A DNA stretch of 64,000 nucleotides from Woeseiaceae bacterium (GTDB lineage Bacteria > Pseudomonadota > Gammaproteobacteria > Steroidobacterales > Woeseiaceae), in assembly GCA_021773135.1 (NCBI GenBank), contig JAJFKP010000057.1, positions 1 through 64,000 of the forward strand. Reading direction: 5' to 3'. Below, piece by piece: positions 1-64,000 of this stretch; within the stretch, counting starts at the first letter, position 1; each line of letters begins with the position of its first letter. The notes beneath the pieces are model-generated. The model did not search any database. It had not been told where the DNA came from and saw only the letters and a program-made list of their open reading frames with translations. The position numbers and the translations under genes are program-made.

Positions 1-21
1 TTGACCTGGAATTGGAAAAAT

Positions 22-98
22 TGGTCGGGGTGAGAAGATTTGAACTTCCGGCCCCTGCCTCCCGAAGACAGTGCTCTACCAGGCTGAGCTACACCCCG
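22..98 (-). tRNA. tRNA-Pro (anticodon CGG)
   Basis: The minus strand folds into a complete cloverleaf: 7-bp acceptor stem CGGGGTG/CACCCCG, D arm GCTC/GAGC, anticodon stem CTGTC/GGCAG around loop TTCGGGA, and a T arm with TTCAAAT. The anticodon is CGG, so it reads proline codon CCG. Discriminator A and an encoded CCA end are present (22-25). Confidence 0.96.
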
Positions 99-134
99 AA
101 CCGGGCACAATCATACCGATCGGTGCCACAGGGT

Positions 135-160
135 GCCAGAAGAACTAATTCTTGTCTGGC
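135..160 (-). terminator. hairpin downstream of the subtilase gene
   Basis: An imperfect hairpin (GCCAGA-AGAA, loop, TTCT-bulge-TCTGGC) lies between the protease stop and the tRNA. It has no clear T-run on the minus strand, so it could be a weak terminator or only an RNA-stabilising stem. Confidence 0.3.
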
Positions 161-206
161 TGGGGCAATATTGGTGCCCAAGTGCTACTCCGGTCGAGCT
201 GCTGCT

Positions 207-2108
207 CTAGTCGAAAACGTCGCCAGCGGAGTCGGCCCACAAATAGCCGTCTGCCCACAGATAACCGTCTGCCCAAAGGTAGCCATCAGCCCACAGATAT
301 CCGTCTGCCCACAGAGTGCCATCGCCCCACTGGGAACTATCGATCCATAGGAATCCAGCGGCAGAATTACCGCCATCTGCCCATTGATAGCCGTCTGCCC
401 AAATAGTACCTGCGGCCCACGACACGTCACCCCAGAGTTCGGCGGTGTCTTCGATCAGAAAGCCACCATTGACATCGTCACGAATCAACAACGGCGACAA
501 TGCATCATTTTGTACAACACCGGTCGCATTCATTGCCGCATCGATATCGAGCACACCGGCACCTGCATCTGTCGGACCCGAGGCGATCTTCCGGGCAGAG
601 CTCATGAGTCGCGCTTTAACAGTCGACGGTGACAAGGTTGGATCCTTGTCCAACATTAGCGCTGCAGTGGCAGCGACCATTGGCGTAGCCATGCTGGTAC
701 CAGACAGCTCGAGGTAGTCGTCGTTGCATCCGGACGCGCTGCATTGTACGACGCGCTCAGGAAGCGCCGTCCGAAGGTAGGCATTGTCCGGAATCGATGC
801 GACCAGCCTGTTGCCCGGAGCAATCAGGTCTGGCTTCAAAACGTGATCGGCAACGGTCGGTCCTCGTGATGAGAAGGAGGATACGTAGTCGTCACTGACA
901 TCCGCCGTGCCGCCGTCAGTAATTGAACCAACAGTGATAACTTTGCGTGAATTGCCTGGACTTTTCACAGTCATAGCGCCGTTGCTACCCAGGTTGCCGG
1001 CAGCGACGACGACAACGACACCCTGATCCCACAGTGCCTCAACTGTTAAGACCAAGGGGTCCGTCGTATTGGATTCAGAAATTCCCTTGCCTAATGAAAG
1101 ATTGACAACGCGCACATCAAAATGGGAACCGTACAGGACCAGCCAGTCAAGCGCTGCCATGATGTCGGACATGGTGCCGTTGCCATGCTGGTCGAGCACT
1201 TTCATGGAAAGAATTGAAGCCCCTTTCGCTGAACCTCGGTAGAGATCGCCAGATACTGAGCCCTGACCGGCGATGATACCTGCTACGTGGGTACCGTGGC
1301 CGTATGGATCATTGCGAACTTCATCGTTATAAACCGCGATCTCGCCATTGATGACGATCGGCACCGGGAAGTTGCCTTTGAGAAAGTTGTACTGGCGAAT
1401 GTTGGCGCTGAGATCCGCGTGCGCAGAGATACCCGAGTCGAGAATGGCTACCCCAACACCCGTGCCGCTATAGGCAGAGTTTCCGGATGCCGAAGACGGC
1501 AGGTTTGCGGTTTGACGAGACGATAATGAGGAGGCGCTGACTGGCTCGTCAATCGACAGCCGATCCACGTTTTGGTCAATTGCAAATTCTATCAACGCAC
1601 TGGCCGGCATACGAATAGCCTGCATTTCCATCGTCTTGAACGTTCGGACGATTTCACCACCAAGCTCTTCTATGCGACCTTCCTCGAACAATTCAGGATG
1701 TTCGTCGTAGCTAACGACCAAGTCGACAGGCTGGGGGCCACCGATTCGTGCCAGGTCCGCGACGGGGCCGCTCATTTTCGCGCTTGCAATGGCAAACGCT
1801 TCTTGTGGGTCCATGTTTTTTCGGGCATCACCCGCATTCACGGCTCTTTTCGCTCGCGAGTGGGTGCCGTTCGCAACCGATATTGGTGCCGCAGCGGTAA
1901 CAGAGGGCAAGTTTGCGTATTCGTTCGAATCGCCAGTTGATGCGTCGACTCTGGATGAGATAACTGTATCCGTCGCAGTGCTATTGGTGTCGGCCATCTG
2001 GAAATCGTTAAAGCCAGGCAATGCGCGATAGGCAGGACTAGTGCCAAGCGCGAGCGTCGCAACGCCAGCTAAAACAGCAAGAGATCTTATTGAGTTTGAT
2101 TTTTTCAT
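207..2108 (-). CDS. secreted subtilisin-like serine protease (S8) with WADGY-repeat tail
   Basis: A 633-residue extracellular or periplasmic endopeptidase. A signal peptide (about 1-25) is followed by a propeptide-like region (about 115-195) and an S8 catalytic domain (about 215-540). The triad is D224 (AILDSG), H271 (GHGTHVAG) and S472 (GTSMATP), with oxyanion Asn N372 (AAGN); all four are intact. The last 75 residues are unusual: about eleven W-x-D/G units ending in near-identical six-residue WADGYL repeats that run almost to the C-terminus. The tail is not a catalytic element. It might act in surface anchoring, secretion or binding, but this is inference. A CRP-type palindrome lies about 130 bp upstream of the start. 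The gene follows the propeller diguanylate cyclase on the same strand after a 178-bp gap, so it probably has its own promoter. Confidence 0.93.
   Translation of the reverse strand: MKKSNSIRSLAVLAGVATLALGTSPAYRALPGFNDFQMADTNSTATDTVISSRVDASTGDSNEYANLPSVTAAAPISVANGTHSRAKRAVNAGDARKNMDPQEAFAIASAKMSGPVADLARIGGPQPVDLVVSYDEHPELFEEGRIEELGGEIVRTFKTMEMQAIRMPASALIEFAIDQNVDRLSIDEPVSASSLSSRQTANLPSSASGNSAYSGTGVGVAILDSGISAHADLSANIRQYNFLKGNFPVPIVINGEIAVYNDEVRNDPYGHGTHVAGIIAGQGSVSGDLYRGSAKGASILSMKVLDQHGNGTMSDIMAALDWLVLYGSHFDVRVVNLSLGKGISESNTTDPLVLTVEALWDQGVVVVVAAGNLGSNGAMTVKSPGNSRKVITVGSITDGGTADVSDDYVSSFSSRGPTVADHVLKPDLIAPGNRLVASIPDNAYLRTALPERVVQCSASGCNDDYLELSGTSMATPMVAATAALMLDKDPTLSPSTVKARLMSSARKIASGPTDAGAGVLDIDAAMNATGVVQNDALSPLLIRDDVNGGFLIEDTAELWGDVSWAAGTIWADGYQWADGGNSAAGFLWIDSSQWGDGTLWADGYLWADGYLWADGYLWADGYLWADSAGDVFD
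228..434 (-). repeat. tandem 18-nt repeats encoding WADGYL units
   Basis: The 3' end of the protease gene is a run of 18-nt units (six codons, W-A-D-G-Y-L or variants). The units at 231-314 are nearly identical; those further 5' are diverged (WGDV, WAAG, WADGG, WIDSS, WGDG). Copy number may vary between strains through slippage or recombination. Confidence 0.85.
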
Positions 2109-2229
2109 GATGGATCTTGCCTTGATGGATAGTTCGAATTTGTGGCATACGCCAACAGCGCATCGTCGTTACATTTCAACAGAAACGCGATGGCGCGGGA
2201 CGTGCGCACTTGTGCCGGCGTGGGCAGGA

Positions 2230-2251
2230 AAATGTGACTCGGATCACATAA
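2230..2251. promoter_or_regulatory. CRP/Vfr/Clp-type operator upstream of the protease
   Basis: TGTGACTCGGATCACA at 2233-2248 is a perfect TGTGA-N6-TCACA palindrome, and its flanks (AA before, TAA after) also fit the classical 22-bp CRP site. It lies about 125-140 bp upstream of the protease start and 3' of the preceding cyclase gene. CRP, Vfr and the c-di-GMP-responsive Clp share this consensus, so the regulator cannot be told from the site. Confidence 0.7.
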
Positions 2252-2286
2252 CGGCTTCGTTAAATTGAACATGCGAAAGGCCTCCT

Positions 2287-5200
2287 TTACCCGATTGCCG
2301 ACAATGGCGACGTTGGATTGTCGGTTTCGGCGTCCGGTGCGTGAGCAATCAGATTTCCGGCGCGCTTCGCCCGGAACAGCATGGAAGTTGGTTCGATATC
2401 GTCGTGATCGAAATCGAAGCTGGTCGCGGCTTCAGAGGGGCTTAACATGCCGGCCCAGGCGTTACGACGCTTCTTCGCTTCATACATCAGGCTATCTGCC
2501 AGCGACATGATCTGATCGAGATCGGCATTGTCGGCCTGACCATGAAACAGCGGATAGGCCGAAAACCCTATTGAGCATGTTGTACGCACGACCTGTCCGT
2601 CACCCAGCTCGAAGCAGCGTCCCGCAATGCTGCTGCGTATGCGTTCGGCCAGCGCTTCTGCTTCGCCTGGTTTCGCCTGCTTGGCAATCACAACAAACTC
2701 GTCACCACCCCAGCGAATGACAAAGTCAGATTTGCGACAGGTGCCCAGCAGTACGTCGCGGACCTCAAGCAACATCTGGTCACCGGCGGCATGTCCATAC
2801 GTGTCATTGATAGGCTTAAAGTTATCGAGGTCGATCATCATAAAGACCAGATCGGAAGTCTTTCCCTGACTCAGCCCATCGCGTTCGTCCTCGAGTTTTC
2901 TCCGTACGACTTCAAGATCTTTGGACACTTCCTCGAATACGAAACGTCGGTTGCGAAGACCGGTGAGCGGGTCGCTCAGGCTTGATTCCTGAAGTGACTC
3001 ATTCAGTTCTTTAAGTTTTTCGTTGGTTTCCAGCAACTTCTCGGTACGTACCTGAACCTCTACTTCCAGTCGCTGGCTATATTCTTCCTCGCGTCGGATC
3101 TTGCGACGGTGGCCAAGCCACAAGGCAGCGACCAGCTGTGCGAACATCGCCAGATACCCGAGGTAGGCCCACCAGGTATCCCAGGGTGCGGGTGATACGG
3201 TCACAGGAATCGCCAGTCCGGTTTCATTCCACACACCGTCTGCATTGGCAGCTTTGACTCTCAGCAGATAGCTGCCGTCATTAAGGTCTGTGTAGGTAAC
3301 CGTGCGCCGGCTGCCAAGATCGATCCACTCCTTATCGAAACCTTCGAGCTTGTATTGGTAGCGATTCAATTCCGGAGTCGCGAAATCCAGCGCTGCGAAC
3401 TCGAAGCTGACGACGTCATCTTTGTAGCTGATCTCGATGCCTTCATCGGTGTCTACCGGTATGCCTTCCTTCGACGGGTCATTGGCGTTGTAGAAACCAG
3501 TAAGTGCAATCAGTGGCACGATGCTGTTGGCGCGCAGATCTTCGGGTCGGAATGCATTGAAACCATTGTGACCGCCGAAGAACAGTTCGCCGCTTGCACT
3601 TCGGTAGTGCGCGCCGAAATTGAATTCTTCTGATTGCAGTCCATCCGGACGATGCATGTTCTTAATGGCGCCGGTTTCGGGGTCATACTGACTGATGCCA
3701 TAGTTGGTGCTCAGCCAGAGTTTGCCGCTGTTGTCGAACTGGATGCCGTAGATCACGTCATTCGCGAGGCCGTCCACTTGCGAAACGTTGGTAAAGGTAA
3801 CTCGCTGCGGGTCATCGGTAGTGCCGATCACTCTGTCCAGTCCGCCGCCCTGGGTACCGATCCAGACCACGCCGTTCGTGTCGATGTTGATGGCGTAGAC
3901 GGTGTCGGCAGCGAGTGTGTTTGGATCCGTGGGATCGTGCCTGAAATGGTGAAATGTTTCGGTTGCCGGGTCGAACAGATTGAGTCCGCCAGCATCGGTG
4001 CCGACCCACATTTTCCCGCTTGGATCTTCTGCGAAACTGGTTACACGGTTACTACTCAACGCGTTCGCATTCGAGGAATCGGGAAAGTAGTGAGTGAATT
4101 GATCGGTGTTCGGGTCGAGACGGCTTATACCGCCGCCAAAGGTGCCAACCCAGATCTGGCCAATCCGGTCTTCATAGACGGCCATGATTCCGTTCGCGCT
4201 AATGCTGCGTGGATCGCTATCATCGTGTCTATAGACTTTGCTGACACCGGTCGTCGGATCGAAGCGATTCAAACCGCCGGTCATCGTGCCGACCCAGATG
4301 GTCCCGGCGCGATCCTGCAGCAAGCTCATGACGTTATCGTCACTCAGGCTGTCCGATCGGGACGGATCATTTTGATAGTGTGTAGTGACACCGGTCGAAC
4401 GATCGACCGCACTGAGTCCATCGCCAAAAGTGCCGACCCACAATGTTCCGGCAGCGTCCTCAGAGAATGACGTTACGTTAGGCTGCGACTCTGCATTCCT
4501 GGAGAGTTGGCGTGCATTCTCGAAACCATAAGACCAGGTGCGGGGGTTCCATTTGCTTAACCCGCGATTTCGTGTGCCGATCCAGAGGAGGCCACCGCGA
4601 TCCTGATAGATCTCAGTAACCGCGTTGCCGCCAAGACTGGTCGGGTCGGTGTCAACATTGCTGAAGCGTGTAAAAGTACCGTTGCTGCGGTTGACGAGAT
4701 TCAGCCCGCCGTAGGTGCCCACCCACATTCGGCCATCGTTGTCTTCAAAAATTGACGTGATCCGGTTGTTGGCGAGCGACGATTTGTCATCTGCATCGTG
4801 CTGGTAGCGCGTAAACGAGCGAGTTGTTTTATCAAAAAGATTCAGGCCGCCGCCGTAGGTGCCAATCCACATACGACCTGCGTCGTCTTCAAAGATTGCG
4901 CGCACCCTGTCGTCGCTTAATGAGCGGTCGTTGTCGGCGCTGTGAGTGTAAGATGTAAACTCGCCGGACTGTGTATCAAGTAGTGTTAGTCCGGCATTGC
5001 TGCCAATCCATAGTTTTCCGGGCGATCCCATGTGCAGCGCGTATATTTCATCCGGGTTTTTGGTCGGGTGTTTGTCATTGCCGAAATCGTAATGCGTGAA
5101 TTGACCGTCCCGTGGATTGAGTCGATCAAGTCCCTCACCGCGCGACGCCAGCCAGATGTAGCCGTTGTCGATCAGGAGCGAACGAACGACATTGCTCGAA

Positions 5201-5625
5201 ATACTGTTTGAATTGGCAGGGTCATGCCGAAACGTCTCAAATCGCCTGGTGGAAAGTGACATCTTCGCAACGCCACCTCCGTTTGTTGCGATCCAGAGAT
5301 TGCCATCCGCATCTTCTTCGATGTCGTAGATGTAATCGCTGCCTAGCGCATCCGGGTTGCCACGCTCACGCTTGAATTGTTCAATGTCGTAACCGTTGTA
5401 AGAATTGAGTCCGTTTTCAGTGCCGAACCACATCAATCCCCTGGAATCCTGGAGAATTGTAGATACATTACTCTGCGACAGGCCGTCATCGAGCGTAATG
5501 TGGTCGAAGCGCATCGGGTGATGCTCTGCGCCTGCCACAACTTCTGTTGCGGCCGCGGTCGATCCATAGAGGTATAGACTCAGTGTCAGCGCGCAACATC
5601 CCAGTCGCCAAGCCAACGCCTTCAC
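2287..5625 (-). CDS. two-component-regulator-type beta-propeller diguanylate cyclase
   Basis: A 1112-residue membrane sensor predicted to make c-di-GMP. It has a signal peptide (about 1-26) and a long periplasmic region (about 40-745) of repeated Reg_prop blades with motifs such as 'DGRMWVGTYGGLNL' and 'GQIWVGTFGGGISR'. A Y_Y_Y domain (about 755-815), one membrane helix (about 817-839) and a short coiled coil lead to a C-terminal GGDEF domain. The active site GGDEF is intact at 973-977, and an RKSD inhibitory I-site sits five residues before it, so product inhibition is expected. The architecture resembles hybrid sensors of the BT-type with the kinase replaced by a cyclase. The ligand is unknown; in that family it is often a polysaccharide fragment. 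About 75 residues extend beyond the GGDEF domain with no recognisable motif. It lies 178 bp downstream of two EAL genes on the same strand. Confidence 0.93.
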   Translation of the reverse strand: MKALAWRLGCCALTLSLYLYGSTAAATEVVAGAEHHPMRFDHITLDDGLSQSNVSTILQDSRGLMWFGTENGLNSYNGYDIEQFKRERGNPDALGSDYIYDIEEDADGNLWIATNGGGVAKMSLSTRRFETFRHDPANSNSISSNVVRSLLIDNGYIWLASRGEGLDRLNPRDGQFTHYDFGNDKHPTKNPDEIYALHMGSPGKLWIGSNAGLTLLDTQSGEFTSYTHSADNDRSLSDDRVRAIFEDDAGRMWIGTYGGGLNLFDKTTRSFTRYQHDADDKSSLANNRITSIFEDNDGRMWVGTYGGLNLVNRSNGTFTRFSNVDTDPTSLGGNAVTEIYQDRGGLLWIGTRNRGLSKWNPRTWSYGFENARQLSRNAESQPNVTSFSEDAAGTLWVGTFGDGLSAVDRSTGVTTHYQNDPSRSDSLSDDNVMSLLQDRAGTIWVGTMTGGLNRFDPTTGVSKVYRHDDSDPRSISANGIMAVYEDRIGQIWVGTFGGGISRLDPNTDQFTHYFPDSSNANALSSNRVTSFAEDPSGKMWVGTDAGGLNLFDPATETFHHFRHDPTDPNTLAADTVYAINIDTNGVVWIGTQGGGLDRVIGTTDDPQRVTFTNVSQVDGLANDVIYGIQFDNSGKLWLSTNYGISQYDPETGAIKNMHRPDGLQSEEFNFGAHYRSASGELFFGGHNGFNAFRPEDLRANSIVPLIALTGFYNANDPSKEGIPVDTDEGIEISYKDDVVSFEFAALDFATPELNRYQYKLEGFDKEWIDLGSRRTVTYTDLNDGSYLLRVKAANADGVWNETGLAIPVTVSPAPWDTWWAYLGYLAMFAQLVAALWLGHRRKIRREEEYSQRLEVEVQVRTEKLLETNEKLKELNESLQESSLSDPLTGLRNRRFVFEEVSKDLEVVRRKLEDERDGLSQGKTSDLVFMMIDLDNFKPINDTYGHAAGDQMLLEVRDVLLGTCRKSDFVIRWGGDEFVVIAKQAKPGEAEALAERIRSSIAGRCFELGDGQVVRTTCSIGFSAYPLFHGQADNADLDQIMSLADSLMYEAKKRRNAWAGMLSPSEAATSFDFDHDDIEPTSMLFRAKRAGNLIAHAPDAETDNPTSPLSAIG

Positions 5626-5803
5626 AATTTGTCCGCCAGAATCGTTTTAAGCACGGCAGTGCTCCATCCAAAATCAGGACGTGATTAGGCCGGATTCGGC
5701 TCAATTGATCGTTGATTGGTTTCGCCGGCGATCTGCCCGGGAATGAGACGTGGTTCAAATAATCGCCCGTTAAATCCAGGGGCTCGGTCTTATCCGTCTT
5801 GTA

Positions 5804-7693
5804 CTATATTGATTTTATTACTAATTTCGGGAATTCTTCGGGAGGCACTGAGGCAGACACATAGAAACCCTGGAATTCGCTGCAGCCGAGCTTCTTGAGC
5901 ATATTGACCTGTTGGCGTGTTTCCACGCCCTCGGCGATGACTTTCAGGTCGAGCTTTTGGGAGAGTGCAATCATTGCGGCAATGAGTGCAGCATCTTTAC
6001 TGTTGCGGGTCAGGCCGCTGACGTAGCTACGGTCAATCTTGAGCGTATCTACCGGCAAATCTCTCAGATAGGCGATCGCAGAATCGCCCGTACCAAAGTC
6101 ATCGATCGAGAGCGTGACACCCAGTTTCTTAAGTTCGTGGAGTTGGTCAATGACGTCAAATCGACCGGAAAGGACCCCTCGCTCACTGAGTTCAAGTTCC
6201 AGGCAGCCAGGATCAATCTTATACTTATCCAGCAAATTGGCGACAGTCCGAACGAACCCGCCACCGACGAGCTGCGCTTTGGATACGTTGACGCACATGT
6301 GTTCAATCGGCACGTCGTCTTCCTGCCATATCTCGAGCTGCCGGCATGCCTGGTCCAGCACGAATTCTCCGATACGAGTCATCAGTCCGGCATCTTCCGC
6401 GATCGGCACAAACTCTCCGGGAGAAATGCATGTCCCGTCAGCCTGGTGCCATCGCAGGAGTGCCTCGGCACCCGTTATTCTGCCGCTTTCAGTATTTGAG
6501 ATTGGCTGATAGCTAACGGATAACTCATCGCGACCAAGCGCTTCGTATAACATGTTCTCGAGCTTGAGTTTTCGCGCGGCTGCTGCATCGGTCTCTTCAC
6601 AATAAAACCTGAATCCGCCACCGCGGCTCTGCGCATCGCGCATCGCGTTGTCAGCCCGCTGTAGCAGCTGATCAACGTCACTGGCATCCTGTGGATACAG
6701 GGCTACGCCGACACAGGCCGAAAGGTGAACGGTCTGACCTGCGACCTGCACCGGGTGAGAGAGTTTCTCGACTACAAGTTGCTGCAGGTGCGTGATGGCT
6801 TCATCCGACTCAGAACAGGTGAACATTAGTCCAAACTTGGCGAGTTCAATGCTGGAAGCAGCAGCGGTGCGCAAGCCAGTCGTCTGCTGCTGTGCCGATT
6901 CGGCGTCCTGCAGGCATTGGCTGACAATGTTGCCGATCTCGCCTAAAACCAGGTTTGCACGATCCTGGCCCATGGCTTCAACGACCAGCCGAAATCGGTT
7001 GAATCCCACCACCAGCACCGCGAGGGTATTCTTGTCCCGATCCACCGCCATCATGCCGCGGGTGAGTAAATCGATAAACTTGGTTTTATTCGGCAGGCCT
7101 GTAACCGGTTCGAACGATTCCCGGCTGCGCAGTCGCTGCCTCGCCTCATCTGCTATTTGAACTGCTTCTGTTAGCGACGTTTGGGCGCTTTCCAGCGATG
7201 CAGCATTGACCTGGGACTCTGCCGCTTGCCGCGCCCGATGACTCAACAACTGCCATTCGAGTGGTTTGCGGATGACATCGTATACGTTCGCGTCCAGTGC
7301 ACTGTACATATCCTTGCTGCCTGAGCAGAGAACAATAATCGGGCATCGTATGTCCGGCGACTTGTTCAGTATGGCGAAAAGGGGTGTTCCGGCATGGTCC
7401 AGTATTCCCGCCTCGACGATGATGACGTCCGGCTTGGCAGCCGCAGCTTCGTCATGAGCCGTTCTGACAGCAGAAATTATCGTCGTTTTCAGACCTGCCT
7501 GTTTCAGCCAGCGCGGCCCCCATTTCTTCGCATCGTTGTCGCGGCAAATCAATACAGTGGAACGTTGATGTGACCCTTCGCTGAGCGGAAAGGTGCCCGA
7601 GTCGAAAGGTACCGACAGGCGTTTGATAGATCTCGTGAGATCCAGTGAATCTGGAATTGTTGTAGCGCGTTTTGGCTGTGTGGAATCGCTCAT
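5804..7693 (-). CDS. REC-like/degenerate GGDEF/EAL c-di-GMP phosphodiesterase
   Basis: About 629 residues from the ATG at 7693, which follows the preceding gene's TGA after one base, so translation is probably coupled. An upstream in-frame start (7741) would overlap that gene by 47 bases and is less likely. The N-terminal part (about 45-165) resembles a response-regulator receiver fold with poorly conserved phosphoacceptor residues. The GGDEF-like domain is degenerate (KFGLMF where GGDEF belongs), so no cyclase activity is expected. The C-terminal EAL domain keeps EALLRW, CVNVS, DDFGTG, LKID, AEGVE and QGFYV, so it should hydrolyse c-di-GMP to pGpG. It is soluble, with no membrane segment. 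The degenerate GGDEF may serve as a GTP-binding regulatory domain, as in CC3396; this is inference. Confidence 0.92.
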   Translation of the reverse strand: MSDSTQPKRATTIPDSLDLTRSIKRLSVPFDSGTFPLSEGSHQRSTVLICRDNDAKKWGPRWLKQAGLKTTIISAVRTAHDEAAAAKPDVIIVEAGILDHAGTPLFAILNKSPDIRCPIIVLCSGSKDMYSALDANVYDVIRKPLEWQLLSHRARQAAESQVNAASLESAQTSLTEAVQIADEARQRLRSRESFEPVTGLPNKTKFIDLLTRGMMAVDRDKNTLAVLVVGFNRFRLVVEAMGQDRANLVLGEIGNIVSQCLQDAESAQQQTTGLRTAAASSIELAKFGLMFTCSESDEAITHLQQLVVEKLSHPVQVAGQTVHLSACVGVALYPQDASDVDQLLQRADNAMRDAQSRGGGFRFYCEETDAAAARKLKLENMLYEALGRDELSVSYQPISNTESGRITGAEALLRWHQADGTCISPGEFVPIAEDAGLMTRIGEFVLDQACRQLEIWQEDDVPIEHMCVNVSKAQLVGGGFVRTVANLLDKYKIDPGCLELELSERGVLSGRFDVIDQLHELKKLGVTLSIDDFGTGDSAIAYLRDLPVDTLKIDRSYVSGLTRNSKDAALIAAMIALSQKLDLKVIAEGVETRQQVNMLKKLGCSEFQGFYVSASVPPEEFPKLVIKSI

Positions 7694-7694
7694 G

Positions 7695-9572
7695 TCATTC
7701 GCTGGTTGGCACCTGCGCCCCGGCTCTGCACAGGTAGTCACCCATTTCAGCGGCCGAAGACGGTCTGCCGAAATAGAATCCCTGCAGATAGTCGCAGCCC
7801 TGCATGCGCAGCATATTCACCTGGCTTTCGTTCTCTACGCCTTCCGCAATCACCTTGATGCCAAGTTCACGGGCCATTGCCGAAATGGCCGCACAGGTCG
7901 CTTTGTCGGATGGATTCTCCATTGCATTTGCAACAAAGCAGTTGTCGATTTTGATGGCGTCCACCGGGCTCCGTGACAAATGTGCCAACGAACAAACACC
8001 GGTGCCATAGTCATCCACGACGACGCCGAAGCCGTGAGATTTCAGGTCGCTGCACAATGCGTACTCCTTCATCGCATCTCTGAAGAGCATGTACTCATTA
8101 ATTTCCAGGTCGATAAAAGACGGCTCTAACGATAGGTCTTTCGTGACCGATGTTAGTCGTTCAATCAAGTCCGACTGTGAAAATTCCTGTGCCGAGATGT
8201 TGATCGCTATGCGCAGATTTTCGTGTCCTGCCTCGTGCCACAGCAACAGCTGTTCGCAACTGGTCCTGATCACCCAATTGGCGATGGGACGAATCAGGCC
8301 GGTACGCTCTGCAACGGCAACGACCTGCTGGATTGATTTCGTCGCCAGGGTCGTTTGCGGCCAGCGGAGCAACGCCTCAATGGTCACGGCGCGATTGTAG
8401 GTAGCATCAACAATGGGAAGGTAGTTAAGCTCGAATTCTTCGCGCTCCAATGCTGCACGCAATTCCTGCTCGATATCCTGGCGCTGCAATGCACGCAGCT
8501 TGATGGTTCCGGAGTGAAACTTGATATGTACCGAATCACCGTTCACCGCATCTTCCATCGCGACGACGCCGTTCTCAAACAGTGTTTCTGCGTCGGTGCC
8601 ATCCTGCGGAAACAGGGAAATTCCGGCGCGGGTCATGACCGAGACTTTCCGGGTGCCTAATTTAACCGGCTGACGAATGGCATCGCAAAGCCGCTCCGCA
8701 ACACCTTCGGCATCGGTGCCGCTATCGATGCAGGGCAGCACCACGCCAAAGCGCCGGAAATCAATACGTGCGGCAATCGAGTATCGGTCATTGTCGGCCA
8801 TATCCGGCTGGTTGGTGCCGCGAAGCTCATGAGTAATTCGTGCGGCCAATTCTTTAAGTATGATGTCCAGATCTCGCGAGCTGAAAACATTGCCGTGGAC
8901 ATCGCTATGACCGATTTCAATGCAAATCACCGCGGCTCTGCCTTCTGTCAATCGCGATCTCTCAACGCAACTTCGAAGTTCGTCGAGCAGGTATTCACGA
9001 TTTGGCAGTTTCGTCGCTTCGTCAACATATGCAAGTTGCTGAATTTTGTCGATTTGCGTTCGCTGTGCAGAGATATCACGGACAATTATCAATGCCCTGT
9101 CGCGACCGTGCGGCACGAAAATCGATTCGTAATGCCCGCCACTGTGCTCATGTTGAAGGTTGGTACTGTATACCTCGCGACCGCGGATAGTGCGTTTGAT
9201 GATCGATCTGATTTTTTCTGATAACGCTTCGGACCAGAGTTCGCTAATGGACGTGCCTAACAACTCTCCTTCGGGATAGGAGTCAATGTCTTGTGGGACC
9301 TGCAATACATCACGAATAATTCCGTCACTGTCGACAACCAATACCATCTGGTTACTGGTTCCAGACTGGATCTCGGAACTTGATGCTAGTTTGAGCTCGT
9401 GCATTGCACCGTCATCTATCAGGTCAGTTGGGACTAAGCCCATAGTCGGCTGTGTGAGGTTGTCGACACGGTCGATGGTTGAATTAGTTTCTTGCGCTAC
9501 TACCGTGCGCCAATTATTGACCCTCGGATGATGTAAGTCATTTATTAGTCTCAAGATTGAGACCTTGGTCAT
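7695..9572 (-). CDS. PAS/degenerate GGDEF/EAL c-di-GMP phosphodiesterase
   Basis: A 625-residue cytoplasmic protein, first gene of a tight pair with the next EAL gene. A PAS-like domain (about 65-165, 'VVDSDGIIRDVL') precedes a GGDEF fold whose signature is replaced by DFRRFG, so cyclase activity should be lost. The EAL domain is complete: EALLRW, AINIS, VDDYGTG, IKID, AEGVE and LQGFYFG. It should cleave c-di-GMP. A perfect CRP-type palindrome lies about 60 bp upstream of the ATG. The pair of phosphodiesterases upstream of an intact diguanylate cyclase suggests local balancing of c-di-GMP, although co-transcription with the cyclase is not shown. Confidence 0.92.
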   Translation of the reverse strand: MTKVSILRLINDLHHPRVNNWRTVVAQETNSTIDRVDNLTQPTMGLVPTDLIDDGAMHELKLASSSEIQSGTSNQMVLVVDSDGIIRDVLQVPQDIDSYPEGELLGTSISELWSEALSEKIRSIIKRTIRGREVYSTNLQHEHSGGHYESIFVPHGRDRALIIVRDISAQRTQIDKIQQLAYVDEATKLPNREYLLDELRSCVERSRLTEGRAAVICIEIGHSDVHGNVFSSRDLDIILKELAARITHELRGTNQPDMADNDRYSIAARIDFRRFGVVLPCIDSGTDAEGVAERLCDAIRQPVKLGTRKVSVMTRAGISLFPQDGTDAETLFENGVVAMEDAVNGDSVHIKFHSGTIKLRALQRQDIEQELRAALEREEFELNYLPIVDATYNRAVTIEALLRWPQTTLATKSIQQVVAVAERTGLIRPIANWVIRTSCEQLLLWHEAGHENLRIAINISAQEFSQSDLIERLTSVTKDLSLEPSFIDLEINEYMLFRDAMKEYALCSDLKSHGFGVVVDDYGTGVCSLAHLSRSPVDAIKIDNCFVANAMENPSDKATCAAISAMARELGIKVIAEGVENESQVNMLRMQGCDYLQGFYFGRPSSAAEMGDYLCRAGAQVPTSE

Positions 9573-9627
9573 GCTTTAGCAGAGCCTGCATCGATTATTT
9601 TTTTGGCCAGGATGTTTTGCTGCGCTG

Positions 9628-9649
9628 CAATGTGATGTTTGTCACATTA
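9628..9649. promoter_or_regulatory. CRP/Vfr/Clp-type operator upstream of the EAL pair
   Basis: TGTGATGTTTGTCACA at 9631-9646 matches TGTGA-N6-TCACA exactly. It lies 59 bp upstream of the start of the PAS/EAL gene (minus strand). It is the second such site in the first 10 kb. I saw no other perfect site in the intergenic regions of the window. Confidence 0.7.
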
Positions 9650-9857
9650 TGTTCCCAGCACACATAATTTGTACGGAACGATTATCACCATGATTCTGCG
9701 ACGCGTGGCTTCAAACTGACCATCGAATCGGCCGTCGATCGTGTCGCGAGTTGGGGTGTGGAATAACTGATCCGAGATTATTTAGTGGCTATCGCTATGC
9801 ACTCAAAGTCAAGGAAGAAATCCGCTCTGAGAAAAAAATTATGAGTGCGTTGCAGGG

Positions 9858-11150
9858 TTAAGCTGTATGCGCAGAAAATCGTGCCGCAAAAACAGACTGT
9901 GGCAACGATGTTTTCCAGTTTCCGGACTGAAGCATGGCAGCCGCAATGCGACCAATCTCATCTGAGGATTTTGCCGATTTTCCGTTGCCCCCTGCGGCGA
10001 CTCCAATGCGCTCATCGAGCATATCAATATACGGAAAATGAGATGGTGTATCGGTAATCAGGCACGGTTTGAATTCGGTGGTCCGTATCGACAGCGACGG
10101 GAACACTTCGTGTAATGCGCGTTGCAATGTCGGATGGTGATCTTCGTGCCCATTGCCGCGGTTCCAATCGCCTAACTCATCATATCCTTGCAGTGGCCTC
10201 GGTCCGTAATAACCATCCATCGTCTTGAGCACCGTCCTGCCATCGTCATAACGAAAAGGCGGCATCAACAGTCCCCAAAATTCCTCCTCGCCATCTGTTT
10301 TGGCGTACAGCGTTGTCGGGTAATTGTGCCGTGTGTCTGGTTCAACTTCTGTCTCCATGATCATCGCAGCGCGAATAAGAAAGTCGAGCCTACGCGGTAA
10401 CAGGTTGCTTGCATTCGTATAGGCACCTGTTGCAACCAATACGCGATTGGCGCGTAATTTCGTCCCGTCGCGCGTCGCTATCTCGACCTGCGATCCCTTT
10501 CTTTTGATACGCGTCACGACATCACGAATAATCGTCGTTCCCTGCGAAGTCGCGATTCTTTGTTGTGCTGCTTTCATTTTTCGCGGATTAACAAAACCTG
10601 CGTTCTGAGGCTGGAGAACCGCACTTGATCCCGGCGTGAATTGCAGAAAGGGGAAGCGCTCGTTCAGGTCGTCGTCATTCAGATCCTCAACTCCGACACC
10701 GAGGTCGGCTGCCACTTCCCGCATTGCCGGCAGGTTGAACCAGTCTTCACCGAGTCCGCCGGGTGTCACCATCATGTAACCAATATCCTGGTAAAAATCG
10801 ATGCCACTGTCTATTTCGATGTTTCGGTAGCGGCTGATCGAACGCTTTGCGAGAGTGGCCCAAAGCAGGTCCGGGTCAATGCCCCGGACCAGGCGGCTCG
10901 CATCATAGTGGCTCGCAAAAACGCCTTGATGATCGCGACGCGATTGCGGTTCATCCGGGCCAATCAATACGACGTCGTCGCTCATGGTTGACAGGTGTCT
11001 CGCCGTCGCCGAGCCAAAAAGTCCTGCGCCAACGATGGCGAATTCGTAGTTGTTCGACGATTGCCCATGCACAAGTCGTCCGCCGTTCAGCGCAAGTGAA
11101 CCGGCAATGCCAAGGCCTGCAGATAGAAAATGTCTTCGCTTGATCGTCAT
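9858..11150 (-). CDS. Tat-exported FAD-dependent oxidoreductase (sarcosine/amino-acid oxidase-like)
   Basis: A 430-residue DAO-family flavoenzyme. The N-terminus has a twin-arginine signal (KRRHFLSAG followed by a short hydrophobic stretch), implying export of the folded flavoprotein. The Rossmann FAD motif FAIVGAGLFGSATA (about 38-51) follows directly. Near the C-terminus, PCLITDTP resembles the segment that carries the covalently flavinylated Cys in monomeric sarcosine oxidase and N-methyltryptophan oxidase, and 'GVAAGGNGKSAK' resembles the FAD-contacting loop GxxxGHGFK. The substrate is probably a secondary amine or amino acid, but it cannot be named. The S46 peptidase gene lies upstream on the same strand with a 25-bp gap, so the two may form one operon in which peptide-derived products are oxidised outside the cytoplasm. 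Confidence 0.82.
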   Translation of the reverse strand: MTIKRRHFLSAGLGIAGSLALNGGRLVHGQSSNNYEFAIVGAGLFGSATARHLSTMSDDVVLIGPDEPQSRRDHQGVFASHYDASRLVRGIDPDLLWATLAKRSISRYRNIEIDSGIDFYQDIGYMMVTPGGLGEDWFNLPAMREVAADLGVGVEDLNDDDLNERFPFLQFTPGSSAVLQPQNAGFVNPRKMKAAQQRIATSQGTTIIRDVVTRIKRKGSQVEIATRDGTKLRANRVLVATGAYTNASNLLPRRLDFLIRAAMIMETEVEPDTRHNYPTTLYAKTDGEEEFWGLLMPPFRYDDGRTVLKTMDGYYGPRPLQGYDELGDWNRGNGHEDHHPTLQRALHEVFPSLSIRTTEFKPCLITDTPSHFPYIDMLDERIGVAAGGNGKSAKSSDEIGRIAAAMLQSGNWKTSLPQSVFAARFSAHTA

Positions 11151-11175
11151 CAGGGCAACCCAGGTAACGTGTTGG

Positions 11176-13239
11176 TCAATTAACGACAGTCAGTTCGTCC
11201 AACAAGTGATCGGCGCCGTAAACCGTATCCAGTGCTTCGAGCATGATGGCGGTATTTACGCCGACCGTTCGATTGAGCGTTTCGTCAAACCAGTAACCGC
11301 CTGCAATGGAGTGAATGTTGCCATCGAAGGCCAGGCCAACCAGTGTCCCGTCTGCGGCGACCATCGGGCTGCCGGAATTGCCGCCGGTGATATCCGTTGT
11401 AGCAGAGAAGTTGAACGGCGTATCGGGGTTCAATGCCTCGCGCGCGTCGATCCAGGTCGCTGGCAACATAAAAGGTCGTTCACCCGTGGTCCGTTCGAAC
11501 AATCGACTTGTGCGGGTGAACGGGTCGATAATCTTGCCTTTTTCTTCCCAGCCTTTCACAGAGCCATAGGTCACACGCAACGTGAACGTGGCGTCCGGAT
11601 AGATTTCTGTGCCGAAAACCTTGAAACGTGCATCCGCGATCATCTCCGCACCGCGTATTTCGGGCGCTTCGACTTCCGTTTCATATTTTTCACGCAACGC
11701 GCGGCTGTCCGGATCGATGCTTAGCATCAATTTGATCAATGGGTCTTCGCTCGCTTTCACAGCGGTTGAGCCCCCTTCCCACAACGCTTTGCGAACTTTT
11801 GGGTCGTCCAGTTTGCTGTCATCGATCAAACGAGTGGCCAACGTCGCCGGTGAGTCGTTGCCGAGGATTTTATGCACGTATTCGCTGTCAGGGCCGAGCC
11901 ACTCACGCATTTTCTCAAGCGAAAATGTGAGCGCCAGTTTTTCGTATTCCTTGTTGATCGGTCGAGCCGCAAACAGGCGCTGTTCGCGCTGTGGTAACGA
12001 TGCTTCGGTATAAGCCCGAATTCGTTCCTCGTTGGGTTTTTCCCGTTCGGCAGTTCCTCTTACAATCGTCTTCGCATAACTTGCGAGACTGCCGGATAAC
12101 CCGGCCCCACTTTCAATAAAGAGATAGTCCTCGTAAATATTGCGCTGCGTGGAGACCGCGCCATCGATCAGGTCCCAGGCGTTTCCGTAGGCTGCGCGCA
12201 TGTCGGGATCGGCCATCACGCGTTCCTTTAGTGCATTTTCTTCGGCAATCTTCGTCGCCATCATGGCGTCGTTTTGTAATGCTTTTAATTGATTGCGGCG
12301 GACCTTAATACCGTTCTCCACACCCAGAATGCGTTGCTGTACGGCTCGTGCCGCTTCCGGACTGGTGTTCTGCCAGGCCAGAAGTCGTCCTCGAACCTCA
12401 ACGTTGCGATACAGGTACAGCGGTATGCTCACGTCACGCTGCATTTTCAGCTGTGAAACCGTCAATGAGCGGTCGGTCGATCCGGGGTGTCCGGCAATAA
12501 ACACGGGTTCGCCTGCAACAGGCCCCGATTGTCGCCATTCCAGGTGGTTGGGTGTCCTGGCCGGCTTACCGTCCTCATATACGCGGAGAAATGACATGTC
12601 GAAACTCCAGCGCGGGAAATTGAAGTTATCCGGGTCACCACCGAACGCCGCAATGTCGAGTTCCGGCGCGAAGACCAGGCGCACATCGTCATAGCGTTTG
12701 TATTGATAGATGAAGTATTGCCCACCGTTATACAAGGTCACCGCTTCACAGCGAATTTTGCGATCAGCGTCGCTTTCGCAAGCCGATTCCAGTTTTGTAA
12801 GCGCCGCTTTCCTGGCATCGTTGGCGTCGGCGTCCGACAATCCCGCTGTTGCCTCGGCAATCTTGCCCGTGACATCGTCCATATCGACCAAAACAGACAC
12901 CTGCTGGCCAGGGCACTGCAGTTCCTCACCACGTGTCGCTGCCATAAAACCCTCGTCCGACAAATTTCGTTCGTCATTACTTAAGTTCCTGATACATCCC
13001 CACGTGCAGTGATTGTTGGTAAGCACGAGTCCATCGCCGGATGCGAACGAGCCTGTACAGCCGTTTTCCAGTCGGGTGGTCGCGAGTTGGGCTGCTTTGA
13101 GCCACCGGTCACCAATCTTGACGCCAAATTTTTTCTCGACTTCAGCGGCTGGAAAATTGTCAATCGTCCACATGCCTTCGTCCGCAGCGGCAGCTGCCAT
13201 CAGGCACAAAGATGCCAAAAGAATACTGATTTTCTTCAT
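11176..13239 (-). CDS. S46 family dipeptidyl-peptidase (DPP7/DPP11-like)
   Basis: Periplasmic serine exopeptidase removing N-terminal dipeptides. The start is set at the ATG before MKKISILLAS, which opens a clean signal peptide (cleavage near residue 19, AAAAA-D); an upstream in-frame start would add 14 residues that weaken the signal. The protein is 687 residues, about normal for S46. The triad is H77 (TNNHC), D214 (WSFDMS) and S622 (GGNSGSP). The residue 18 positions after the serine is Gly640 (LAFDGN). In characterised S46 enzymes Gly here goes with hydrophobic P1 preference (DPP7), Arg with acidic P1 (DPP11), so a DPP7-like specificity is inferred. It probably works with the secreted subtilase and the M17 aminopeptidase in using external protein. 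Confidence 0.93.
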   Translation of the reverse strand: MKKISILLASLCLMAAAAADEGMWTIDNFPAAEVEKKFGVKIGDRWLKAAQLATTRLENGCTGSFASGDGLVLTNNHCTWGCIRNLSNDERNLSDEGFMAATRGEELQCPGQQVSVLVDMDDVTGKIAEATAGLSDADANDARKAALTKLESACESDADRKIRCEAVTLYNGGQYFIYQYKRYDDVRLVFAPELDIAAFGGDPDNFNFPRWSFDMSFLRVYEDGKPARTPNHLEWRQSGPVAGEPVFIAGHPGSTDRSLTVSQLKMQRDVSIPLYLYRNVEVRGRLLAWQNTSPEAARAVQQRILGVENGIKVRRNQLKALQNDAMMATKIAEENALKERVMADPDMRAAYGNAWDLIDGAVSTQRNIYEDYLFIESGAGLSGSLASYAKTIVRGTAEREKPNEERIRAYTEASLPQREQRLFAARPINKEYEKLALTFSLEKMREWLGPDSEYVHKILGNDSPATLATRLIDDSKLDDPKVRKALWEGGSTAVKASEDPLIKLMLSIDPDSRALREKYETEVEAPEIRGAEMIADARFKVFGTEIYPDATFTLRVTYGSVKGWEEKGKIIDPFTRTSRLFERTTGERPFMLPATWIDAREALNPDTPFNFSATTDITGGNSGSPMVAADGTLVGLAFDGNIHSIAGGYWFDETLNRTVGVNTAIMLEALDTVYGADHLLDELTVVN

Positions 13240-13319
13240 TATCTGTTTCCGTAGCTGGTTAATTGACGACGTAAAAATCAAGACCGTTACATCAGTATTG
13301 ATCGTTTAGCGTCGTTAAA

Positions 13320-14318
13320 TCAGGACCTGCGCTTGACCGCGAAATCCGCGATAGCGATTAGTGCCTCTTTATATTCAGAGCCCGGAATATCGCTCAGTGC
13401 GTCAATTGCGATATCCGCAGCTTCCTGCGCGCGTTTCGCCGTGTATTGCAACGCACCGGTCGAATCGATGACGGCATGAATATCGTCCAACCGTTCCAAC
13501 GCACCTTCCTCGACGGCGGCGCGAATCATCTTGCGCTCACTATCCGAGCACTTCTCCAAAGCGTAAATAATGGGCAGCGTTGGTTTACCTTCTGCCAAAT
13601 CGTCGCCCAGGTTCTTGCCCAGTTCTTCAGGTGACGCGTCGTAATCGAGCGCGTCGTCGACCAATTGAAATGCCGTGCCGAGGTTTTGCCCGTAGCAAAT
13701 CATCGCCGGCTCGTCCTGCGGGTCTCGCTCCGCGAGCACAGCCGCAATCTGGGCGCCGGCCTCGAACAGGCGGGCGGTCTTGCGGTAGATGACCTGTAAG
13801 TAGGCCTTTTCACTGACATCCGGGTCATGCACGTTCATCAACTGCATAACTTCGCCCGCGGCAATCGTGTTGGTGGCATCCGCGAGAATCTGCATCACCC
13901 GCATGCGATCGATATCAACCATCATCTGGAAGGCTCTGGAATAGAGAAAATCGCCGACCAGCACGCTGGCCTGATTGCCGAAAACGGTGTTTGCCGTATC
14001 TTTGCCTCTGCGGCGATCCGACGAATCAACTACATCATCATGAAGCAGGGTGGCAGTATGAATGAACTCAATAATGGCAGCGGCGCGCACCTGCTGCTTA
14101 CCCTGGTACTCCAGGGCACGGGCGGCAAGCAAAACAATCAGTGGCCGCAAGCGTTTGCCGCCACTCGTGACAATGTATTCGGACACCTGCGACACCAGCA
14201 TCACGTCACTCTGCAGGCTTTGCCGTATGAGGTCGTCAACAGCCCGCATATCGTCGCAGGCCAGGGCTTTGACGTCTTCAAATCCTGGTTGAACGGCTGT
14301 GTTTTCGGCAGGTTGCAT
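13320..14318 (-). CDS. ispB: octaprenyl-diphosphate synthase-type polyprenyl synthase
   Basis: A 332-residue trans-prenyltransferase making the side chain of ubiquinone by adding isopentenyl diphosphate to farnesyl diphosphate. The first aspartate-rich motif is DDVVD (94-98, after LLH) and the second is DDALDYD (about 219). GGKRLRP near residue 53 binds diphosphate. It is divergent from rplU-rpmA-obgE, as in E. coli, which supports the ispB assignment. Chain length cannot be read from the sequence. Confidence 0.95.
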   Translation of the reverse strand: MQPAENTAVQPGFEDVKALACDDMRAVDDLIRQSLQSDVMLVSQVSEYIVTSGGKRLRPLIVLLAARALEYQGKQQVRAAAIIEFIHTATLLHDDVVDSSDRRRGKDTANTVFGNQASVLVGDFLYSRAFQMMVDIDRMRVMQILADATNTIAAGEVMQLMNVHDPDVSEKAYLQVIYRKTARLFEAGAQIAAVLAERDPQDEPAMICYGQNLGTAFQLVDDALDYDASPEELGKNLGDDLAEGKPTLPIIYALEKCSDSERKMIRAAVEEGALERLDDIHAVIDSTGALQYTAKRAQEAADIAIDALSDIPGSEYKEALIAIADFAVKRRS

Positions 14319-14434
14319 GACCAGTGCGATAATGCCTGAATTGCCAGATATTGCCTACCTGCGGGATATACGGCGGCCCAATTAGTCCTTTTTGCAAGTT
14401 ATTGAAATAAGACTAAATTTTTATCCTGCTTTCG

Positions 14435-14463
14435 TTGACCCGCGGGCCTCGAATCTATAAAAT
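14435..14463 (+). promoter_or_regulatory. sigma-70 promoter of rplU
   Basis: TTGACC (14435-14440), a 17-bp spacer and TAAAAT (14458-14463) make a near-consensus promoter. It leaves a leader of about 115 nt before the rplU ATG, long enough for L21-type leader regulation, although I could not assign a known leader fold. Confidence 0.75.
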
Positions 14464-14584
14464 TCCGGCTCTTTTCAAGGCTGCAGGCCCCGCAGGGATC
14501 GTATTCCGATCGGTCGGCACCCAGAAATCTCTTAATTTTCAGCCGGTTGCGCACGTCGCGGCTGGCATATTGGAGCAGCTTACG

Positions 14585-15079
14585 ATGTACGCGGTTTTTC
14601 GCTCTGGCGGTAAACAATACCGTGCGAGCAAAGGCGAAACTCTGAAGGTCGAGAAACTCGATGCCGATGAGGGTGCCAAGGTTAGTTTCGACGAGGTGTT
14701 GCTGGTCGGCGAGGGCAGCGATATCAAGGTCGGCAGTCCGCTGCTGTCCGGTACAAGTGTTTCCGCCACTGTCCTTAAGCAGGGCAAGTCCAGGAAGGTC
14801 AGCGTCGTGAAGTTCAAGCGTCGCCAGAATTACCTGCGACAGCACACGCATCGACAGTTCTTCACGGAAGTTGAAATCACCGACATCGGTGCCGGCAGAA
14901 AGGCTGAGCCGAAGAAGGCGGCTGCGGAGAAACCGGCGGCAAAGGAAAAACCGGCAGCCGAGAAACCTGCGGCCAAGAAGAAGCCCGCCGCCAAGAAAGC
15001 TGCAACGAAAAAGCCTGCGGCGAAAAAGGCGTCGACAAAGAAACCCGCAAAGAAAAAAGCGGCGAAGAAAACCAAGTAG
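14585..15079 (+). CDS. rplU: 50S ribosomal protein L21 with Lys/Ala-rich C-terminal extension
   Basis: The start is the ATG opening MYAVFRSGGKQY, the canonical L21 N-terminus; the upstream in-frame extension is 5' leader. Residues 1-103 are a normal L21 that binds 23S rRNA (signature region FKRRQNYLRQHTHRQ). Residues 104-164 form an added tail of PAAKK/KPAAE-type repeats, like the C-terminus of histone H1 or AlgP. The tail is very basic and probably disordered; it may contact rRNA or other nucleic acid, but its role is unknown. The order rplU-rpmA-obgE is conserved. Confidence 0.96.
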   Translation: MYAVFRSGGKQYRASKGETLKVEKLDADEGAKVSFDEVLLVGEGSDIKVGSPLLSGTSVSATVLKQGKSRKVSVVKFKRRQNYLRQHTHRQFFTEVEITDIGAGRKAEPKKAAAEKPAAKEKPAAEKPAAKKKPAAKKAATKKPAAKKASTKKPAKKKAAKKTK

Positions 15080-15110
15080 CGGCAAGCTTCAACCGCGATT
15101 TGGCAGGGTG

Positions 15111-15138
15111 ATCGGAGGAACGGCGTAAGCCGCGATAT
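15111..15138. repeat. REP-like palindrome between rplU and rpmA
   Basis: GGAACGGCGTAAGCCGCGAT (15117-15136) has the CGGC/GCCG stem and the GCCGCGA end of the REP-like units seen at 15480 and 28979-29037. It is a diverged member of the same family. Confidence 0.45.
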
Positions 15139-15152
15139 CGGCTTTTCGAAAC

Positions 15153-15158
15153 TATAAT
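15153..15158 (+). promoter_or_regulatory. possible -10 element upstream of rpmA
   Basis: A perfect TATAAT lies 53 bp before the rpmA start, but no good -35 hexamer is found 16-18 bp upstream. It could be an activator-dependent or weak internal promoter; read-through from the rplU promoter may be enough. Confidence 0.3.
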
Positions 15159-15210
15159 TCAGTACTGTCCGCAGGCACGATTGGACAGGTAATCAAACAG
15201 GTACAGGACA

Positions 15211-15468
15211 ATGGCACATAAAAAAGCAGGCGGCAGTAGTAAGAATGGTCGTGATTCAGAATCCAAACGGCTTGGTGTCAAGATATTTGGCGGTGAGAGT
15301 GTTACCGCTGGCAATATCATCATTCGTCAGCGCGGCACGCGCGTCCATGCCGGAACCAATGTCGGCATTGGCCGGGATCACACGCTGTTTGCGAAAAGCG
15401 ATGGCAACGTGAAGTTCGAGAAGAAAGGGCCGAAAAATCGCCAGTTCGTGAGTGTAGTTTCGAACTAG
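15211..15468 (+). CDS. rpmA: 50S ribosomal protein L27
   Basis: An 85-residue L27 with the typical N-terminus [16 protein letters not shown], which reaches the peptidyl-transferase centre, and the core [11 protein letters not shown] and IIRQRGT. The length is normal. It lies 131 bp after rplU and is followed by a strong terminator at 15564-15585. Confidence 0.98.
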
Positions 15469-15475
15469 GCCGGGG

Positions 15476-15500
15476 AATCGCGGCTTAAGCCGCTGCCACC
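15476..15500. repeat. REP-like palindrome downstream of rpmA
   Basis: GCGGCTTAAGCCGC (15480-15493) is a perfect 14-bp palindrome preceded by TC and followed by TGCCACC. It resembles, in reverse orientation, the REP units near 29.0 kb. It sits in the 3' untranslated region, a usual place for REP elements. Confidence 0.55.
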
Positions 15501-15563
15501 GAGAGGTGAGCGAATCGCGGACGGAATCGTTGCAAAAGCCGTCGCAATCACGAACTGGAAATG

Positions 15564-15585
15564 CCCCGCGATACGCGGGGTTTTT
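15564..15585 (+). terminator. rho-independent terminator after rpmA
   Basis: CCCCGCG, loop ATA, CGCGGGG followed by TTTTT is a textbook terminator 95 bp after the rpmA stop. It separates rpmA from obgE, so obgE needs read-through or its own promoter. Confidence 0.9.
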
Positions 15586-15594
15586 CGTTTGTAA

Positions 15595-16656
<1,062 letters not shown>

Positions 16657-16708
16657 CGGCCGGTGGCCTCCGAGCAAAAACAGAAGGGACTCTTGTGCCG
16701 GTTGTTAA

Positions 16709-16724
16709 GAAGGGCTGGCCCTTC
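16709..16724 (-). terminator. probable terminator of rpsT
   Basis: GAAGGGC/GCCCTTC form a tight stem 9 bp after the rpsT stop, followed on the minus strand by TTAAC. It lies between the convergent obgE and rpsT genes and could serve both, although the T-run is short. Confidence 0.5.
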
Positions 16725-16732
16725 GGTGATGC

Positions 16733-16999
16733 TCAGGCAGCGAGCGCCTTCACCATTTTATTCAAGCGGCTCTTGTGACGAGCAGCTTTATTCTTGTTGA
16801 CGACGCCCTTGCCAATCATGGAGTCGATGACCGGAACTGCCGCCTTATATGCTGCAGTTGCTGCGTCTTTGTCGCCCTTCTCTACAGCGGCAAGGACCGC
16901 CTTGATGTGGGTACGCATTTTAGAGCGCTGGCCCATTTTCAAGAGCCGGGTCTTGTCTGACTGTCGGGCCCGCTTCTGGGCCGATTTGATATTTGCCAC
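16733..16999 (-). CDS. rpsT: 30S ribosomal protein S20
   Basis: An 88-residue S20, all-helical and basic, with the typical opening MANIKSAQKRARQS and the KNKAARHKSRLN segment near the end. It binds 16S rRNA early in 30S assembly. It is divergent from murJ and has its own near-consensus promoter at 17073-17101. Confidence 0.97.
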   Translation of the reverse strand: MANIKSAQKRARQSDKTRLLKMGQRSKMRTHIKAVLAAVEKGDKDAATAAYKAAVPVIDSMIGKGVVNKNKAARHKSRLNKMVKALAA

Positions 17000-17072
17000 T
17001 GTCTGATTTCCGTAAATTGCGGGTCAAGCTCTGGACGGCGAATCCGGCCGGGCAGACCCTGAAGAGCCGCGT

Positions 17073-17101
17073 ATTATTCGTGGCGCTCATGCGATTGTCA
17101 A
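17073..17101 (-). promoter_or_regulatory. sigma-70 promoter of rpsT
   Basis: On the minus strand, a perfect TTGACA (17096-17101), a 17-bp spacer and AATAAT (17073-17078) lie about 75 bp before the rpsT start. This is one of the best promoters in the window, as expected for a ribosomal protein gene. Confidence 0.8.
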
Positions 17102-17213
17102 TGATTCTGCCGGAGTCTTTGGTGTGAACTGCCCGTGTGGTCCTAAACGACTGATTTTGGTTGTATTTCGGGCTACACTGAGCGCCCCCTGTTTCGCCTG
17201 AAAACCTTACGCT

Positions 17214-18842
17214 ATGTCGCAAGATCAGTCGCCGGAAAACGCTTCCCGGGGCGCAGCTGAGAAGCCTGGCAAGGGCGGTTTCGGCGCGCGTCTGTTGCGA
17301 TCGACGACCGTTGTCAGTTCGATGACGCTCATTTCCCGCATCCTGGGGCTGGCGAGGGACGTCGTTTTCGCCCGGTTTTTCGGGGCCACTATCGTGATGG
17401 ATGCGTTCATCGTCGCGAATCGCATACCAAACATGTTGCGGCGGTTCTTTGCCGAGGGCGCCTTCTCGCAGGGCTTCGTGCCGGTCATGGCGCGCTACCG
17501 TGCTGACAACAGTCACGCCGATGCGCGTGAGTTTGTCGATGCCGTTGCGGGAACACTGGGACTTGTGCTGTTCATGGTTACGTTAATCGGCGTTATTGCA
17601 GCACCCCTGTTGGTCCTGCTCGTTGCACCTGGATTCGTGGGCGATGACGGTCGATTCGAGCTGGCGACGGTCATGCTGCGGTTTACTTTTCCGTATCTCC
17701 TGTTCATATCGCTGACCGCTTTCGCGGGTGGCGTGCTAAACACGTACGGCAGGTTTGCTGCGCCGGCATTTACGCCGGTTATCCTTAATGTTGCGCTAAT
17801 TGCGTTCGCGCTCTGGCTGTCGCCGCAGTTGGCCCAGCCCGGCATGGCGCTGGCATACGCCGTGTTTGTCGCGGGTATCCTGCAGCTGCTTTTCCAACTG
17901 CCGTTTCTTGCAAAGATCCACGCCATACCGCGGCCGCGATGGAACCCCAGGCATCCCGGCGTGAAACGCGTAGGCAAACTGATGCTGCCGGCAATATTTG
18001 GCTCCTCGGTTGCGCAAATAAACGTGCTGCTGGGGGGCATCATCGCCTCGCTACTCGGCGTCGGTAAAGTGAGTCTCCTCTATTACTCGGACCGGTTGAT
18101 GGAGTTCCCGCTGGGATTGTTTGGCATTGCACTGGCTACCGTCACACTGCCTTATTTATCGCGACAAGCAGCCAGCAAATCGATGACAGATTTCGCACGA
18201 ACCCTCGACTGGTCAATGAAACTGATTTTGCTGATCGCAGTGCCGGCGGCGATCGGCCTGGTTCTACTGGCGGAGCCTTTGCTTGCGACCATTTTTTACG
18301 GCGGTGAATTCAGTCGCTCTGACGTCGAGATGGCGGCATTGAGCCTGCAGGCGTTTGCCGTAGGCCTGGTCGGGTTCTCATTCGTGAAGATCCTGGCACC
18401 GGCGTATTTTGCCCGTGAAGATACCAAAACGCCGGTCAGGGTCGGCCTGATTGCGCTGGCGGTCAACTTCACGCTGAGCGTCACGTTTGCCTATGGCCTG
18501 ACAAGGATCGGATTTGTCGGCACGCATGCTGGTCTTGCGCTGGCCATTTCGATCGCCGCGGTCGTAAACGCATGGCTTCTTTACCGGGGCCTGCGGCAGG
18601 AGCAATTGATTCAGCATTCAAATACCTGGTTTGCGATGTGTATCCGCTTTGTGATCGCGAATGCGGCGATGGTTGGCTGTCTTTTGCTTCTCAATCGCCC
18701 GCTGGACTGGTGGCTCGAGGCGTCAATCCTGCAGCGAGCTGGCTGGCTCAGTATCGTCGTCTGCTCGGCGGCAACCGTATATTTCGTGACTTTACTGGCT
18801 GTCGGCATGCGAACATCGCACCTGCGTCATGAATCCGGGTAG
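17214..18842 (+). CDS. murJ: lipid II flippase MurJ
   Basis: A 542-residue MOP-superfamily protein with about 14 transmembrane helices that flips lipid II to the periplasmic face for peptidoglycan synthesis. Family signatures include LISRILGLARDVVFARFFGA, followed by the PNMLRRFFAEGAFSQ segment. The first 25 residues are a polar N-terminal stretch. It is the first gene of the murJ-ribF-lspA run. A weak -10 (TACACT, 17174-17179) lies 35 bp upstream of the ATG. Confidence 0.96.
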   Translation: MSQDQSPENASRGAAEKPGKGGFGARLLRSTTVVSSMTLISRILGLARDVVFARFFGATIVMDAFIVANRIPNMLRRFFAEGAFSQGFVPVMARYRADNSHADAREFVDAVAGTLGLVLFMVTLIGVIAAPLLVLLVAPGFVGDDGRFELATVMLRFTFPYLLFISLTAFAGGVLNTYGRFAAPAFTPVILNVALIAFALWLSPQLAQPGMALAYAVFVAGILQLLFQLPFLAKIHAIPRPRWNPRHPGVKRVGKLMLPAIFGSSVAQINVLLGGIIASLLGVGKVSLLYYSDRLMEFPLGLFGIALATVTLPYLSRQAASKSMTDFARTLDWSMKLILLIAVPAAIGLVLLAEPLLATIFYGGEFSRSDVEMAALSLQAFAVGLVGFSFVKILAPAYFAREDTKTPVRVGLIALAVNFTLSVTFAYGLTRIGFVGTHAGLALAISIAAVVNAWLLYRGLRQEQLIQHSNTWFAMCIRFVIANAAMVGCLLLLNRPLDWWLEASILQRAGWLSIVVCSAATVYFVTLLAVGMRTSHLRHESG

Positions 18843-18901
18843 CGCATCAAAACACTCCGCCTTGTACAATCACGACTGAGCCTATCTCACAAGTTCGACT
18901 A

Positions 18902-19834
18902 ATGTTGTTATCCCGCAGTGTTCACCAGTTTCCGTTTGACCGCGTTGCCTCAGGCAGCATCGCAACCATTGGCGCCTATGACGGACTGCATCTGGGGCAC
19001 CAGGAATTGCTTGGCAAAGTTCTACAGGTTGCACAGCAACGCAATTTGCCGTCGGTAGTAATGAGTTTTGAACCAACGCCGAGAGAGTTTTTTCAGTTCG
19101 AGCAGCCACCGGCGCGGCTGATGCGCTTTCGGGAAAAATTCGAAGCACTGTCAGCTACCGGGATCGACATCTTTTATTGCCCGCGATTTGACACCGCGAT
19201 GAGAAACATAGCAGCGGACACTTTTATCCGACAGATACTGATTCATGCGCTAAACATCGAGCACCTGGTCATTGGCGACGATTTTCGCTTCGCCGCGGAA
19301 CGATTCGGCGATTTAAAGATGCTGGAACGTGCAGGCAGCGCATTGGGTTTCTCGGTCGAACAGGTTTCCAGCGTGATTTGCAATGGCGAACGAGTCAGTA
19401 GCACCTCGATCAGGGAGGCGCTTTGGGAGGGTGAATTGACCCGCGCGAGCCAGCTACTGGGTCGAAATTACCGCATGTCCGGACGTGTCATCGTTGGCAA
19501 TCGAATCGGTCGAAGTCTCGGCTATCCTACGGCGAACGTAAATCTTAACCGGCGTCAAAGTCCGGTTATGGGTATATTTGCGGTACGTGTATCCGGCGCG
19601 GACTGGGGGCCGCTTGACGCGGTCGCCAGTGTTGGCACGCGGCCAACGTTTGCCGGGACCAAACCGCTTCTGGAAGTGCACGTTTTCGATTTCAATCGAG
19701 ACATTTACGGTGAGTATATTCACGTCGATTTTATCGCCCGATTGCGAAACGAGGAGAAGTTTGACGACGTCGCGCAACTCATTGAGCAGATGGACCGTGA
19801 CTCCGCTCGGGCGCGGGAAATACTTGCTGCCTGA
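18902..19834 (+). CDS. ribF: bifunctional riboflavin kinase/FAD synthetase
   Basis: A 310-residue enzyme making FMN and then FAD from riboflavin. The N-terminal nucleotidyltransferase domain has GAYDGLHLGHQ (variant of GNFDGVHLGHQ) and SFEPTPREFF; the ISSTxIR-type motif appears as VSSTSIREAL. The C-terminal flavokinase domain has GYPTANV (about 201-207). In Pseudomonas and E. coli ileS lies between ribF and lspA; here only 27 bp separate ribF from lspA. Confidence 0.96.
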   Translation: MLLSRSVHQFPFDRVASGSIATIGAYDGLHLGHQELLGKVLQVAQQRNLPSVVMSFEPTPREFFQFEQPPARLMRFREKFEALSATGIDIFYCPRFDTAMRNIAADTFIRQILIHALNIEHLVIGDDFRFAAERFGDLKMLERAGSALGFSVEQVSSVICNGERVSSTSIREALWEGELTRASQLLGRNYRMSGRVIVGNRIGRSLGYPTANVNLNRRQSPVMGIFAVRVSGADWGPLDAVASVGTRPTFAGTKPLLEVHVFDFNRDIYGEYIHVDFIARLRNEEKFDDVAQLIEQMDRDSARAREILAA

Positions 19835-19861
19835 TCGAACTACACAACTAAACAGGATTTA

Positions 19862-20398
19862 ATGTTGACAGAAGAAACTGAACAAAAGCCTGCCGGAAAC
19901 AATTCTTTTTATCTCTGGCTGACGCTGTCGGGAATCATCATTGCACTTGACCAGATGACCAAACTGGCAATTATCAAGTGGGTGCCACTCTACGATACGA
20001 TTCCCCTGAATTCGTTCGTCAATATTACACATCAGCGAAATACCGGCGCGGCATTCAGCCTGCTTGCAGATGCGCCCGGCTGGCAACGATGGTTTTTCAT
20101 AGCGCTGGCAATCGTGGTCAGCGTGTACCTGATCGTATGGCTCTGGCGGATTCGCCGCTCACGCCAGGTTTTTTTGAGCGCAGGACTGGCACTGGTGCTC
20201 GGCGGTGCCATAGGCAATGTCATTGACAGAATCTACCTTGGCAGCGTTGTTGATTTCATCCAGGTGTTGATCATGGGCTGGCCGTTTCCATCGTTTAATG
20301 TCGCCGATTCGGCAATTTCGGTTGGTGCCGCGTTCCTGATTATCGACACGTTGTTTTTTTCAGGCAGGGAAAAAACTCTAGACGCAAGCAGCACCTGA
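19862..20398 (+). CDS. lspA: lipoprotein signal peptidase II
   Basis: A 178-residue inner-membrane aspartyl protease that cleaves the signal peptide of diacylglyceryl-modified prolipoproteins. It has four predicted membrane helices. The conserved boxes are DQMTK, NTGAAFSLL, GGAIGNVIDR and FNVADSAI, with the catalytic aspartates in VVDFI and FNVAD. Several lipoproteins in this window would be its substrates. It converges on pilE, with a shared terminator between them. Confidence 0.97.
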   Translation: MLTEETEQKPAGNNSFYLWLTLSGIIIALDQMTKLAIIKWVPLYDTIPLNSFVNITHQRNTGAAFSLLADAPGWQRWFFIALAIVVSVYLIVWLWRIRRSRQVFLSAGLALVLGGAIGNVIDRIYLGSVVDFIQVLIMGWPFPSFNVADSAISVGAAFLIIDTLFFSGREKTLDASST

Positions 20399-20535
20399 AG
20401 TCGATGCCACGAGCAACCAGGCAAATCTGTTTGATTCTGAAAAAATATCCCTACTGACGTTGCTCTTTGGTGAACATCAAAATTGTCACCCATTGTTGTG
20501 ATGATTTCGCGCCTTAGACGCATTTCGATCACAAT

Positions 20536-20568
20536 CCAAAAAAGCCGATCTGAAGTGACCGGCTTTTC
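20536..20568. terminator. bidirectional terminator between lspA and pilE
   Basis: AAAAGCCG (540-547) pairs with CGGCTTTT (560-567), flanked by an A-run on the left and a T-run on the right, so it can terminate both convergent transcripts. It lies 140 bp after lspA and 23 bp after the pilE stop. Confidence 0.8.
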
Positions 20569-20589
20569 GAAACCTGAACGAGTTTGAAT

Positions 20590-21009
20590 CTATCGGCGGG
20601 TATTCGTCCAGCAGTCAGTGGCCGGTGACGAACCTTTTATGCCGGAACCGTTGATAGTGAAAACATCACATTTTGTAGATTCGACGTCGCCAGGTTGATA
20701 GTTGGCATCCGCGACGAAGGTATTGGCATCGGCCGACACGATACGAATAATGTAAGTGCCCGTATCCGACGGCACATTGTTGACGCCGTTAAAGCCGAGA
20801 TTATTCATGTTCGTTGTGTAGGTGTTGTTCTGCAGATACCAGCGCTCCTGCAACGTCGCAATTTTCAATAATGCCGCCATGGCTTCGTTGCGTTTTGCCT
20901 TGGCGATATATTGCCGGTAACTTGGATAAGCAATTGCCGCCAGTATGCTGATGATGACCACCACGATCATCATCTCAACCAACGTCACCCCCTGCAATTT
21001 CCTGCGCAT
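20590..21009 (-). CDS. pilE: type IV pilin-like minor pilin PilE
   Basis: About 140 residues from the ATG opening MRRKLQGVTLVEMM; a start eight codons upstream would only lengthen the leader. The prepilin site is G/VTLVE, with the fifth-position glutamate and a hydrophobic helix (VVIISILAAIAYPSY) for membrane insertion and pilus packing. Two cysteines near the C-terminus (CDVF, CWTN) may form the D-region disulfide. It is the last gene of the minor-pilin cluster, 30 bp after pilY1, as pilE in Pseudomonas follows pilY1/pilY2. It is likely a minor pilin of the priming complex rather than the major subunit. Confidence 0.9.
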   Translation of the reverse strand: MRRKLQGVTLVEMMIVVVIISILAAIAYPSYRQYIAKAKRNEAMAALLKIATLQERWYLQNNTYTTNMNNLGFNGVNNVPSDTGTYIIRIVSADANTFVADANYQPGDVESTKCDVFTINGSGIKGSSPATDCWTNTRR

Positions 21010-21039
21010 GATTGAATTCCTGCAAGCGGCCATGAGCGA

Positions 21040-24000
21040 CTACTGAACGCCGTCCTGAGTCCAAAGCGTACGTACCGGGTTGTTCACAAAGCCCGGGTTA
21101 AAACATTCCACACCTACGCAACCGATAGGCGGCGGTGAGCAGGCCGCGCCGGTGCAGGTAGCAGTATCCGCGCTCGGAAAAATGATCACGGGGCTGGGTG
21201 CGATGCCGATTTGTTGCAGGGTGCTTTGGCGCGCGGCATCCGCAGCACTGGGTGCCAGGGAATCCAGGTTGTTGACAACAGGATCGCCGTTTTCAACTTT
21301 CACGCGATACAAAAAATTTGTGCCGGCTCCGGCGGCACAGGCGTTTGACAGATTGATGTCCGGGGAAAAGGCGACAAAAAAGACAGAGTCATCAAACGTC
21401 AGCGAATCAGACAAGACTTTCTGATTGGGTGGTAATGTAAACATCCAGCCTTTTTCCGTTGCCGTCAGCACAGTTCGAACTTTGCCGGTTACATCAATAA
21501 GGTTGTTTTCCCTGATGATCGGCAATGCGTTGTACTCGGTTTGAGACAACTGTGTGAAGACTTTGTCGTCCCGAAGTGAATAAAAGCGATCATTATTGAT
21601 GTTGTCCAGCGGATGCGCGCGATAGCCAGAACCGATACTGATTGCCAGAAACCTGTTGCTGAGAATGTTGCTCTTGAAAAGCGAAACGTCGGGCGCTGTG
21701 TAAAAGCGCCGGGTGTCCTGCAAAGTCGGCGTGCCGGTCATGCCTTCCGCACCGAGTTGAGCGATGACGCCGCCGGTAACGAAATCGACCCCGGTGACTC
21801 CGTTGTATATATCGAAACGCAAAATCTGTCCGCCCAGGTCGGCGGCGTACATACGATCAGCAAATCCGTCGCCGGACATATCGATGACGCGAACTTCACC
21901 TGGAATCGCCCGATTCATGCCTGCTATCGACCGGTTGCCTGGTCCCGCGTTCTTGGCTGCGCGCCACAGTTCGGCGCCAGTTTCCAGGTCAAGCATGATG
22001 ATGGCAGCGCCGACGGAGTCGTCGACGACCGGGTGGCTATTGGTATCGTGGGTTGGATCATAGCCACCGCCGATGACAACTACTGCCTTGTTGGCGCTCA
22101 CGCCCGGTGCGTCGATCTTTGCGACAACCGGTGTAGACCAGCTCTGTCCCAGTCCTGTCGGGCTCGCAGTCCACAGCATTTTCGGCTGATTCTTGTTGGT
22201 TACATCGAGCGCGTAGTAGGTGCTGCCGCCGCGCCGCATCCCAAAAATAATGCGTACAAAGTCATTGCTGCCATCGATAATGCCATTTTTGTTCGCATCG
22301 AAAACGACCGGAACGATATTGCCGTCCAGACCGTAGTTTTTGTATTTCGAGTCCGGATCGAAGAAAAGCCGCGTCATGTTAGGCAGCAGTTCCATTGGCA
22401 CAAAGGACCAAAGTTCGTCACCGGTTTTGCCGTCAATTGCGTGCAGATAACCATCATTAGTCGCGGTGAAAACAACAACGTCGGGACTGGCGGCTGTTCC
22501 GCCGTATACGACGGATGCCGGCTGTGAGTGGAGTGGGTCACCCATAGCATCTGATGCCCAGCGTGTTTCCGTCGTATTTGAGTCGTTGTCCGTATCACGT
22601 ATATCGACGCCACGCATCCAGTCAATCAGCTGCGCTCTTGTCGGCTCACCCGTCGTGCCGGTCAAACCGAAATCGGCCGCAGCCAATCTCGTGTTCGTCG
22701 CGACGATTGCATTGCCTGTCGAGGAAAGATTGAGGTCCGTTCCGTTGTAGGTAAACAGTTTTCGGGATGCCGGCGACGGCAGCCGCGACGCCGCGCCTCC
22801 CTTTACAACGTCGTTACCGTCAACGTTAGCGCTCCAGAAACTCTGTGCGTTCGTTTCGAAAAAGCCGCTGGCCGAGTTGACCGCATCGTTCATGCGCTGG
22901 TCAGTAATGGTCGGATTGATAATCTCATTGCCATTGGCATCCAGAACGGGATTGCCCGCCGCATCCACTTCCACGCGATTGGTGATCGTGTACTTCTTCA
23001 GGTTGCCCGGCCAATGAACCTTGTTCTTGACGCCGAACATGCTCAGGTAGATATCGTTCAGATTTTGTGTGCGATTGAATGTATTGACAGAAACAGCGGG
23101 AGCAGAGAAAGCCAGTGACTTGTCCGTGACATCGTTGACAATTTCGAGCAGTGCTACCGTGAGCGACTGCACATCATCCGCAAGGAAATACCTGCCGCCG
23201 GATTTTGCAGCCGTATCTTTCAGGATAGGAATGTCGCTGGCAAAACCAATCGTGTGCGTCGTGACATTCTGGATCTCCGGCTTGGTTGGGTCCGTGTCAT
23301 GGAGCTTCAGGTACAGCCCGATTTCATCGAGGCAGTCTCCGTCTTCGCTGCCAACACATGATGCGCTGCCGGTCAACGATGCAAAATCCGGTAACGTCGG
23401 GACCAGGGTCCGTTCTTCCTCATTGTCGTTCGGTTTGCCGTCCGACAGCAATACGTTGTAGTTTTTGGCGCATGAGTCAAGAATTGGAGACCGATAGATC
23501 TCCGGTCCCGTCGTGGACATCAGGGCATTGGGGTCAGTCGGATATTCATTGATTCTTTCGCCAAACTCGGCGGCCAGTCCGTCCCAATACAATGCAGCCT
23601 CATACAGAACCTCAGACAAAGGCGTTTGCCCGTCATGATCCAGCGCATTGACTTTGCTGACGATGCTCGACCGGTTGGTGTTGAGGTCTGAAACAGCGTG
23701 AATAATTGGTCCGCCATCGCTGTCGTTGAATCGCATCAGGCCAACGTTGACGTCTTCGATCGAATTCAATACGGTCGTTGTGACCTTGCGAACAATATCC
23801 AGGCGCTCGAGATTGACAAGCTGCGGATTGGACTTCCAGTTCAGCCAGTTGCCGTCGTACACCGTGTACTCGACGTTACGTGGCGCGCTGCCCCAGGATA
23901 GTTCGATTGTCGAGTCACTGACCCAGGCGTTCGATGCAGACGAATTAAACCAAGCGTAGGCAGAGGCATACACGTCCCCGGCGGTGCCATCGCCGTGTTC

Positions 24001-24489
24001 GCCGCTATCGTTCTGGCATTCAACCCAACTTGTCTCGTCACCCTGCGCGAGTTCTTGCCACCAATAGATAGTGCCGATCGCGAATGTTGAGCTGCGCCAT
24101 TGCACCATCGTGTTGGAATAATTGCCGATGCCGTTCAGGCGTCGCGACGCGGCTTCGCATTTGAACGCAGTTTTGTCGATAACCTGGGTATCCAGTCCGG
24201 GACCCGCGCACACCGGGACGACATCGACATCGGTCCAGTAAAGCTTGTTCGGATCGCACAAACCGGTATTGTAGGTCTGACTGGGGTCATAGGGTTTCGC
24301 CGTTTCCTCCAATGAGTCCATGCTGCCCGAGGTGTCGAGGATAAACAGGATGTTCGGCTTCGGTTGCATGGCCGAGCTTGGATTCACCAGCAGCAATTCC
24401 GTGTCGTCGGCCCAGACCGGTGCGCCTGCTGCAATTGCGCAGGCACTGGCGGCGGTCATCCACCCCAGTTTGTTCTTGCGGCTTCGCAT
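21040..24489 (-). CDS. pilY1: type IV pilus tip adhesin/biogenesis factor PilY1
   Basis: About 1149 residues. The ATG at 24489 is chosen because a GGGGA ribosome-binding site precedes it and it opens a normal signal peptide (MRSRKNKLGW, cleavage after VWA). A GTG at 24528 overlaps the previous stop and is an alternative. The N-terminal half holds a von Willebrand A-like domain with MIDAS motif DTSGSM. The C-terminal half is the PilY1 beta-propeller, with a calcium-loop-like DANKNGIIDGSND and SGDGFADRMYAADLGG. PilY1 sits at the pilus tip with the minor pilins and controls extension/retraction, adhesion and surface sensing. In Pseudomonas surface sensing feeds c-di-GMP signalling, which fits the many c-di-GMP enzymes here. 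Confidence 0.94.
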   Translation of the reverse strand: MRSRKNKLGWMTAASACAIAAGAPVWADDTELLLVNPSSAMQPKPNILFILDTSGSMDSLEETAKPYDPSQTYNTGLCDPNKLYWTDVDVVPVCAGPGLDTQVIDKTAFKCEAASRRLNGIGNYSNTMVQWRSSTFAIGTIYWWQELAQGDETSWVECQNDSGEHGDGTAGDVYASAYAWFNSSASNAWVSDSTIELSWGSAPRNVEYTVYDGNWLNWKSNPQLVNLERLDIVRKVTTTVLNSIEDVNVGLMRFNDSDGGPIIHAVSDLNTNRSSIVSKVNALDHDGQTPLSEVLYEAALYWDGLAAEFGERINEYPTDPNALMSTTGPEIYRSPILDSCAKNYNVLLSDGKPNDNEEERTLVPTLPDFASLTGSASCVGSEDGDCLDEIGLYLKLHDTDPTKPEIQNVTTHTIGFASDIPILKDTAAKSGGRYFLADDVQSLTVALLEIVNDVTDKSLAFSAPAVSVNTFNRTQNLNDIYLSMFGVKNKVHWPGNLKKYTITNRVEVDAAGNPVLDANGNEIINPTITDQRMNDAVNSASGFFETNAQSFWSANVDGNDVVKGGAASRLPSPASRKLFTYNGTDLNLSSTGNAIVATNTRLAAADFGLTGTTGEPTRAQLIDWMRGVDIRDTDNDSNTTETRWASDAMGDPLHSQPASVVYGGTAASPDVVVFTATNDGYLHAIDGKTGDELWSFVPMELLPNMTRLFFDPDSKYKNYGLDGNIVPVVFDANKNGIIDGSNDFVRIIFGMRRGGSTYYALDVTNKNQPKMLWTASPTGLGQSWSTPVVAKIDAPGVSANKAVVVIGGGYDPTHDTNSHPVVDDSVGAAIIMLDLETGAELWRAAKNAGPGNRSIAGMNRAIPGEVRVIDMSGDGFADRMYAADLGGQILRFDIYNGVTGVDFVTGGVIAQLGAEGMTGTPTLQDTRRFYTAPDVSLFKSNILSNRFLAISIGSGYRAHPLDNINNDRFYSLRDDKVFTQLSQTEYNALPIIRENNLIDVTGKVRTVLTATEKGWMFTLPPNQKVLSDSLTFDDSVFFVAFSPDINLSNACAAGAGTNFLYRVKVENGDPVVNNLDSLAPSAADAARQSTLQQIGIAPSPVIIFPSADTATCTGAACSPPPIGCVGVECFNPGFVNNPVRTLWTQDGVQ

Positions 24490-24524
24490 TGTTTTTTCCC
24501 CAAGACGATCTTGCGCGACGTCTT

Positions 24525-24869
24525 TCACAACTTGATTGAAACTTTGGTTACGGTGTTGGTTTCCAGGTGTTGAACGACGGTCAGATAGTATTCACTTCGA
24601 TCGCTGACGCTGGTCACCTGTTTGCGAAATTCCTGTAACGTGACAGGTTGTTTGTTGATGACGTACAACGTATTCGGGGTCAGTCTCGAACTGAACGCTT
24701 TGCATTCCGGGCAGCCGCGAAAAGTCAGTGTGCCGTTTTGCGTGACGGGCACGACAAATTCGGTCAGGGGAACCTCGTGCGCGAGTTCGATCGTTCTGAA
24801 CTGCGCAGCAGCGGCAACGCTAATCAGAATGAGCAGCACTGCTGCTGCGATCGGTGTTCGAGTCTGCAT
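24525..24869 (-). CDS. small exported protein of the pilus cluster (possible PilY2 counterpart)
   Basis: 114 residues with a signal peptide (about 1-22) and no other membrane segment. The mature part is mostly beta/loop with a CPEC pair (C53, C56) that could form a disulfide or bind metal, and a 'TLYVINKQPVTLQEF' stretch. I do not recognise a named family. Its size is close to Pseudomonas PilY2 (about 115 residues), but it lies between pilX and pilY1 rather than after pilY1. The stop overlaps a possible GTG start of pilY1, so the two are probably co-translated. A role as a periplasmic partner of PilY1 is inferred from position only. Confidence 0.75.
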   Translation of the reverse strand: MQTRTPIAAAVLLILISVAAAAQFRTIELAHEVPLTEFVVPVTQNGTLTFRGCPECKAFSSRLTPNTLYVINKQPVTLQEFRKQVTSVSDRSEYYLTVVQHLETNTVTKVSIKL

Positions 24870-24910
24870 TGAAACTACTCCGTACTATCAATAGAAAAGG
24901 CTGTCAGCTA

Positions 24911-25384
24911 CTACAGCGATGGTTGTTCCGGGCCGACAACATAAAATGCCTGTGTATGAACTGCCGATGCATCGCGGTCTGTCGCGGCCCCTGAGACCCC
25001 GGCTCGTTTCGATTCCGCACTGGCGGTCGCTATAAAGTGGTAGGCCGATATGCCGCTGCCAACACCCAGGCTGAACGCGCGGTCGGGCACCAGCGTCGCG
25101 TCCTCGAAATTTATGGTCGAGGACACCTTGTCATTGGCATTGACGTCCTGTGACAGTGTCACCGTGCCGGTTGTACTAAATATGCCGCGAGAAATTGCCT
25201 GCTCCAGACCGGTCTCCGCAGCCTGGAATGCATTCTCGTAATTCTGGTTATTCCGCGCCATTGCCAGTTCAGTTGTTGCAGTGTTCATGCCCGAAACAGC
25301 AAGCACCGTAACCACGACCAGCAGAACGAGCCCGACAATCAGTGCCGCACCGTTTTGATTTTCTATCAATTTGAATTTTCTCAT
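24911..25384 (-). CDS. pilX: minor pilin PilX
   Basis: 157 residues with a PilX N-terminus: short basic leader MRKFKLIENQNG, then AALIVGLVLLVVVTVLAV, and the NQNYENAFQAAETGLEQA segment typical of PilX/GspK-like N-terminal helices. The usual Glu5 is absent, as in many PilX proteins. It packs with PilV, PilW, FimU and PilE to prime pilus assembly and recruit PilY1. It lies 26 bp after pilW. Confidence 0.88.
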   Translation of the reverse strand: MRKFKLIENQNGAALIVGLVLLVVVTVLAVSGMNTATTELAMARNNQNYENAFQAAETGLEQAISRGIFSTTGTVTLSQDVNANDKVSSTINFEDATLVPDRAFSLGVGSGISAYHFIATASAESKRAGVSGAATDRDASAVHTQAFYVVGPEQPSL

Positions 25385-25410
25385 CGTGGTTCTTTGCCTT
25401 AATGTCGCAG

Positions 25411-26412
25411 CTATGTCCTGGCGTTTCTCAGCAGGATCGTTTTTGATACCTGCATACGGCGAAACGAGTCGTTAAAAGTGCCCAGGTTCACTCCGGCTGG
25501 ACTGTACGTATTGTTATCCACCAGGCCGGCTTCCCTGCTGACACCGCGAATGATCATCCAAAGTCGCGCAGTGATGACCCTGGAGCCCGGAATGAAGCCG
25601 ACCGCACCCGGAGTGATGATTGCGTCACCGGGGTTCACGTAACGATCCACCGCGTTGTCTTCGTCGACATCAACTCCGAGCTGCATCTGAATGTTTTCCA
25701 CGCCAGGGGCAATCTCCTGGTCGACAATCGTTGGCGTGCCACCAACCGACGTGAGTGTTTTGCGGCGTAAGGTCGGTACACCCGGAATTAACGCTGAGCT
25801 CTCAGCCACGTAATAAGAATTAACCATCAGGTCGTGCGTTTCTGAATCGGCGGCACTGAATCCGCCCGGTACTGTACTGCTGTTGAACAGCTGGCCCTGA
25901 ATGCGCGTGCTTTGAATCTGCAAGCGACCCGCCTGCGGCGCGGTGGGTGCCACCGTCGCGCGTCGCACTGTAATCGTGTCAGAATTGGTTTGCGCGGTTT
26001 CCGCGCCACCCGGTCCCGGCCCGCAGGCCAGTGAATAACTGTCGTTGTCGCCGTCAACCGGGCGTAGCAGATCAAGTGCCCAGGCAGCACCGCAGGCAGT
26101 CGGAACATCAGCCAGTGACATCGGATTGGCATTGGCCAGCGTCGCGCTGCCTTCAATCGCGAGACTGCGACTGTGCAGGCCCCAGTTGCTGGCCATCCGC
26201 AGGTCAGATTCGATGGTATCCATTGCGAATTGCGCGGTTTCCTGAACACGGGCAATGGACTCATTGATAACAAATGCCTGCCGACTCTGGTTGTAGATTT
26301 GCACTGCGCCGACCATCAGGAATGAACCGATGGCAAGTGCAACCATCAGCTCAATCAGTGTCATACCCGACTGTTGCGTTGTCGAACAATTGCCTGAAGT
26401 AAGGTTTGTCAT
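25411..26412 (-). CDS. pilW: minor pilin PilW
   Basis: 333 residues; prepilin motif SGMTLIELMVALAIGSF near residue 16 with Glu5 present, followed by a large globular domain containing QETAQFAMDTIESDLRMA, a hallmark of PilW. Length and position between pilV and pilX agree with the family. The pilV stop lies 5 bp upstream, so the two are tightly linked. Confidence 0.9.
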   Translation of the reverse strand: MTNLTSGNCSTTQQSGMTLIELMVALAIGSFLMVGAVQIYNQSRQAFVINESIARVQETAQFAMDTIESDLRMASNWGLHSRSLAIEGSATLANANPMSLADVPTACGAAWALDLLRPVDGDNDSYSLACGPGPGGAETAQTNSDTITVRRATVAPTAPQAGRLQIQSTRIQGQLFNSSTVPGGFSAADSETHDLMVNSYYVAESSALIPGVPTLRRKTLTSVGGTPTIVDQEIAPGVENIQMQLGVDVDEDNAVDRYVNPGDAIITPGAVGFIPGSRVITARLWMIIRGVSREAGLVDNNTYSPAGVNLGTFNDSFRRMQVSKTILLRNART

Positions 26413-26417
26413 CGCGT

Positions 26418-26888
26418 TTAGATTCCAAGTACCGGAATGGTGATCGAATAACTGGGATTCGGAGATTCACCCGGTTCCGTCCACGAAACCGTGATTTGAT
26501 AGGTCGGTGGCGCAACCCCGTTGTTAAATACAACAGCCACGTTGCCATTGGGCATAGTGTCCCGTGCCTGTTGGTTCCACAGGTAAATGTCGTTTGCGGC
26601 CATCTCATCGCGACTGCAATTGGTCGCAGCAGCAACGCACGCGCTCGGCGAGCCTGTGTCGGCCAGGGCGTAGGACGCTGCTGCGCGCGGGTTAGCGCGA
26701 ATACGGTCAGCAACGTCACCGGCAAGCGTGACAGCATTGTGACGCAGTATCGACGTGCGTCCCGCCTGCATGCTGGTTACATACAGACCGGCGATGCCAA
26801 GCATGCCAACTGACAGGATGACCATCGCTATAAGAACTTCGATGAGTGTAAATCCGCCTGCTGTTTCTGCTTGTTTTTTGATTCGCAT
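26418..26888 (-). CDS. pilV: minor pilin PilV
   Basis: 156 residues from the ATG opening MRIKKQAETAGGFTLIEVL. The reading frame is open 50 codons further upstream, but that part overlaps the preceding pilin gene and lacks a leader-like sequence. Prepilin cleavage is expected at GG/FTLIE. The helix is followed by GMLGIAGLYVTSMQAGR, typical of PilV. C-terminal cysteines (ACVAAATNC) may form a disulfide. Confidence 0.9.
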   Translation of the reverse strand: MRIKKQAETAGGFTLIEVLIAMVILSVGMLGIAGLYVTSMQAGRTSILRHNAVTLAGDVADRIRANPRAAASYALADTGSPSACVAAATNCSRDEMAANDIYLWNQQARDTMPNGNVAVVFNNGVAPPTYQITVSWTEPGESPNPSYSITIPVLGI

Positions 26889-26904
26889 GATGGCTATTCC
26901 GGAT

Positions 26905-27498
26905 TTAGGGGCAGACACCGCCAGCGGCCTGAATGACCTCGTGATCGCTAATGATGGTTGCCCGCCCAAGAGCTGTTGCAACCATCCGGCGAGCGGTAGC
27001 ACGACCCCCGGGGGCAACATCGATGCCACGGCCGTCACATATCATCGCGGTCGACAGGGCAGGGGTCAGTCCGACATCTCCGCGACCGAGGCCGGTCCCG
27101 GCAAACGAGAAATAGGTAGCGCCACCGTTCGTTGTGACGTTAACGCCAGAGGCGACAGGCGGATAGGCCCTGATGATGTTTTCCCCCGCACCCGAGCGAT
27201 TCAGGTCGCCGTCGATATCCACGAAGACAATCCATCCGTCATTAAAACTGCCGCCGCAGTTAGCCGTCGCGGCCAGCGGATTCGTGCTCGCACAAATCGT
27301 GATGTTGTTTTTTGAGCGGGCCGCTTCGGACCGCGCCATCTGGAAACTGCCCAGAAAATCATTGGATGTGCTGGCGAGCCGGCTGTTTTGCGTGAACTCC
27401 GCGAAATTGGGAATGCCAAAACTCAGAATAATGCCGACGATGACCATCGCAATCAGCAATTCATAGAGCGTAAAGCCGGATTCTCGTCTGCTAAGCAT
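26905..27498 (-). CDS. GspH/FimT-family minor pilin (FimU/FimT-like)
   Basis: 197 residues from the ATG opening MLSRRESGFTLYELL, 16 codons inside the open frame, because this gives a normal prepilin leader. GFTLYELLIAM is the class III cleavage and helix region. The globular part (FLGSFQMARSEAARSKNNITIC, then NDGWIVFVDIDGD) is the GspH/FimT fold. By position just before pilV it is the likely FimU. It starts the fimU-V-W-X-orf-Y1-E run, each gap under 45 bp. Confidence 0.88.
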   Translation of the reverse strand: MLSRRESGFTLYELLIAMVIVGIILSFGIPNFAEFTQNSRLASTSNDFLGSFQMARSEAARSKNNITICASTNPLAATANCGGSFNDGWIVFVDIDGDLNRSGAGENIIRAYPPVASGVNVTTNGGATYFSFAGTGLGRGDVGLTPALSTAMICDGRGIDVAPGGRATARRMVATALGRATIISDHEVIQAAGGVCP

Positions 27499-27595
27499 CC
27501 AGCCAATATACAGGCGAGCAAATCCCACCTTATATCTATCCGACAAGCGGCGTTCTGCTCCGGACCAGCGGTCGAATTCGCATGCCTTACTTTAC

Positions 27596-28135
27596 TTAAT
27601 CTGCGCACTTGTAACCCTTGCCGCGGCCGTTTTTGTAGGCGACCCGCGGACGGCCTGTATAGCTAATAATGAGAGCCCGTGCGGTCCCGCGGCCCGCCGG
27701 GTCGCAAAAAATGACCGTGCCGTTGGTGGCTCGCAGCGCGGTCGAGCGCAGCGAAAAGCTGCGCCTGTTTGCCATAATCCGGACCGACCCGCTGGTTTGA
27801 TAGCGCTTCAAAACGGGCTCGTTCTGATCACGGACAGCTGGCCAGTCGCGGTCAAGATTGACGAACATCATCCAGCCCCCGGACCAGTCTGAACCGGACG
27901 CACAGGTGTCTCCGTCAAAAGTAGGGCACAGGCTGACGACGCGTCGCCTGACGACAGACTCTTTCCGGGCCAGGTGTACAGCGTGAAAAAGGGCGTTAGT
28001 CTGCGACATAAGTCGCTGATTAACAATGATATTACCGAATGATGGTACGCCCAGCGTGAGGACAATCGTCAGCAGCCCGAGCGTCATTATTAGCTCGAGA
28101 AGACTGTAGCCGCAGTGTGTATGCCGCTTGCGCAT
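27596..28135 (-). CDS. second GspH/FimT-family minor pilin
   Basis: 179 residues from the ATG opening MRKRHTHCGYSLLELI; the frame is open 24 codons upstream but without leader character. The cleavage site is CGYSLLE, with Glu5 retained. The remainder (HAVHLARKESVVRRR, SGGWMMFVNLDRD) matches the GspH/FimT domain. It lies 97 bp upstream of the FimU-like gene and is divergent from the Irr-like regulator. It may correspond to FimT. Confidence 0.85.
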   Translation of the reverse strand: MRKRHTHCGYSLLELIMTLGLLTIVLTLGVPSFGNIIVNQRLMSQTNALFHAVHLARKESVVRRRVVSLCPTFDGDTCASGSDWSGGWMMFVNLDRDWPAVRDQNEPVLKRYQTSGSVRIMANRRSFSLRSTALRATNGTVIFCDPAGRGTARALIISYTGRPRVAYKNGRGKGYKCAD

Positions 28136-28230
28136 GGAGAACCTCCCTGTCCACAAGCACAAGATTAGGGGTTTCCCGCGGGTGGGGTTGCCGCCATAAA
28201 TCGGCAAAACCTGCAGTTTGAGCTATTCAA

Positions 28231-28247
28231 TTTAGAATTGGTCTATA
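28231..28247 (+). promoter_or_regulatory. ICE-box-like operator in the promoter of the Irr-like gene
   Basis: TTTAGAATTGGTCTATA matches 15 of 17 positions of the Irr 'iron control element' TTTRGAAYNRTTCYAAA as known from Rhizobiales. It overlaps a TATACT -10 hexamer (28244-28249), the right place for autorepression. It is only 34 bp from the start codon. Confidence 0.45.
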
Positions 28248-28281
28248 CTCGGCAACTATCTGATTCATAGGGGTTCCTGCC

Positions 28282-28689
28282 ATGTCACGTCAGGACATTG
28301 AGGAGAAACTTAAAGGTCACGGCATATTGCCGACCGCGCAGCGACTGGAGGTGGCGGAAACGTTGCTCGTGAGACCACAACATCTTTCCGCAGATCAGAT
28401 TATTGATCGGCTACGCAGCTCCGGCAGCCGAGTGTCCAAGGCAACCGTTTACAACACGCTGAAATTGTTCACAAATCACGGCTTGATCAAGGAAATCAAC
28501 GTGGCTGACAGCCGCAAATTCTTCGACTCCACAACCCATCCCCATCACCATTTTTACCATGTTGAAACGGGTGAACTGACCGACATCCCGGCATCCAGTG
28601 TGGGTGTCCTGAATTTGCCGCCCCTGCCAGAGGGAACCGAGCAGGCCGGTGTCGAAGTGCTAATCCGGGTGCGCAACAGAAAGGCGTAG
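28282..28689 (+). CDS. Fur-superfamily regulator, Irr-like
   Basis: 135 residues. The N-terminal winged helix includes RVSKATVYNTLKLFTNHGLI (about 50-69). The dimerisation part has FFDSTTHPHHHFYHVETGEL, with a histidine cluster at 86-90. It lacks the two CxxC zinc motifs of typical Fur, PerR and Zur. The pairing of the HHH segment with a C-terminus of LPPLPEGTEQAG and VEVLIRVRNR is characteristic of Irr, the haem-responsive iron regulator best known from alphaproteobacteria. An ICE-box-like site lies at its own promoter. A ribosome-binding site AGGGG precedes the ATG. Identity as Irr is inferred; a plain Fur paralogue is the alternative. Confidence 0.82.
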   Translation: MSRQDIEEKLKGHGILPTAQRLEVAETLLVRPQHLSADQIIDRLRSSGSRVSKATVYNTLKLFTNHGLIKEINVADSRKFFDSTTHPHHHFYHVETGELTDIPASSVGVLNLPPLPEGTEQAGVEVLIRVRNRKA

Positions 28690-28703
28690 GTTGCAGGCCA
28701 AAA

Positions 28704-28779
28704 TGGTGCCGGATAGGTGATTCGAACACCTGACCCCATCATTACGAATGATGTGCTCTACCAACTGAGCTAATCCGGC
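28704..28779 (-). tRNA. tRNA-Thr (anticodon CGT)
   Basis: Complete cloverleaf on the minus strand: acceptor GCCGGAT/ATCCGGC, D arm GCTC/GAGC, anticodon stem CATCA/TGATG around TTCGTAA (anticodon CGT, codon ACG), T arm AGGTG-TTCGAAT-CACCT, discriminator A and encoded CCA. It is convergent with the Irr-like gene. Confidence 0.96.
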
Positions 28780-28886
28780 ATATTGGACGATTTGTTTAAC
28801 GGCTACGCTGCGGGCGGCCGCGAGTATATCGCCGTCAACGCGATTGAGCCAGATCTGGCTCCGAATCATGAAGGACGGTTGGGTCG

Positions 28887-29139
28887 ATCGCGGCTGACGC
28901 CCAATTTGCCCGCGGAGCTAGAAGACAGATTCAGATCGGTGCACATTGATCTTTAGCACAATGTCAGTTCAGTTCGTGTCGCGGCTAAAGCCATTCCGAT
29001 AGTTCTGCAATGCCCGTAGGAGCGGCTTTCGCCGCGATTGCACGGATCATCATTACGCTAAAGATCAATGTGCACCGACCAGATATTTCTTGCTTGCTCC
29101 GCGGGCAAATTGGGCTTCGGCCACGCTAGTCACCGCGAT
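28887..29139. repeat. large imperfect inverted-repeat element enclosing a REP pair
   Basis: The 360-bp gap between tRNA-Thr and the DUF6498 gene is mostly one palindromic element. Nested arms: 28887-28898 with 29129-29139, 28899-28918 with 29096-29115 (20 bp, perfect), and 28936-28957 with 29057-29078 (22 bp, perfect). The centre holds two inverted REP-like units, 28979-28992 and 29016-29037, the latter opening with GTAG, the usual REP head tetranucleotide. The right end touches the stop codon of the neighbouring gene. No ORF is inside. It could be a non-autonomous mobile element or a BIME-like structure. In RNA it would fold into a very long hairpin. Confidence 0.8.
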
Positions 29140-29751
29140 TTATTGCAACGCAGCCGAATGCTCAATGCGGTGCATCAATACGTCTGCCAGCATCTTTAGT
29201 ATCAGGAAGAACAGGAGCACTCCCGTCCCTGCGCTGCTGAATGCACCGCCCACAATAATGGTCAGGTGCATGGGCAGGATGCGCAGGTAGGGGAAATACA
29301 TGATATTGCCGATATTGGGTTTCCGGTTCGCGTCCTGTTCGCGATACTCGGTAAATGAGTAATAGTGGTTCACCAGGAACACCAGCACACACAGGGTCAG
29401 GAAAAACAGGTTGCCGTCGAATGCATTGCGCTCGTCGGACAAAATAAACACAAGGTAAATAAAGTGAAACCCGCCGTAGTGCATTGCGAAAAATTTCGCC
29501 ATGAATGTTTGCGTTTTCCGGGTCGCTGGTACGGGCACGCCTTCCTCCCACATGCCCGCCGTCGTAAATTCACGAAGTGCCAGCATTCGTTTCAGGCTGA
29601 AGATGCCGATAATGACGCTCTGAGCCCAGTAGATGATCATCAGGTCATGCAGATTCCATCCTTCCTTCAGGGCAAAAAAAATGGAAACCAGATTAGCGCC
29701 TAGCAACGCCACCACAGATTTTCGCCAGGCAGATTTTTGCGGCGGATTCAT
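29140..29751 (-). CDS. DUF6498-like integral membrane protein
   Basis: 203 residues from the ATG opening MNPPQKSAWRKS. The upstream in-frame start would lie inside the terminator hairpin of the next gene, so it is rejected. It has about five or six predicted helices (VVALLGANLVSIFFAL, LMIIYWAQSVIIGIF, GFHFIYLVFIL, LFFLTLCVLVFLVNHYY, MHLTIIVGGAF, GVLLFFLILKMLADVL). The YWAQSVIIGIF and C-terminal KMLADVLMH motifs suggest the DUF6498 family. Function is unknown. It is transcribed alone on the minus strand, and its stop codon abuts the inverted-repeat element. Confidence 0.75.
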   Translation of the reverse strand: MNPPQKSAWRKSVVALLGANLVSIFFALKEGWNLHDLMIIYWAQSVIIGIFSLKRMLALREFTTAGMWEEGVPVPATRKTQTFMAKFFAMHYGGFHFIYLVFILSDERNAFDGNLFFLTLCVLVFLVNHYYSFTEYREQDANRKPNIGNIMYFPYLRILPMHLTIIVGGAFSSAGTGVLLFFLILKMLADVLMHRIEHSAALQ

Positions 29752-29782
29752 ACAGGCAATATACAGGCAGACACCCGCCGGC

Positions 29783-29813
29783 AAAAAAAAACCCCGCACA
29801 GATATGTGCGGGG
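29783..29813 (-). terminator. rho-independent terminator of the large lipoprotein gene
   Basis: CCCCGCACA (29792-29800), loop GATA, TGTGCGGGG (29805-29813), followed on the minus strand by nine T. It is a strong terminator about 70 bp after the lipoprotein stop. Confidence 0.92.
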
Positions 29814-29881
29814 TCGAAGCCAGTTCTGCCGAGTCAGTGGGGGAATAACCGAATCGGCGTTGTTCAGGTCAAGACACCCAA

Positions 29882-31825
29882 TTACGGCTCCATAATGTAG
29901 ACAAATATCTTGTATGCAGTGAATACGTTCGTATCCGCGTTGTACTGGCCGCGGGCATACATCGACCTCGCTGCGTTGACGCCATCAAGCTCAAGTGTCA
30001 AAGCATTCAGGAAGTCATCGAAATCCGCATACAGCTGCAAGCTGTCTGATGTCTTCACGGTGAACAGCTTTCTGCCCGTTTCGCGCGGTGCGATCAGCGT
30101 ATCCGAGTCAAGCGTCGACAGGTCAATCAGGACCGGTCCCTGCTTGATGTGATGCCGCTGGTCGTCACCGAATTCGCGACGGTCGAGCAGCAGGCCGGTG
30201 CTGTCCATCATCAGGAACGGTGAGGTGCTGCCCGCGGCGCCCCAGCCAACTCCGATCGAGCTGCGAACATCCGAATAGTCAATGATGGTACGACCTTCGA
30301 AATCCGGCGGTGCTGCGCCGAACTCGTACGGGTAGCCGTAGATCACGACAGGCTGACCGGTCGCATCTGACGGCATCAGTACATTACCAGTGGACACCTG
30401 GTAGGCCGCCGGATTGGCATCCGTCTCCGGAGATGAACCGGTGCCGGTGAAATCGAATACCTGCACGCGTCGACGATCGATCGCCTGCAGTTCAATTTCA
30501 GTTTCGCCCGGGTTGATCGCATTGACGAGTCCGCTGAGATGCGTGATATGCATCAGAACAGCGCCGTTGGTTGCGTCGATGTGAATACCCTGTTCGTCAT
30601 TGCTGACGACCGTTCCGCGAACGGTCACGGCCTGGCCGATAGATATTGCGCTGTTATCGAGCAATCGCATCGGAGCGCCCAGCGGTCGATCTGTATCGAC
30701 TGTTTTGTAAACTACCGTGTCGGGCCCAACCGTTACGGTGACGTCATCGCGGAAGAATGAACGCGTAACGCTTGCGGCATCGGTAAGAATAACCGTCCCG
30801 CCTCGTACTACCAGTTCATTTTCGACTCGCGATATAACGCTGCCCTTGACAGCGTCGAGACCGTTACCCGGCACGCTGCTGCCAGCAAGCACGATGTTCG
30901 CGGTGAACTCACGCTCAGCAACATTCACGGTTCCCTGGGCGACGGTCAGCGTTCCCTGACCAGCGGCTTCGAGGGCACGGAGGCCTTCTGCGCCGGCATA
31001 GGCAGTCCCGTTCACTTCAATGTCAGTCGCATCGGTCACATTAACCTTCATGCGGCCAAAATCATTTGCGATGTCGTGAAATGGTCGAAGTGCAACCGTG
31101 TAATACATCTCATCAACATTCGCTTCGATAAATCGACCGCGAACGCGAATGTCTTTTGTATCCACCGGGTCCGGCTCGGCGACAATGAACGGTTCGGCAA
31201 CGGCAATCGCCGGTGTCGGTGCAATGTCTACCGTGTGTGACGCATCCAGATCGAAGTCGAGCGTCAGCAATGCTGCGCGCGCACGTGTCACCAGCAGCTG
31301 GTTTCGATCCGACAGCTTGATTTTAAGCGAAGTCTGACCCATGGCGTTACCGTCGGTGTCGACAACATCGGTTTCCTTGGCATCGCCGTCAGATTCAACG
31401 AATACTTCAGCATTGCTGTAGTCAAGATGAATCGTGCCGGCAACATAGACACCAGGCGGTACCGTCGCCACGCTGACGAATTCTGTCAGGTCGACATACT
31501 GCGCAAAGTCGATGCGCGTACTGTTGGGTAACACGTCGATAACAGCGCCATTGGCTTTCTCAAGCGTCAGCCCGGTTACGTCTACGGCATAACTTAAAAA
31601 ATCGCCGTCAGCGTCGGTAAGTCCGATGATGACAGAGCCACATTCGCTGGCCGTGGAAGGGTCTGAAGGAATACAGGTGGCCGCTGCGAGCGGCGTTATC
31701 TCTTCAGTTGTTGCAGCGCCGCCACCACAGGCGGACAGCCCGATAGTCAGGATCATCAGTGCAATTGATATCCATATCGTAGAATTTTTCACACCACCCG
31801 GTAGGTGGTTGTTCGAGGCATTCAT
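29882..31825 (-). CDS. large secreted lipoprotein with DUF4382-like N-terminal domain
   Basis: 647 residues. The lipobox LSAC puts the lipidated cysteine at C33 after a hydrophobic signal segment. Residues about 62-200 (SVIIGLTDADGDFLSYAVDV...LTLEKANG) resemble DUF4382, an immunoglobulin-like domain of surface lipoproteins. The remainder is a series of short beta-rich repeats (VRGRFIEAN, VKGSVISRVENELVVRGG, VRGTVVSNDEQGIHID) reminiscent of DUF5666/OB-type units. No catalytic motif is visible. It is probably anchored in the outer membrane. It is monocistronic, with its own terminator and a GGGAGATCA ribosome-binding site, and divergent from a c-di-GMP sensor 213 bp away. Confidence 0.75.
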   Translation of the reverse strand: MNASNNHLPGGVKNSTIWISIALMILTIGLSACGGGAATTEEITPLAAATCIPSDPSTASECGSVIIGLTDADGDFLSYAVDVTGLTLEKANGAVIDVLPNSTRIDFAQYVDLTEFVSVATVPPGVYVAGTIHLDYSNAEVFVESDGDAKETDVVDTDGNAMGQTSLKIKLSDRNQLLVTRARAALLTLDFDLDASHTVDIAPTPAIAVAEPFIVAEPDPVDTKDIRVRGRFIEANVDEMYYTVALRPFHDIANDFGRMKVNVTDATDIEVNGTAYAGAEGLRALEAAGQGTLTVAQGTVNVAEREFTANIVLAGSSVPGNGLDAVKGSVISRVENELVVRGGTVILTDAASVTRSFFRDDVTVTVGPDTVVYKTVDTDRPLGAPMRLLDNSAISIGQAVTVRGTVVSNDEQGIHIDATNGAVLMHITHLSGLVNAINPGETEIELQAIDRRRVQVFDFTGTGSSPETDANPAAYQVSTGNVLMPSDATGQPVVIYGYPYEFGAAPPDFEGRTIIDYSDVRSSIGVGWGAAGSTSPFLMMDSTGLLLDRREFGDDQRHHIKQGPVLIDLSTLDSDTLIAPRETGRKLFTVKTSDSLQLYADFDDFLNALTLELDGVNAARSMYARGQYNADTNVFTAYKIFVYIMEP

Positions 31826-32038
31826 AGTGATCTCCCTGTCGAATTGCGTTCGTTACGGGGCTATAACGCGGCCGGGAGGACTGGGTTGACCGGGTTCGCT
31901 GCCGAATCTCGAAATCAGGCGTTTAATCGTGCCGTTTCGAGGTTTTCAAATGCAGAGAAAGCAAAAAAATACAGGGACTTATCTTGTATTCTTCCGGTAA
32001 CGTGTCAGAATGCACGCACTTCGACAAAGAATCCTCGA

Positions 32039-34702
32039 ATGACCACGATTTCAGGTTCCAAGGCCACGAGGCCAGCACCCGTCAAACGCCGCAGGCCACC
32101 GCCCGGCGAGCGCAATCGCGGTGCCGTCGATGCACTCCAGACCAAGATTGCCGTCAACGTCCAGAACCTGGACAAAAACTGCTACCAGGAACAGCTGCAG
32201 TCCAACGTTGCAGAGCTTCCTGATGCGACGGGGTGTGACGCGGCATTTCTTGTGCTCTTCAAGCATGATCTGTCGGAAATTGAGACGGTGCTTACCTCCA
32301 GCTCGGTATTCTCTGCCTGCAACGCAGGCGCATTGGCCGGGGAGGTACTGTCCAACTGGCCCTGGTTGTGTCGCAACCTGGGGCATCTCAAGGTCGTCGA
32401 AATTGCTGACACCTCGGCCGGGCACGCCGAGGCGCAGGAAGAATTCGCCCGCTTTGCCGATCTTGGTATTGGTTCCGCGCTGATAATCGGTTTTACCGTA
32501 TGCGGCGAAACGGCCGGTTACCTGGCATTGGCAAATGAGCGTCCGCTTGAAAACAGCGATGCTGATTTGCACCTGCTAATGAAGTTAATTGGTACTTCCC
32601 TGGCATCCGGCCTTGAGCGGATGCGGTCGATTGATCTTCTGCATGAATTTGAAGAACGCAACGAGCTCGTTAACCTGACCGCGAATGATGGCATTTGGGA
32701 TTTCGACGGTCAGTCGAAGCACTTGAGCCTGTCGCGACGCTGGAAAGATATGCTTGGCTACGATGTCGACCAGGAAGACGTATTACCTGATTGGTACCGG
32801 CTCGTGCATCCCGATGATATGGCGCGCGTACAAAAGAAGATGCGCGAACACCTGGAAGGGAAATCCGAGTTTTTCGAAAGCGTGCATCGCATGCGACATC
32901 AGAGCGGAGAATGGCGGTGGATGACCAGCCGCGCCAAGGCACTGCAGGATGACCGCGGTCGACTGATCCGGCTGCTTGGCGTTGAAGTTGATATTACTGA
33001 GCGAAAACTCTACGAAGAGGCGCTATTCCGTGAAAAAGAAAGCGCGCAAATTACATTAAGGTCTATTGGCGACGGTGTCATTACCACCGATGCCGAGTGC
33101 AATGTTGAATATATAAACCCGGTCGCCGAGGAATTGACGGGCTGGAAAGTGGATGACGCAAGTGGTCGTCCTATCGACGAAATTTTTCGCGGCTTTCATG
33201 AAGAAACCTGCGAGCCGCTCGAAAACCCGCTGGCCGTGTCGATACGGCGGAGCCGTTCAATCAAGTCAGTAAGGCCGACCCTCCTGATTCGACGGGATGG
33301 CAACGAGCTCTATATCGAAAGCACGGCATCCCCGATTCGCGACGGCAAGGGCGACGTAACAGGCGGTGTGCTGGTGTTCCACGACGTGAGCGAGTCGCGG
33401 GAGCTGAATCGCCGTCTGAGTTATCACGCGAGTCATGACATTTTGACCGGTCTCGTCAATCGCGCCGAATTCGAAAGTCGCCTCGAACGGGCGCTGAAGA
33501 GCGCAAAGGCACGGGAAACATCCTATGCGCTATGTTACCTGGATCTTGACCAGTTCAAGATCGTTAATGATTCCTGCGGTCACCAGGCCGGTGATGCATT
33601 GCTGGGCCAGCTCGGCGCGCTGCTCAAATCGAAGATTCGCTGGCGAGATACGCTTGCGCGTCTTGGCGGCGATGAATTCGGTGTCCTCCTGGAGAGCTGC
33701 AATCTCGAGCAGGCGCTGGAAACGGCGGAGACTTTGCGGGTTGCTGTTGGCGATTTCAAGTTCATGTGGGATGACCGCGGCTTTCGTTTAGGCGTGAGCA
33801 TTGGAGTAGTGCCGATTACGGCAGGTAACGAAGACGTCGCTGCACTGCTGAGTGCTGCGGACAGCGCCTGCGCGGCAGCCAAGGAATCGGGCCGGAATCG
33901 CATACACAGCTTCGAAGAAAACGATATTGACCTGCAACGCCGTCGCCGCGAGCAGCAGTGGGCGGCTCGCATTAACAACGCGCTTGAGGAGAACCGCTTC
34001 GAGCTGTTCCGGCAGACCATACAGCCACTGCAGACCGCGGAAGATGGCGCGCATTATGAAATACTCCTGCGCATGCGTGATGAAACGGGCGGTATTATTG
34101 CGCCCGGGTTGTTTATCGAAGCAGCAGAGCGGTTTAGCCTGACCCCGCGCATCGATCGCTGGGTAATCATGAATGCCTTCCGTTGGCTGGTATCGGAAGC
34201 GGACGAGCGTGAGCGATTGGTGCTCTGTTCGATTAATTTGTCCGGCCAGAGTATTGGCGACGACAAATTTTTGCCGTTTGTTATCGAGCAATTTCAGATG
34301 AGCGGGCTTGATGCAACCAAAATCTGTTTCGAAATCACCGAAACGGCTGCCATTGCGAGTTACTCGCAGGCCAATCGTTTTATCAATGCGCTTAAAGAAC
34401 TCGGCTGCATGTTTGCGCTCGACGACTTCGGCACGGGATTGTCATCGTTCGGCTACCTGAAACACTTCCCGGTCGATTTCCTCAAAATCGACGGAAGTTT
34501 TGTGAAGGAGATTCTGCATGATCCGATTGACCGCGAGATGGTTCGATCAATTAATGAAATCGGACACCTCACCGGCAAACAGACCATCGCCGAATTTGCA
34601 GAAAATGAAGAAATCATCACGATGCTCAAGGGTATGGGCGTCGACTACGCGCAGGGCTATGGCGTTTCCGAGCCCAAACGCGTAACCCGCGCCGTGGCAT
34701 AG
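32039..34702 (+). CDS. GAF-PAS-PAS-GGDEF-EAL c-di-GMP signalling protein
   Basis: 887 residues from the ATG opening MTTISGSKATRP. The frame is open to 31805, but that part overlaps the divergent lipoprotein gene and has no domain. Domain order: GAF-like (about 50-215), PAS_3 with HPDD and DITERK (about 220-335), second PAS (about 345-465), GGDEF (about 470-625) and EAL (about 640-885). GGDEF is intact, with an RWRD I-site five residues before it. The EAL motif reads EILLRM, and the other active-site motifs persist (SINLS, LDDFGTG, LKIDGSF, AEFAEN, AQGY), so phosphodiesterase activity is plausible. No membrane segment. It may be bifunctional, switched by the sensory domains. Confidence 0.92.
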   Translation: MTTISGSKATRPAPVKRRRPPPGERNRGAVDALQTKIAVNVQNLDKNCYQEQLQSNVAELPDATGCDAAFLVLFKHDLSEIETVLTSSSVFSACNAGALAGEVLSNWPWLCRNLGHLKVVEIADTSAGHAEAQEEFARFADLGIGSALIIGFTVCGETAGYLALANERPLENSDADLHLLMKLIGTSLASGLERMRSIDLLHEFEERNELVNLTANDGIWDFDGQSKHLSLSRRWKDMLGYDVDQEDVLPDWYRLVHPDDMARVQKKMREHLEGKSEFFESVHRMRHQSGEWRWMTSRAKALQDDRGRLIRLLGVEVDITERKLYEEALFREKESAQITLRSIGDGVITTDAECNVEYINPVAEELTGWKVDDASGRPIDEIFRGFHEETCEPLENPLAVSIRRSRSIKSVRPTLLIRRDGNELYIESTASPIRDGKGDVTGGVLVFHDVSESRELNRRLSYHASHDILTGLVNRAEFESRLERALKSAKARETSYALCYLDLDQFKIVNDSCGHQAGDALLGQLGALLKSKIRWRDTLARLGGDEFGVLLESCNLEQALETAETLRVAVGDFKFMWDDRGFRLGVSIGVVPITAGNEDVAALLSAADSACAAAKESGRNRIHSFEENDIDLQRRRREQQWAARINNALEENRFELFRQTIQPLQTAEDGAHYEILLRMRDETGGIIAPGLFIEAAERFSLTPRIDRWVIMNAFRWLVSEADERERLVLCSINLSGQSIGDDKFLPFVIEQFQMSGLDATKICFEITETAAIASYSQANRFINALKELGCMFALDDFGTGLSSFGYLKHFPVDFLKIDGSFVKEILHDPIDREMVRSINEIGHLTGKQTIAEFAENEEIITMLKGMGVDYAQGYGVSEPKRVTRAVA

Positions 34703-34770
34703 CCTCCGCTTCAACTCGAGATGTGGTGCGGGTATGGGCAGATTGCGACCAATGTCGCTTCCACAGATTG

Positions 34771-36294
34771 CTAGGTCAGGATGTCGCCGTAGGTTTCGCG
34801 AAGCACGTTCTTCTGGACCTTTGACATCGTGTTGCGCGGCAGTGCTTGCACCAGTACTACACGTTTCGGCACTTTAAAATTAGCAAGCTCCGTCTTGCAC
34901 GCGGCGATTACCGACTTTTCGTCGACGCTGTCTGGTGCTGCCGGAACCACTACGGCGACGACGCCTTCACCAAAATCCGCGTGTGGCACACCGATGACTG
35001 CCGATTCTGTCACGCCATCGAGGTCATCGATAAATAGTTCTATCTCTTTCGGATAGACGTTCAGACCACCGGTGATGACCATATCCTTGGCGCGACCGAC
35101 AATTGAGACGTAGCCGTCTTTGTCGATCAATCCCTTGTCACCGGTGTTGAAAAAACCATCCGCTGTGAAGTCTTCCTCGGTCTTGTCTGGCATTCTCCAA
35201 TAGCCAATGAAAACATTCGGTCCACGGACCTGGATATTGCCGATCGAGTTGCGCTCAACTGCAGCGCCTTCATCATCCACGATGCGCACCTCGATGCCTT
35301 GCAGTGGCGGACCGACGGTTCCTGCTTTCCGTTCGCCATGCAGTGGATTCGACGTGTTCATATTGGTTTCTGTCATGCCATAACGTTCGAGAATGCGATG
35401 ACCGGTTCTCTGTTCGAACTCGGCAAAGGTTTCTTCGAGCAGCGGCGCTGATCCAGAAATAAACAAGCGCACGTTGCCGGCAACGTCGGCGTCGAATGTC
35501 GATTGAGAAAGCAGCCGCGTGTAGTAGGTTGGTACACCCATCAGAACCGTACATTCAGGAAGAAACCTGATTACTTCAGCGACGTCGAATGCTGGCAGCC
35601 AGCGCATGCTCGCACCGCCTAACAGCACACAACCAATTGCAACAAACAGGCCGTGGACATGGAAAATGGGCAGCGCGTGCAGGAGATGATCTTTGCTACT
35701 AAATCCCCACGCCTCTATCAAGGCTTCCGTGTTTCTCAGCAGGTTGGCATGCGTCAGCATGATTCCCTTGGGAACGCCGGTCGTTCCCGATGAGTAAAGT
35801 AACGCGGCCAGGTCATCCTGCTTTCTCGCCAGCGTTTCAAACCGTGTGGGCATTTTGTCTGCGCCGTCTGCAAGCGTTCCCTTGCCATCCGCAGCAAGCG
35901 TCAGAACATTCCCAGGACCGGATTCGGCAACTATCTCCCTGATCGGGTTTTCCATGCCAGGATCACAAACAGTAATCCTTGGCTCAGCGTTGCCGAGGAA
36001 GTAGACGAGTTCGCTTTTCGTGTAGGCCAGGTTCAGCGGATGAAAAACGAATCCGCCGCGCAGGCAGGCCAGGTAGAGACACAGACACTCGACCGATTTC
36101 TCGACTTGTACTGTCACCCGGTCACCTGGCAACGCACCCATTGACTGCAGGAATGCGGCGATCTGTCCGGAGCGATCCGCGATATCGATATAGCGATACG
36201 CGCGGTCGTTCACGTCTCGTATCAATACCTTCTCGCCATGCTCGTCGAACTGGCGTTGAAAGTGCGAATAGAGGTTGAAGTCTTGTTTACTCAC
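34771..36294 (-). CDS. matB: malonyl-CoA synthetase (MatB)
   Basis: 507-residue ANL-superfamily ligase: malonate + CoA + ATP to malonyl-CoA + AMP + PPi. The P-loop-like motif is YSSGTTGVPKG (about 165-175). The segment RYGMTETNMNTSNPLHGER is essentially the diagnostic MatB sequence of Rhizobium and Rhodopseudomonas; MPDKTEEDF, GRAKDMVITGGLNVYPKEIE and GVPHADFGEGV also match MatB. Translation starts at GTG. It is divergent from the malonate transporter genes madLM, with only 76 bp between them, which supports a malonate-uptake-and-activation module. No malonyl-CoA decarboxylase (MatA) or malonate decarboxylase complex is in the window. Confidence 0.93.
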   Translation of the reverse strand: MSKQDFNLYSHFQRQFDEHGEKVLIRDVNDRAYRYIDIADRSGQIAAFLQSMGALPGDRVTVQVEKSVECLCLYLACLRGGFVFHPLNLAYTKSELVYFLGNAEPRITVCDPGMENPIREIVAESGPGNVLTLAADGKGTLADGADKMPTRFETLARKQDDLAALLYSSGTTGVPKGIMLTHANLLRNTEALIEAWGFSSKDHLLHALPIFHVHGLFVAIGCVLLGGASMRWLPAFDVAEVIRFLPECTVLMGVPTYYTRLLSQSTFDADVAGNVRLFISGSAPLLEETFAEFEQRTGHRILERYGMTETNMNTSNPLHGERKAGTVGPPLQGIEVRIVDDEGAAVERNSIGNIQVRGPNVFIGYWRMPDKTEEDFTADGFFNTGDKGLIDKDGYVSIVGRAKDMVITGGLNVYPKEIELFIDDLDGVTESAVIGVPHADFGEGVVAVVVPAAPDSVDEKSVIAACKTELANFKVPKRVVLVQALPRNTMSKVQKNVLRETYGDILT

Positions 36295-36370
36295 TGTATC
36301 AATGATCGCTTTTTACAGGACTGACGTGCATGATAACGGCAAGCGCAAAGGTTGATAAAGGAAAATAACA

Positions 36371-36742
36371 ATGGTGATTTATGGCGTCGCGCTGCTGTCG
36401 TTTTGCATGCTGGTTGGCGTATTTGCTGGCGACATTCTGGGGGACCTGATCGGCGTGCAGGCCAACGTCGGTGGCGTAGGCATCGCAATGCTTCTGCTCA
36501 TTATTCTCTCCAACCTTTCGCATAGCAAATTTTCACTTGGCGACCCCACCGAAAAAGGCATCGGCTTCTGGAGTGCCATGTACATCCCGATTGTCGTCGC
36601 AATGGCAGCGAAACAAAACGTCATCGCTGCCGTTTCGAGTGGCTGGATGGCCATAGTCGCCGGCGTCGCCGCTGTCGTCGTGAGTTTCGCGATGATTCCG
36701 GTCCTGTCAAGATTTGGCGCGGACGATCAGCATGATTCTTGA
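36371..36742 (+). CDS. madL: malonate transporter subunit MadL
   Basis: 123 residues, four predicted helices, with the family pattern GVFAGDILGDLIGVQANVGG and FSLGDPTEKGIGFWSAMYIP. MadL with MadM forms a sodium-dependent malonate carrier, first described in Malonomonas rubra. It starts 76 bp from the divergent matB gene; a GGAAAATAAC ribosome-binding region precedes the ATG. Its stop overlaps the madM start by 11 bases. Confidence 0.94.
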   Translation: MVIYGVALLSFCMLVGVFAGDILGDLIGVQANVGGVGIAMLLLIILSNLSHSKFSLGDPTEKGIGFWSAMYIPIVVAMAAKQNVIAAVSSGWMAIVAGVAAVVVSFAMIPVLSRFGADDQHDS

Positions 36743-37496
36743 GTCATTAGCAGCTGTCCTGGAAAAGAATGCGCTGATTACCGCATTTGCGTTCGTGGGC
36801 ATACTCGTATGGATCTCTTACGAAATCTCCGCGCGCCTGACGCGTGGTCACATTCACGGATCGGCAATAGCCATCACGCTCGGACTGGTGCTGGCCTACC
36901 TGGGTGGGCGCGCCACGGGCGGTAACAGCGGTCTCGCTGATTTCGGCTTGTTGACCGGCGTCGGCATCATGGGCGGCGCCATGTTTCGGGATTTTGCGAT
37001 CGTGGCCACTGCGTTCGGAGCGGATATCAGTGCTTTGAAACGGGCCGGCGTGGTAGGTGCGTTTTCGGTTGTCATAGGTGTGGTGTTGTCGTTTGTCGTT
37101 GGTGCACTTGTAGCGGTTTTGTTCGGCTACACCGATGCCGTATCAATCAGCACGATAGGTGCAGGAGCAGCAACCTATATCGTGGGACCGGTCACCGGCA
37201 CAGCACTGGGCGCAGACTCAGGGGTAATTGCCTTGAGCGTTGCGGCGGGACTGACCAAGTCCGTGCTCGTTATGATTGGCACCCCGCTTGTGGCACCGCG
37301 CATCGGGCTGAATAATCCGCACGCCGCGCTTATTTATGGCGGGCTGATGGGAACGACCAGCGGCGTCGCGGGCGGCCTTGCGGCGACAGATCCGAAACTC
37401 GTTCCATATGGCGCAATGACCGCAACGTTCTACACGGGCGTAGGCTGCCTGCTGGCACCGTCAGTGCTGTTTCTTCTCGTCAACGCAGTGGTCTGA
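36732..37496 (+). CDS. madM: malonate transporter subunit MadM
   Basis: 254 residues from the ATG opening MILESLAAVLEKN, which overlaps the end of madL; a start six codons upstream is possible but overlaps further. About eight helices; family motifs RGHIHGSAIAITLGL, GGRATGGNSGLADFGLLTGVG and NNPHAALIYGGLMGTTSG. It acts with MadL in malonate uptake at the inner membrane. The following amidase gene lies 139 bp downstream. Confidence 0.94.
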   Translation: MILESLAAVLEKNALITAFAFVGILVWISYEISARLTRGHIHGSAIAITLGLVLAYLGGRATGGNSGLADFGLLTGVGIMGGAMFRDFAIVATAFGADISALKRAGVVGAFSVVIGVVLSFVVGALVAVLFGYTDAVSISTIGAGAATYIVGPVTGTALGADSGVIALSVAAGLTKSVLVMIGTPLVAPRIGLNNPHAALIYGGLMGTTSGVAGGLAATDPKLVPYGAMTATFYTGVGCLLAPSVLFLLVNAVV

Positions 37497-37635
37497 CAAT
37501 CATCCGCGCGCCTTTGTTTCTACCGCGAGCTGTGTTTGAATTCCAGCAACCTAGTGAGTCATCACCGTCACAGGCAATTGAGGCGGCATTAATATCGGCC
37601 ACAGCGTATCGACCACGCCGAATCCGGAGAGTATT

Positions 37636-39159
37636 TTGGACAGAAGAGAATTTCTTGGCGGAATGTCATTCGCGGGAATGGCGATGTCCCTGCCGGCAGA
37701 AATACTGGCACGGGATGTACCAGCAGACCTGACCTCGATGTCCGCCTCGCAGCTGTCGGCTGCGATTCGGCAACGGCATGTAACCTGTGTAGAAGTTATG
37801 CAGGCTTATCTGGCTCGAATTCACAGGTACAACCCGACCTATAACGCCATCGTGAGCATGGTCGACGACGACACGCTGATCAAACAGGCAGCCCTCGCTG
37901 ACCGCGCGCTGGACAACGATGAGTACTGGGGGTGGATGCATGGTATGCCCCAGGCAATCAAAGACGATGCCAACGTTGAGGGTTTTCCCACCAGCCATGG
38001 GTCGCCTATTTTCGCCGGCACGATCGCGACTGAAGACGACCTGCTGGTGGCGCGAATTCGACGCCAGGGGCCGATATTCATTGGCAAAACCAACCTGCCG
38101 GAATTTGGCATGGGTTCGCAAAGTTACAATCCCGTACACGGTGTTACGGGCTCTGCTTACGATCCGCGACTTACCGCTGGCGGCAGCAGCGGCGGCGCAG
38201 CATGCGGCCTTGCCACCCATATGCTAGCTGTCGCAAACGGCGGCGATCTTATGGGCTCCTTACGAAACCCGGGTGCCTTCAATAACGTTGTCGGTTTTCG
38301 GCCAACGCAGGGCAGGGTGCCGGACAGTCGCGGAAGTGATCTGTTCTACCAGCAGATGGGAACCGGTGGTCCGATGGGTCGCAATACTGAAGACACGGCT
38401 CGCCTGTTGGTTACTATTGCAGGACAAGCCCCCAGCCAGCCACTGTCTTTGCGTGACAAATTGCCGGACGTCAGCGAATTCAAGGCAACGGCGCTTCGGG
38501 GACTCAGGATCGGCTGGCTGGGTGATTTCGACGGATATCTGCCAATGGAACCGGGAGTCATTGAGTTGTGTGAGGCGTCCCTCGGCTCTCTGGGACAGCA
38601 TGGTGTATCCGTTGAGCCGTGCCTGCCGGAGTTTGACATGGCACGACTGTGGCAGACCTGGCTGACACTGCGGCACTGGACACGGCATGCCATGCGTTCG
38701 CTTTACGACGACCCCGACACCAGGAAACTCCTTAAGCCGGAGGCTGTCTGGGAAATTGAGGGCGCCTTCGCCACGTCGGCGCAAACAGTCTATGAAGCTG
38801 GCATCGCAAGGGCCGACTGGTTCGAGGAACTAAACCGGTTGTTTCAGGACTATGACCTGCTGGTATTACCAACCGCACAGGTATTTCCTTTCGACAAGAG
38901 CATCCACTGGCCACAGGAAATCGACGGGGTCGCGATGGATACCTATCACCGGTGGATGGAGGTTGTCATCGGCGGAACGCTGGCTGGACTGCCCGTGTGC
39001 AATGTTGCGGCGGGATTCGACGGACAGGGGAGGCCCATGGGTATGCAGGTCATGGGACCATTCGGTGACGACAAAGGGGTGCTTGAGTTTGCCATGGCGT
39101 ATGAAGCGATAACTGATCATCTCGACCGTCGCCCAGTGTTGCGCGAAACCGGGATTTGA
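37636..39159 (+). CDS. amidase-signature enzyme with Tat-like leader
   Basis: 507 residues starting at TTG (37636), preceded by GGAGAG. The N-terminus DRREFLGGMSFAGMAMSLPA looks like a Tat signal. The Ser-cisSer-Lys triad is K109 (AIKDD), S184 (AGGSSGG) and S208 (LMGSLR), with spacings of 75 and 24 residues, identical to fatty acid amide hydrolase. The strand after the nucleophile reads GGDLMGSLRNPG rather than the usual GTDTGGSIRIP. The substrate is not evident. Its place beside matB and madLM makes a malonamate/malonamide hydrolase (malonamidase E2-like) an attractive guess, since it would supply malonate; this is inference from context. Confidence 0.85.
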   Translation: MDRREFLGGMSFAGMAMSLPAEILARDVPADLTSMSASQLSAAIRQRHVTCVEVMQAYLARIHRYNPTYNAIVSMVDDDTLIKQAALADRALDNDEYWGWMHGMPQAIKDDANVEGFPTSHGSPIFAGTIATEDDLLVARIRRQGPIFIGKTNLPEFGMGSQSYNPVHGVTGSAYDPRLTAGGSSGGAACGLATHMLAVANGGDLMGSLRNPGAFNNVVGFRPTQGRVPDSRGSDLFYQQMGTGGPMGRNTEDTARLLVTIAGQAPSQPLSLRDKLPDVSEFKATALRGLRIGWLGDFDGYLPMEPGVIELCEASLGSLGQHGVSVEPCLPEFDMARLWQTWLTLRHWTRHAMRSLYDDPDTRKLLKPEAVWEIEGAFATSAQTVYEAGIARADWFEELNRLFQDYDLLVLPTAQVFPFDKSIHWPQEIDGVAMDTYHRWMEVVIGGTLAGLPVCNVAAGFDGQGRPMGMQVMGPFGDDKGVLEFAMAYEAITDHLDRRPVLRETGI

Positions 39160-39273
39160 CTGTCGGGCCTGGGTAAATCAGATGCTGGCGCCTTGGCCAC
39201 GGTCGAAAAAGATTAAAAGGGTTTCGCCCCGGTACGGGAACAGATAATACAACTTGTCCGACGCCCGGGAGAT

Positions 39274-40134
39274 TCAGGCCTCGTAGCGAAATCGCATCGA
39301 CAGGTCGACGGCGCTTATGTCCTTGGTCAATGCACCTACCGAGATGTAGTCCACGCCGGTTTCTGCAATCGCTCGAATCGACGCGAGCGTAATGCCGCCG
39401 GACGCTTCAAGATCTGCCGCAGGGTTTCCGGCTTCCTGGTTGACATCGATAGCGAGCTGCAAATCGGCGATATCAAAATTGTCGAGCAACACTCGATCAG
39501 CACCCGCTGCCAGCGCCTGACGCAGTTCAGAAATCGATTCGACTTCAACCTCTACAGGTAGCCCGCGGTGCAGCCTTTTCGCGGCGGACACCGCAGCAGC
39601 GATTCCGCCGGCACTTATGATGTGATTTTCCTTGATTAATATGGCATCGAACAGGCCGATGCGATGATTCTCTCCGCCGCCACAACGGACGGCATACTTT
39701 TGCGCCAGCCGGAGCCCGGGAATCGTCTTGCGGGTATCGAGAATGCGTACTTTGGTACCTGCAACAGCCTCGACGTAGCGAGCCGTGTTCGTTGCGGTTG
39801 CAGAGAGAGATTGCAAAAAGTTGAGCGCCGTGCGTTCGCCGCTCAGGATAGCGCGCGCAGGTCCGTTGATAATACAAATTTCGGCATCGGCAGGGATGCG
39901 GTCACCGTCGTTGCAAATCCATTCAACAGTGATGTTGGAATTCAGTTGCCGAAACACGTCATCGACCCACGGTCTTCCTGCCACGGTCATTGCCTCGCGG
40001 CCAGAAATTATTGCCGTCGCTAATGCGGTCTCAGGAATCAACTGCGCAGTGAGGTCGCCGTCGCCGAGATCCTCCGTGAGTGCCAGCGAGACATTAGCCG
40101 AAATGGCTTCCGACAATTGTTCAGTAATTTGCAT
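39274..40134 (-). CDS. nadC: nicotinate-nucleotide pyrophosphorylase (quinolinate phosphoribosyltransferase)
   Basis: 286 residues from the ATG opening MQITEQLSEA, preceded by CCGGGA; a TTG five codons upstream lies in the terminator tail of the previous gene and is rejected. It converts quinolinate and PRPP to nicotinate mononucleotide in de novo NAD synthesis. Motifs: EDLGDGDLT, LNFLQSLSATAT, LDTRKTIPGLR, KYAVRCGGGENHRIGL, IKENHI, EVEVES and SGGI near the end. Length is normal. Confidence 0.96.
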   Translation of the reverse strand: MQITEQLSEAISANVSLALTEDLGDGDLTAQLIPETALATAIISGREAMTVAGRPWVDDVFRQLNSNITVEWICNDGDRIPADAEICIINGPARAILSGERTALNFLQSLSATATNTARYVEAVAGTKVRILDTRKTIPGLRLAQKYAVRCGGGENHRIGLFDAILIKENHIISAGGIAAAVSAAKRLHRGLPVEVEVESISELRQALAAGADRVLLDNFDIADLQLAIDVNQEAGNPAADLEASGGITLASIRAIAETGVDYISVGALTKDISAVDLSMRFRYEA

Positions 40135-40149
40135 GTTTTTCCCGGACAA

Positions 40150-40175
40150 AAGAAACCCGGCACCGGGCCGGGTTT
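40150..40175 (-). terminator. terminator of the PuuD-like gene
   Basis: AAACCCGGC (40153-40161) pairs with GCCGGGTTT (40167-40175) and is followed on the minus strand by CTTTTG. It lies about 20 bp after the stop of the upstream gene and just before nadC. Confidence 0.75.
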
Positions 40176-40195
40176 CGTCAAGATTAAATTCTCAA

Positions 40196-40816
40196 TTACA
40201 TTGCAAAGCCGTGCCCGGCTCCTACCATGCTCATGATCAATGGAATCGACATCAAGGTGTTCGATCGCGATGCGGTGAATGCAATGGCTTTCGCCTTCGC
40301 TATTTCATCGGCGCTGGCTTCGACCATGCCCAGTACTTTCTTCTGGTTGGGCCAGATCAATACCCAGACGTTAAACAACATTATCGTCCCCAGCCACGCG
40401 CCAATACCGATTGTCATCGCATAGGCGTTTACATTCTGACCGCCCAGGCCGAGCATGAACGCATTAGCGAATTCGCCACGATGTAACAGAAACGCTGCGC
40501 CGGTTAGCCAGGTCGCTAGTGCTCCCCAACGAAACCAGAACAATGCACGCGGAGCAACATACTTCGTAATGCCTGCACCACCGGGTCCGCCGTCGTCATT
40601 GGCAGCATCACCGAGCGCGGGAACCTGCACAAAATTGAAGTAGTACAGCAAGCCAATCCAGATAATTCCGGCAAATACGTGGAGCCAGATCAGAATTGCA
40701 TTTGCTTTTCCCGCTCCGATAGCGGTAATGGGGCCATCACCTGTTACCAGCAGGATAATGATCGCCAGGACGAATCCGCCAATAATCGTGCCCGGAACGC
40801 TTTTGAGTGGGTTCAT
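40196..40816 (-). CDS. PuuD/urate-oxidase-N-terminal-like membrane protein
   Basis: 206 residues with about five helices. WLHVFAGIIWIGLLYYFNFVQVP and RALFWFRWGALATWLTGAAFLL match the membrane domain of urate hydroxylase PuuD (Urate_ox_N). The cytochrome c domain found at the C-terminus of full PuuD is absent, and no purine genes are nearby, so urate oxidation is uncertain. It may be a haem-binding or quinone-linked membrane protein needing a separate cytochrome. It is transcribed alone with its own terminator. Confidence 0.75.
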   Translation of the reverse strand: MNPLKSVPGTIIGGFVLAIIILLVTGDGPITAIGAGKANAILIWLHVFAGIIWIGLLYYFNFVQVPALGDAANDDGGPGGAGITKYVAPRALFWFRWGALATWLTGAAFLLHRGEFANAFMLGLGGQNVNAYAMTIGIGAWLGTIMLFNVWVLIWPNQKKVLGMVEASADEIAKAKAIAFTASRSNTLMSIPLIMSMVGAGHGFAM

Positions 40817-41003
40817 GCTTGTTTCTCCCAGAAAATTATTGGTTATTATGTCGCTCGGATCGAAAATCCGGGGAGCGCCGCCGCCTTACATAGTGACGAG
40901 GTCCTCATTATAGTGACTGGAAAGAATGATTGCAGGAGTTTGGTGAGTAATATACCGCTCCATTAGGTTACAGACGGCCAGTTCAGTACAATCCGGAGCG
41001 CGT

Positions 41004-41369
41004 GTGGTGCCAGTGATTCCCCAGCCTATGAGAACGTTTTTGATAATTATTGCGTCATTGAGCCTGCCGGGCTGCGCCGGAATGCTGCTTGGCGGCGGTT
41101 CGAGCAGCGAGCGGGCGCCCACCACCCGGCAGGGTACGATACCTGCCAGTGCAGACAGCGCTATATCGGGAGTCCTGCGCCAGAAATACAGTGCCGATCA
41201 GGAAATCAGTCGGTATGGTATCGGGATTCGAGCAGTTTCCGGTCGCGTAACGTTGACAGGTACAGTTGGCAGTTACGAAATTCGAGACCGGGTCGTCGAT
41301 ATCGCGCGGAACACAAGTGGCGTAAAACGGGTGGATAGTCGCGTCATCGTAAACACAAATATGCGCTAG
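41004..41369 (+). CDS. BON-domain lipoprotein
   Basis: 121 residues from GTG (41004), which has a GGAG six bases upstream; an ATG at 41028 is an alternative start. The lipobox LPGC follows a hydrophobic segment (FLIIIASLSLPGC). After a Gly/Ser-rich linker comes a single BON domain (about 50-118: ISGVLRQKYSADQEI...VTLTGTVGSYEIRDRVVDIAR...VKRVDSRVIV), as in OsmY and similar envelope stress proteins. It probably binds phospholipid or peptidoglycan-associated partners in the periplasm. Confidence 0.85.
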   Translation: MVPVIPQPMRTFLIIIASLSLPGCAGMLLGGGSSSERAPTTRQGTIPASADSAISGVLRQKYSADQEISRYGIGIRAVSGRVTLTGTVGSYEIRDRVVDIARNTSGVKRVDSRVIVNTNMR

Positions 41370-41451
41370 ATAATTTTCAAGAAAATAATTGAAATACCAA
41401 TGCGTCAGCCTTATGTCTGACAACCGCAGAAAATAAAAGGTGAACCAAGCA

Positions 41452-41781
41452 GTGGACGTCAACGACAGAATCAAAGACCAGATCGAAAAAAACCCGGTGT
41501 TGCTTTATATGAAGGGTACACCTGACTTTCCGCAGTGTGGTTTTTCCGGGCAGACCGTAGCTGCCCTCAAGTCAATCGGTCGTCCTTTCGCTTACATAAA
41601 CATTTTTGAGGATGCGGAAATACGTGAAGGCCTGAAGGCCTATTCGAATTGGCCAACATTTCCGCAACTTTATATTGATGGCGAATTAATCGGGGGCGCG
41701 GACATCGTCGTTGAGATGTACCATTCCGGTGAACTCGGCGAGTTGCTCGCCGAAGATGCCGGTAATTCCGCAGCCGAATAA
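41452..41781 (+). CDS. grxD: monothiol glutaredoxin (Grx4/GrxD type)
   Basis: About 109 residues from GTG at 41452, with AAAAGGTGA eight bases upstream; another GTG at 41440 would add four residues. The CGFS active site is in FPQCGFSGQ, and the glutathione-binding segments WPTFPQLYIDGELIGG and VVEMYHSGEL are present. CGFS glutaredoxins carry glutathione-ligated [2Fe-2S] clusters for delivery to apoproteins and act in iron sensing with BolA proteins. A short acidic tail follows the fold. Confidence 0.95.
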   Translation: MDVNDRIKDQIEKNPVLLYMKGTPDFPQCGFSGQTVAALKSIGRPFAYINIFEDAEIREGLKAYSNWPTFPQLYIDGELIGGADIVVEMYHSGELGELLAEDAGNSAAE

Positions 41782-41829
41782 CCGCTTTCGACAGAAGCGC
41801 TGGAGCCGCCATAAATGGTGGTCTTCGCC

Positions 41830-41847
41830 CACTCGCGTTCGCGAGTG
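41830..41847. terminator. perfect hairpin downstream of grxD
   Basis: CACTCGCG-TT-CGCGAGTG is an 18-bp perfect palindrome 49 bp after the grxD stop. No T-run follows, so it may be a weak or rho-assisted terminator, or an mRNA-stabilising stem. Confidence 0.4.
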
Positions 41848-41914
41848 AGCGCGCCTTATGTAAAACCTGTTGGCAACTGAGACGCGCATCACTGCTTAAT
41901 TTTCGCGGCTTTCG

Positions 41915-42005
41915 TATAGTCATTCGCTCAGGGAAGAGCGAGCTGGCGAAGAGGTTTTCACCGCCAGTCCGTCAGCCACCAAGGCGTTGAGCAGCGGAGT
42001 TCTGT
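41915..42005 (+). other. possible structured 5' leader of the lipoprotein/GGDEF-EAL operon
   Basis: The 227-bp gap between grxD and the next gene ends in a run of potential hairpins: CGCTC/GAGCG (about 41925-41941), CTGGCG/CGCCAG (about 41942-41967) and CCG/CGG arms up to the ribosome-binding site. I compared it with GEMM-I and GEMM-II c-di-GMP riboswitches and found none of their conserved core. It is recorded as structure only. Confidence 0.25.
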
Positions 42006-42008
42006 CGA

Positions 42009-43085
42009 ATGAAATTCAGGAGCCCTATTCGTCTGATGATCGCAAGATCATCGATGGTCCTGTCGCTTCTCATTCTGTCAGGTTGTTCAATTCTTGCCAC
42101 AGCACCTCCGGAACCGGTGGCGACCACGGAGCCGGAACCAGTAGTGGAACCCGAGCCCGAGCCTCAGGTGGAACCGGAACCGCCGGTTGAACCGCCGCCA
42201 CCACCAATTGAACCACCACAGATCGTCGAACCGGAACCGCAACCCATCGAGCCACTTGTGGCGATTGTTATTTCGGACCGGACACCTGCGTATGTTGAGG
42301 TTGCCGATGCGTTACAGGATTTCCTGGAGCATCACGAAATTTATGACCTGAGTGATCGCAGCATGCCTCCACAGGATGCATTCGCGGCGATCGCGGAATC
42401 CAATGCCGTTGCAGTCGTTGCCGTCGGCCTGACCAGTGCGGAGGCTGCAGCCCGATACTCGCCGGTGCCGGTTGTAGTAAGCCAGGTTTTCAACATTGGC
42501 ACGACGGAACTGCTATCGGAACGTGTCAAAGCCGTGAGCGTTTTGCCGCCACTCGAGCTGCTTTTTGAAGCCTGGCAAGAGATCGACCCGAACCTCAAGA
42601 ATGTCGGCGCGATTATCGGTCCTGACCATGGCGAAGTCATTGCAGAAGCAGAAATGGCCATGCAGGAGCGCGGCATTAACCTCCAATATGCGGTTGCAAA
42701 AACTGATCGTGAGACGCTGTACCTGTTTAACCGCCTCATCAGAGAAATCGACGGATTCATTCTATTTCCGGATAACCGAATCCTCAGTCGCAGTGTGCTT
42801 ACAGAAATGATGGCGTCTGCCAGTCGTCACCGGGTACAGGTTGCAGTCTTTAACGAGCCACTGCTTGAATTCGGCGCGGTATTTAACTCGGGGACGTTGC
42901 CTGCCGACATTGCGGAAACGATTGCCGGCATCCTCGACAAAGTATTGAGCGATAGCTTTGGCAGCGTGCCGTCAATAACACCGCTGTCGGCCGTTGAAAT
43001 CAGGACCAACCCGGCCGTGTTGCAGAAATTCGGTCTTTTGGTTGCCGAACGTGCTGACGAAATTACGCTGGCGGACTCGAAATGA
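42009..43085 (+). CDS. ABC-type substrate-binding-like lipoprotein
   Basis: 358 residues. Lipobox LSGC with lipidated C26, then a Pro/Glu/Val-rich linker (about 35-82, EPEP and PPPP runs) of the periplasm-spanning type seen in TonB, then a two-lobed binding-protein fold (about 84-350: LVAIVISDRTPAYVEVADAL, VVSQVFNIGT, NVGAIIGPDHGEVIAEAE, GFILFPDNRILS), like ABC_sub_bind (PF04392). No ABC permease or ATPase gene is nearby. Its stop overlaps the start of the membrane GGDEF-EAL gene by four bases (ATGA), so the two are translationally coupled. It probably senses a small ligand and signals to that protein rather than transporting. Confidence 0.85.
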   Translation: MKFRSPIRLMIARSSMVLSLLILSGCSILATAPPEPVATTEPEPVVEPEPEPQVEPEPPVEPPPPPIEPPQIVEPEPQPIEPLVAIVISDRTPAYVEVADALQDFLEHHEIYDLSDRSMPPQDAFAAIAESNAVAVVAVGLTSAEAAARYSPVPVVVSQVFNIGTTELLSERVKAVSVLPPLELLFEAWQEIDPNLKNVGAIIGPDHGEVIAEAEMAMQERGINLQYAVAKTDRETLYLFNRLIREIDGFILFPDNRILSRSVLTEMMASASRHRVQVAVFNEPLLEFGAVFNSGTLPADIAETIAGILDKVLSDSFGSVPSITPLSAVEIRTNPAVLQKFGLLVAERADEITLADSK

Positions 43086-45292
43086 GGCGATGGATTGCAA
43101 CAGTATTCGGCGCAAGCCCTGAGATGCTGGCCAATATTGCGCCGTCCGGACGCTTGGGCAAACGGGTCCTGATCAATGAAATCCTGTCACTGCAGCTGAT
43201 CATTACCGCCATTATCGGTGCGCTCGCCATCGCCGGTCTTTACTGGGGCGGCCAATGGGTATTGCAGGACAATTATAGTCGCTGGGCAATGCAGTGGACC
43301 GAGGAGCTCAATGAGCTGGGTGCGCCGCTGTATCTGCCAAATGATGATGAGGCCATATTGCGATTGGAAAGCTTTATCGACAAGTACCCGGAAATTGATC
43401 GTGTGTCTTACTACGAGGCCGGCGGTTCAGTCATTCATACACTCAAGAATTCACCGGAGATTACGGGCAAAAACCCGACGATAGGCGCCGCAAAACTTTT
43501 GGAGCTGGAAAGTCTCATTGGTACTGAGGCGCCATACCTTGTGGAGTCAAGCTTCCTCAATGCACGGGCCTTTCAGATCATGGCGCCCGTGTGGACAGAG
43601 TCTATTCCGGGAGATGGCCTGTTCAATTTCGACCCCGCGGCAGATTCACCACGCAAACAAACCAACCTGATCGGGTTTGTCGGTCTCGAACTTGACTTCT
43701 CTCTGTTTCACAATCGCCTGTTAACCAATATCAAAATTGCGATTAGCGTGCTGCTGTTGTTATTGGTCGTGTCCGGATTTCTCGGTCGCCGTTACCTGGC
43801 GAGGGCATTGACGGCCATTTCGGATCTGCAGCAACCAATAGCAGAACTGGCAAAAGGCAACCTCGCCGTAGAATTCAAGCCGGCGGAGCATCGTGAAATT
43901 TCAGAAATTGTCGAGGCGCTTGAAACGACCGCATCGGCGCTGGGCGAGCGCGACGCACGACTTCTGCGTCTCGCAAACCACGATGGCTTGACCGGGCTTT
44001 TTAATCGTCGACGCCTGGTCGAAGAGCTGAAGAAGGAAATCGACAACGTCACTGTGAACGAAACCTCCAGCGCGATGCTTTTCATTGATCTTGATCAGTT
44101 CAAATATGTGAACGACACCTGCGGACATCCTGCCGGCGATCGGCTGATTCGCAAGGTCGCAGACCAACTAAAGCGTACGGTGGCACCCGCAGGCCTGGTT
44201 GCCCGCTTTGGTGGCGACGAATTTGCAGTTTTGGTCAGGGGTATTTCCAAAGACGAAACCCGGGTGCTCGCAGATCAGGTTCTCGAGGACATGCGGCGCC
44301 TTGCACACATTGAAGATGACCACATCTTCCACGTACATTGCAGCATCGGCATAACAATGATTTCCTCTGGGAAATTCGATCACGATGACATTATTGCGCA
44401 AGCCGATATCGCTTGTCGGGAGGCCAAAGAAAGTGGTCGAAACCGTCTTCAGTTCTTTAGTATGTCCGACCGCGAGGCGGAGAAGATCGTTGCCGACGTT
44501 GGTTGGGTAAACAAGCTGCGTGAAGCAATCGATAATGACCTGTTTGTGCTTCGCTTCCAGCCGATTGTGGAGATCGAGACCGGTACTATCACGCATCACG
44601 AAGTTTTGTTGCGGCTGATTGGGGATAACGGAAAAACGATTTCGCCGGACGCATTCCTGCCGGCCGCCGTTCGCTTTGGCCTTATGGCCGAAATCGATAC
44701 CTGGGTCGTTACGAATGCGCTGCGCGTGTTAGCAGAGTATCGTGAAACACGCCCCGATCTGCGCTTTTCGCTCAATCTATCTGCAAACGCGTTTGAGGCA
44801 GAAGACCTCACGGGATTCATCCAGTCACATCTTGAAAAATACGATATTCCGCCGAACGCGGTAATTTTTGAAATCACCGAAAGTCTTGCGGTCAGGCACT
44901 TGTCTTACGTCGAGTGCCAGATAGCGTCCCTGCGAAAACTGGGTTGCGAACTGGCGCTCGATGATTTCGGCACGGGCTACAGCTCATTCGGCTACCTGCA
45001 ACGTCTCGAAGTTGATTACATCAAAATTGATGGTTGCTTTGTGCGTGACCTGGTCAACAAGCCCGTTGATCAAAAAATGATCAGAATGATAGCGGAAATC
45101 GGTCAGGAAGCCGGTATGAAGACGGTCGCGGAATACGTGCAGAGTGGCCCGACGCTGGCGTTACTGGCCGATCTCGGCATCGACTATGCGCAAGGCTATT
45201 TCATTGGTCGCCCGACGGCGGTGCCTACAACAAAATCAATGCCGATACCCATTAATCTGAATCGGCACAAACATACCGGGCTCAACGGTTAA
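43082..45292 (+). CDS. membrane GGDEF-EAL protein with periplasmic sensor domain
   Basis: 736 residues. Two membrane helices (about 33-62 and 217-237) enclose a periplasmic domain of about 155 residues; a HAMP-like linker follows (about 238-290). The GGDEF domain keeps RFGGDEF but has no RxxD I-site (APAG at that position), so feedback inhibition is unlikely. The EAL domain reads EVLLRL with NLSAN, LDDFGTG, IKIDGCF, AEYVQ and AQGYFIG. It may be bifunctional. The layout recalls LapD-type proteins, but here both catalytic motifs look intact. It is coupled to the upstream binding-protein lipoprotein, its likely ligand-sensing partner. Confidence 0.92.
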   Translation: MRRWIATVFGASPEMLANIAPSGRLGKRVLINEILSLQLIITAIIGALAIAGLYWGGQWVLQDNYSRWAMQWTEELNELGAPLYLPNDDEAILRLESFIDKYPEIDRVSYYEAGGSVIHTLKNSPEITGKNPTIGAAKLLELESLIGTEAPYLVESSFLNARAFQIMAPVWTESIPGDGLFNFDPAADSPRKQTNLIGFVGLELDFSLFHNRLLTNIKIAISVLLLLLVVSGFLGRRYLARALTAISDLQQPIAELAKGNLAVEFKPAEHREISEIVEALETTASALGERDARLLRLANHDGLTGLFNRRRLVEELKKEIDNVTVNETSSAMLFIDLDQFKYVNDTCGHPAGDRLIRKVADQLKRTVAPAGLVARFGGDEFAVLVRGISKDETRVLADQVLEDMRRLAHIEDDHIFHVHCSIGITMISSGKFDHDDIIAQADIACREAKESGRNRLQFFSMSDREAEKIVADVGWVNKLREAIDNDLFVLRFQPIVEIETGTITHHEVLLRLIGDNGKTISPDAFLPAAVRFGLMAEIDTWVVTNALRVLAEYRETRPDLRFSLNLSANAFEAEDLTGFIQSHLEKYDIPPNAVIFEITESLAVRHLSYVECQIASLRKLGCELALDDFGTGYSSFGYLQRLEVDYIKIDGCFVRDLVNKPVDQKMIRMIAEIGQEAGMKTVAEYVQSGPTLALLADLGIDYAQGYFIGRPTAVPTTKSMPIPINLNRHKHTGLNG

Positions 45293-45338
45293 CTGCGAGA
45301 CCAGGCGACTTTGCCGGTTGGCAATAAATTGGAGTCCG

Positions 45339-46007
45339 TCATGTTCGATTTTGCACTGCCGTGTAGAAAGGCTGGAATCGATTGACGACATCGCAAAAAA
45401 TGTCAGCAGTTATTTCGGCGTCATAAGCTGCCGAATGAGCCGAGCTTTCGTCCCACGTGAATCCAGCAGCCTGCACCGCGCGGGCCAAAACGGTCTGTCC
45501 GTAGGCAACGCCACACAGTGTTGCCGTGTCAAAGCTGCTGAACGGGTGAAAGGGATTGCGCTTGATCGCCGTTCTTACCACCGCCTCGTTTAAGAATCCC
45601 AGATCGAACGCGGAGTTATGGCCAACAAGAATTGCTCGGCTGCAACCCGCTTCCTTTACTGCTCTCCTGACTTCACTGAATACTTTCTTCAGCGCCTCGC
45701 CTTCATCGATCGCCGGGCGCAGCGGATGATCCGGGTCAATGCCGTTCACCGCCAGGGATGCTGGCTCCATGTTGGCGCCTGCAAACGGTTTGACGTGATA
45801 CCGGACAGTGTGGCCGCGAGTCAAAGTGCCATCTTCGTGCGTCTCGACCATGACCGCCGCAATCTCGAGCAGCGCATCGGTCTTGCAATTGAAACCGCCG
45901 GTTTCCACATCGACCACAACAGGCAGGAAACCACGGAATCGCTGCGAAATTTCAGCAGGGTGGGTCACTTCGATGGAGCGCTCAGCCCTGTCCGGCCAGG
46001 CCGACAA
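45339..46007 (-). CDS. rnt: ribonuclease T
   Basis: 222-residue DEDD-type 3'-5' exoribonuclease that trims tRNA and other stable RNA 3' ends. DEDDh motifs: VVDVETGGF (Exo I), [12 protein letters not shown] (Exo II), and [11 protein letters not shown] (Exo III, with catalytic His). [16 protein letters not shown] is typical of RNase T. It overlaps the end of the M17 aminopeptidase gene by 26 bases, so the pair is probably co-transcribed. Confidence 0.95.
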
Positions 46008-47505
46008 TGTTCTTGTCGATGAGCAGATTCATCGTCAAGCGCACGCCGAATCCAGTGATCTCCGTTGGCACCGGCCCAAGACCACCCTTGCGCGTACAGG
46101 CACTCAGATCGACATGCACCCAGGTACAATCGTCGTCCACAAATTCTCCAAGAAAACTAGCTGCGAGTATATGGTCCCCGGGGGCACCCGGCGAGCATTG
46201 CATCAGGTCGGCAGTGTTACTTTTCAGGTCATCGAGAAACTCTTTCCCGATAGGGAATGGCCAGACCCGTTCGCCACTATCCCGACCAGACTTCTTGAGG
46301 ACCGGATGCAAATCCGGCTTGTTTGTAAATACGCCGCTGTAACGTGTCGTAACGGCGCTGACACAGGCTCCGGTCAAGGTTGCATAATCGATGATGACTG
46401 CCGGAGAATCCTTGCACGCCAGTGACAGGGTATCGGCAAGCACCATGCGACCTTCTGCGTCCGTGTGAATGGTTTGAATAGTCTTGCCGTTCAGCGCTGT
46501 AACAACGTCCTGCGACTTGTAGGCGGAAGGACCAGTTCTGTTCTCGGTAATGGCAAGCCAGCAGTCTACGGGCTGCTGCAACTGAAGCTGCGATATCGTC
46601 AGCAGCGTGCCAACCGCGACGGCGCTGCCACCCATATCGATATGCATGTCGAGCATCGATGTAAACGGCTTGAGATTTGTGCCGCCCGTGTCAAATATTA
46701 TTCCCTTGCCAACCAGGGTCAGATCGGGGCTCGCGGATTTGTTACCGGGCCTGTAGCGGAGGCGCACGATCGAGGCGCTTTTGTCCGCATTTCCCTGGGC
46801 AACTGCAAGGAACGCCCCCGCGCCCATTTGCCGCAGTGCGTCGACGCCATATTTCTTGAACTGCCAACCGTTTTGCGCTGCCAGTCCTTTAAGAAAAGTA
46901 GCGAAGTTCGCGGCGTCCAGTTTGTTGGGCGGAAGTGCGGTAAGCCAGCGCGCCATAGCATTACCCGCCGCTTCAGCGGAAACTCGGGACAAGTCTATTT
47001 TACTGTCCAGTCCGAGAATTCTGATTGCCTTTATCGGCGCTGGCGTTTGCTTCGCTTTGAAACTCGGCATCACGAACGCGGCTGCGAGCGCGGCGGCAGC
47101 CATGTGCCGCACCAGGCGTTGCTCCGCATCTGCATCGAAACCAGCCACCCAGATGCCGACGGTGCCCGGCTTTGCGGTTGTTGCGGCGGCAACCATCTTG
47201 CGGGCAAAGGTCTGCAAATCAAATTCGCTGTCCCGGCTATCTGCCTTGCCTGCGTGTAGTGCAGATTGGCGTTTGTTGCCAAGGCGAGTCGAGATGGCCG
47301 GCAGGGCATCGGCATTGCTGCGTCGCAGCAGGGCCTGCAACCTGCTGCCTTGCGGTATCTTTCGCCACAGCGCCGTGGGAATTCGGCCAGGTAGTATCAA
47401 AAGCAACTGATCGATGCCGGCGAGAGAACGCGCGTCCGGGCGCCCTGTGGCCTGCGATATTTTAGGTGTCGGGTTCGAGCTGTATTTTTCGAGGAGACTT
47501 TGCAT
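45982..47505 (-). CDS. M17 leucyl aminopeptidase family protein
   Basis: 507 residues from the ATG opening [12 protein letters not shown], preceded by AGGTTAG; a start 20 codons upstream is less likely. It is a cytosolic, two-metal (Zn/Mn) aminopeptidase. Conserved elements: [17 protein letters not shown] (metal and catalytic lysine), [11 protein letters not shown], and [12 protein letters not shown], a variant of the NTDAEGRL signature. The N-terminal half is divergent from PepA. It would finish peptide degradation after the exported peptidases. Confidence 0.92.
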
Positions 47506-47674
47506 CTCAGTGCTAACCTTTTTTAGCCCGCTTGAGCCATAATACGCGGTATCAGAAAAATGCAATCCGGGCAGGTACCCGGATTCGATCGAGCGGTGAT
47601 CCTAGCAGGACACCTGACCGAATTCACGCCGTTAATCCCTGTAAGTTTCGGGACGGCATGTTTGTGGACAAACT

Positions 47675-50350
47675 ATGAGCGACCATATGAGCGAGCCCGG
47701 CAGATTTGACGACATTGACCCTACAGAGACCCGCGAATGGCTGGAGTCGATCGATTCAGTCCTGGGCGCACATGGCCCTGAGCGTGCGCATTACCTGTTG
47801 AACCAGATGATCGACTTCGCGCGACGGTCAGGCGCGTACCTCCCTTATACACCTAACACTGCCTACCTGAATACGATTCCAACAGGTCTTCAGCCGGAGT
47901 ACCCTGGCGATCGTTCGATCGAACGAAGAATCGAGGCGTATATTCGCTGGAACGCAATGGCGATGGTCGTACACGCGAATCGGAAGAGTTCCGAATACGG
48001 CGGCCACATTTCCAGCTATGCATCGTCGGCCACGCTCTATGAAGTTGGCTTCAATCACTTCTGGCGAGCACCGTCAGATACCCATGGCGGCGACATGGTT
48101 TTTATCCAGGGCCACTCCGCGCCGGGTATCTATTCCCGCGCCTACCTGGAAGGACGACTCAATGAAGGTCAGCTGAACCGGTTTCGCCAGGAGGTAGGCG
48201 GTGACGGCCTGTGCTCTTATCCGCATCCGTGGTTGATGCCGGAATTCTGGCAATTTCCTACCGTTTCGATGGGGCTTGGTCCAATGATGGCCCTGTACCA
48301 GGCGCGCTTTATGCGTTATCTCGAAAACCGCGAAATGATTCCGCGCAGTGATCGCAAGGTGTGGTGTTTTCTCGGTGACGGCGAAATGGATGAACCGGAG
48401 TCGATGGGTGCCATCACGATGGCCGTGCGCGAAGGCCTGGATAACCTGGTTTTTGTCGTGAACTGTAATCTGCAACGACTGGACGGACCGGTTCGTGGCA
48501 ATGGCAAGATTATTCAGGAACTGGAAGCGGCCTTTCGTGGCGCCGGCTGGCACGTGTTGAAAGTTATCTGGGGTTCCCGCTGGGACCCACTGCTTGCAAA
48601 AGATCATCAAGGCCTGCTCAAACGAGTAATGGAAGAGTGCGTCGACGGTGAATACCAGAATTTCAAAGCCAAAGGCGGCGCATACGTGCGGGAGAATTTT
48701 TTCGGCAAATACCCGGAAACCGCCGCGATGGTTGCGAACATGTCGGATGATGAAATCTGGCGGCTCAATCGCGGCGGCCACGACTCGCGCAAGGTATACG
48801 CGGCTTACGAGAATGCGGCGAACCACAAAGGACAGCCTTCTATAATCCTTGCCAAGACGGTCAAAGGATTCGGCATGGGCGCAGCAGGCGAAGGGCAAAA
48901 CGTGGCGCACCAGCAGAAGAAGCTTGATGTTGACGCGCTAATGAAATTTCGTGATCGTTTTAATATTCCTGTCGCGGACAAGGATATCGAGGACATTCCC
49001 TACTGTAAGCCTGATGCCAGCAGTGTTGAAATGGAATATCTACATGAGCGTCGCCAGAGTCTTGGTGGCTACCTGCCGACGCGACGCACAAAATCAGAGT
49101 CACTGCCAATCCCGTCTCTGGAGGTTTTCAAAACGCAGCTTGAGGGCACCGGCGAGCGCGAGGCCTCGACTACTATGGCCTTCGTACGCATTCTTACAAC
49201 GCTGCTGCGGGACAAACAGATCGGCAAGAACATTGTGCCAATAGTGCCCGACGAAGCGCGCACATTTGGCATGGAGGGCATGTTTCGGCAGGTTGGTATT
49301 TACTCATCGAAAGGGCAGCTGTACACACCACAGGATGCCGACCAGCTCATGTACTATCGAGAGGACAAGAAAGGACAGATTCTCGAAGAAGGCATCAATG
49401 AGGCCGGCGCGTTCTGTTCGTGGCTGGCTGCCGGCACTTCCTACAGCAATCACAATGTTCAGACCATACCCTTTTATATCTACTATTCGATGTTTGGTTT
49501 CCAGCGCATCGGCGATTTCGTCTGGGCGGGGGGCGATCAGCAGTCTCGGGGCTTCATGATCGGCGGCACCGCGGGGCGAACGACCCTTGCCGGAGAGGGT
49601 CTGCAGCATCAGGATGGGCACAGCCTGGTCGCTGCCTCAACTGTTCCGAACTGTGTTTCCTACGATCCAACCTATGCTTATGAGTTGGCCGTCATTATCC
49701 AGGATGGTTTGCGGCGCATGATCGGTGATCAGGAAAACGTTTTCTACTACATCACCTGCATGAATGAGAATTACGTGCATCCGCAAATGCCCAGTGGCGT
49801 TGAAGACGGCATTCTTAAAGGAATGTATCTGTTACAGGTTGGCGGCCAGGGCAAGATCAGGGTGCAGTTGATGGGGTCGGGCACGATCTTGCGGGAAGTG
49901 CTTGCTGCGGCCGAGCTGCTCGCAAACGATTTCGGTATTCCCTCGGATGTGTGGTCGGTTACCAGTTTCAATGAATTGCGGCGCGAAGCGCTGGCCGTCG
50001 AACGCTGGAATCAGCTGCATCCGGAAAGCGATGCACGCAAGAGCTATGTCGAATCTTGCCTCGGTGACAGGGAAGGCCCGTACGTAGCCGCTACCGACTA
50101 TATGAAAATAGTGCCCGACCAGATTCAGAGGTGGGTTCCCGGGCAATTCGTCAGTCTTGGCACCGACGGGTACGGCCGCAGTGATGGACGTGACGCGCTG
50201 CGCCAGTTTTTCGAAGTTGACGAGCGCTACATCGCCGTGACGGCTTTGAAAGCGCTTGCGGATGACGGCAAAATCGATCAAAAGACCGTCGCTGCAGCAA
50301 TCAAGAAATATGACATCGATCCCGAAAAGCCCGACCCGGTGACGCTCTGA
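47675..50350 (+). CDS. aceE: pyruvate dehydrogenase E1 component (homodimeric)
   Basis: 891 residues, the size of gammaproteobacterial AceE. It decarboxylates pyruvate with thiamine diphosphate and acetylates the lipoyl group of E2. The ThDP motif runs GDGEMDEPESMGAITMA...VNCNLQRLDGPVRGN. RRSGAYLPY...TAYLNTIP near the N-terminus is typical of AceE. First gene of aceE-aceF-lpd. I found no PdhR-like operator in the 169-bp upstream gap. Confidence 0.97.
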   Translation: MSDHMSEPGRFDDIDPTETREWLESIDSVLGAHGPERAHYLLNQMIDFARRSGAYLPYTPNTAYLNTIPTGLQPEYPGDRSIERRIEAYIRWNAMAMVVHANRKSSEYGGHISSYASSATLYEVGFNHFWRAPSDTHGGDMVFIQGHSAPGIYSRAYLEGRLNEGQLNRFRQEVGGDGLCSYPHPWLMPEFWQFPTVSMGLGPMMALYQARFMRYLENREMIPRSDRKVWCFLGDGEMDEPESMGAITMAVREGLDNLVFVVNCNLQRLDGPVRGNGKIIQELEAAFRGAGWHVLKVIWGSRWDPLLAKDHQGLLKRVMEECVDGEYQNFKAKGGAYVRENFFGKYPETAAMVANMSDDEIWRLNRGGHDSRKVYAAYENAANHKGQPSIILAKTVKGFGMGAAGEGQNVAHQQKKLDVDALMKFRDRFNIPVADKDIEDIPYCKPDASSVEMEYLHERRQSLGGYLPTRRTKSESLPIPSLEVFKTQLEGTGEREASTTMAFVRILTTLLRDKQIGKNIVPIVPDEARTFGMEGMFRQVGIYSSKGQLYTPQDADQLMYYREDKKGQILEEGINEAGAFCSWLAAGTSYSNHNVQTIPFYIYYSMFGFQRIGDFVWAGGDQQSRGFMIGGTAGRTTLAGEGLQHQDGHSLVAASTVPNCVSYDPTYAYELAVIIQDGLRRMIGDQENVFYYITCMNENYVHPQMPSGVEDGILKGMYLLQVGGQGKIRVQLMGSGTILREVLAAAELLANDFGIPSDVWSVTSFNELRREALAVERWNQLHPESDARKSYVESCLGDREGPYVAATDYMKIVPDQIQRWVPGQFVSLGTDGYGRSDGRDALRQFFEVDERYIAVTALKALADDGKIDQKTVAAAIKKYDIDPEKPDPVTL

Positions 50351-51999
50351 TGGCAGAAATTATTGATATTGTCGTGCCGGATCTTGGCGAGTTTGAAAAC
50401 GTCGAGGTCATCGAAATTCTGGTTGCCGCCGGAGACGATGTTTCTCGCGAAGACGGTCTGCTTACACTTGAGACAGACAAAGCGACAATGGACGTGCCGG
50501 CACCCAACAAAGGGCAGATCGGAGAAATAACGGTTGCCGTCGGCGATACCGTGTCGTCAGGTGATGTTATTGGAACGATGACGATTGAGGTAGGCGATAC
50601 GGTCGTAGTGTCGCCGGCAATCAATGCCGATCTGCTCAAAGGCGACACTACCGTTGTGGCAACACCTCAGCCGGTCGATGGCGGCCAAACGACTATCAAG
50701 GTGCCGGACCTCGGCGACTTCGACGCGGTTGACGTCATCGAAGTGCATGTTGCAAAGGGCGATAAAATTGGCATGGACGATGCGCTGATAACGCTCGAGA
50801 CGGACAAGGCGGCCATGGATGTGCCCTCGACAGCGGCAGGGACGGTTGAGTCGGTGCTGGTCGCTGTCGGCGACCAGGTTGCAAAAGGAACGCCGGTCGT
50901 CGTGGTGAATGCAGAGGCGATCGCGGGGCGTGCGGCGGAAACCATAACTGAGCGTGCGGCATTAGAACCTGAGCCCGAGAAACCTGCCGTAGCTGAATCA
51001 ATTTCAGCGACACAATCGCCGACGAGAGTGCAGCAGGCACCAGCGGTTGCCGAGGCGTCCGGTTCATTGCCACCTATTGACGAAGCCGGGTTTTCCCGGG
51101 CGCACGCGAGCCCGTCAGTACGCAAACTGGCTCGCGAGCTTGGCGTCGATCTGGCCCGGGTCAAAGGGTCGGGGCAAAAAAACCGGATACTCCACGATGA
51201 CGTTAAAGCATTCGTCAAAGCGGTCCTCAGCGGCGGCGCGGCCGCTCCCGGAACGTCGTTGCCGAAAGTGCCGGCAGTCGATTTTGCGAAATTCGGCGAA
51301 GTCAGTTCGCAACCCCTGACCCGTATTCAAAAGATATCCGGGCCGAGATTGCAGGCAAGCTGGATCAACCTGCCGCACGTTACTCAGCATGATCTGGCTG
51401 ACATCACCGAGCTTGAAGCACGGCGCCAGAAACTAAAAGGACCAGCAAAGGAAAAAGGAATCGGACTGACGCCGCTCGCATTTATCCTGAAAGCATGTAT
51501 CGCGGCGCTGAAAGAATTTCCCAAAGTAAATGCGTCTCTGTCGGAAAACGGCGATGAGCTGGTTTATAAACACTATTACCATCTCGGCTTCGCGGCGGAC
51601 ACGGAGAACGGCCTGATGGTGCCGGTAATTCGAGATGCGGACAGACTTGATGTCTACGAGATAGCGGCAGAACTCGGGACGTTGTCTGCGAATGCCCGCG
51701 ACGGAAAACTTAAAGGGACCCAGTTGCAGGGGGCCAGTTTCACGATTTCCAGCCTGGGTGGAATCGGTGGAACTGCATTTACACCAATTGTAAATGCTCC
51801 GGAAGTGGCAATTCTTGGCGTGTCGCGCTCGACAATGCAACCCGTCTGGAACGGTTCGGAGTTTGAACCCCGGCTGATGTTGCCCGTCTCGTTCTCCTAC
51901 GATCATCGCGTGATTGATGGCGCTTACGCCGTTCGGTTTACCACGTTCCTGTGCCAGCAGCTGGCCAACGTAGACGAACTGCTGGCGGCGACACCCTAA
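50350..51999 (+). CDS. aceF: dihydrolipoyllysine acetyltransferase (PDH E2)
   Basis: 549 residues. Two lipoyl domains, with lipoylated lysines K44 and K153 in ETDKATMDVP and ETDKAAMDVP, an Ala/Pro/Glu-rich linker, a peripheral-subunit-binding domain (about 253-290, ASPSVRKLARELGVDLARVKGSG) and a catalytic domain (about 320-549) ending in the acyltransferase motif YDHRVIDGAYAVRF. The ATG overlaps the aceE stop by one base. Confidence 0.97.
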   Translation: MAEIIDIVVPDLGEFENVEVIEILVAAGDDVSREDGLLTLETDKATMDVPAPNKGQIGEITVAVGDTVSSGDVIGTMTIEVGDTVVVSPAINADLLKGDTTVVATPQPVDGGQTTIKVPDLGDFDAVDVIEVHVAKGDKIGMDDALITLETDKAAMDVPSTAAGTVESVLVAVGDQVAKGTPVVVVNAEAIAGRAAETITERAALEPEPEKPAVAESISATQSPTRVQQAPAVAEASGSLPPIDEAGFSRAHASPSVRKLARELGVDLARVKGSGQKNRILHDDVKAFVKAVLSGGAAAPGTSLPKVPAVDFAKFGEVSSQPLTRIQKISGPRLQASWINLPHVTQHDLADITELEARRQKLKGPAKEKGIGLTPLAFILKACIAALKEFPKVNASLSENGDELVYKHYYHLGFAADTENGLMVPVIRDADRLDVYEIAAELGTLSANARDGKLKGTQLQGASFTISSLGGIGGTAFTPIVNAPEVAILGVSRSTMQPVWNGSEFEPRLMLPVSFSYDHRVIDGAYAVRFTTFLCQQLANVDELLAATP

Positions 52000-53750
52000 T
52001 GGCAAAACAACAAAAGCTGGTTGTTCCGGACCTTGGCGATTTCGAGGATGTGGAAGTTATTGAGGTGCTCGTTGCAGTCGGTGATTCTGTCGCTGTGGAG
52101 GACTCCCTGGTCACGCTGGAAACGGACAAAGCAACGATGGACATTCCCGCATCACATGCGGGCGTAGTGACAGAGATCGCTGTAGCGGTTGGGAACAAGG
52201 TTAACGCCGGCGATACCGTGGCGAGCATCGATGCTACCGATACTGACGAGCAGCCAGACAGGACGGTTGTTATATCGCCGGACGAGCAAAAGGAGATCCT
52301 CGAAGCCGCGTCGAAGGATCGCGTTTCAGTACCGACACCTTCCGGTAACACGACCCATCATGCTGACCTGGTTGTCATCGGTGCGGGTCCCGGCGGCTAT
52401 ACCGCGGCATTCCGGGCAGCAGATCTCGGCCTCAAGGTAATCCTTCTGGAGCGCTGGCCAATGCTTGGCGGCGTGTGTTTGAACGTTGGATGCATTCCCT
52501 CCAAAGCGCTTTTGCATGTGGCTAACGTCATCGAGGAGGCTGCGTCGATGTCCGCTCACGGCGTCAAATTCGGTGCACCCGAAATCGATTCCGGCGCGCT
52601 TAGAGAGTGGAAAAACAAGGTAGTCGAACGACTGACGGGCGGACTTACACAACTCGCTAAGCAGCGCAAAGTTCAGGTAATTCACGCCGCGGCTAAATTC
52701 TCATCGCCAAAGTCCCTCAAATTGGACAATGGCGAGACCGTTGGTTTTGACAAATGCATCATTGCGGCAGGTTCGGAGCCCGCGATGTTGCCGGGTTTGC
52801 CGGACGATCCGCGCATCGTTGACTCCACCGGTGCATTGGAACTTGATCCGGTGCCTGACAACATGCTGGTTGTAGGTGGTGGCATCATTGGCCTGGAAAT
52901 GGCCTGTGTTTACAGCGCGTTGGGCAGCCGCGTCAGTGTCGTTGAGTTAACCGATCAGTTGATGCCGGGCACCGATAAAGATCTGGTCAGGCCATTCAGA
53001 AAGATTGTGGACAAGCGCTACGAGAAAATCATGCTGGGCACGAAAGTGGCGAAGATCCAGGCGGCGAAGAACGGCATCGAGGTATTGTTCGAGGGCAAGG
53101 ACGGAAACTCAACAGAGACTTTTGACAAGGTGCTGGTATCAATCGGTCGCCGTGCTAACGGCGATAAGCTGGACGCAGAAAAGGCAGGTGTGAAGGTTGA
53201 TCAGCGCGGCATTATTGCTGTGAACAAACAGATGCAAACCAACGTCGAGCATATCTTCGCGATTGGCGATCTTGCAGGCGGACCTATGCTTGCTCACAAG
53301 GCAACACATGAGGCCAAAGTCGCTGCAGAGGTCGCCGCCGGGGAAAAAAGTGCATTCGATGCGCGGACAATACCGTCCGTTGCCTATACGGATCCGGAGA
53401 TCGCATGGGTTGGCTTGACGGAGACCGACGCAAAGGCAGACGGGATTGCCTACGAAAAATCGCAGATTCCGTGGGCCGCGAGCGGGCGCGCATTGTCGCT
53501 GGGACGAGATGAGGGATTCACGAAACTGTTGTTCGAGAAAGCCACCGGCCGGGTGCTGGGTGGCGGCATCGTAGGTCCCAATGCCGGTGATCTGATCGCG
53601 GAGGTCGGCCTTGCCGTAGAGATGGGGGCAGACGCAGCGGACTTAAGCCTGACGATCCACCCGCATCCGACGCTTTCCGAGACGATCGCATTCGCGGCAG
53701 AAGCATTCGAGGGCACGTTGACCGACCTGTATATGCCGAAAAAGCGCTGA
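51999..53750 (+). CDS. lpd: dihydrolipoamide dehydrogenase (E3) with N-terminal lipoyl domain
   Basis: 583 residues from the ATG at 51999, whose A is the last base of the aceF stop. A lipoyl domain (1-80; K44 in ETDKATMDIP) is fused to a flavoprotein disulfide reductase. FAD motif VVIGAGPGGYTAA, redox disulfide C160/C165 (GGVCLNVGCIPSK), NAD motif VVGGGIIGLEMA and the active-site HPHPTLSE. E3 reoxidises dihydrolipoamide with NAD. Together E2 and E3 supply three lipoyl domains. Lipoyl-E3 fusions occur in Neisseria and some other proteobacteria. Confidence 0.96.
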   Translation: MAKQQKLVVPDLGDFEDVEVIEVLVAVGDSVAVEDSLVTLETDKATMDIPASHAGVVTEIAVAVGNKVNAGDTVASIDATDTDEQPDRTVVISPDEQKEILEAASKDRVSVPTPSGNTTHHADLVVIGAGPGGYTAAFRAADLGLKVILLERWPMLGGVCLNVGCIPSKALLHVANVIEEAASMSAHGVKFGAPEIDSGALREWKNKVVERLTGGLTQLAKQRKVQVIHAAAKFSSPKSLKLDNGETVGFDKCIIAAGSEPAMLPGLPDDPRIVDSTGALELDPVPDNMLVVGGGIIGLEMACVYSALGSRVSVVELTDQLMPGTDKDLVRPFRKIVDKRYEKIMLGTKVAKIQAAKNGIEVLFEGKDGNSTETFDKVLVSIGRRANGDKLDAEKAGVKVDQRGIIAVNKQMQTNVEHIFAIGDLAGGPMLAHKATHEAKVAAEVAAGEKSAFDARTIPSVAYTDPEIAWVGLTETDAKADGIAYEKSQIPWAASGRALSLGRDEGFTKLLFEKATGRVLGGGIVGPNAGDLIAEVGLAVEMGADAADLSLTIHPHPTLSETIAFAAEAFEGTLTDLYMPKKR

Positions 53751-53756
53751 TTCCTG

Positions 53757-54896
53757 TTGCGTGCGGCAACTGAAGATATTCTTCTGGCGCTGGCTGAAAA
53801 TGCAGGTCGCGACTTCAGCTCAGCACAGAGCCTGCCGCCGGCAATTTATCACGATGCCGGAATTTACAACCTCGAACTGGAGCGGATATTCCGCCACGAG
53901 TGGATCTGTGTCGGGCGATGCGCGGAAATACCTGAGCCCGGTGATTATGTATGTCGTGACATTATAGATTCGCCCGTGTTTGCTATTCGGCAGCGCGATC
54001 AATCGGTCAAAGCATTCGCCAATATTTGCGCGCATCGTGCCGCACGTCTGCTCACGGAAAGCGGTAACACAAGCCGGATTAGCTGCCCGTACCATTCCTG
54101 GACATACGAAACCGACGGCCAGTTGATCGGCGCACCTTTCATGCAGGATACGCCTGGTTTCAGCGTCGGCGCACATCGGCTCAGGGAGCTCGCCTGTGAC
54201 TCCTGGCAGGGGTTTATCTATGTCAACCTGAATCCCGGCGCACAGTCTTTAAGCGCACGCCTGAAGGGGTTGTCAGAAATAGTTGGCGATTTTCGTATGC
54301 AGGACTATGTGCCCGTTTTTTCCCGGACAGAAGTCTGGGAAACAAACTGGAAGTGCCTGGTTGAAAATTTCATGGATGCCTACCATATTCACAGAGTGCA
54401 CAAGGATTCATTCGGCAAGCACGGCTCGTCTGAAGCACAGACTGAGCTCTTCGATGGGGAGGACTGTTATAGCTATCACTTCGTGCAGGAAGACGAAGCG
54501 CCCAAATCGGTTTATGCGCATCCGGACAACACTTGGCTTAGCGGCGACAATCGAAATCGCACTTACCTGATTAACGTTTTTCCGTCACACACCATTCAAT
54601 TGCAACCCGACATGCTGTGGTACCTGTCAATACTTCCACTGGGGACCGAGTGCGTGGAAATACGCTGGGCTGTATCCATTCCTGCGGAAATTCTGGACGC
54701 TGCGGAAGGGCGGGATAAGTGTGTTGAAGAAGTTATGAATTTGCTGCACCAGGTGAATAGCGAGGACAGGCCCGTCGTCGAAAGCGTCTGTCGAACGACG
54801 CGATCTCCTGAAGCAGCCCGGGGGCCATTAAGCGCTCTGGAGAAAAATGTCTGGCAATTCGGCCGCTATCTTGCGCGAATTCTGCCGGCCCACTAG
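53757..54896 (+). CDS. Rieske [2Fe-2S] ring-hydroxylating oxygenase alpha subunit-like protein
   Basis: 379 residues starting at TTG, six bases after the lpd stop; the start is uncertain as no good ribosome-binding site is seen. Rieske ligands C91/H93 (CAHRAA) and C110/H113 (CPYHSW). The mononuclear iron site is in ENFMDAYHIHRVH (D207 bridging, H210 and H215). This family hydroxylates aromatic rings or demethylates quaternary amines (choline monooxygenase, GbcA, carnitine oxygenase). No beta subunit, ferredoxin or reductase gene is next to it, so partners lie elsewhere. Its place at the end of the pyruvate dehydrogenase operon is unusual. Confidence 0.88.
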   Translation: MRAATEDILLALAENAGRDFSSAQSLPPAIYHDAGIYNLELERIFRHEWICVGRCAEIPEPGDYVCRDIIDSPVFAIRQRDQSVKAFANICAHRAARLLTESGNTSRISCPYHSWTYETDGQLIGAPFMQDTPGFSVGAHRLRELACDSWQGFIYVNLNPGAQSLSARLKGLSEIVGDFRMQDYVPVFSRTEVWETNWKCLVENFMDAYHIHRVHKDSFGKHGSSEAQTELFDGEDCYSYHFVQEDEAPKSVYAHPDNTWLSGDNRNRTYLINVFPSHTIQLQPDMLWYLSILPLGTECVEIRWAVSIPAEILDAAEGRDKCVEEVMNLLHQVNSEDRPVVESVCRTTRSPEAARGPLSALEKNVWQFGRYLARILPAH

Positions 54897-54989
54897 TCGC
54901 AGCCTCGCGCAGTTGCCATGGAGCTGCTCATCGATTTTCTGGATTTGCATGATCTCGTTCGCTGTGGGCACGCAGGCGCAGACGTCTGA

Positions 54990-56480
54990 CTACACCGGTT
55001 GGGGATAGAGTTCGTTAAGTGGGACGGACTGCCCGTTGCTCTGCACAACCCGGCAATGCATGCGCGTCAAATGTCTCGGTTCTTTTACCCCGCATGAGTG
55101 TGCAATGACCCCGATTTCCTTGTGCATATTTTTGGAGTATTGATAGACACGCTCAGCTTTATCTGTCACGACGAGACCGCGTTGTAAATCCTTGTCGTGA
55201 GTCGTAATGCCTGTTGGGCATGTATTCAGATTGCATTGCAGCGCCTGGATGCAGCCCAGGGAAAACATGAAGCCGCGCGCCGAGTTGATGAAATCAGCCC
55301 CGACGCAAAGGGCCCATGCAGCCTCTGTCGGCGTTACCAGTTTGCCGCTGGCGATGACCCGGATCCTGTCTCTGACGCCACGTTTTATCATTAGGTCGAC
55401 CACGAGCGGCAGACTTTCGCGCAATGGCAGACCGACGTTGTCCATCAGGCTCATAGGCGCAGCGCCCGTACCGCCATCGCCGCTGTCAATGGTAATGAAG
55501 TCGGGTGCGCTTTCGATGCCGCGATCGAGTATGAGGTCAAAAAGTTCTTCAAGCCAGCCGTAGGCGCCGATAACGCTCTTGAAGCCAACCGGTTTGCCGG
55601 TGACATCTCGAATATGATTGATCATATCGAGTATGTCCCCCGCCGATTCGATTTCCGGGTGGCGGTTCGGGCTGATTGAGTCCTCACCAGTTTCGATACC
55701 GCGAATCTTGGCTATCTCTGATGTGACCTTTTCGCCCGGCAGGATACCGCCTTTTCCGGGTTTTGCTCCCTGGCTGAGTTTCAGCTCGATCATTTTCACC
55801 TGTTCGTGCGCGGCAACGTCACGCAGTTTTTCATCGCTGAGTTTGCCCTCAGGCGTACGCACGCCATATTTTGCCGTGCCAATCTGGAATACGATATCCG
55901 CACCACCTTCAAGGTGGTAAGGAGACAGGCCACCTTCTCCGGTATTAATCCAGTTACCGGCTTTCGCCGAGCCTTCCGAGAGCGCCAGCACAGCCGGCTT
56001 CGAAATTGAGCCAAAACTCATTGCCGATACATTGAACAGCGAGTCAGTCGTGTATGGATTCTTGCAATACGGACCGACTTCTAATGCGGACGTAGGCGCA
56101 GTGTCCGTCTCCAGGATGGGGTAGGCGCAATTGACGAAAATCACTGTGCCTACGGGGCGCAGATCCCGGGTTGAGCCGAACGCGATCGTGTTGTCGATCC
56201 CCTTAGCGGCCCTGTATACCCAGGTGCGCTGTGCCCGGTTGAAGGGCATTTCTTCGCGATCCTGCGCGAAAAAATATTGCCTGAAATACTCGCCAAGGGT
56301 TTCGAAAAGATAGCGAAAGCGCCCGATGACCGGGAAATTGCGGCGAATAGCATGTGAGGTCTGGTTTACATCGACGATGTACATGAAAACGACGGCGAGA
56401 AAGCCAACGCCGAGCAGGAAAACGAGGATCGCGGACAGTACTTGAACTGCATTCAACGCACTTAAGAACGTGTCTCTCAT
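54990..56480 (-). CDS. FMN-binding glutamate synthase-like protein
   Basis: 496 residues. An N-terminal membrane helix (about 10-35) precedes a GltB FMN/Fe-S domain: GGLSPYHLEGGADIVFQIG, KPGKGGILPGEK, FITIDSGDGGTGAAP, and a cysteine cluster CIQALQCNLNTCPTG that fits the 3Fe-4S site. It lacks the glutaminase domain, so it is probably a stand-alone dehydrogenase or synthase-domain protein of unknown substrate. It is the last gene of the minus-strand run after DoxX, with a 112-bp gap. Confidence 0.88.
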   Translation of the reverse strand: MRDTFLSALNAVQVLSAILVFLLGVGFLAVVFMYIVDVNQTSHAIRRNFPVIGRFRYLFETLGEYFRQYFFAQDREEMPFNRAQRTWVYRAAKGIDNTIAFGSTRDLRPVGTVIFVNCAYPILETDTAPTSALEVGPYCKNPYTTDSLFNVSAMSFGSISKPAVLALSEGSAKAGNWINTGEGGLSPYHLEGGADIVFQIGTAKYGVRTPEGKLSDEKLRDVAAHEQVKMIELKLSQGAKPGKGGILPGEKVTSEIAKIRGIETGEDSISPNRHPEIESAGDILDMINHIRDVTGKPVGFKSVIGAYGWLEELFDLILDRGIESAPDFITIDSGDGGTGAAPMSLMDNVGLPLRESLPLVVDLMIKRGVRDRIRVIASGKLVTPTEAAWALCVGADFINSARGFMFSLGCIQALQCNLNTCPTGITTHDKDLQRGLVVTDKAERVYQYSKNMHKEIGVIAHSCGVKEPRHLTRMHCRVVQSNGQSVPLNELYPQPV

Positions 56481-56592
56481 GACTTTCTCTCCCTACCGCG
56501 ATGGATTCTTGTAGCAGAGCTCTTGCTAAGCGCAACCATGCCATGGCGCCTGCCGTGGCAGGCCCCAGTCAATCAGCATGAAGTTCTGCAGT

Positions 56593-57183
56593 TTATTGTT
56601 TCTGTAGCTTCTTGGCGAGAAGGTGATCCAGGCTCAGCTTGCCGGCACCTGTGAAAAACAGCGCAAGCAGCATGACAAAGTAGGTAATCGCCCATTCCAT
56701 GCCGCTGTTGGAGATCACGAAGTTGCCGGTCTCGGTCAGCCAGTCGTAGTTTCCATGTTCCCGCAGAAGGTCTTTGGCCTTGTCGAGGCGTTGCATCGCA
56801 CCGTCTACGTTTTCATTCGCAAACGGACTGGCTTTGTCTGCTACAGCCTGCCAGCCGTTTTCCGCGTGCACGGCAAATGCCGCGACCAGCATCGTTATCA
56901 TAAGGGGAATGGCGAACCAGCGAGTGGCGAGACCCAACAGCAAAGCCACGGCCCCCAAAACTTCAGTACCGGTTGCCAGGTAAGCCATAAGCGCTGGTGC
57001 GGGAAGCCCCAGGCCCCAGTCCGGGTTGCCAAACCAGCCGATCACGTTGTCAATTCCGCTTAGTTTGTTCATGCCCGCAACCCAGAACACGGGCACCAGA
57101 TAGAGTCTCAGCGCAAGCGGGCCGAGAAATTCTGCGACATTTGTCTTATTCAGCCAGCCGTGCATTTTTCTGAAGAGATCCAT
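56593..57183 (-). CDS. DoxX-family membrane protein
   Basis: 196 residues from the ATG opening MDLFRKMHGW, preceded by GGGGTG; a start 14 codons upstream lacks a ribosome-binding site. Four helices; motifs LGPLALRLYLVPVFWVAGMNKL and ATGTEVLGAVALLLGLATRW are typical of DoxX. A soluble insert (about 110-165) separates the last two helices. It sits 61 bp after the BufC/HvfC-like gene, matching HvfD/DoxX of DUF692 clusters, where it may handle quinone-linked oxidation. Confidence 0.88.
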   Translation of the reverse strand: MDLFRKMHGWLNKTNVAEFLGPLALRLYLVPVFWVAGMNKLSGIDNVIGWFGNPDWGLGLPAPALMAYLATGTEVLGAVALLLGLATRWFAIPLMITMLVAAFAVHAENGWQAVADKASPFANENVDGAMQRLDKAKDLLREHGNYDWLTETGNFVISNSGMEWAITYFVMLLALFFTGAGKLSLDHLLAKKLQKQ

Positions 57184-57244
57184 CGTCAACACCCCGGAGT
57201 TATCGTTGCTAGTCTTGGCAAACAAGACCGCAACTCAACCAGAA

Positions 57245-58006
57245 TTATTTCACGCCGAGAAGAATTTCTGCCGCAAGCATTTGTTGCATGGCTGATAAAC
57301 CGTGTTGAATGAGCGCGTCCGGATCAGGATAATGAATTTCTGCGGCGAGTTTTGTTAGCAACTCGCGGCCAGAATCACTATCGTTTGATTCGATCATTTC
57401 AAGCAGCCGTGCTGTGACAGGGTTTAATTCCATAAAGTCCATGTCATCGCTGGCCTTTCTGCATATAGCAAGAAAAGTTGGCTCGTCCGGCGCGGCATCG
57501 GGTTGATAGTCCGCGGATATCCGGTGTACTGGAAAATGATAGGCGAACGTCCACGCCAGTTTCGAGCGCACCGGTATGCCCGCCAGCAAATCGCCCGCAA
57601 CGTCTATGCCCGTCAGGTCGTTTGCTTCGTCGGATACCGAGAGCGCAAGCTCCACCCATTCGTAGTGGGCAAGTTCGATGAGAAAAGGAAAATCGTCGTC
57701 CTGAAGTTTGTACGTGTTCTCGAGGAAAGCGACGAACTCTTGTGGAACTTCAAGAAAATAAGGTGACTGCGCTTCGTGCTGCACCAGGAACTGGCGGACT
57801 AATGAGCGCCATTTCTTCTTCGTATGCAGTTTTTTCAAAACCGGGAATGTTTGGCTGAGCAGGCTCAGCAGGTTATTGAAAAACAGCTCGCGGTAGATCG
57901 CCATGCGCCGGTCTTCGGCTTCAATCGGCGCAGGGTTGTTATCCGGATCGCGGATGTGGCGTGCAAATGCATACTGGATCTCGCGAAAATCCGGCGATTC
58001 AGCCAT
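57245..58006 (-). CDS. DUF2063 protein (BufC/HvfC-like), partner of MNIO
   Basis: 253 residues from the ATG opening MAESPDFREIQ, which overlaps the end of the DUF692 gene by eight bases; an upstream extension lies wholly within that gene. The N-terminal DUF2063 domain has FARHIRDP, YRELFFNNLLSLLSQTFPVLKKL and YFLEVPQEFVAFLE. Proteins of this family bind the precursor peptide and work with the DUF692 oxidase, as BufC does with BufB or HvfC with HvfB. The old name 'putative DNA-binding domain' has little support. Confidence 0.9.
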   Translation of the reverse strand: MAESPDFREIQYAFARHIRDPDNNPAPIEAEDRRMAIYRELFFNNLLSLLSQTFPVLKKLHTKKKWRSLVRQFLVQHEAQSPYFLEVPQEFVAFLENTYKLQDDDFPFLIELAHYEWVELALSVSDEANDLTGIDVAGDLLAGIPVRSKLAWTFAYHFPVHRISADYQPDAAPDEPTFLAICRKASDDMDFMELNPVTARLLEMIESNDSDSGRELLTKLAAEIHYPDPDALIQHGLSAMQQMLAAEILLGVK

Positions 58007-58859
58007 GCGCCGACTCCCGCATGCTTTCTTCCGCTGCCTGCTGCATGCTTTTAATCTGCCGAACTTCGTCAAGGAGGTCTTCGACGGGCGGAAAATTGAA
58101 GTCACGCTCCAGCAAGGTGGGAACGCTGCCGAAATGAGCATATGCCTCTGCCAGCAACTGCCAGGATTGCTCGTCAACGGCCGCACCATGCGTGTCAATG
58201 CGGAGATCAGGCGCCTCGACGTAGTGCCCGGCGAGGTGGAAGTACTTGATACGTTCCCGCGGCATACTCAGCATGAATTCGCGAGCATCGTACTGGTGGT
58301 TAATACTATTGACGACAATATTATTGATGTCGAGAAGCAGGTCACAGTCGGCTTCCTCCAGCACGGCGAGCGTAAACTCGATCTCCGAGAGTGACGTATC
58401 TGTCGGCGTGTAGTAGGAAACATTTTCCACCGCCATTCTGCGCCCTAGTATGTCCTGTGCGCGACGGATGCGCTCAGCAACGTACTTGACGGCGTCGTCG
58501 GTGAACGGAATCGGCATGAGGTCGTAGAGCTGGCCGTTGTCGCCACAAAAACTCAGGTGTTCCGAATAAAATTCGATGCCGTGCTCCTCCATAAAAGCCC
58601 TGATGTCACGCAGCAGGGTTTCATTGAGTGCTGACGGCGCACCTATACTTAGGGAAAGTCCATGCAGTAAAAACGGATAACGTTCCGTAAAGAAGCGGAA
58701 TTTGTGGCCGAGTTTGCCGCCGACTCGAATCCAGTTTTCGGGCGCAACTTCCATGAAATCGATTTCAGGGGGCGGATCGGCCATCAACTTGTTCATCAGG
58801 CCTCGCCGCAGGCCAAGTCCTGCGCCGGATACCGGATATTGCTGTGCTTTGCCTGACAT
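57999..58859 (-). CDS. DUF692 multinuclear iron oxidase (MNIO; BufB/HvfB-like)
   Basis: 286-residue TIM-barrel enzyme of the family that modifies cysteine-containing precursor peptides (MbnB, BufB, HvfB). Conserved metal-ligand regions: LHGLSLSIG, YSEHLSFCG, LLDINNIVVNS, KYFHLAGHY, DTHGAAVDE and LLERDFNFP. The BufB pattern MPIPFTDDAVKYVAERI is also present. It starts a run MNIO-BufC-DoxX. The expected upstream precursor (DUF2282 bufferin) is absent: only 86 bp separate it from the DUF1841 gene. The substrate peptide must be encoded elsewhere or be of a new kind. Confidence 0.93.
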   Translation of the reverse strand: MSGKAQQYPVSGAGLGLRRGLMNKLMADPPPEIDFMEVAPENWIRVGGKLGHKFRFFTERYPFLLHGLSLSIGAPSALNETLLRDIRAFMEEHGIEFYSEHLSFCGDNGQLYDLMPIPFTDDAVKYVAERIRRAQDILGRRMAVENVSYYTPTDTSLSEIEFTLAVLEEADCDLLLDINNIVVNSINHQYDAREFMLSMPRERIKYFHLAGHYVEAPDLRIDTHGAAVDEQSWQLLAEAYAHFGSVPTLLERDFNFPPVEDLLDEVRQIKSMQQAAEESMRESAHG

Positions 58860-58945
58860 CGTTACTTTGCTCCAGATCTCTTTAATTAGACCGTGTTCAG
58901 AGGGCTATTATTACACCGTCCGGTGCGCAGGTCGTCCGCTACAGA

Positions 58946-59365
58946 CTATAGACGCCGCAGCCTCTGCAGGTATGCATCCTCGTCCGGCAGCGTATTCTTA
59001 CTTTGGGCTTCCCACAGCGTTTCAGCAAGGCATTCAAGTGCCAGGTGCTCCGCTGCGTGGTTATCATTCAGCCTTTTCCGCAGCTTGTCGAATATCGATC
59101 TGATGCCGGGTGGCCGATTGGTCGCAATCTGCTCACGAATGGCAAGATGCAGCCCCATGTGCAGAAACGGATTTGTCTGGCCAGACTCAGGGGAGAAGGA
59201 TTTGTCGATACTGTCTGTCGACAGCATGGAATGGTACTCGGGGTGTTCATTAACAACGCTTACGATCTGCGCTTCCAGTGGCGACAGCATTTCACCGGCT
59301 GTCGATTTTGTCCAGGCATCAATATACATTTGCCGCAGCTCGTTTCGATCCTGGCCGAAAATCAT
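58946..59365 (-). CDS. DUF1841 family protein
   Basis: 139 residues; MIFGQDRNELRQMYIDAWTK, NPFLHMGLHLAIREQI and HALAECLAETLWEAQ-like C-terminus identify DUF1841, a small cytosolic family of unknown function found in beta- and gammaproteobacteria, often beside nth. Its ATG overlaps the nth stop by four bases, so it is translated with nth. Confidence 0.92.
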   Translation of the reverse strand: MIFGQDRNELRQMYIDAWTKSTAGEMLSPLEAQIVSVVNEHPEYHSMLSTDSIDKSFSPESGQTNPFLHMGLHLAIREQIATNRPPGIRSIFDKLRKRLNDNHAAEHLALECLAETLWEAQSKNTLPDEDAYLQRLRRL

Positions 59366-60006
59366 GCCGGTTCAGCCCGCGTCTTGCTGCGAAATTCACA
59401 CAGATCGGCAATAACGCATGCAGGACAATCAGGCTTGCGGGCTTTGCAGGTATAGCGGCCATGAAGAATGAGCCAATGATGCGCGTCCTGCCGAAATTCT
59501 TTCGGTGTAAGTCGTGTCAATCGTTTTTCGACTTCCAGGGGCGTCTTGCCGGCAGCAAGACCGGTACGGTTTGAGACGCGGAAAATATGTGTGTCGACCG
59601 CAATGGTGGGTTCGCCGAACGCCGTGTTAAGAATTACGTTGGCTGTTTTACGCCCAACACCGGGTAACGATTCAAGTTCCGCCCGAGTACGCGGCACTTC
59701 GCCATCAAACCGCTGCAGCAGAATCTGACACGTCTTGATTATGTTCCCGGCTTTCGCGTTATACAGCCCGATGGTTTTTATGTAGCTCTTGAGCTTGTTT
59801 ACACCCAGATCAAGAATTGCCTGCGGCGTATTAGCGACCGGATAGAGGCGCGACGTCGCTTTGTTTACACTCACATCAGTTGCCTGCGCAGACAGGATCA
59901 CCGCAATCAGGAGTTCGAACGGATTCGCATAGTTCAATTCGGTTTCAGGATTGGGCATCTTTTTCCTGAGGCGCGAATAGATCTCCGTGCGGATCGCTTT
60001 GTTCAT
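59362..60006 (-). CDS. nth: endonuclease III
   Basis: 214-residue DNA glycosylase/AP lyase removing oxidised pyrimidines. The helix-hairpin-helix LPGVGRKTANVIL carries the catalytic lysine, AVDTHIFRVSNR carries the catalytic aspartate, and CKARKPDCPACVIADLC binds the [4Fe-4S] cluster. It follows rnfE after 14 bp, the same order as rsxE-nth in E. coli. Confidence 0.97.
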   Translation of the reverse strand: MNKAIRTEIYSRLRKKMPNPETELNYANPFELLIAVILSAQATDVSVNKATSRLYPVANTPQAILDLGVNKLKSYIKTIGLYNAKAGNIIKTCQILLQRFDGEVPRTRAELESLPGVGRKTANVILNTAFGEPTIAVDTHIFRVSNRTGLAAGKTPLEVEKRLTRLTPKEFRQDAHHWLILHGRYTCKARKPDCPACVIADLCEFRSKTRAEPA

Positions 60007-60020
60007 GATTGCGAAAAGTG

Positions 60021-60692
60021 TTAGCGAGTTCTGTTTGTCGAAAGCGCGCGACTGGTTTGCTGGCGACGCCTGTCATAGGCGTTTTTTCCGGCAACAAATA
60101 AAGCCAGGCTGATGAATGCGCCTGGCGGCAGGATGGCTAACAGAAAGCCGCCGTCAACCAGGACCAGGCCAGCCATTGGTTCGCCGCCAACCAACATGTC
60201 GAGCCGTGACATTATCGATCCCTGGCCGATCAGCTCGCGAAACGTGCCGATTGCCACCAATAGCAGCGCAAAACCACTGCCCATTGCGATGCCATCCATG
60301 AAACTGCTGGCAACATTGTTTCGCGAAGCAAAAACCTCTGCACGCGCAACGATCGTGCAATTCGTCACGATCAGGGGAATGAAAATACCCAGCGATCGAC
60401 CCAGGGACGGAAACCAGGCGAGGACGATCATTTCAATACATGTGACAAGGCTGGCGATGATCAACACGTACATGGGAATTCGGATGTCTGCGCGGATGAG
60501 TTTTCGAGTCGCGGCAACCAGGACATTGGAGAATGTCAGGACGAGCAATGTCGCCAGCCCGAGTCCCAGGCCATTAACGAATGTTGTCGTAACCGCCAGC
60601 AACGGGCACAGGCCGAGTAGTTGCACGAGGCCCGGATTGTCGTTCCAGACTCCGCTCCTGAATTTTGCCGCCATGCCGGTTCTATTACTCAT
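60021..60692 (-). CDS. rnfE: Rnf/Rsx electron transport complex subunit E
   Basis: 223-residue integral membrane subunit with about six helices (NPGLVQLLGLCPLLAVT, LGIFIPLIVTNCTIVARAE). The NC in TNCTI and the Cys in GLCPLL are the conserved cysteines thought to bind a membrane [2Fe-2S] cluster with RnfA. It starts six bases after rnfG. Confidence 0.95.
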   Translation of the reverse strand: MSNRTGMAAKFRSGVWNDNPGLVQLLGLCPLLAVTTTFVNGLGLGLATLLVLTFSNVLVAATRKLIRADIRIPMYVLIIASLVTCIEMIVLAWFPSLGRSLGIFIPLIVTNCTIVARAEVFASRNNVASSFMDGIAMGSGFALLLVAIGTFRELIGQGSIMSRLDMLVGGEPMAGLVLVDGGFLLAILPPGAFISLALFVAGKNAYDRRRQQTSRALSTNRTR

Positions 60693-60698
60693 ATCTGC

Positions 60699-61337
60699 TC
60701 ATATCTCTTCCGTTCGCTCAAAGACAGTCGCGCGATTGTCTGCGAAATATAGTAGCGTTTCTTTCACGGCATTGATGACCGCTCGCGGCGTGATAGACGC
60801 ACCCGTCAGCTGATCGAATTCGCCGCCGTCTCGTTTGATTGCCCAGGCCGCGGCAGGGGGCTCTCCCAGCGACTTGCCGACAAACTGCAATATCCAATCC
60901 GACTTGGACGCTTCGATCAGGTCGCCCAGGCCAGGGGTCTCGCGGTGTTTGAGGACGCGGACACCCGTAACCGTGCCATCTGCATGAATGCCGACCAACA
61001 ACTCTATTGGCCCGGAAAAGCCGTCCCGTGCGCTGACGACAAACAGGGCCGCGATCGGTGTGTCGTCGGCATACACTCGGTAAACAGTGACATCATCATT
61101 GCCGGGCAGGTCATGCGGCGCCGGAATGGTTTTGGTCGATTCGGAGAGTGTGCCATCGTAGCTGATGCCGGCCAGAACCGGCTGCAGGCTTTGTTCGAGA
61201 AACGCCTGCTGGTTAGCGGCAATGCGCGGTGCCGTTGTACTGTGCGTAAGCGCGACCAGCGCCGTGCAAACGGCGGCGAGGCCGCCCAGTATCAAACCAC
61301 TGGTCCAGACGGACACATTTTGCTCAGCCTGCATCAT
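60699..61337 (-). CDS. rnfG: Rnf/Rsx electron transport complex subunit G
   Basis: 212-residue subunit with one N-terminal membrane helix and a periplasmic FMN-binding domain. The flavinylation motif is TGASITPRAV, close to the SGATxT consensus, with the FMN attached to the last threonine by ApbE. LKHRETPGLGDLIE is the other family hallmark. It overlaps the end of rnfD by four bases. Confidence 0.95.
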   Translation of the reverse strand: MMQAEQNVSVWTSGLILGGLAAVCTALVALTHSTTAPRIAANQQAFLEQSLQPVLAGISYDGTLSESTKTIPAPHDLPGNDDVTVYRVYADDTPIAALFVVSARDGFSGPIELLVGIHADGTVTGVRVLKHRETPGLGDLIEASKSDWILQFVGKSLGEPPAAAWAIKRDGGEFDQLTGASITPRAVINAVKETLLYFADNRATVFERTEEI

Positions 61338-62389
61338 CTGTTCCTGCGCTGTCGCACGGGGTGGCCGACAATGTGCGGTTTGGTCAGGTAGTCAATGGCG
61401 GGAACCGCCATATTCATTAACAGCACGGCGAAAGCGACGCCATCCGCGTAGCTGCCCCACTCGCGTATCGCATAGATCAGGAAACCAATGCCTAATCCAT
61501 AAACCAGCCGTCCCCTGTCGCTCGTAGCCGCCGATACCGGATCGGTGGCGATGAAAAAGGCGCAGAGAATAGCGCCCCCGCTGAACAGGTGGAAGCCGGG
61601 ACTGGGGCTGATGCTTGGAACGAGGAAATACATGAGGCTCGATGGTATGAGCAAGCCGGCAAGCACACCCAGCGGGATCTGCCAGCGAATAATTTTCTTG
61701 ACCAGGAGCCACGCGCCACCGATCGCCGTGAAGTTGCCTATCCATTCCCATCCGCGACCGCCGAAGTCACCCATCATGGGATAGACACGCAGCTCGTCGA
61801 ATGTTTGCATATTGTTCAGGCCTGCCTTCACCACATCCAGCGGAGTAGCCCGACTGACAGCATCGAATGACAGCGACTCAGGAAATGACCCGGTAATAGT
61901 AAACCACGCAGTTTCTGCAATGGTCAGAAACCGGTAGTCGAGATCTCCCATGCGCGGCGCAGTCCACAGGTTCATGTCCATCGGGAAAGCGACCAGCGCC
62001 ACAACGTAGCCAACCATGGCCGGGTTGAACATGTTATATCCAAGCCCGCCATAGAGGTGTTTGGCGACAACCACCGCAAACAGTGCAGCGGTTGCGGTTA
62101 CCCACCACGGAGTGAGTGCCGGCATTGCGAAAGCAAGCAACGTGGCCGTGACCAGCGCACTGTAGTCTGTAATGGTTGGCTCAACCGGTCTGTTGCGCAG
62201 CCTGAGCATGAAAGCTTCGCCCGCAATACAGAAAGCACTTGCAACAATCAGGTTGAAAATGAATCCGGGACCGAAATACCAGACATAGGCAATGGCTGCT
62301 GGAATCAGGGCGTAAAGTACGTGCCGCATTACGGACGCCACGTCGGTGGCCGGTGCTTTGAAAGGGGCAACCCGACGCTCGAATTCCAT
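61334..62389 (-). CDS. rnfD: Rnf/Rsx electron transport complex subunit D
   Basis: 351-residue membrane subunit of about nine helices. The covalent FMN site is in SRATPLDVV, and GGLGYNMFNPAMVGYVV and FFIATDPVSAATSDRGRL are family signatures. It forms the membrane ion-translocating core. It overlaps the rnfC stop by one base. Confidence 0.95.
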   Translation of the reverse strand: MEFERRVAPFKAPATDVASVMRHVLYALIPAAIAYVWYFGPGFIFNLIVASAFCIAGEAFMLRLRNRPVEPTITDYSALVTATLLAFAMPALTPWWVTATAALFAVVVAKHLYGGLGYNMFNPAMVGYVVALVAFPMDMNLWTAPRMGDLDYRFLTIAETAWFTITGSFPESLSFDAVSRATPLDVVKAGLNNMQTFDELRVYPMMGDFGGRGWEWIGNFTAIGGAWLLVKKIIRWQIPLGVLAGLLIPSSLMYFLVPSISPSPGFHLFSGGAILCAFFIATDPVSAATSDRGRLVYGLGIGFLIYAIREWGSYADGVAFAVLLMNMAVPAIDYLTKPHIVGHPVRQRRNR

Positions 62390-63930
62390 TAGTCGGCGTC
62401 CTCGTCCCGATCCTGATCCTGTTTTTGTTTTTGCCGCTTCAATATTTCCTCAATAGCTGTCGGGCCGGCTTTGACTGCCGCTTGTTTCTGCTTGGCCAAC
62501 TCAGTTTCTCGCACTCGTTTTTCGTTCTTGAGCCGTTCGTTGCGGGACTCGAAGCGAACGCGCGCGCGTTCCGCCCTGGCTTTTTCATCCGCCAGCTCCT
62601 GAATGCGCGCCTTCGCATTACGAAAATTTGCAGTCAATGGGATATGGCTGGGACAAACAAGGTCGCAGCAGCCGCATTCTATACAATCGGTTAGTCCATA
62701 CGATCGCAGTTTTGGCTCGTTGTCCGCGCGGGCATGCCAAAAGAGTTGCTGTGGCAATAATTGTATTGGGCAGACGGACGCACATTCTCCGCAGCGAATA
62801 CACGGCTGTTCTGCACCGACTGATCGAGTTTCGTTAAGGACCAGGATGCAGTTTGTGGCTTTGACCAGCGGGACCCGGTCTGACGTTACGGACTTGCCAC
62901 ACATCGGACCACCAATAATCAGCTGGTCTGCCTGGTCGGTATAGCCGCCGGCAAACTCGATGACATCGGCAACCGTTGTGCCGATTCGGGCGATGACATT
63001 CATTGGATTGTGAACGCCCGGGCCCGTTACCGTCGTCACACGGGAGATCAGTGGCTCCCCATCATTTATCCAGCGATAGATTGCGGCAGCCGTGCCGACG
63101 TTTTGCACGACGCAGCCGATATCTGTGGGCAATCCGCCGCTAGGTACCTCCCGGTTGGTGACAAGTTGTACAAGCTGGTCTTCGGCGCCGGACGGATAGA
63201 TCGTTGGTATCTGTTTCAGAGTGATTCGTGCATCGCCAAGTACTCCCAATGCTTCGCCGATGGCCGCAATAGCCTCCGGCTTGTCACTTTCGACAACGAT
63301 AAAGCAGCTTTCGAGTTTGAGGGCATGCAGTAAGATCTGGGCGCCCCCGAGAATTTCTGCCGACTGTTCGCGCATGAGCATGTCATCGCAGCTTATGTAG
63401 GGCTCGCACTCAACGCCGTTGAGGATGAGATGTTCAAGCGGCATAGTGGCCGCCTGCATCAGCTTCTGACCCGTTGGGAAAACGGCGCCGCCCAGTCCGA
63501 CAATGCCTCCCTGCAGAATCAGCTTTAGCAATGACTCGGGATCGAGTGAATTAAAAGGTACAGCGGCGTCGGCGGTCTCAATTGCCCGGTCCTCGCCGTC
63601 ACACTCGATAACGATGCACGGCGCGTTATCGCCAAACCGACGGGATACCGGCCACGGTTCGATTGCAACGACCTCGCCCGAAGACGACGCATGTACCGGC
63701 GCGCTCAGAGAGCCGTATGCCTCCGCGACCAGCTGTCCTTTCAAAACGTGTTCGCCAATTCCAACCACCGGCTGCGCGGGTCGACCGACGTGCTGGGCGA
63801 TTGGCAGCACCAGCTGGCCAGGTACCGGCAAAACCTGGATCTCTGTCGAGGTGGACTCTGCCTTTTCGTCAGGCAGCCTTAATCCGCCGTGTAATTCACC
63901 GAGGTCGTATGTGGCGGCCCCTGAACTCAT
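62389..63930 (-). CDS. rnfC: Rnf/Rsx electron transport complex subunit C
   Basis: 513-residue peripheral subunit that accepts NADH. FMN/NADH-binding part resembling NuoF: GIVGLGGAVFPTGQKL, NGVECEPYISCDD. Two [4Fe-4S] motifs: CIRCGECASVCP and CIECGCCDLVCP. A charged, probably helical C-terminal tail (about 440-513, rich in K, R and E) is present but far shorter than the Ala/Lys repeats of E. coli RsxC. The ATG overlaps the rnfB stop. Confidence 0.95.
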   Translation of the reverse strand: MSSGAATYDLGELHGGLRLPDEKAESTSTEIQVLPVPGQLVLPIAQHVGRPAQPVVGIGEHVLKGQLVAEAYGSLSAPVHASSSGEVVAIEPWPVSRRFGDNAPCIVIECDGEDRAIETADAAVPFNSLDPESLLKLILQGGIVGLGGAVFPTGQKLMQAATMPLEHLILNGVECEPYISCDDMLMREQSAEILGGAQILLHALKLESCFIVVESDKPEAIAAIGEALGVLGDARITLKQIPTIYPSGAEDQLVQLVTNREVPSGGLPTDIGCVVQNVGTAAAIYRWINDGEPLISRVTTVTGPGVHNPMNVIARIGTTVADVIEFAGGYTDQADQLIIGGPMCGKSVTSDRVPLVKATNCILVLNETRSVGAEQPCIRCGECASVCPIQLLPQQLFWHARADNEPKLRSYGLTDCIECGCCDLVCPSHIPLTANFRNAKARIQELADEKARAERARVRFESRNERLKNEKRVRETELAKQKQAAVKAGPTAIEEILKRQKQKQDQDRDEDAD

Positions 63931-64000
63931 CGCGCTGCTACCATGCTGATGCAGTCAACCGGGCAGGGCGCGACGCACAGCTCGCACCCGGTGCATTCGG
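63927..64000 (-). CDS. rnfB: Rnf/Rsx electron transport complex subunit B (partial, C-terminal end)
   Basis: The window edge cuts the gene; only the last 24 or so codons are present. They read CTGCELCVAPCPVDCISMVAAR and stop, which is a ferredoxin-type [4Fe-4S] motif of RnfB. The TGA overlaps the rnfC ATG (ATGA). Confidence 0.88.
   Translation of the reverse strand, partial: ECTGCELCVAPCPVDCISMVAAR

Follow-up and report, generated by a model that had tools for sequence, protein, structure and literature searches.

A likely thiooxazole metallophore pathway split between two loci under a probable ECF sigma regulon of its own in a Woeseiaceae bacterium

The hvfB, hvfC and hvfX genes found in a 64-kb stretch of DNA from a Woeseiaceae bacterium (the window, i.e., the whole stretch analyzed) likely belong to a thiooxazole metallophore pathway whose genes lie in two loci and are linked again by an ECF sigma regulon of the pathway's own. 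The window would carry the enzyme half of a pathway of the oxazolin/captophorin type, and its precursor gene, hvfA, would be the one on contig C56 of the same genome; the enzyme genes seem to have no precursor because the precursor gene lies elsewhere in the genome. In the mechanism that we propose, an ECF sigma factor would read TAATAA-N15-GGTC before its own operon and before hvfB, so that precursor and enzymes would be made together despite the distance. HvfC and HvfB would turn the Cys residues in the EG[S/K]CG repeats of HvfA into 5-thiooxazoles before Sec export, and the product would be a periplasmic peptide that buffers copper or a soft metal. We infer both the modification of the C56 HvfA in trans by the HvfBC of the window and the formation of 5-thiooxazoles on EGSCG; the pathway would probably serve in copper or thiol stress.

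Enzyme Locus in the Window

The following features of the window, all on the minus strand, make up the enzyme locus and its immediate surroundings:

57999-58859, minus strand: hvfB, MNIO (DUF692) peptide maturase of 286 aa (NF003818, PF05114, PDB 3bww)
57245-58003, minus strand: hvfC, RRE-containing HvfB partner with DUF2063 and NGO1945_C (NF050145, PF09836, PF22106, PDB 3dee)
56593-57183, minus strand: hvfX, DoxX-type membrane protein (NF050144, PF07681)
58946-59365, minus strand: DUF1841 gene, neighbor upstream of hvfB (PF08897, 182.5 bits)
58889-58913, minus strand: ECF-type promoter-like box TAATAW-N15-GGTC, with 29 bp between its end and the ATG of hvfB

The hvfC and hvfB genes overlap by 5 bp. 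For hvfX an ATG was picked as the start; the open reading frame list begins at a TTG at 57225. HvfB passed the NCBIfam profile NF003818 (411.6 bits, cut-off 360), failed the BufB profile NF050167 (249.1 bits, cut-off 310) and matched PF05114 with 328 bits in Pfam. HvfC passed NF050145 (305 bits, cut-off 142) and contains PF09836 and PF22106, while HvfX passed NF050144 (233.7 bits, cut-off 80) and contains PF07681. The locus has neither a MNIO above the BufB cut-off nor a DUF2282/BufA2 precursor, the two marks of a bufferin locus that were looked for. By these profiles the window enzymes are of the Hvf (oxazolin) type, and the name "BufC" given to the partner in an earlier, sequence-only reading of this DNA was wrong, since this protein is HvfC. 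The same reading had overlooked that the DoxX gene is hvfX and that a conserved promoter-like box lies in the 86-bp gap upstream of hvfB.

The top PDB sequence match of HvfB was 3bww (E = 1.7e-71), in two stretches spanning residues 11-275. The segments HGLSLS, EHLSF, EN-SYY, LD-NN, H-AGH, DTHG and LLERDFNFPP were seen in the alignment or the query, and presumably hold the iron ligands. The top match of HvfC was 3dee (E = 1.9e-8). The DUF1841 gene probably stands outside the pathway; it was located no more than 400 bp upstream of hvfB in all 64 close named loci with enough sequence (from the best 80 of 549 matches). Upstream of it lie genes that we take to be nth and rnf; wherever they appear, nth, rnfE, hemB, aroE, gorA, tag and "glutamate-synthase-like" are provisional names.

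A MNIO-partner-DoxX gene group without an adjoining precursor, as the earlier reading had described it, was confirmed by the open reading frame list and the profiles. Its statement that the gap (58860-58945) holds no precursor gene was also borne out, the gap being too small for a 30-aa open reading frame. Likewise, tblastn with the BufA of the same genome (E 0.01) detected no DUF2282-like sequence in the window, and two positive controls matched. Window open reading frames between 30 and 160 aa were also scanned crudely for a signal-like start combined with three or more Cys, which returned one candidate, 61165-61527 (plus strand). It is antisense to two long minus-strand open reading frames, which we take to be rnf genes, and is not credible as a precursor. 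In total, no overlooked precursor was found in the 86-bp gap or the rest of the window.

Precursor and Sigma Factor Genes on Contig C56

The source genome comprises 4.55 Mb in 64 contigs. Searching it for GRNGGNAARTGYGSN revealed a cluster of motifs on contig C56, in a gene whose 196-aa product starts with a signal peptide, as judged by eye, and contains 15 EG[S/K]CG motifs (12 with Ser, 3 with Lys). Most of the motifs stand in single 10-residue units and there are two tandem pairs; at the DNA level, a 30-bp unit is present in 11 repeats. The protein passed the HvfA domain model NF050137 (34.7, cut-off 19.5), failed the strict equivalog NF050188 (22.5, cut-off 95) and had no Pfam match, and is therefore a family member and not a strict equivalog. 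Nine further loci met in the search (on C6, C10, C20, C23, C26, C31, C51 and C63, and a second one on C56) were not precursor-like; according to a script, three of them contain an open reading frame with a single GKC motif and six contain none.

The sequence-only reading had left a choice between a precursor encoded elsewhere and a new, non-canonical peptide. The former holds in the form of the HvfA-family gene on C56, whose product belongs to a recognized family (NF050137) and has a variant motif. Besides this single HvfA-family gene, the genome contains a BufA gene on C35, which is part of a separate bufferin operon:

L001 (G000:C35:62242-66033), 717-3222, minus strand: bufferin operon BufA-DoxX-BufB-DUF2063

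Its BufB scored 374 bits over the cut-off of 310, while BufA passed PF10048 (87.3 over 22.4) and remained below the cut-off of NF050166 (29.9, cut-off 60). The source genome contains two MNIO genes, hvfB in the window and this BufB gene.

On C56 an ECF sigma gene, a DUF3379 gene and hvfA follow each other in this order, with a divergent hemB and with tag downstream. The sigma factor passed TIGR02937 (74.1 over 42.9) and NF009170 (203.1 over 197). The DUF3379 protein passed PF11859 (104.9 over 33.2), has a membrane helix by eye and scored 15.4 against the NCBIfam antisigma model NF052375, whose cut-off is 100. HX3CX2C, the form of zinc/thiol anti-sigma factors, was found in 27 of 31 DUF3379 tblastn matches. 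With this motif and the neighboring sigma gene, DUF3379 may be an anti-sigma-like, zinc-binding protein.

Of the 68 genomes carrying both, 67 have the DUF3379 gene no more than 1.6 kb away from hvfA; four genomes contained DUF3379 without the HvfA pattern and 12 the pattern without DUF3379. It should be mentioned that several genomes have a second HvfA-like gene apart from ECF-DUF3379 (L116, L124, L241, L246, L251). In one family (f12: L243, L254, L080-L083) the HvfA at the aroE/tag site has shrunk to a few EGSCG motifs after Asp-rich stretches, and in two of these loci, L243 and L254, no hemB, ECF or DUF3379 matches were present around it.

Distribution of the Two Loci

In the source genome, the hvfA and hvfB loci lie on separate contigs, which by the lengths of these contigs puts them at least about 57 kb apart. 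To describe their distribution, we surveyed 119 genomes of relatives, 73 of them from the same family and with the source genome included. HvfB scored over the cut-off in 81 of them and the pattern EGxCGEGxCG was found in 80; the two were present together in 77 genomes, hvfB alone in four (G004, G009, G010, G089), the pattern alone in three and neither in 35 (Fisher p = 4e-22, relatedness not corrected). Among the three genomes with the pattern only, hvfB is in two pieces in G030 and partial in G069; the third is G051. The reversed pattern, used as a control, was found in none of the 119 genomes.

All 77 surveyed genomes of the order with both genes were inspected, and hvfA was scored as present near hvfB when two or more EGxCG codon motifs were clustered there. 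In 75 of them the hvfB region contained no hvfA, the exceptions being G086 and G112; at least 600 bp before hvfB were covered in every genome except G052 (105 bp). Both genes occur together in 12 families of the order, and 10 of these show the split, mostly with like neighbors. In G017, a single contig of 4,059,891 bp, the two genes are located at 2,477,103 and 104,902, i.e., 1.7 or 2.4 Mb apart if the molecule is circular, and in G020 the two genes are found at 814,288 and 2,909,713 of a single 3.6-Mb contig. The typical neighborhoods across the order are rnfE-nth-DUF1841-hvfB-hvfC-hvfX and gorA-aroE-hemB / ECF-DUF3379-hvfA-tag, the labels rnfE, nth, gorA, aroE, hemB and tag being provisional as above; some families gave no DUF1841, ECF, DUF3379 or hemB matches.

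Named loci were collected with the window HvfB as query, the best 80 of 549 matches being taken. In the flanking sequence covered, no HvfA-type gene was found at the 69 closest of these 80, which share 68-86% identity and in many cases bear the title Woeseia or Woeseiaceae; among the 11 more distant ones HvfA was found in six, including three Porticoccus and Thioalkalivibrio denitrificans, and was absent from five. A bufferin gene adjoining hvfB in close relatives, which the earlier reading had named as a sign of simple loss or relocation, was absent: tblastn with BufA matched none of these 80 named loci, and none of 80 hvfB regions of the surveyed genomes. Loss or relocation in the source genome alone is refuted by the split seen in most of the order. 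The locus of T. denitrificans (L229) has an intermediate arrangement, with hvfA-hvfX, an opposite-strand DUF1841 and hvfB-hvfC within ~3.3 kb.

A sample of 94 genomes across the class gave a different picture. Outside the order, HvfB and the pattern were found together in 24 genomes besides the source, and in 22 of these they lie no more than 10 kb apart; the unlinked cases are G120 and G179, and in G165 another MNIO is nearer to HvfA. Six genomes of the sample had HvfB over the cut-off without the pattern (G146, G151, G180, G183, G200, G208). The difference in linkage between order and class has p = 8e-18, relatedness not corrected. Judged by this distribution, the split is old.

It should also be noted that 12 small genomes of the same family (1.1-2.0 Mb, some incomplete) have no hvfB, HvfA pattern or DUF3379 (G015, G025, G029, G031, G033, G035, G037, G039, G041, G048, G056, G064), as expected from joint loss.

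Promoter-Like Box and Candidate Regulon

The box at 58913-58889 is the sole TAATAW-N15-GGTC match in the 64-kb window; its site is crossed by an opposite-strand open reading frame of 133 aa. Before the ECF gene, most relatives have GTAATAA, 15 bases and GGTC. A box was present before ECF in 28 of 29 loci, and in most genomes, as on C56, it starts 32 bp before the sigma gene. On C56 it ends 7 bp from the assumed ATG, which would make the transcript leaderless or place the start codon further in.

Among the close named loci (from the best 80 of 549 matches), 65 have enough upstream sequence; in 64 of them the box stands no more than 150 bp before hvfB, and it was found in none of 334 upstream regions of six neighboring genes. 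These loci contain 66 box matches in 1.47 million strand-bases, and mononucleotide shuffles gave an expectation of 0.01 of 65 loci with a box before hvfB. In the lone exception, L159, one base of GGTC is changed. Similarly, 51 of the 52 hvfB regions surveyed in the same family have the box, and the exception, G004, has the same upstream sequence as L159.

The box also follows the distribution of DUF3379. In 79 hvfB regions (the masked G100 being excluded) it was found in 60 of 66 with DUF3379 in the genome and in one of 13 without, G090 (p = 4e-9, relatedness not corrected). Five of the six DUF3379 genomes in which it is inexact or absent are G117 (variant), G087 (one mismatch) and G082, G085 and G109 (none). 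The variant of G117, AAATAA, is common to its ECF and hvfB promoters. Taking these data together, we infer that the box is a putative promoter read by the C56 ECF sigma factor.

The box is not enriched across the source genome (13 matches versus 10 for the reversed control). Six of the 13 matches have a plausible downstream gene, including hvfB and the ECF sigma gene; the other seven lie in or opposite open reading frames of more than 120 aa and were treated as chance. The remaining four box-preceded genes are:

C52, L346:1501-2007: second DoxX gene
C1, L337:1501-2802: OsmC-hydrolase fusion
C64, L349:1501-1752: short exported remnant, similar to the signal peptide of the redoxin in G008 and G001
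C16, L339:272-1525: 374-aa exported protein with no Pfam family

In seven relatives, the box with a leading G gave 45 matches versus 12 for its reverse. All seven have it before ECF, before hvfB and before at least one redoxin-like gene. In total nine redoxin-like genes (seven called by Pfam scan, two by similarity) follow a box in these genomes; judged by eye, their products have a signal peptide or are anchored in the membrane. Behind further boxes of the relatives lie genes for DoxX, YHS, DUF1223, DUF547 and DUF6152 proteins, along with several that match no family. Of the 45 sites, 41 were put through a crude frame test. It called 15 of them coding, some wrongly, since one ECF site, one hvfB site and three redoxin sites were included, so that single members beyond the recurrent ones are weak. 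In G020 (L391, G020:C1:208000-218000) the box lies 57 bp before a BufA2 gene (128 bits, cut-off 60), which sits upstream of a BufB-type MNIO, and it is possible that bufferin and HvfA are tied to one regulon there.

Alternative Explanations

The reading of the box could be mistaken, and this is where we see the most room for error, improbable as it is: the sequence before hvfB may be another conserved element, the two loci being co-regulated otherwise or not at all. The box is missing in six of 66 DUF3379 genomes, shows no enrichment across the whole source genome and lies very near the assumed ECF start codon. Against this, it has a two-box form and in most genomes starts 32 bp ahead of the ECF gene, 12 of the 13 genomes that lack DUF3379 also lack it before hvfB, and the G117 variant matches at both genes. 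The common box also bears on a still less probable alternative, in which the window HvfBC act on another, unrecognized peptide and the C56 HvfA stays unmodified or is served by the BufBC of C35. The physical distance between the loci and the presence of a second MNIO, the BufB on C35, speak for it, as does the statement in a passage of PMC12452194 that precursors unlinked to MNIO genes may use a distant MNIO or stay unmodified. However, hvfA and hvfB occur together in 77 of the 84 genomes with either, both loci have the box, HvfA lies close to a HvfB-type MNIO in 22 of 24 genomes outside the order, and the C35 operon has its own BufA.

The same linkage outside the order, where an adjoining hvfA is the rule, would speak for a decayed locus, in which a precursor beside hvfB was lost and the enzymes are relics. 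This is hardly credible: hvfB, hvfC and hvfX are intact here and the split recurs in 10 of 12 families, mostly with the same neighbors, which refutes decay for the order as a whole. We therefore retain the two-locus pathway under a common sigma factor as the preferred explanation.

Novelty and Meaning of the Split

A known enzyme kit and precursor family occur here in a new arrangement, the two halves of which are very likely re-joined by a dedicated ECF sigma regulon. Among the literature matches listed, subscription papers aside, we found no split HvfA pathway, no function of DUF3379 and nothing pairing "ECF sigma factor" with MNIO. Specifically, none of these matches described a split fixed across most families of an order, the DUF3379/ECF linkage or the common box. 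An unlinked precursor alone is not new, since such precursors are already noted in part of PMC12452194.

A broader model is plausible, though falling slightly short of probable: the ECF sigma/DUF3379 switch would sense copper or thiol damage in the envelope and control, as one regulon, HvfA, HvfBCX, redoxins, DoxX and sometimes bufferin. If so, DUF3379 would be the sensor of an entire metallophore program, it may receive feedback from HvfA through the modification state or metal loading of this peptide, and most of a gammaproteobacterial order would have given up the usual RiPP cluster in one operon for a split pathway stitched together by a sigma factor.

RiPP pathways are mostly found by searching beside the enzyme. 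Genome mining based on neighborhood would read the split pathway as "enzyme without substrate", and most of the order, including Woeseiaceae, would score as substrate-less though precursor, enzymes and a common box are present. The present analysis gives a candidate substrate, regulator and promoter and proposes a role for DUF3379, which suggests that other "precursor-less" MNIO loci may yield by following the regulator.

Comparison With Known Systems

The closest systems are oxazolin (hvfABCX, Haemophilus influenzae) and fontiphorin (fonABC), captophorins with the same HvfB/HvfC/HvfX enzyme families and the same precursor family, with a signal peptide and repeated EGxCG. According to parts of PMC13419390 and PMC13097082, their Cys residues are converted into 5-thiooxazoles, copper binding is reported, HvfC is required for activity and the precursor is encoded in the same operon or cluster. 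Here, in contrast, hvfA occupies a separate locus behind ECF sigma and DUF3379 genes, and 12 of its 15 motifs are EGSCG.

In 20 HvfA proteins of the same family, the third motif position is Ser in 133 of 186 motifs and Lys in 40; Lys is present in 108 of 127 motifs in other families of the order (16 proteins) and in 96 of 103 in linked homologues elsewhere (13 proteins, from 13 of the 22 linked genomes). By sequence, the HvfA found here is a variant of the known family, mostly with EGSCG for EGKCG. In the sections of PMC13097082 on motif variants, FonBC accepts Ala, Arg and Thr at position 3 and is severely impaired by Phe and Glu, and it modified one of two shortened substrates, that with two repeats, but not the other; Ser at this position is not among the FonBC substrates of its section 12.

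Bufferins (BufA/BufB/BufC) share with this system a signal-peptide RiPP metallophore and a MNIO with a DUF2063 partner, often with DoxX, and some Buf1 clusters include a sigma gene and the anti-sigma gene NrsF (PMC12452194, in part). They differ in that the window MNIO scores under the cut-off for BufB, no Pfam family matches HvfA, the neighbor of the sigma gene is DUF3379, and sigma gene and precursor are distant from the enzymes. The mmrABC system of Microbulbifer, which yields bulbicupramide, likewise combines an EGKCG precursor with MNIO and DUF2063 proteins but forms one cluster, unlike the two loci here. Passages of PMC12538549 report that each Cys loses 4 H upon co-expression in E. coli, describe bulbicupramide as a Cu(I)-binding chalkophore-like RiPP and state that MmrA-C went undetected in Microbulbifer with added copper.

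By analogy with these systems, metal or copper handling remains the expected role on circumstantial grounds. The occurrence of Woeseia on a copper surface fits copper handling and does not prove it: in a seawater biofilm on copper, part of PMC6917582 places Woeseia, at ~3%, among the two most abundant genera and singles out rpoE-type sigma genes among the stress genes.
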